The position numbers and the translations under genes were made by a program. This document shows, in pieces, positions 1 through 21,792 of a stretch of DNA of 21,792 nt. The stretch spans positions 1-21,792 of IMG/VR virus record IMGVR_UViG_3300021964_000632; one strand, 5' to 3'. Every line of letters begins with the position of its first letter. Positions within the stretch are counted from its first letter, which is position 1. The stretch is from a virus. The notes below the pieces were generated by a model. That model was not told the DNA's origin. It saw only the letters and a program-made list of their open reading frames with translations, and ran no database searches.

Positions 1-1
1 T

Positions 2-433
2 CTTAATTTAAATAACGCAGAAACAACAAGTCAATATTTTTGGAATAATACTTCACCAACTTCAAGCGTTTTTACTGCTTGGGGTGCGGAGGCAAATTCA
101 CATATCGCCTACTGTTTCCATTCAGTAAGTGGATATAGCAAGTTTGGAAGCTACTCTGGTACAGGTAGTTCTCAAACAATTACTACAGGATTTCAGCCAG
201 ATTGGATTGTAACAAAAAGAACTGATATAACAGATAACTGGAGAATGTATGATAGTGTAAGACAAAACGCACAACCATTTGATGAGATATTATATCCTAA
301 TTTAACTAATGCAGAAGAAGATAACGACACTTTTGTTACAGGTACAACATCTACAGGTTTTACATTAGGTACAGGTAATGGTTCTAACGCATCAGGAGGA
401 ACTTATATATATATGGCATTTAAAATAAATTAA
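2..433 (+). CDS. Tail fibre / receptor-binding protein, C-terminal fragment (5' end outside window)
   Basis: The frame is open from base 2 to the TAA at 431-433, giving about 143 residues with no start codon at the window edge, so this is the 3' end of a longer gene. An internal ATG at 245 is not the real start, because the matching sequence continues upstream of it. The fragment has the pattern of a recurrent marine-phage tail C-terminal domain (I believe Pfam DUF7483, concanavalin-like beta-sandwich): 'AYCFHSVSGYSKFGSY', then 'TTGFQPDWIVTKRTD', then 'NWRMYDSVR', ending in 'ASGGTYIYMAFKIN'. Such domains sit at the tips of tail fibres or appendages and probably bind the host surface. Composition is rich in Thr, Ser, Gly and Asn. 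A hairpin follows immediately after the stop codon. Family recognition is from memory; the receptor-binding role is inference. Confidence 0.7.
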   Translation, partial: LNLNNAETTSQYFWNNTSPTSSVFTAWGAEANSHIAYCFHSVSGYSKFGSYSGTGSSQTITTGFQPDWIVTKRTDITDNWRMYDSVRQNAQPFDEILYPNLTNAEEDNDTFVTGTTSTGFTLGTGNGSNASGGTYIYMAFKIN

Positions 434-434
434 A

Positions 435-457
435 ATGAATGGATTTGAACCATTCAT
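435..457 (+). terminator. Perfect 8-bp hairpin after the fibre gene (weak terminator or T-arm-like element)
   Basis: ATGAATGG (435-442) and CCATTCAT (450-457) are perfect inverted complements around a 7-base loop, one base after the fibre stop codon. No T-run follows, so a classical rho-independent terminator is not well supported. Read on the minus strand, the inner part has the form of a tRNA T-arm: five-pair stem, loop TTCAAAT, flanked by GG and CC. A TATAAT hexamer overlaps its right edge at 457-462, but no matching -35 element was found at normal spacing. Confidence 0.4.
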
Positions 458-505
458 ATAATGCGTAATATATAAAAAATACAATTAAATCAAATTCAAT
501 AACTT

Positions 506-727
506 ATGACTTCAATCCTATATATATTATTAATCGCTACAACCTTAATATTAATTATAGGGCAATTAAAAAATGCTGAAATAATTATAGGATTAATTAA
601 GGGATTTATGTTTGGGGTATTATATCATGAGCAAGAATATGATGACAATACAATAGATTATACTTTACAATGCTTAATAGGCTTTATTAGTGTAAATGTA
701 ATTTGGACACAAACTATAAAAGAATAG
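506..727 (+). CDS. Small hydrophobic membrane protein, function unknown
   Basis: A 73-residue protein. Residues 2-20 are almost wholly Leu, Ile, Thr and Ala and form a clear membrane helix. Residues about 24-40 (IIIGLIKGFMFGVL) could be a second segment and residues about 55-68 (CLIGFISVNVIW) a third; an acidic patch (HEQEYDDN) lies between them. It is the first gene after the fibre gene and 31 bases ahead of the next. Small membrane proteins are common between the fibre and terminase genes of marine phages. A holin-like role is possible, but nothing in the sequence decides it. The start is the first ATG after an A/T-only leader with no Shine-Dalgarno sequence. Confidence 0.6.
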   Translation: MTSILYILLIATTLILIIGQLKNAEIIIGLIKGFMFGVLYHEQEYDDNTIDYTLQCLIGFISVNVIWTQTIKE

Positions 728-730
728 TAA

Positions 731-738
731 TATATTTG
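731..738 (+). promoter_or_regulatory. TAnnTTTG-type (Bacteroidota -7) promoter match
   Basis: TATATTTG matches the TAnnTTTG element of Bacteroidota housekeeping promoters. It lies 20 bases upstream of the ATG at 759 in a short intergenic gap. A TTTG that could act as the -33 element is at 702-705, but the 25-base spacing is longer than usual. Such a motif also arises easily by chance in AT-rich DNA. Confidence 0.3.
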
Positions 739-740
739 TA

Positions 741-760
741 TAAATTAAATTAAATTAAAT
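741..760 (+). repeat. Four tandem TAAAT units forming the leader of the 86-aa gene
   Basis: TAAAT is repeated four times without interruption, and the last copy runs into the ATG start at 759. It gives an unstructured A/U-only leader, in keeping with initiation without a Shine-Dalgarno sequence. It may be simple low-complexity DNA. Confidence 0.5.
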
Positions 761-1019
761 GGCAAAAAATAAAATTAAAAAAGAAGAGCTTGAAGATCTT
801 CAGGCTAAAGTTATTAATATAAATAATCTTCAATATAAATTAGGAGCATTAGAGATTGAAAAAAACAAAGTACTACAATCTTATGATGTTGCAAAAACAG
901 AATTAAAAACTTTACAGTTAGCTCTTAAAGAAGTTTATGGAGGTGTTAGTATTGATGTAAACGATGGTAGCATTAAAAAAATAGAAGAAGCAGATGAGCA
1001 AATTGATAAGAAAAATTAG
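759..1019 (+). CDS. Small coiled-coil protein conserved near phage terminase genes
   Basis: An 86-residue protein that is almost entirely helical, with a heptad-like pattern of Leu/Ile from residues 8 to 60 (EELEDLQAKV, LGALEIEKNKVLQ, ELKTLQLALKEVYG). A short C-terminal part (VSIDVNDGSI) looks like a beta strand and turn before an acidic/basic tail. Proteins of this size and pattern recur just upstream of the terminase in marine phages, without known function; it probably oligomerises through the coiled coil. Its 3' end overlaps the next gene by 26 bases, suggesting coupled translation. No enzyme motif is visible. Confidence 0.7.
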   Translation: MAKNKIKKEELEDLQAKVININNLQYKLGALEIEKNKVLQSYDVAKTELKTLQLALKEVYGGVSIDVNDGSIKKIEEADEQIDKKN

Positions 1020-1215
1020 TATTGGGAAAGATTATAAAAATGATTCTATGCATTACGCAGTGGGACAAGACGTATATGGGGGGCATGTTATTTGTGATAT
1101 TTTAGAAGAAAAAGAAAAGTATTTTATTTATATTAAAAAAAATAATGATATATTACCATGGAAAAGTTTTAATAAAAACATGGCTATATCCGTTGAATAT
1201 AATTTAGAGTACTAA
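994..1215 (+). CDS. Conserved small hypothetical phage protein
   Basis: A 73-residue protein. The N-terminal part 'IRKISIGKDYKNDSMHYAVGQ' (residues 5-25), followed by 'ILPWKSFNKNMAISVEYN', resembles small proteins I remember from other marine phages in this position, always of unknown function. The sequence is mostly beta (alternating Ile/Tyr/Lys, e.g. KYFIYIKK), with no membrane segment or catalytic motif. The ATG at 994 is preferred because it retains the basic 'SKLIRKISIGKDYK' N-terminus; the next ATG (1051 region) would cut into the conserved part. The stop TAA shares its last A with the next gene's ATG (TAATG at 1213-1217). Confidence 0.65.
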   Translation: MSKLIRKISIGKDYKNDSMHYAVGQDVYGGHVICDILEEKEKYFIYIKKNNDILPWKSFNKNMAISVEYNLEY

Positions 1216-1802
1216 TGAAACCAATTTATTCCTTTTTAATAAAACCTAAAAAAGAAAGATACAACAATACAAAAAAAATTGGGGATAAAGAGTTAATATT
1301 AAACACGGATATATCTGATCATAAATTTATAAGCAAGGAAGCTATTGTTTGTGAAACTCCTATTATGCGTAATACAAATATTAATAGAGGAGATGAATTA
1401 TATGTGCACCATAATATATTTCGTCGTTGGCATGATGTTAGAGGTATTGAGCGTAATAGCAAAAGTTATTTTAAAGATGATTTATACCTATGTGAGCTAG
1501 AAGAAATATTTTTATATAAACGCAATGGTATGTGGAAAGCAACCGAGGGTTTTAGCTTTGTAAAACCTTTAGCTAATGAAGACAAATTTTCAATAAAAAA
1601 TGAAAAATCTTTAACCGGTATTATCAAATACGTAGATAACACGAATAGCTTTAAAGTAAATGAAAAAATAGGGTTTACCCCTTTTAGCGAATATGAATTT
1701 ATAATTGAGGGAGAAAGATTATACAGGGTAATAAATAAAGAAATATCTATACGTTATGGATTTAAAAAAACAGAAAGAGAGTATAATCCAAGCTGGCTAT
1801 AA
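1215..1802 (+). CDS. Putative GroES-like (co-chaperonin fold) double-domain phage protein
   Basis: A 195-residue protein. The C-terminal half (about residues 107-183) reads like a GroES/Cpn10 chain: an opening strand (GFSFVKPL), a 'GIIKYV' strand, 'KVNEKIGF' in the place of the usual V-x-x-GD-x-V-x-F, then 'EFIIEGERLYRV' and 'EISIRYG' matching the final hairpin and last strand. The N-terminal half (about 3-103) has the same outline: 'YSFLIKPK', 'EAIVCETP', 'INRGDELYVHH' and 'ELEEIFLYKR'. This suggests two GroES-like units in tandem. T4 gp31 and several marine phages encode their own co-chaperonins for capsid folding, which would fit a position just before the head genes. No search was possible; a generic phage beta-barrel protein is the alternative. 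It overlaps the next gene by 47 bases in a different frame. Confidence 0.45.
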   Translation: MKPIYSFLIKPKKERYNNTKKIGDKELILNTDISDHKFISKEAIVCETPIMRNTNINRGDELYVHHNIFRRWHDVRGIERNSKSYFKDDLYLCELEEIFLYKRNGMWKATEGFSFVKPLANEDKFSIKNEKSLTGIIKYVDNTNSFKVNEKIGFTPFSEYEFIIEGERLYRVINKEISIRYGFKKTEREYNPSWL

Positions 1803-2028
1803 AGCGGTTGATGAATTAGTTAAAGTAGCTAAAGAAGCTATAGTTGAAACCGATGACGACGTTTCTGCTGATAGATTAAAAAATGCAGCGGCTACAAAAA
1901 AGCTTGCAATATTTGATGCGTTTGAAATATTAAATAGAATAGAAGTTGAAAAAAACTTACTTGAAAACAAACCAACGCAAATAAAAGAAAATACATTTTC
2001 AGGGTTTGCAGAAAAAAAATCTAAATAA
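1756..2028 (+). CDS. Small helical protein, candidate small terminase subunit
   Basis: A 90-residue, highly charged, helix-rich protein (MDLKKQKESIIQAGYKAVDE... ADRLKNAAATKKLAIFDAFEILNRI), followed by a flexible Lys/Asn tail ending in 'GFAEKKSK'. It lies immediately before the large terminase, with its TAA sharing one base with the terminase ATG (2028). In many phages this place holds the DNA-recognition (small) terminase subunit. It is shorter than most small terminases and no helix-turn-helix can be asserted by eye, so the role rests mainly on position. Its start lies inside the preceding gene, a 47-base overlap; no other in-frame ATG would leave room for the conserved N-terminus. Confidence 0.6.
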   Translation: MDLKKQKESIIQAGYKAVDELVKVAKEAIVETDDDVSADRLKNAAATKKLAIFDAFEILNRIEVEKNLLENKPTQIKENTFSGFAEKKSK

Positions 2029-4244
2029 TGTCATATCAACAAACATTATATAAGATTATTGAGCCAATAAAAAAAACTACTATTAGTAGATTAAACAAAG
2101 GCAGGAAATGGGAATACGGATATAATGAAGAGCATGACGTTGTTGTTATTAGTAAGACCGGTAAAATAGGAGAAGTATATGAAATACAAAACTTAAAAAT
2201 TGCTTTGCCAGCGGAAAAAGATGTGTATAGCAAAGATGATAAATGGATTGCGCATGAGTATCCCGCCGAGCTTTCAAGATTAAAAACAATATTTGATTGG
2301 AGAGATTACCCTGAGGAATTAAAAGAAAAATGGTATGCATACATTGATAGAGAATTTACCAAACGCGAAGAAGGCTTTTGGTTTTGCAACAAAGGTCGTA
2401 GCACTTATATTACTGGCTCTCATTATATGTACTTGCAGTGGTCCAAGATTGATGTTGGGAAGCCAGACTTTAGAGAAGCAAACAGATTATTCTTCATATT
2501 CTGGGAAGCATGCAAGGCAGATAAAAGATGTTATGGAATATGCTATCTTAAGAATAGAAGGTCCGGGTTTAGTTTCATGTCATCAAGCGAAACAGTTAAC
2601 CAAGCTACTATCAGGTCCGACTCTCGATTCGGAATCTTATCGAAGAGTGGTGCAGATGCAAAGAAGATGTTTACAGACAAAGTGGTACCCATATCAGTCC
2701 ACTACCCCTTCTTCTTTAAACCAATACAAGACGGAATGGATAGGCCTAAGACCGAACTTGCATTCAGAGTACCCGCCTCCAAGCTCACTAGGAAGTCCAT
2801 CAGCGCAACCGGCTCCGCCAAGTCCGAAGCGCTCGAAGGGCTCGATACAACAATAGATTGGAAAAATACAGGGGATAATTCTTATGATGGAGAAAAATTA
2901 AAGTTATTAGTGCATGATGAATCTGGTAAGTGGGAAAGACCTGATAACATATTAAATAACTGGAGAGTAACAAAAACAACACTACGATTAGGTAGTAGAA
3001 TCATTGGGAAGTGTATGATGGGTTCAACATCAAATGCTCTTGATAAAGGTGGTGAAAACTTTAAAAAATTATACTATGCTTCAGATGTTACAAAAAGAAA
3101 CAGGAATGGACAGACTAGCTCTGGATTATATAGCTTATTCATACCTATGGAATGGAACTACGAAGGATTTATTGACGATTGCGGATTGCCTGTCTTTGAA
3201 TCTGGAGGAGTTGACCGCGTTGATAATTTTGGAGAGTCAATTCCGATCGGAGTTATTGAGCACTGGCAAAATGAAGCCGAAGGGCTTAAAAGTGATCAAG
3301 ATGCTTTAAATGAATTTTATAGACAGTTTCCGCGCACGGAAGATCATGCATTTAGAGATGAAACAAAAAATAGTATATTTAATTTACAAAAAATATATGA
3401 GCAAATAGATTACAACAGCGATTTAAATTCATCAAAATTTATATCAAAAGGAAACTTTCAATGGGAGCATGGTGTAAAAGATAGTAAAGTAATATTCATG
3501 CCGGATTTAAAGGGAAGATTTAATGTGTCTTGGATTCCAGCAGTGCGTATGCAAAACATTATAATTAATAAAAATGGAAAAAAATATCCTGGAAACGAAC
3601 ACTTAGGGGCTTTTGGATGTGATAGTTATGATATATCCGGTACGACAGATGGTCAAGGATCAAAAGGAGCATTACATGGGCTAACTAAGTTTAGCTTAGA
3701 CGAAGCCCCTTCTAATAGTTTTTTCCTTGAATATGTTTCAAGACCTCCAACGGCAGAAATGTTTTTTGAAGATGTATTGATGGCATTAGTGTTTTACGGA
3801 ATGCCATTACTTGCAGAAAACAACAAACCAAGACTTTTATATTATTTAAAAAGAAGAGGGTATAGGGGGTATTCTATGAATAGGCCAGATAAAAGTTATA
3901 ATAAATTATCTGTAACAGAAAAAGAAGTAGGAGGAATACCAAATTCATCTGAAGATATAAGACAAGCACATGCAGCCGCAATTGAATCTTATATAGATAA
4001 ACACGTAGGTTTAAAAGAAGAAGGTAATTATGGAGATTTATATTTTGATCGCACTTTAAATGATTGGGCATTATTTGATATAAATAAAAGAACAAAATTT
4101 GACGCAGCAATAAGTTCGGGGCTTGCAATAATGGCATGTAATAAAAATATGTATGCTCCCACTGTAGTTAAAACAACAAAAAAATTAGAATTTGAATTTA
4201 AAAAATATAATAATCAAGGAAATTTTTCAAAAATATTAAAGTAA
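2028..4244 (+). CDS. terL: Terminase large subunit (DNA packaging ATPase/nuclease)
   Basis: This 738-residue protein should drive genome packaging at the portal: ATP-powered translocation plus headful or site cleavage. An N-terminal ATPase is indicated by a Walker A-like 'LKNRRSGFS' (residues about 174-182), a hydrophobic Walker B strand ending in acids, 'LKLLVHDE' (291-298), and a coupling-type 'GKCMMGSTSN' (327-336). The C-terminal RNase H-like nuclease is suggested by 'GAFGCDSYDISG' (527-538, D532/D535) and a late acidic residue in 'RTKFDAAISSGLA' (D692). It is somewhat longer than typical phage terminases. The start overlaps the previous stop by one base, and its stop is directly followed by the portal ATG. 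Bases 2430-2856, over the ATPase core, have markedly higher GC and different codon use from the rest of the gene. Confidence 0.9.
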   Translation: MSYQQTLYKIIEPIKKTTISRLNKGRKWEYGYNEEHDVVVISKTGKIGEVYEIQNLKIALPAEKDVYSKDDKWIAHEYPAELSRLKTIFDWRDYPEELKEKWYAYIDREFTKREEGFWFCNKGRSTYITGSHYMYLQWSKIDVGKPDFREANRLFFIFWEACKADKRCYGICYLKNRRSGFSFMSSSETVNQATIRSDSRFGILSKSGADAKKMFTDKVVPISVHYPFFFKPIQDGMDRPKTELAFRVPASKLTRKSISATGSAKSEALEGLDTTIDWKNTGDNSYDGEKLKLLVHDESGKWERPDNILNNWRVTKTTLRLGSRIIGKCMMGSTSNALDKGGENFKKLYYASDVTKRNRNGQTSSGLYSLFIPMEWNYEGFIDDCGLPVFESGGVDRVDNFGESIPIGVIEHWQNEAEGLKSDQDALNEFYRQFPRTEDHAFRDETKNSIFNLQKIYEQIDYNSDLNSSKFISKGNFQWEHGVKDSKVIFMPDLKGRFNVSWIPAVRMQNIIINKNGKKYPGNEHLGAFGCDSYDISGTTDGQGSKGALHGLTKFSLDEAPSNSFFLEYVSRPPTAEMFFEDVLMALVFYGMPLLAENNKPRLLYYLKRRGYRGYSMNRPDKSYNKLSVTEKEVGGIPNSSEDIRQAHAAAIESYIDKHVGLKEEGNYGDLYFDRTLNDWALFDINKRTKFDAAISSGLAIMACNKNMYAPTVVKTTKKLEFEFKKYNNQGNFSKILK
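2430..2856 (+). other. High-GC, altered-codon island inside terL
   Basis: Hand count gives 36 G/C in the 60 bases 2761-2820 (60%), in a gene that is otherwise around one third GC. Of the 14 lysine codons for residues 140-265, 11 are AAG and 3 AAA, whereas AAA prevails elsewhere. Residues 245-273 also use CTC leucine (three times) and TCC serine repeatedly, which is rare in the neighbours. The reading frame and protein pattern are unbroken. Recombination with a relative of different base composition is the simplest reading; an overlapping function at the RNA or protein level is the alternative. Confidence 0.65.
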
Positions 4245-6668
4245 ATGGCAAAGTCACACCCAACAGGATTATTCCCGAGTCAATCAGTATCTAATGCAGA
4301 AAAAGCAAGTTTAGAATATGGACAAAAGATAGGAAGAGCTATTGAATCAGAATGGTTTAAAAAAGATTCTGGTACTTCAAGATATCAGTCCAATCGTGAA
4401 AATTTTCATAGGTTAAGGTTGTACGCAAGAGGAGAACAATCAATACAAAAGTATAAAGATGAATTATCAATTAATGGTGATTTATCTTATTTAAATTTAG
4501 ATTGGAAGCCAGTACCAATTATCCCTAAGTTTGTAGATATTGTAGTAAATGGTATTGCGGAAAGAATGTATGATATAAAAGCATATTCACAAGATCCGCA
4601 TTCAACACAAGCAAGAACAAATTACATGGAAAACATTTTGCGAGATATGAAGGCTAAGGAATATATAGACACTGTGCAAGAAGTTTTAGGTGTAAATACT
4701 TATAATACAGACCCAAAGAAATTACCTGTAGATGAAACAGAATTAAGTGTGCATATGCAGCTTGATTATAAACAAAGTATAGAAATAGCGCAAGAAGAGG
4801 CTTTAAGTAATGTTTTTGATTTAAATAAATATGAACTAGTAAAAAGAAGGCTAGATTATGATATAGCAGTTATAGGTATGGGATGTGTTAAAAACGCATT
4901 TAATAAATCCGAAGGTATAACTATCAATTATGTTGACCCTGCAGATATTGTATACTCTTTTACAGAATCTCCATATTTTGACGATTTATATTATGTGGGA
5001 GAAATAAAAAAAGTAAGTATTGTTGAGCTTAAAAAACAATTTCCTAATATATCAGATGAAGAAATAAAAAATATAGAAGAAAATGGATTGGGATCAGGTG
5101 CACTACTATACAATAAATCTTATGGGGCACTTGATGGAGATGATGAAGGATATGTATATATATTGTATTTTGAATATAAAACTTATAAAAATCAAACGTA
5201 TAAAGTTAAAGACACTACAACAGGAGGTAAAAAAATAATAAAAAAAGAAGATACTTTTAACCCCCCAGCTGATCAAAGATCTCGTTTTGAAAAAGTGAAT
5301 AGAGCAATTGAAACATTATATTGTGGAGCTAAAATAATTGGAAGTGAAAATATACTAGAATGGAAGCTTGCGGAAAATATGACTAGACCAAAATCTGATG
5401 TTACTAAGGTGCAGATGTCTTATAATATTGTTGCTCCTAGGATGTATAAGGGAAGATTAGAATCATTAGTTAGTCGAATGACTACCTTTGCAGATATGAT
5501 TCAACTAACTCATTTAAAACTACAACAAGTATTGTCAAGAATGGTTCCAGACGGAGTGTTTTTAGACGCGGATGGTATTGCTGAAGTTGATTTAGGAAAT
5601 GGTACAAATTATAATCCACAAGAAGCATTAAATATGTTTTTTCAAACAGGGTCTGTAATTGGGCGATCAATGACACAAGACGGGGAATTTAATAATGGTA
5701 GAGTTCCTATTCAAGAATTACAGAGTGGTAATGGGGGCGGAAAAATATCTTCTTTAATTACTGCTTATAATTACTATCTACAAAACATGAGAGACGTTAC
5801 TGGATTAAATGAGGCAAGAGACGGCTCGGTTCCTGATAAAAACGCATTAGTAGGATTACAAAAACTAGCTGCTGCTAATTCAAATACAGCTACGCGTCAT
5901 ATATTGCAATCGGGATTATACCTTACTTTAAAAACTGCAGAAGCCGTAAGCTTAAGAATTTCCGATGTTTTAGAATACGCTAATACTAATAATCAATTTA
6001 TAAATTCTTTAGGAAGATTTAATGTTGCTAATTTAAAAGAGGTATCAGAGCTACACTTGCATGATTTTGGTGTGTTTTTAGAGTTATCACCGGATGAAGA
6101 AGAAAAACAATTGCTAGAAAATAATATTCAAATGACGTTATCTAAAGACCAAATAAATTTAGAGGACGCCATAGATATAAGAGAAGTTAAAAATTTAAAG
6201 CTTGCTAATCAGCTATTAAAATTAAGACGCAGAAAAAAATTAGAACAAGATCAAGCTATTGCACGAAGAAATATAGAATTGCAATCTAAATCAAATGCGG
6301 AATCAGCGCAAGCTGCAGCGTCAATTGATATACAAAAAAATCAATCATCTATAGAAAATAAAGTAAAATTATCACAAGCTCAAACGGAATTTGATATTAA
6401 AAAATTAGAAAGAGAAGCTGCTATTAAGAAAGAACTTATGTTGCATGAATTTCAATTAAACGTAAAGCTTAAAGAAATGGATTTACGAGTGATTAATGAT
6501 AAAGACAAGTATCGTGAAGATAGAAAAGATGATAGAACTAAAATACAAGCTTCACAGCAGTCTGAATTAATAGATCAAAGAAAAAATAATAAACCGCCTA
6601 AAGATTTTGAATCTGCGGGATTTGATACTTTAGGAGGGTTTGGATTAGAGCAATTTGAGCCTAAATAA
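4245..6668 (+). CDS. Portal protein
   Basis: This 807-residue protein should form the dodecameric ring at the capsid vertex through which DNA enters and leaves. The N-terminal part contains 'FHRLRLYARGEQSIQKYKDE' (about 50-69) and 'PVPIIPKFVDIVVNGIAERM' (about 91-110), as in large portal proteins of marine phages. 'NMRDVTGLNEARDG' (514-527) and the following Ala-rich helix correspond to the clip/stem region just before the barrel. The last ~150 residues (about 650-785) are a long charged helix rich in Gln, Lys, Glu and Ala (e.g. 'LEREAAIKKELMLHEF'), a coiled coil or barrel extension. It abuts the terminase stop codon with no gap, the classic terL-portal arrangement. Portal is inferred from this order plus the pattern; there is no catalytic motif to check. 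Confidence 0.85.
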   Translation: MAKSHPTGLFPSQSVSNAEKASLEYGQKIGRAIESEWFKKDSGTSRYQSNRENFHRLRLYARGEQSIQKYKDELSINGDLSYLNLDWKPVPIIPKFVDIVVNGIAERMYDIKAYSQDPHSTQARTNYMENILRDMKAKEYIDTVQEVLGVNTYNTDPKKLPVDETELSVHMQLDYKQSIEIAQEEALSNVFDLNKYELVKRRLDYDIAVIGMGCVKNAFNKSEGITINYVDPADIVYSFTESPYFDDLYYVGEIKKVSIVELKKQFPNISDEEIKNIEENGLGSGALLYNKSYGALDGDDEGYVYILYFEYKTYKNQTYKVKDTTTGGKKIIKKEDTFNPPADQRSRFEKVNRAIETLYCGAKIIGSENILEWKLAENMTRPKSDVTKVQMSYNIVAPRMYKGRLESLVSRMTTFADMIQLTHLKLQQVLSRMVPDGVFLDADGIAEVDLGNGTNYNPQEALNMFFQTGSVIGRSMTQDGEFNNGRVPIQELQSGNGGGKISSLITAYNYYLQNMRDVTGLNEARDGSVPDKNALVGLQKLAAANSNTATRHILQSGLYLTLKTAEAVSLRISDVLEYANTNNQFINSLGRFNVANLKEVSELHLHDFGVFLELSPDEEEKQLLENNIQMTLSKDQINLEDAIDIREVKNLKLANQLLKLRRRKKLEQDQAIARRNIELQSKSNAESAQAAASIDIQKNQSSIENKVKLSQAQTEFDIKKLEREAAIKKELMLHEFQLNVKLKEMDLRVINDKDKYREDRKDDRTKIQASQQSELIDQRKNNKPPKDFESAGFDTLGGFGLEQFEPK

Positions 6669-6681
6669 TAAATAAGGTTAA

Positions 6682-6708
6682 TTATTCTTACCTTTGTTAA
6701 AAGAATAA
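6682..6708 (+). other. AT-only inverted repeat between portal and scaffold genes
   Basis: TTATTCTT (6682-6689) and AAGAATAA (6701-6708) are perfect inverted complements with an 11-base loop that contains the TAnnTTTG match. It has one G-C pair per arm and is therefore weak as an RNA hairpin; it could equally be an operator-type dyad around the promoter element. Confidence 0.3.
6689..6696 (+). promoter_or_regulatory. TAnnTTTG-type promoter match before the scaffold gene
   Basis: TACCTTTG is an exact match to TAnnTTTG, 28 bases before the scaffold ATG, in one of the few intergenic gaps. No TTG lies at the standard 17-23-base distance upstream (nearest TTTG ends at 6657). A promoter here would let scaffold and capsid genes be transcribed at high level apart from terminase and portal. 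Confidence 0.3.
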
Positions 6709-6724
6709 ATTATTATATTATATT

Positions 6725-7927
6725 ATGTCAGAAGAAATAAAAGTAAAAGTTGTAGAAGAAGAAAATCTTTCTACGTCAGAAAAAGAAACTAAAGTTCTAA
6801 AAAAAATGGGACTTGATATTGGGGCTGAAACGGTCACTAAAGTAGATTTAAGAAAACCTAAAGAAAAAAAAGATGCCATTCAAGAGCAAAGCACAGATGA
6901 AATTTTTGTACGCGACGAATCCGGCGCTAGCGAAGAGGTTCAAGAAAAAAACGAAGCGCAGCCTGAAAAGTCTACCGAACAAAGCGAAGAAAAAAAAGAA
7001 GCGGTAATTGAAGAAGTTTTAGAAGAAGAAAAACCAAATTCTGAAATAAAAAAAGAAAAAACGGTTAAGCAGGAAAAAGAAAAGGATAAGGTTGAATTAA
7101 ATATACCGGACGGAATAACAGAATTAGTTAGTTTTATGAATGAAACTGGAGGGTCTATGGAGGACTATATTAAGCTAAATAAAAATTATTCAGAACTAGA
7201 CGAAAATAATCTTCTTAAAGAATATTATAATAATACAAAGCCTCATTTAAATGCTGAAGAAATAGATTTTTTAATTAAAGACAACTTTTCTTTTGATGAA
7301 GAAATAGACGACTCTATTGAAATAAAAAGAAAGCAATTAGCTTTTAAAGAAGAATTAGCAAATGCGAAAAATCACTTAGAAGCTGAAAAAGAAAAATACT
7401 ATAAAGAAGTTAAAACTACAGGAGCTTTAAATACAGAGCAACAAAAAGCTATTAACTTTTTTAATAGATACAATACTGAGCAACAAGAAATTGCTCATCA
7501 ACAAGAGAAAGCGACAAATACGTTTAAGCAAAAAACAAATGAAGTTTTTAATGAAGAATTCAAAGGTTTTGATTTCAACATTGAAGACAAAAAATATAGG
7601 TTTAAACTAAAAAATGTTGATACCACTAAAAATACTCAAATGGATATTATGAATGTTGTAGGTAGTTACCTAGACGAAAATAATACTCTTAAAGATGGGT
7701 ATGGTTATCATAAAGCATTATTTGCCGCAAAAAACGCTGATAGCATTGCAAATCATTTTTATCAGCTTGGTAAAACAGAAGCCGTAAAGGAAATCGCGTC
7801 AGAATCCAAAAATATAAATATGGATCCGCGACAAACTAGTTCAGGCGTCGTTGAATCAGGAGGAATAAAAGTACGAGCAATATCAGGAGACGATAGCTCA
7901 AAGCTACGTATTAAATTAAAAAAATAA
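6725..7927 (+). CDS. Capsid scaffolding protein
   Basis: A 400-residue, very acidic protein with the build of a scaffold. Residues 1-125 are low-complexity Glu/Lys and probably disordered. Residues about 127-193 hold 'ELVSFMNETGGSMEDYIKLN' and 'KPHLNAEEIDFLIKDNFSFD', a pattern I remember from scaffold-position genes of marine phages. A coiled-coil stretch (about 200-265) follows. The C-terminus ends in a basic 'SSKLRIKLKK', as in many scaffolds whose basic tail binds the capsid protein. It lies between portal and major capsid protein, the normal scaffold position. It should template procapsid assembly and then leave or be cleaved; no separate protease gene or protease motif is visible here. 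A leader TATTATATTATG precedes the start, nearly the same as at the gene starting at 9484. Confidence 0.8.
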   Translation: MSEEIKVKVVEEENLSTSEKETKVLKKMGLDIGAETVTKVDLRKPKEKKDAIQEQSTDEIFVRDESGASEEVQEKNEAQPEKSTEQSEEKKEAVIEEVLEEEKPNSEIKKEKTVKQEKEKDKVELNIPDGITELVSFMNETGGSMEDYIKLNKNYSELDENNLLKEYYNNTKPHLNAEEIDFLIKDNFSFDEEIDDSIEIKRKQLAFKEELANAKNHLEAEKEKYYKEVKTTGALNTEQQKAINFFNRYNTEQQEIAHQQEKATNTFKQKTNEVFNEEFKGFDFNIEDKKYRFKLKNVDTTKNTQMDIMNVVGSYLDENNTLKDGYGYHKALFAAKNADSIANHFYQLGKTEAVKEIASESKNINMDPRQTSSGVVESGGIKVRAISGDDSSKLRIKLKK

Positions 7928-7952
7928 TTAATAATTAAAATTTAAATATAAA

Positions 7953-9401
7953 ATGGCAGCAATAACTCCATCAGCTGGAGGCTCGTTGAATTCAACGCCA
8001 GCACCAGCTAAACAGACATTATCTTCTAACTACCTATCTTTTACAGGTGGTTCTAACGATTGGTCTCAACAGTATTTACCAGACTTATATGAGCAAGAAG
8101 TAGAGGTATTTGGAAACAGATCTATAGCTTCTTTCTTAAGAATGGTAAGCGCTGAAATGCCTATGACTTCTGACCAAGTGGTTTGGTCTGAGCAAGGTAG
8201 ACTACATTTAAATTACACAGGCGCAGCAGTAACAGACGCAGGTGTAATTACAATTGCAAACGCTGGGACTCATGCAGTAAGAGTTGGGCAAACTATTGTT
8301 TTAAGTGACAATCAAGCTTCTCCAACTGTTATTAAATGTTATGTTTCTGCAGTAGCAAGTGACAACACAACATTAACTGCAATTCCTTATTCAGGAGGTG
8401 CAACAGTTGGTGCGGTAACAGGATTTGATACAGCAACAGATAACGGAGCAAATACTTGTGATTTCTTTGTGTTTGGTTCAGAATTTAAAAAAGGAACAGC
8501 GGGTATGACTAACTCAGTTCAGCCTTCTTTTGCTTCTTTAACTAACAAGCCAATTATCATCAAAGATAAATATGAAGTATCAGGATCTGACGCTTCTCAA
8601 ATCGGTTGGGTTGAAGTAACAGGAGAGCAAGGTCAATCTGGTTACTTATGGTATTTAAAAGCTGAAGGTGACACAAGACAAAGATTTGAAGACAACCTTG
8701 AAATGGCAATGGTTGAAGGTGAATTTGCTAAAGCAACAGGAGGTGTAGATTCTTTATTAGGAACTGCAGCTGCTGATGACACGGCAGGTACAGAAGGTTT
8801 ATTCGCAGCAGTGACTTCAAGAGGTCATGTTACAACGGGAATTGCCGGAACATCCACAGCTGACGATTTAGGTTCATTTGATGAAATACTTAAAAAGTTT
8901 GATGCACAAGGTGCAATTGAAGAAAACATGCTATTCATTAACAGATCTGTTTCTTTAGCTATTGACGATATGTTAGCAGCTCAAAATTCATATGGATCAG
9001 GGGGAACATCTTATGGGGTATTCTCAAACAGTGAAGATATGGCTTTAAACTTAGGATTTTCAGGATTTAGAAGAGGTTCTTATGACTTTTATAAAACTGA
9101 CTGGAAATACTTAAATGACGGTTCTACAAGAGGGCTTATTGAAAACGATATAAGAGGGGTAATTGTACCAGCTGGTACTTCTACTATTTATGACCAAATT
9201 CTTGGTAAAAACATAAAAAGACCTTTCTTACACGTAAGATATAGAGCTTCAGAAGCGGATGATAGAAAAATGAAATCTTGGACGACTGGATCAGTTGGAG
9301 GAAACTTTAGCTCTGATTTAGACGCAATGGAGGTTCACTACCTATCAGAAAGATGTTTAATTACACAAGGTGCAAACAACTTTATGTTATTAACTTCTTA
9401 A
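7953..9401 (+). CDS. Major capsid protein
   Basis: A 482-residue protein forming the icosahedral shell, presumably with the HK97 fold. Evidence is position (after portal and scaffold, before connector genes), length, and composition. Residues about 41-80 (YLPDLYEQEVEVFGNRSIAS) look like an N-terminal arm. Residues about 85-170 are a Gly/Thr/Ala-rich beta stretch that may be an inserted domain. 'YLWYLKAEGDTRQRFEDNLE' (231-250) resembles the spine-helix region, and the end 'ERCLITQGANNFMLLTS' is a typical capsid-protein C-terminus. Codon use differs from the neighbours: 18 of 24 Asn codons are AAC (hand count), suggesting selection for strong expression. No Shine-Dalgarno sequence; the leader is A/T only. 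A strong terminator follows the gene. Confidence 0.88.
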   Translation: MAAITPSAGGSLNSTPAPAKQTLSSNYLSFTGGSNDWSQQYLPDLYEQEVEVFGNRSIASFLRMVSAEMPMTSDQVVWSEQGRLHLNYTGAAVTDAGVITIANAGTHAVRVGQTIVLSDNQASPTVIKCYVSAVASDNTTLTAIPYSGGATVGAVTGFDTATDNGANTCDFFVFGSEFKKGTAGMTNSVQPSFASLTNKPIIIKDKYEVSGSDASQIGWVEVTGEQGQSGYLWYLKAEGDTRQRFEDNLEMAMVEGEFAKATGGVDSLLGTAAADDTAGTEGLFAAVTSRGHVTTGIAGTSTADDLGSFDEILKKFDAQGAIEENMLFINRSVSLAIDDMLAAQNSYGSGGTSYGVFSNSEDMALNLGFSGFRRGSYDFYKTDWKYLNDGSTRGLIENDIRGVIVPAGTSTIYDQILGKNIKRPFLHVRYRASEADDRKMKSWTTGSVGGNFSSDLDAMEVHYLSERCLITQGANNFMLLTS

Positions 9402-9416
9402 ATTTTTCATAGTAGA

Positions 9417-9460
9417 GCAGGGTGCGATCAGTTAGATTAGCACCCTAGCTTTACTTTTTT
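9417..9460 (+). terminator. Rho-independent terminator after the capsid gene
   Basis: AGGGTGC (9419-9425) pairs with GCACCCT (9440-9446), and an outer GC pair of bases can add to the stem past a bulged A. The loop is 14 bases. CTTTACTTTTTT follows at 9449-9460 as the U-tract. It starts 16 bases after the capsid stop codon, which fits termination or 3' stabilisation of an abundant capsid mRNA. Confidence 0.75.
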
Positions 9461-9483
9461 ACTAATCAATTATATATTATATT

Positions 9484-10305
9484 ATGAAACAAAAAATAAA
9501 AGCCGCACCGGCTACCAAAAAAGTTGTTGAAGAAACAACAACAATTACTAAAGAAATTATTCAACCACCAGTAGAAAAAAAACCTACGTGGGAAATTAAA
9601 GACAGAGTTTATGTATTAAAAGACGGGCTATCGCCTCTTACTTATACAGTAAAAAGCTCTAATATTTACTTTTTTGATGAAGAAAAAGGTTTTGAAAGAG
9701 AATTAAAATACACAACAAACCAAAGAACTCCTTTCGTTGATGAGTTTAAGGGAGACGCTCAATTAGCGCATGTTGTTTTTTTAGACGGGGTACTAACAGT
9801 TCCTAAATCAAAACAAACTTTACAAAAATTATTATCACTATATCATCCACAAAGAGATCGACTTTTTTTTGAGTTTGACGCGGAAGCTAAAGCTGAAGAC
9901 GAATTAGACAAAATGGAGTATGAAATAGAAGCGCTAAATGCAGCAATGAACATGGAAATTGATCAGATAGAAGCAATTGTGCGCACAGAAGCGGGCTCTA
10001 AAACATCTATGATGACTTCTAGTGAGCTTAAAAGAGATTTAATTAAAATAGCTAAGAAAGACCCTATTTTATTCTTAGAATTAGCGAATGATGAAAATAT
10101 TCAAATAAGAAATATGGGTATTAGAGCTGTTGAAGCTAATATTATAAAACTTTCAGCAGATCAAAGAACTTTTACCTGGGGCAGTACGAATAAAAAATTA
10201 TTAACTGTTCCTTATGAAGAAAACCCTTATTCTGCTTTAACGGCGTTTTTCAAAACCGACGAAGGTGTTGAAGTTTATTCTGCTGTTGAAAAACGATTAA
10301 ATTAA
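9484..10305 (+). CDS. Conserved capsid-module protein of unknown function
   Basis: A 273-residue protein. After a Lys/Thr/Pro-rich, probably disordered N-terminus (1-35) comes a beta-rich part with 'YVLKDGLSPLTYTVKSSNIY' and 'HVVFLDGVLTVPKSKQTLQK' (about 43-115). It is followed by 'LLSLYHPQRDRLFFEFD' and a helical part (about 133-225), ending in 'DQRTFTWGSTNKKLLTVPYE'. I recall similar proteins directly downstream of the capsid gene in marine phages, always unnamed; a minor capsid, head-completion or decoration role is plausible from position only. It stands between the capsid terminator and a cUUCGg hairpin, so it may form its own small transcript. The leader repeats the TATTATATTATG seen before the scaffold gene. 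Confidence 0.75.
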   Translation: MKQKIKAAPATKKVVEETTTITKEIIQPPVEKKPTWEIKDRVYVLKDGLSPLTYTVKSSNIYFFDEEKGFERELKYTTNQRTPFVDEFKGDAQLAHVVFLDGVLTVPKSKQTLQKLLSLYHPQRDRLFFEFDAEAKAEDELDKMEYEIEALNAAMNMEIDQIEAIVRTEAGSKTSMMTSSELKRDLIKIAKKDPILFLELANDENIQIRNMGIRAVEANIIKLSADQRTFTWGSTNKKLLTVPYEENPYSALTAFFKTDEGVEVYSAVEKRLN

Positions 10306-10313
10306 TAATAAAT

Positions 10314-10339
10314 AGTCCGGCCCTTCGGGGCCAAAGGCT
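10314..10339 (+). terminator. Very stable cUUCGg hairpin between capsid and connector genes
   Basis: GGCCC (10319-10323), TTCG, GGGCC (10328-10332) form a five-pair all-GC stem closed by C-G around a UUCG tetraloop, one of the most stable RNA tetraloops. Outer bases AG-CC (10314-10318, one T bulged) can pair with GGCT (10336-10339) across an AAA bulge. The following bases are A-rich, not T-rich, so it may be an mRNA processing or stability element rather than a true terminator. Its GC content stands out in this AT-rich DNA. Confidence 0.6.
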
Positions 10340-10353
10340 ATAAACATAAAAAT

Positions 10354-11055
10354 ATGGCCATTAATGTAAATACAGTATACAGAACCGTTTTATCTTTATT
10401 AAATAGAGAGCAGCGAGGATTTTTAACGCCGGATCAATATAATCGATATGCCAGAATGGCTCAACTTGATTTATTAGAAAAGGCTTTTTTAGATTATAAT
10501 CGTTACTTAACAAGAAAAGAAACAGGAAGCATTAATGACGAATATGCAAACCTTGCAAAATTAGCTAAAGAAAAAATTGATATATTTTCAACATCGTCTA
10601 CTTTAAATTTTATAGACGGGGTAGCTTTAATACCAAATAATTTATATAAATGTATAATGGTTAGCACAGGCTCAAGAGCTATAGAAGTAGAAGAAATACA
10701 AAAATCAGATTTACCAATAATTACCTCTTCAAAACTTACAGCTCCAAGTGTTTCATATCCAATATATTATAAACAAGCATCAAGTGTATATATATTACCA
10801 AGCACAATTACAACTGCAACAATAGATTATGTTTATAAACCAAATGATCCTCTTTGGGCATTTACAACAGGAAGCACATATGGGGATATGCAATATTCAA
10901 GTGCAAACTCAATTAATTTTTCACTCCATGATTCTGAGGAAGTAAATTTAATAGCTAAAATATTATTACTAGCGGGTGTGACAATTAAAGACCCTAATGT
11001 TGTTCAAATAGCTAAGCAAGAAGAAGTTCAAAAAATAAATCAAGAAAATTCTTAA
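10354..11055 (+). CDS. Head-tail connector (adaptor/neck) protein
   Basis: A 233-residue protein. The N-terminus, 'VLSLLNREQRGFLTPDQYNR' (about 12-31), and a helical region rich in Ala/Leu resemble phage neck proteins that bind under the portal. A beta-rich middle has 'YKCIMVSTGS', 'YPIYYKQASSVYILP' and 'IDYVYKPNDPLWAF'. The C-terminal part, 'FSLHDSEEVNLIAKILLLAG', is the usual ending of this family, with a helical tail. It precedes another connector-type gene by three bases, in the order expected for head completion. I call it a connector from position and pattern; which ring it forms cannot be told. Confidence 0.7.
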   Translation: MAINVNTVYRTVLSLLNREQRGFLTPDQYNRYARMAQLDLLEKAFLDYNRYLTRKETGSINDEYANLAKLAKEKIDIFSTSSTLNFIDGVALIPNNLYKCIMVSTGSRAIEVEEIQKSDLPIITSSKLTAPSVSYPIYYKQASSVYILPSTITTATIDYVYKPNDPLWAFTTGSTYGDMQYSSANSINFSLHDSEEVNLIAKILLLAGVTIKDPNVVQIAKQEEVQKINQENS

Positions 11056-11058
11056 TAC

Positions 11059-12162
11059 ATGTCACTAATAACACAAACAGCCAGAGAATATTACGAAGGA
11101 CATCAGTTATTTACGGGAGATGGTTCTACAGTAGATTTTATATTAACATTTACACCATTACCTTCTGCAGAATCTCAATTTAGGGTATTTATAAATGGGG
11201 ATGAACTTGATAATGATCTTCATTCATATAATAATTCTACAGGCGTTGTAACTTTTACAACAGCTCCAGCAAATAATGCTGCTATAAAAATACTATTAGA
11301 CTCTCCTAATACAGGAAATTATAGATATATTTCTTTAAACGATATAGTAAATAATTTTATAATTTCATATATAGGTGATGGAAAAATAATAGATCATGCA
11401 AGAAAACAAGATGTTTTATTTCATACAAAAAGAGCAATTCAAGAGTTTAGTTATGATATAACAAGAGTAGAAAAAATACAAGAGGTGCAAATACCGTCTA
11501 CACTAGTGGTGCCAATGCCTCAAGATTATGTTAATTATGTAAAACTTTCTTGGATAGATGATAATGGGTTAGAAAGAATTATATACCCTACAAATCAAAC
11601 ATCAAGGCCCTCTCAATCAATACTACAGGACTCACAAGGCGATTATTTATATGACAATGATAATTCTTTATTGTTAGGCACTTCAGAAACATCAAGATTA
11701 TTTCAAGGAATTGAAACAAATGCTGCTTTAGGAACAGCAAGCGCTAATGATTATTTTACACATAATTCTGATTATAGCGACAGCATAATAGGATATGGAA
11801 AAAGATATGGTAGTAGTCCCGAACATTTACAAGTAAACGGGGTGTTTGTACATGATGAAGCAAATGGCCAATTTGGATTTAGTAGCAATTTAGCAGAAAA
11901 AATATTAACTATTCATTATGTATCTGACGGGTTAGGTACAGATGCAGAAATGCAAATACATAAATTAGCGGAAGAAGCTTTATATAAATATGTTGCGTAC
12001 GCTATTTTAACAACTAAATCAAATGTTCCTGAATATATTGTTAATAGATATAAAAGAGAAAGAAGGGCTGCAATGCGAAACGCAAAACTTAGATTATCAA
12101 ATATTAAATTAAGAGAGCTTACTCAAATAATGAGAGGTAAATCTAAACAGATAAAACACTAA
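11059..12162 (+). CDS. Head-tail adaptor / tail tubular protein A-like protein with an inserted beta module
   Basis: A 367-residue protein. The core resembles adaptor proteins of marine podovirus-like phages: 'YRYISLNDIVNNFIISYIGD' (about 88-107), 'DVLFHTKRAIQEFSYDITRV', 'MPQDYVNYVKLSWIDDNG', and a basic helical end with 'RRAAMRNAKLRLSNIKLREL'. It should sit between portal ring and nozzle. Between the N-terminal 'TAREYYEGHQ' and the core lies an extra ~68-residue domain (17-84: 'LFTGDGSTVDFILTF ... VVTFTTAPANNAAIKILL') that recurs in the next two genes. The start follows the previous stop by three bases; the leader has no Shine-Dalgarno sequence. Confidence 0.75.
   Translation: MSLITQTAREYYEGHQLFTGDGSTVDFILTFTPLPSAESQFRVFINGDELDNDLHSYNNSTGVVTFTTAPANNAAIKILLDSPNTGNYRYISLNDIVNNFIISYIGDGKIIDHARKQDVLFHTKRAIQEFSYDITRVEKIQEVQIPSTLVVPMPQDYVNYVKLSWIDDNGLERIIYPTNQTSRPSQSILQDSQGDYLYDNDNSLLLGTSETSRLFQGIETNAALGTASANDYFTHNSDYSDSIIGYGKRYGSSPEHLQVNGVFVHDEANGQFGFSSNLAEKILTIHYVSDGLGTDAEMQIHKLAEEALYKYVAYAILTTKSNVPEYIVNRYKRERRAAMRNAKLRLSNIKLRELTQIMRGKSKQIKH
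11107..11310 (+). repeat. Beta module copy 1 (in the adaptor gene)
   Basis: Residues 17-84 follow the pattern F-x-G-D-G-x(4)-F-x-L-x-F, then F-x-V-F-I-N-x-x-E-L, then Y-N-x(3)-G-V-V-T-F-x-x-A-P-A, ending in an I-x-I-L-L strand. At DNA level 11260-11273 (ACAGCTCCAGCAAA) is identical to 13534-13547 in copy 2. Confidence 0.75.
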
Positions 12163-12165
12163 TAA

Positions 12166-15100
12166 ATGCCTGAAATCAAAAACAATTTCCTAAAAGGGAA
12201 AATGAATAAGGACCTTGATGACAGATTATTGCCACCAGGAGAATATAGAGATGCGCAAAATATTGAAGTTTTAAAAACAGACGGTTCTAATGTTGGTGTT
12301 TTACAAAACGCAGCAGGAAATTCATTAGCCCATGCAGCTTTAAATTTATCTACAGATATTGACGTTATAGGTACATATTTTGATGAAAAAAACAAACGTA
12401 TATATTGGTTTTTAACTGATAATAATGATTTATATGAAAATGATTGGTATATAAATTCTGCGTTAAACCAAAATAGATTTCATGCTATATATTATTATGA
12501 CGCTGATCCTTCGAGTAATACTTACAAAACCGCAAAAGAAATTGTTGGTGGTAGCTTTTTAAAATTTAGTAAAAAATATAAAATTACAGGTATTGCTATG
12601 ATTGATGATTTATTGTTTTGGACAGACAATAAAAATCAACCAAGGCGTATAAATGTTGTAAAAGCTATTTCAAATCCTTCGTTTTATGATAATGAATTAA
12701 AAATTAGTTTAGCTAAATACGCGCCATATATTGCTCCCATTTTAATGACAGACACGGGCATTGCGGGGACTTCAACAATGACTAATGATACTAACATTGA
12801 TAATGACTACATTGAGGAAGAATTTGTACGTTTTTCATATAGGTTTAAATTTAATGATAATGAATATTCTGTGCTAGCTCCTTTTTCTCAAATAGCATTT
12901 AAACATTCATATAAATCGGGAAGTGAATACGGTGAATTTGACGAAGCTGCAGAAATTAGAGCTTATGAGTCAACTGAATTAGATGGAATGATTAATAATA
13001 CTAATAAGGTTATTATTGGTGTTGAGTTACCCTCTATAAATCCTAATGCGGATTTTGAAATAAAAGAAATTGAATTTATAATTAAAGAATCTGATAGTAC
13101 TGTTGCAAGAGTATTAGAAACAAAAACTTTAACAGATGCTAATATCTCATCCACTTTTTATAATTACACTTATAAATCAGATACCCCTCAAAACGCTTTA
13201 CCTGAAGACCAAATAACTAGGGTTTTTGATAATGTACCTACAAAGGCAAAAGCTTTAGATATAGTTGGAAATAGATTAGTATTTGGTAATTATTCTCAAA
13301 ATATTGAAATACCTACATTAGATTATAATGTTTCATATGGGGCAAAAGGAACACAAACTTTTACTGGTGATGCTATAGAAACCGAATTTACTTTAACAAT
13401 AAAATCGCCTGTTACTCCAGATCAAAATTTAATACCAAATAATACCAATCAATTTAACATATATATAAATGATATACTTTTAGCAAGCACAGAATATGGG
13501 TATGATGGTACGACAGGTGTTATTACTTTTAACACAGCTCCAGCAAACGGGGCTGTAATTACAGTTGTATTAGCAAATCATGAATATCCTGATAGCTCTT
13601 TAAAGCAAAGACGTACATATCAAGTAGGAGTTTTACTTGCAGATATATTTGGAAGACAATCCCCAGTATTATTACCCACAACAGTTTCAGACAGTATCAT
13701 TACTGTGCCAGCAAGAGGTACAGCTGCAGAATTCAATAGTTGGATTGGTGACAATTTAAAAATTACTTTTAATGCTCAAAATGGTAAATTAATTCCTGAC
13801 GATAATGTTTATTCAAATGAATTATCTAGTGGTATATATGCAACATATAATCCTTATGGTTGGTATTCTTATAAAATAGTTGTTAAGCAATTAGAGCAAG
13901 ATTATTATAATATTTATGCGCCTGGAGCAACAGTAGTTGATAACAATTCATACATAACTTTATTTGGAGATAATATTAATAAAGTGCCAAGATTATTGGA
14001 AACAATAGGTGAAACTGCAATCGCAAAATCAGATGTGTTATTATATCCTAAAATAATAAACACAGCTTTTTACACAACAACAACATCAACAACAGGAACA
14101 AGAAGTGCGGCAACAGGGGGTACAACCACAACAACCTCAGCTATGATTTATTCTTGTAACCAATATCAAATATTTAACAGGGATACAAACAGCGCAAGAA
14201 CATTTACGTACGTTCCTTGTAATAGTACTATCGCTAGTGCGGGGGATCTTGTTTCTTCCGCTGTTAGTGTTTCATTAGCAGCCGGTAAAAAACAAAAAAT
14301 ATGGTCTTTAACATTTCCAGAATTAAACGCTAATGCTGACGTAGGATTTTTAGAAATTACTCAATTAACTTTTAATAAAGTACAAGATGCCAACGCAGCC
14401 ACAGGTTATTCTGAAATAGAATTTACAGATCCTTCTTCAGGCCAAATAATAAAAACTATTGAGTTTAATTCAGTAAAATTAGCGCAGAGTTTAGTAGATA
14501 TTGATGAAATACCAATATTAGGTATAGGTAAATTATCTGATTTTAATTCTATAGCTATAGATACAATTCAAGAATTTACTAGAAGTTCACAAGTATATGA
14601 TGATGCAGGTGGTCCTTTTTATCAAAGCCAAAATAATCATTTGATTGCTCAATTGCCGCCTTATGATATAACCTCAAATAGATCTGATGCGTTAGGAGTT
14701 AGAATGTTATTTACTGATGATACCGCAACCGATAATACTGTAAAACCAGATTTATCTGTTACTTCGTATATAAAAAGAGGTAAATATATTGATTTAGCTG
14801 TATTTGAAACTTTACCTGTAGAAAGTACAATTGATATATTTTATGAAACATCTACTTCTGGAAAAATTAATGAATTAAATGCTTTAGAAACAGGTGAATT
14901 TACACCAGCAAATGTTACAATATCAGATTTTGCTGTTGCTCAAGACGGTGAAATAACAGCACCATCAATAAATGTAGGCTCATTACAATCTGTTGAATAT
15001 GTAAACGCGGTCCCAAATGCCGGGGCAGATACTAATTTTACATATTTTAGAGTTAGTACTAATACAAATAGAGTAGCTAAATTAATAATTACAGCTCCTA

Positions 15101-17823
15101 ATGGATATACAAATGCAGGTACAAATATAATTATTTCAACTACTGTAGTTCAAACAGCTACGCCTGGATTAAATACTACTGTGCCATTATTTTCTGATTT
15201 ATCTTTAGTTTCAACAATTGCTACAAGCGGAACAGACGCTTCATTAGAAGTTTCGGCAACAATTAGTAATAATGGTAATGCTACAGTTACAGAAAGAGGG
15301 TTTAAAATTGGAACAACTAATGTTTACGCTAATGCAGAAAATATTCCAGATCTAAGCGGAGGTATAGGAACATATACAGCCACTAAAACAGACGCAACTA
15401 TAAACACTTTGTATTATATATGGGCATGGGCAACAAATTCAGTAGGAACAAATGTACAAGGCCCTATTGAAGTAACAACACCTGAATTAGGTGAATTTAC
15501 AGCTGCAGAATGGACAGGAACAATTAGTGTTGATTCATCTGGTGCTGTAACAACTGTTGTAGGTAATTCACCAGAAGTTTTATACGCAGGGACAGTTTCT
15601 CCAAATCCAAGTTCTACAGATACCGTTCAAGTAACATTAGGTAAAGCAGATGGTGATGCGGCAACTTATGGTAATAATAATAATACAATAAGAATTCAAG
15701 TTCCTACATCAGGATATTCAAATTCAGGTGCAAATGAATATTTATATACAGCTGTAAAAACAGTAACACAACCAGCTTCAACAGGAGGAACTTATACAAT
15801 AGCACAGCATGCTGTTCCAAGCGGGTTCAGTATTTCTCCTACAGGAGTATTTACGCTAGGCACGATTCAACAAGGCACTTCTTTAAATAGTGTTTCGTTA
15901 AACGGAAATCTTTTAGCTGATGGTCAATCTACGAATATTTCTGTTGTAAATTCAGCCACACTTAGAACATTAACTTTAAATATAACGCCAGGCGCGCCCT
16001 TTACAAATCCTTTAGCGGCTGATTTTACATTTAATATTGTACAACCAAGTAGAGAAGTAGCAAGTACGGGGGTACCTAGCCAATCAACTGTAATAAATTC
16101 AACACAAACTATTGACTTAAGAAATTATTATAGTAATACTTCAGGTAAGTTTTTTGAAATTACATCTAATAATGCAACAGGCTCTTTAATTAGCGCTTCT
16201 ATTGTAAATAATTATCAGCTACAGCTTATAGGGCAAGGTTCGTGTACCGATATATCAGGTACAACTTCAGCAGGAAGTATTGTAATAAAAGCAAATAATG
16301 AAAAAGCTGTAACGGATGGTAGTGTTGCTGGAAGTACAGCAGCAGTGTCTCCCACAGAAGCAGGAACAGATTCATTTTCCGAAACAGTTAATTTATCAGT
16401 AACAGCCTGTGCATCACCAACAGCTAGTCTAACAATGTCTTATAACTCAGGAGGATCTACCCTCGCATCAGGAGTTTCATTATCAAGTGCTTCTTCAAAA
16501 ACTTATACATATAATACTTCAGATATAGGAAATTCATTTACAAACCAAATGCAGTTTACTTTTACTCATGCAAGCGTAAACTTAACATCTGGAATGATTT
16601 CATTTGTAAATCCGACAGGGGGTTTTTCATATGTAGTAACAGAAAATGGTGATAATAGTATAACAATAGGTTTTAGCGGAACAAATCCAAATCAATCTGC
16701 AAATAATAATATTAATTATTCTTTTGATATAAATATTAATACATCTGTAAATTATATATCAGCTATACAGCTAAACATGGTAAACGCTGGATATAATATT
16801 TCAGGAAATGGAATATTAAGTGTATCAGGAGCATCAACTAATAATCAGCTTCAAATGGATAGTAAAACCATAACAGCCACTAATAACGGTGTTTTTACTG
16901 CAAATCCAACAATATATTATAGCAATCAAACACCTAGTGGAAGTAATTATATACATGTGACTTCTCATACTTCAGCTAACCCTTTTGTTATAACCCAACC
17001 TTCCGCTAATGGAAATAATAGCTTTACAATTACAGGTACATCTAAAATATTAAATGGAGATACAAGCGGATATGCAAATGTAGTGTTAGTTCCAAATACG
17101 GGGGTTACAAATACTGTTACAGCTATTAAAATTCATGGAATACAAGTAAATTCCGGACAAACAGGATATCATTATTCAGCAAATCCTATTGCTGGCCAAG
17201 CTAATACTACAATTGATTTTTCTATAGTAGGAACTGGAGATATTAGTGTAGCCGTTTCAAATGTTAGTTTAGGGGGTTCAGTTGCAAATTTAAGCAGAAC
17301 TACTGGGTATGGTAATTTTAGCGGAACTGTTACTATAGGGACAGCGGCTTCAAGTGGTACCTTTACATTAACCGCTACGCCAACAGGAGGCACAGCATAT
17401 AGCATAACGGTGCAACATGTGCGAGTAACAGATGGTGGTACTTCTGGTATAAGGGGATATTATATTGATAAATCAAATGGGCAGGCTTCGCCTGGTGCAA
17501 CACAATCTGATGGCTACCCAGCAATTTGTGATTTGAATTATGGTAATGATCAAATATATAGCTCTTCATCAAATTATAATGTAGGAGATACTTTTTATAC
17601 AACAGACGAAGCCGCTTACGTGGTTAAACAAGGCCAAACAATTCAACAAGGAGAAGTTTGGCAAGGAGGAAATTTATATTATAAAGTACGCCGTATATAT
17701 TTTTACACCGGCAGTAATGTTTATATACCATCAGGAAGTCAAACATTTTATGTGCAAATAGACAATAATGGTCAAATTGTTACTCCAGGGCAAGTAAGCT
17801 GTGGATTAAATCATGCTTTTTAA
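12166..17823 (+). CDS. Giant tail (nozzle-type) protein, N-terminal half, with C-terminal Ig/BACON-like domains
   Basis: A 1885-residue virion protein, the largest gene here. Residues 1-~390 ('EIKNNFLKGKMNKDLDDRL', 'DAQNIEVLKTDGSNVGVLQN', 'RIYWFLTDNND', 'LLFWTDNKNQPRRINVVKA') match a nozzle/stabilisation protein family of marine phages, analogous in position to T7 gp12 with beta-propeller-like strands. A beta module occupies about 398-469. Residues about 470-905 continue the core, ending in 'AVFETLPVESTIDIFYETST'. From about 908 to 1760 come Ser/Thr/Asn/Gly-rich Ig-like domains, then a C-terminal domain bracketed by C1788 and C1879. The usual C-terminal half of the family is found instead in the next gene, so the protein appears split. 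Thr-rich low complexity lies at about 637-660. It is probably exposed on the tail and contacts the host surface. Confidence 0.8.
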   Translation: MPEIKNNFLKGKMNKDLDDRLLPPGEYRDAQNIEVLKTDGSNVGVLQNAAGNSLAHAALNLSTDIDVIGTYFDEKNKRIYWFLTDNNDLYENDWYINSALNQNRFHAIYYYDADPSSNTYKTAKEIVGGSFLKFSKKYKITGIAMIDDLLFWTDNKNQPRRINVVKAISNPSFYDNELKISLAKYAPYIAPILMTDTGIAGTSTMTNDTNIDNDYIEEEFVRFSYRFKFNDNEYSVLAPFSQIAFKHSYKSGSEYGEFDEAAEIRAYESTELDGMINNTNKVIIGVELPSINPNADFEIKEIEFIIKESDSTVARVLETKTLTDANISSTFYNYTYKSDTPQNALPEDQITRVFDNVPTKAKALDIVGNRLVFGNYSQNIEIPTLDYNVSYGAKGTQTFTGDAIETEFTLTIKSPVTPDQNLIPNNTNQFNIYINDILLASTEYGYDGTTGVITFNTAPANGAVITVVLANHEYPDSSLKQRRTYQVGVLLADIFGRQSPVLLPTTVSDSIITVPARGTAAEFNSWIGDNLKITFNAQNGKLIPDDNVYSNELSSGIYATYNPYGWYSYKIVVKQLEQDYYNIYAPGATVVDNNSYITLFGDNINKVPRLLETIGETAIAKSDVLLYPKIINTAFYTTTTSTTGTRSAATGGTTTTTSAMIYSCNQYQIFNRDTNSARTFTYVPCNSTIASAGDLVSSAVSVSLAAGKKQKIWSLTFPELNANADVGFLEITQLTFNKVQDANAATGYSEIEFTDPSSGQIIKTIEFNSVKLAQSLVDIDEIPILGIGKLSDFNSIAIDTIQEFTRSSQVYDDAGGPFYQSQNNHLIAQLPPYDITSNRSDALGVRMLFTDDTATDNTVKPDLSVTSYIKRGKYIDLAVFETLPVESTIDIFYETSTSGKINELNALETGEFTPANVTISDFAVAQDGEITAPSINVGSLQSVEYVNAVPNAGADTNFTYFRVSTNTNRVAKLIITAPNGYTNAGTNIIISTTVVQTATPGLNTTVPLFSDLSLVSTIATSGTDASLEVSATISNNGNATVTERGFKIGTTNVYANAENIPDLSGGIGTYTATKTDATINTLYYIWAWATNSVGTNVQGPIEVTTPELGEFTAAEWTGTISVDSSGAVTTVVGNSPEVLYAGTVSPNPSSTDTVQVTLGKADGDAATYGNNNNTIRIQVPTSGYSNSGANEYLYTAVKTVTQPASTGGTYTIAQHAVPSGFSISPTGVFTLGTIQQGTSLNSVSLNGNLLADGQSTNISVVNSATLRTLTLNITPGAPFTNPLAADFTFNIVQPSREVASTGVPSQSTVINSTQTIDLRNYYSNTSGKFFEITSNNATGSLISASIVNNYQLQLIGQGSCTDISGTTSAGSIVIKANNEKAVTDGSVAGSTAAVSPTEAGTDSFSETVNLSVTACASPTASLTMSYNSGGSTLASGVSLSSASSKTYTYNTSDIGNSFTNQMQFTFTHASVNLTSGMISFVNPTGGFSYVVTENGDNSITIGFSGTNPNQSANNNINYSFDININTSVNYISAIQLNMVNAGYNISGNGILSVSGASTNNQLQMDSKTITATNNGVFTANPTIYYSNQTPSGSNYIHVTSHTSANPFVITQPSANGNNSFTITGTSKILNGDTSGYANVVLVPNTGVTNTVTAIKIHGIQVNSGQTGYHYSANPIAGQANTTIDFSIVGTGDISVAVSNVSLGGSVANLSRTTGYGNFSGTVTIGTAASSGTFTLTATPTGGTAYSITVQHVRVTDGGTSGIRGYYIDKSNGQASPGATQSDGYPAICDLNYGNDQIYSSSSNYNVGDTFYTTDEAAYVVKQGQTIQQGEVWQGGNLYYKVRRIYFYTGSNVYIPSGSQTFYVQIDNNGQIVTPGQVSCGLNHAF
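13357..13572 (+). repeat. Beta module copy 2 (in the giant tail gene)
   Basis: Residues about 398-469 contain 'TFTGDAIETEFTLTI', 'NQFNIYINDILLAS', 'YGYDGTTGVITFNTAPANGA' and 'VITVVL', the same order of strands as copy 1. It shares a 14-base identity with copy 1 and sits between 'NVSYGAKGT' and 'RRTYQVGVLLADIFGR' of the nozzle core. Confidence 0.75.
14071..14147 (+). repeat. Thr-rich low-complexity tract (ACA-type codons)
   Basis: Near-repeats of ACA/TCA/ACC codons encode runs of threonine broken by Ser, Gly and Ala (TTTTSTTGT, then TTTTTSA; residues about 637-660 of the giant tail protein). It is probably a flexible, exposed loop or linker. The trinucleotide character makes it prone to in-frame length change. 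Confidence 0.65.
14887..17450 (+). repeat. Ig-like, FN3-like and BACON-like domain array
   Basis: Residues 908-1000 and 1106-1203 are two copies of one ~95-residue domain: both begin 'GEFT-A', both carry a 'P-(N/T)-(G)-Y-x-N-(A/S)-G-x-N' turn, and both end in V-x-Q/T-Q before a Pro/Thr linker. Between them, 1003-1105 has the Bacteroidota FN3-like signature 'ERGFKIGT ... YYIWAWATNSVGTN ... VTTPE'. Residues about 1204-1295 and a segment ending at about 1612 ('FVITQPS') also end in (V/I)-x-Q-P, as BACON-type domains do. The rest (to ~1760) is Ser/Thr/Asn-rich beta sequence without clear units. Confidence 0.65.
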
Positions 17824-17853
17824 TAATACATAAAAAAACGTAATAATAAAACT

Positions 17854-19578
17854 ATGAGTGTAACATTAGAAATAAAATACTTTAATACCTTTGTTATAAA
17901 GAGTTCGGAGGTTACACATCAAGTAGTTGGAACTGGTGATGGAGCCACAGCTTCATTTATTATTGCAGAGTTAAGTGGTAATACTATATATGCTGTTCCA
18001 AATTCAATTGCAGATTTTCAGGTTTATTTTAATAATGAGCTTCAATCCGCTACAGGGTACGTGTATAAAAATAGAATTCGAGAAATAACTTTTACATCCC
18101 CACCCCCTGCTAATAAAGAAATACTAGTAGTAGTAAAAAACTGGCATATAGAAGAATCAAGAATAAAAGGGTCTTTCAATGGCAAAACTGTTGATTTTGG
18201 AGTACGAGCCTCTATAACAGATCCTGAATATAATGAAGAAACAAGAGAAGCGTCGCTTATATATTCCGGTATATATAATGGGAGAACAAGGACAAATGAA
18301 ATAAACCAATTTAATCCCTCACTTCCAAATACAAAATCAATTGATTCAGCATTTGGTTCAATACAAAAGCTTTACGCAGAAGACAACAACTTAATAGTAT
18401 TTCAAGAAAGCAAAGTAAATAACATACTTATAGATAAAGATATTATTTTTACAGCAGAGGGAGATGCTCAAGTAACAGCGTCTGATCAAGTATTAGGACA
18501 AGTTGTGGCATATACTGGCAATTACGGTATTGGTAAAAATCCTGAAAGTTTTGCCGCTTATGCAGGTAGAAAATATTTTACAGATAAAAACAATGGTAGT
18601 GTTTTAAGATTATCAAGAGACGGTATTACTGAAATATCTAATTATGGAATGCGTGATTATTTTAAATCTAATTTAAAATTAGCAGATACTCTTGTAGGAC
18701 TTTGGGATAACCAAAAGAAAAAATATATTTTGTCTTTACAAGAAACTGATGTTGTAAATACATTTGTTGGCAACGGAAGTGATGTTGCTTTTTCATTAGC
18801 ATTTACTATAATAGATAAAGATTTTAATACTGTTAATTTACCAGACCCAACAAGTATATCACAAATTGAAATATTTACAATAGCCAGTGGGGCAAATGCA
18901 TTAACTGCAAATATTGATTATACATATAATGCGTCTACAAGTGTTGTTACGTTTACAAATGCACCGGCTTCACAGGATACAATAACAGTTTATTTAAGAG
19001 ATTTTGCAGACGGATTTAAAACATTATGTTATGATGAAGAAATAAATGGCTGGAGCTCTTTCTTTACTTATAAACCTATATTTGGAGGAAGTTTAGATGC
19101 AGACTTTTATACATATGCAGAAAGTAATGATTTATACAAACATTATGATTTAACTGCAAATAGAAATTCTTTTTATGGCAATACTTCAAACGCCTCAACA
19201 GTTGAAGTTATTATGAATCAACCGCCTTCAATTAATAAATATTTTAAAACAATTAATTATGAAGGTAGTACAGGTTGGGAAATAACTTCTATGCTAACGG
19301 ATAGCGATATAGCAAAGCCTATTGATGCATATGTAGCAACAAGCGCGGCAGCAGAAAATACATGGCAAGATTTAATTGTATCTGGTTTTAAAAAGAAGAA
19401 CAACAAATACTATTCATCTATAATGAATCAATCTCTTCCAGGAAGAAATGAAATTATTTATGGAGAAGATATATCGGGTATTAAAGGATTTTTTAGTAAA
19501 TTAACACTAAGCATTTCTGACACTGCTCAAAAAGAATTATTTGCGGTATCAAGCGAATACGAACTATTAACAAATTAA
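17854..19578 (+). CDS. Tail nozzle-type protein, C-terminal half, with two inserted beta modules
   Basis: A 574-residue protein. It begins 'MSVTLEIKYFNTFVIKSSEV' and, after a module (22-97), continues 'RIKGSFNGKTVDFGVRASI', 'REASLIYSGIYNGRTRTNEI', 'FGSIQKLYAEDNNLIVFQES', 'VLGQVVAYTGNYGIGKNPES' and 'RKYFTDKNNGSVLRLSRDGI' (to about 285). These are the segments I remember as the C-terminal half of a single marine-phage tail protein whose N-terminal half is the preceding gene. A second module (about 303-384) interrupts it after 'KKYILSLQ'; the core resumes with 'KTLCYDEEINGWSSFFTYKP' and 'YEGSTGWEITS'. The two gene products therefore probably assemble into one nozzle. The start is 30 bases after the previous stop, with an A-rich leader and no Shine-Dalgarno sequence. 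Confidence 0.78.
   Translation: MSVTLEIKYFNTFVIKSSEVTHQVVGTGDGATASFIIAELSGNTIYAVPNSIADFQVYFNNELQSATGYVYKNRIREITFTSPPPANKEILVVVKNWHIEESRIKGSFNGKTVDFGVRASITDPEYNEETREASLIYSGIYNGRTRTNEINQFNPSLPNTKSIDSAFGSIQKLYAEDNNLIVFQESKVNNILIDKDIIFTAEGDAQVTASDQVLGQVVAYTGNYGIGKNPESFAAYAGRKYFTDKNNGSVLRLSRDGITEISNYGMRDYFKSNLKLADTLVGLWDNQKKKYILSLQETDVVNTFVGNGSDVAFSLAFTIIDKDFNTVNLPDPTSISQIEIFTIASGANALTANIDYTYNASTSVVTFTNAPASQDTITVYLRDFADGFKTLCYDEEINGWSSFFTYKPIFGGSLDADFYTYAESNDLYKHYDLTANRNSFYGNTSNASTVEVIMNQPPSINKYFKTINYEGSTGWEITSMLTDSDIAKPIDAYVATSAAAENTWQDLIVSGFKKKNNKYYSSIMNQSLPGRNEIIYGEDISGIKGFFSKLTLSISDTAQKELFAVSSEYELLTN
17917..18144 (+). repeat. Beta module copy 3
   Basis: Residues 22-97: 'GTGDGATASFIIAEL', 'DFQVYFNNELQSA', 'YVYKNRIREITFTSPPPAN' and 'ILVVVKNW'. 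Same strand order as copies 1 and 2 but more diverged (PPPAN in place of APAN), inserted close to the protein's N-terminus. Confidence 0.65.
18760..19005 (+). repeat. Beta module copy 4
   Basis: Residues about 303-384: 'TFVGNGSDVAFSLAFTI', 'QIEIFTIASG', 'DYTYNASTSVVTFTNAPAS' and 'ITVYLRDF'. It has a longer loop between its second and third strands than copy 1 and lies between two conserved segments of the nozzle core. Confidence 0.7.
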
Positions 19579-19588
19579 AATAAAAAAT

Positions 19589-21703
19589 ATGGCAATAAAA
19601 GGAATACCTGAAATTTTCAATACTGCATCAGCCGGGGGGTCAATAGCTGGTGGGGCAGGATTAGGAAGTTCTATAATGGGAATTACAGGCCCGCTTGGAG
19701 CCTTTACAGGTTTAGTTGGTTTATTTAAAACTATTGATGCTAATAAAGATGCTAAGAGAAGAGAGAGAGAAGCTGCAGAAGCACAAAAAGCAGCTGAAGA
19801 CAGATTTGATAATTATGCTTCAAACTTTAACATTCCTTCTCAAATGGGTGGGACGCAAGCAGAAATAAGAGCAAGACTTCAAGCAAATCCTAATACTGTT
19901 TTTGACCCTTCAATGCAAATGGGAAGTTTTAGTACTCCTGGTAGTTTTGCAGGAGGGTTACAGCTTACGCCTGGTTTTGATCAAGATAGTTTTAAAGTTG
20001 AATATGATCCAACAACAGGAGAATTAATATCAACAACAACTACTCCTAAAGGAAAACAATCAGCAACAAGAGCTAAAATGCCTACGCTTGGTGAACTGCA
20101 AGGATTAAATTTAGATGGAGCTAAAATACAACAAAAACTAGATATGTTAAATAAAGTTGATGGAGTATTAGATGTGCCTTGGTGGGAATCACAACCTGGT
20201 TTTGAAGAAATAGCTGGAAGCTATCAATCAACAAATCCTAATAGTAAATATTATAATGCTGATGCACAATTTACAGGACCTAAACCTCTTGACCCAAGCG
20301 AACTTCCAACAATAACAACAGATGAAGCAGGTAATGAAATACTTGAATTTACTGATAAAACAAAAAAAGAAATAGCTGAGGGAATTGATAAGATAAAAGA
20401 TTTTTTACCAACTGAAGAGCAAATGGAGCAAATATTAAACGATATGCCTAAAAAAGAAGATGGCACTTTAGATTTAGCTGCAATAGATGCTCAATATTAT
20501 GATAATATACAAAGTTCTGGAAATAGTGTTACGGGACAAATAGTAAATGGCCTTCCTACTCCTATGGGATCGTCTATAAAACAATTATCGTCTGTTCCTT
20601 TAGGCGCTCAATTATATGAAGGAAGTAATATACAAAACCCTTATGGAAGGTTTAGAGATGTAAGTGGCGTAATACAAGACAGAAGTGATCTTGTTATGGG
20701 GCCAAATGATAGAAGAAATTTATTAGTTAACAGGGGAGACATGCTTTCTGATGTTAGCGATAGGTTTAGAGACACCCGAAGCGTAGGAGAAGATTTATCT
20801 CAACAGGAAAACTTAGCGGGGCTTATAAAAGATTTAAGACCCGGTGCGCAAGATTTTTCAGGCTTAGCTACCGATACAAGCACGTTAGCGTCAAATACAT
20901 TTGCAAACTTACAAATAGCTACTCAAGCAGCTGATTTAAAAGCTCAACAAGCGGATCAAGCTTTAGCAAACACATTATCAACTATAAGAGCGACTGGAGC
21001 TGGAGCAGGGGGTGCAACAGCAATTGCGCAAGCAGCACTTCAAAGCAAATTAGGGGTTGCAGCAACAATTGAACAACAAGAAGCAAGAAACAATGAATTA
21101 AGAGCAAGGGGTGAGCAAACTGTAGAACAGATAAGAATGAGTGAATCAAAACGTATTCAAGATATTCAGTTAGCTGAAAGATTAAGAATTGAGTCATTAA
21201 GGCAAGCAGAAGGTAGAAGAATAGATGAAGTTGCTTTATCTGAAGGAAGAGCTTTAAGAGAATTAGGTGTTTCTGAAGGAAGAAGACTGCAAGATTTATC
21301 TGTTGCAGATAGAATAAGAGAATCTCAATTAGGTGTTGATGAAGCTAGAAGAGTTCAAGAAGGTAGGTTTGGAGAAACTAGAAGAATAGACGATGCTAGA
21401 TTTAACGAAGCTGGTAGAATTCAACAAATTCAATTACAAGAAGCTTTAAGAAAACAAGCTGCAGCATTTAGTGAACAACAAGCTTTAAGATCTGCAGATA
21501 TAGCGGGTGTTCAATATCAGCAAGGAATAGCTGAGGATAGAAGCCAAAGAAATTTAGATAGATTAGCAGGACTTCAAACACAAGCTATGGTAAATGCCCA
21601 AGCAGCAGAAGCTTCAAAGCAAGCAACAAGTGGCGCTTTAGCGGGAGGTTTACTGCAATTAGCTGGATCATTAGGAGCTGCAGCAATAAAACCTGGAGGA
21701 TAA
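19589..21703 (+). CDS. Putative internal virion / ejection protein with 11-residue repeats
   Basis: A 704-residue protein. Residues about 12-46 are a Gly/Ala-rich hydrophobic stretch (SIAGGAGLGSSIMGI, GAFTGLVGLF), a possible membrane-active segment. It is followed by a charged helix 'KRREREAAEAQKAAEDRF'. The middle (80-440) is polar with little recognisable. 'TLSTIRATGAGAGGATAIAQ' (about 464-483) is a motif I remember from proteins at this position in marine phages. Residues 518-649 are 12 consecutive 11-residue units of the type (S/A/G)-E-x-R-R-(I/L)-x-(D/E)-x-x-(L/V/F), a continuous amphipathic helix. The C-terminus (about 683-700) is again Gly/Ala/Leu-rich. Location after the nozzle genes and the membrane-active ends suit a protein ejected with the DNA to span the host envelope; this role is inference, and a structural tail-core role is possible. 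Confidence 0.65.
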   Translation: MAIKGIPEIFNTASAGGSIAGGAGLGSSIMGITGPLGAFTGLVGLFKTIDANKDAKRREREAAEAQKAAEDRFDNYASNFNIPSQMGGTQAEIRARLQANPNTVFDPSMQMGSFSTPGSFAGGLQLTPGFDQDSFKVEYDPTTGELISTTTTPKGKQSATRAKMPTLGELQGLNLDGAKIQQKLDMLNKVDGVLDVPWWESQPGFEEIAGSYQSTNPNSKYYNADAQFTGPKPLDPSELPTITTDEAGNEILEFTDKTKKEIAEGIDKIKDFLPTEEQMEQILNDMPKKEDGTLDLAAIDAQYYDNIQSSGNSVTGQIVNGLPTPMGSSIKQLSSVPLGAQLYEGSNIQNPYGRFRDVSGVIQDRSDLVMGPNDRRNLLVNRGDMLSDVSDRFRDTRSVGEDLSQQENLAGLIKDLRPGAQDFSGLATDTSTLASNTFANLQIATQAADLKAQQADQALANTLSTIRATGAGAGGATAIAQAALQSKLGVAATIEQQEARNNELRARGEQTVEQIRMSESKRIQDIQLAERLRIESLRQAEGRRIDEVALSEGRALRELGVSEGRRLQDLSVADRIRESQLGVDEARRVQEGRFGETRRIDDARFNEAGRIQQIQLQEALRKQAAAFSEQQALRSADIAGVQYQQGIAEDRSQRNLDRLAGLQTQAMVNAQAAEASKQATSGALAGGLLQLAGSLGAAAIKPGG
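21140..21535 (+). repeat. Hendecad (11-residue / 33-base) repeat array
   Basis: Twelve gap-free units of 11 residues, for example SESKRIQDIQL, AEGRRIDEVAL, SEGRALRELGV, SEGRRLQDLSV, GETRRIDDARF and NEAGRIQQIQL. The first ten or eleven are clear and the last two degenerate. Glu at unit position 2, Arg at position 5 and a large hydrophobic residue at position 11 are nearly constant. Eleven-residue periodicity is that of right-handed or straight coiled coils. Confidence 0.8.
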
Positions 21704-21715
21704 AAATTAAAAAAA

Positions 21716-21792
21716 ATGAGTTATAGAAATCCAAAAATAATTACACCGCCTAACTATGGAGAAATATTTGCAAAAAACATGCAATATGGAGC
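21716..21792 (+). CDS. Start of a further virion gene (3' end outside window)
   Basis: An ATG at 21716, 12 bases after the previous stop codon and preceded by an A-run, opens a frame that stays open to the window end (25 residues: 'MSYRNPKIITPPNYGEIFAK' and onward). The 'MSYRNPKI' opening resembles the start of virion proteins I recall downstream of the putative ejection protein in marine phages. Too little is present to assign a function. Confidence 0.6.
   Translation, partial: MSYRNPKIITPPNYGEIFAKNMQYG

Follow-up and report, generated by a model that had tools for sequence, protein, structure and literature searches.

Fibre-type beta modules in the ring-like protein and two-chain muzzle of a marine relative of crassviruses

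The window, by which we mean the entire stretch of DNA analysed from this virus record, is 21.8 kb in length (21,792 nucleotides) and has 32.6% G+C. Its genes are arranged in the order terminase, portal, a 400-aa gene, major capsid protein, a 273-aa gene and a 233-aa ring-like gene, and these are followed by genes for proteins of 367, 1885, 574 and 704 amino acids. The annotated phage records nearest to the window have hosts in Cellulophaga, Flavobacterium, Maribacter and Tenacibaculum, and the 233-aa protein resembles gp34 of crAss001, the R4/R5 ring protein (hhalign 91.6%, E 8e-7). The source phage is a marine, Bacteroidetes-phage-like relative of the crassviruses (gut crAssphages). Nucleotides 2-430 hold the 3' end of a DUF7483 gene that matches one tail-fibre and one virion-protein PHROG; because the window starts inside the end of this gene, the fibre region lies mostly outside it. 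Scans of the window for Rfam families, tRNAs and tandem repeats were all empty. The features of the tail region that are considered here are listed in Table 1.

Table 1. Tail modules, proteins and muzzle elements, with coordinates in the window
Feature	Coordinates	Strand	Remarks
Ring/adaptor-like tail protein, 367 aa	11059..12162	+	core residues 90-355 match phrog_13977
Module copy 1	11107..11310	+	residues 17-84 of 367-aa protein, near N terminus
Muzzle N-terminal half, 1885 aa, long C-terminal extension	12166..17823	+	phrog_14478
Module copy 2	13357..13572	+	residues 398-469 of 1885-aa protein
Conserved strand ETLPVESTIDIFYETSTSG	14806..14862	+	last core element before muzzle break
Thr/Ser/Gly/Asn-rich beta-type extension of N-terminal half, 980 residues	14881..17820	+	
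Gene break	17821..17853	+	two in-frame TAA stops and short spacer
Muzzle C-terminal half, 574 aa	17854..19578	+	propeller/nozzle core and crAss_MUZ_C
Module copy 3	17917..18144	+	residues 22-97 of 574-aa protein
Module copy 4	18760..19005	+	residues 303-384 of 574-aa protein

The 367-aa gene is located directly upstream of the muzzle, as is gp43 in crAss001, and this gene order fits R1. Its core gives no profile match to the crAss001 ring proteins R1, R2 and R3/4 with hhalign or Pfam, and we use the term ring-like, which reflects gene order and motif order only.

One crassvirus-type muzzle is encoded in two halves, the 1885-aa and the 574-aa protein. Each of them matches phrog_14478, at different positions (1-385 and 916-1152), and the 574-aa protein carries the domain crAss_MUZ_C (PF25729) with a score of 31.9 bits, above the cut-off of 27. 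The main crAss_MUZ domain (PF25731) is not matched at E<=1 by either half, and phi38:1 likewise fails to match it. The phicrAss001 muzzle (7qol/7qok) is the top match both for the AF2 model of residues 1-660 of the N-terminal half (mean pLDDT 68; E 3.5e-9) and for that of the whole 574-aa protein (75.9; Foldseek E 1.2e-13), and the latter model also matches the nozzles of T7, SU10, P22-type tails and many podophages. Profile comparison places the N-terminal half on residues 7-177 of the phicrAss001 muzzle protein gp44 (hhalign, 96%) and the C-terminal half on residues 1055-1333. PDB sequence searches with single proteins or muzzle profiles yielded nothing useful. The first-pass annotation had assigned the modules to three adjacent tail genes; their description as connector- and nozzle-type neighbours stands, whereas their number must be revised to two structures, given that the second and third genes form one muzzle.

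The split site is a loop of the muzzle core, and 47 of the 78 related rows have their break in this same loop. In unsplit relatives the chain passes directly from 'ETxPxExxLDIYYET' to 'xIxYFN...ESxI', and the second muzzle gene of the window begins 'MSVTLEIKYFN' in the same reading frame as the first. A contig error or stop readthrough at the break was rejected on the grounds that two TAA codons separate the halves, that TAA ends nearly all genes in the window and that so many relatives are split alike. In the tree of C-terminal-half cores, 47 rows are split and 31 are fused, with at least two changes between these states, and the nearest neighbours of the window (L053-L055 and L079) are fused. 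One fission followed by one re-fusion, or two fissions, both fit this tree.

The extension that precedes the break matches no Pfam or PHROG family. It is the fastest-evolving part, with 53-82% identity and many indels, and it carries 'F.I.QPS'-like motifs. In the Maribacter phage Panino the annotated frame breaks inside the same muzzle core (MC), which reflects either biology or a sequencing frameshift. A second kind of muzzle break is seen in four unsplit relatives (L023, L033, L040, L042), where a small separate ORF downstream of the main gene encodes the end of the muzzle C-terminal domain. No earlier description of a split muzzle was found in a literature search that was not exhaustive.

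The four modules, which are about 65-80 residues in size, had been proposed to be copies of one common domain, and their homology is confirmed. All four segments are in frame at the coordinates first given for them. Local alignment scores of the module pairs range from 61 to 128, compared with shuffle maxima of 43-58, and in 1000 shuffles per pair the real score was never reached for any pair. When a profile is built from any three copies and run against the window's own frames, the held-out copy is recovered with i-E values of 6.7e-15 (copy 1), 2.4e-13 (copy 2), 1.7e-9 (copy 3) and 9.5e-10 (copy 4), and nothing else in these frames scores below 0.08. The proposal that the modules fold alike holds for copies 2-4, which have an identical strand order in AlphaFold models. 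The modelled strands lie at residues 396-400, 407-409, 430-434, 444-447, 452-455 and 464-469 for copy 2, and at 300-305, 312-314, 338-342, 356-359, 364-367 and 376-381 for copy 4.

Each module is a real insertion that interrupts a conserved core at a hairpin or loop. Copy 1 sits between 'REYYE' and 'GNYRYISL' of the ring-like protein, and copy 2 is a clean insertion in the alignment, in the loop before strand RRTYQVGVVLAD ('RRTYQVGV'). Copy 3 is found between strands LEIKYFNTFVIK ('YFNTFVIK') and 'WHIEESRI', and copy 4 occupies the hairpin between 'KKYILSLQ' and 'TLCYDEEINGW', near residue 1199 of gp44. Module-free relatives align straight through every insertion point, in agreement with the initial remark that the cores read continuously on both sides. 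The idea that the modules are ancestral core elements is ruled out by relatives that do not have them. Copy 1, for example, is absent from all six annotated records (phi38:1, phi13:2, elemoF, Gundel_1, Panino and ctfjg026), in which the ring-like core starts at residue 21-27.

Presence and absence were scored across 122 related loci on cores only, because modules cross-match when whole proteins are used. Copy 1, the older one, is widespread in a marine clade and is present in most ring-like genes of L003-L082. In contrast, copies 2-4 are confined to the window's clade of about 10 genomes, and one change on the tree suffices for the distribution of copy 4. A relative of a different muzzle lineage carries the module at a fifth muzzle site, in another loop (L017:12618-12845), and this copy arose independently. 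Beta inserts unrelated to the module occupy the copy 4 loop in L075 and L078 and nearby loops in L093 and L073. In the ring tree the window groups with L022/L023/L016-L018 and in the muzzle tree with L053-L055. This disagreement indicates a mosaic tail whose junction lies close to the boundary between the two genes (11059-12162 / 12166-19578).

A 14-mer, ACAGCTCCAGCAAA, that copies 1 and 2 share exactly was the reason given in the first-pass annotation for a rather recent duplication. The 14-mer does occur twice, and these copies are about 41% identical in protein. However, in the tree of modules across genomes the copies cluster by position and not by genome. Each position forms its own supported clade (support is weakest for copy 2), which indicates that the copies diverged before these genomes did; the trees comprise about 70 columns, and resolve the deep branching order of the four positions poorly. 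In addition, the 14-mer encodes TAPA and part of the next codon, and the chance that two TAPA motifs agree is about 0.02-0.035 given local codon use, making codon coincidence its explanation. It is not common to copies 1 and 2 of relatives that are 95% identical (L004, L005, L008, L007). It is therefore very improbable that one module was recently duplicated from one gene of this phage into its neighbour, and the recent age is refuted, although an ancient copy 1 may be the ancestor of copies 2-4.

The modules evolve faster than the cores. When the more distant clade members are compared, module dN is approximately 2-2.5 times that of the cores; dS is near saturation in these pairs and exact ratios are soft. 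Within each clade, module dN/dS is well below 1.

The module belongs to a type of beta domain that is common in phages, the DUF4183 / DUF2460 C-half / T7-fibre N-terminal type, with which it shares the pattern GDG...F.L / V.NG / TGVITF..AP / I.V. Among 65 ring/muzzle module copies used for family matching, DUF2460 is matched by 42, DUF4183 (PF13799) by 14 (best E 2.4e-5) and Phage_T7_tail (PF03906) by 11 (E<=0.01, best 8.8e-6). The window proteins score 14.2, 20.8 and 24.7 bits with DUF2460 (PF09343), which is below the cut-off of 30.4, and only its C-terminal half is aligned. A direct comparison of the module with residues 14-67 of T7 gp17 gave a weak match (i-E 0.0026). The module also matches tail-fibre and virion-protein PHROG families, and the AF2 model of the N-terminal muzzle half matches tail chains of HRP29 and Kp7 over about 88 columns, which probably correspond to copy 2, the fold search having given no residue map. 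Antibody light chains swamped the results of a PDB search with the module profile, and a tblastn search of named phages with the module consensus found no match.

Module copies are also found in long tail-fibre-like genes on longer records from the same or related clades (L139, L140, L141, L142 and L143). Those in L142 and L143 form tandem pairs and score 42.8 and 28.2 with DUF4183, above the cut-off of 25.1, and one module-bearing fibre gene ends in the fibre chaperone Peptidase_S74. In the tree, fibre copies and ring/muzzle copies fall on opposite sides of one branch (support 99/97). Whereas the Phage_T7_tail domain is a terminal fibre anchor, the modules of the window are internal to ring and muzzle cores.

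The muzzle of phicrAss001, gp44, for which structures are available (7qok/7qol; Bayfield 2023, PMC10172136), resembles that of the window in having an N-terminal ring-joining/propeller region, an Ig-type region, a propeller and crAss_MUZ_C, and in being encoded directly downstream of a ring gene. The window's muzzle differs in that it is made from two genes, which are separated within a core loop after the 980-residue extension, and in that it contains three inserted fibre-type modules that gp44 does not have. Closer relatives, namely phi38:1, the Flavobacterium elemovirus and Panino, share the gene order and have homologous ring-like and muzzle cores, but carry no module in ring or muzzle, and the muzzle cores of phi38:1 and elemoF are in one gene rather than two. 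The nearest published parallel to a split muzzle with inserted domains is found in phi29-like phages of Gram-negative hosts, in which the tail knob gene is split in two and has acquired an Ig-like domain insertion (PMC11476376). These Ig-like domains are predicted to be lateral on the tail (PMC11476376). However, the knob is an unrelated tail protein whose inserted domains are in the knob only, whereas those of the window are also in the ring-like protein.

Most probably, the modules are optional fibre-type beta domains that were inserted into loops of tail-core proteins and act as exposed contact domains, and we infer that they face outwards from the tail tube and tip. Published observations lead us to consider exposed contact: T7 fibres are seated in a groove between adaptor and nozzle (PMC6702177), the phicrAss001 muzzle tip is thought to touch the cell, with length variants that stem from inserts in its crass and IG2 regions (PMC10172136), and Ig-like domains have been added to the cell-contact role of the muzzle tip in a review (PMC10136315). 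Appendage docking, proposed at first from the sequence, is plausible in that tail-fibre domains and fibre anchor domains of the T7 type are among the nearest relatives of the module. The modules probably dock neighbouring subunits or tail fibres and so stabilise the tail, with docking as the first role and weak adhesion to the cell surface as a possible second one. The muzzle itself is probably a gated, cell-contacting nozzle as described for phicrAss001, wherein the two chains would rejoin across the broken loop and leave the long distal extension free as a tip appendage.

There is some opportunity for other functions. The modules might be carbohydrate-binding domains whose weak affinity for glycans lets the tail tip roll on or stick to capsule or exopolysaccharide, given that surface carbohydrates are the presumed ligands of phage Ig-like domains (discussed in PMC11476376), that 31 of the 65 copies match one PHROG annotated as glycoside hydrolase, and that the modules are the faster-evolving parts. 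Yet the conserved positions appear to form glycine turns, a hydrophobic core and the 'TGVITF..AP' motif rather than an exposed aromatic patch, and family searches matched no carbohydrate-binding family, so we regard this function as unlikely. A similarly low likelihood is given to the modules being neutral structural filler, i.e. beta domains that are tolerated in loops and spread by recombination with no shared job. Such filler could account for the unrelated beta inserts in the same or nearby loops of four relatives and for the lack of copies 2-4 in most relatives, but every copy is kept across its clade with dN/dS well below 1, and it is one family, not a random mix, that is found at three muzzle sites and in the ring.

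The reading of the modules as exposed contact domains can be extended to a history of the tail, which we offer as a doubtful but specific proposal for a large marine clade of crassvirus-type phages. Gene fission immediately after a loop insertion in the muzzle would have freed the insert as a C-terminal appendage of the tip, giving rise to the two-chain muzzle. In one lineage, the two muzzle halves and the ring next to them would have gained matched fibre-type modules, letting ring, muzzle and fibres recognise each other by way of a single domain type.

The domain type is common; what is new is its repeated addition to tail core proteins together with a two-chain muzzle, and the split, despite the precedent in phi29-like phages, is more notable than the modules. 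The locus shows remodelling of a conserved tail-tip machine, wherein fibre-type domains enter core loops of ring and muzzle, and a gene break behind the largest insert gives this insert a free C-terminal end. As both split and unsplit relatives are numerous, the route of this remodelling is testable. The split also explains why muzzle genes of marine relatives can be missed, or can be annotated as two unrelated structural proteins.
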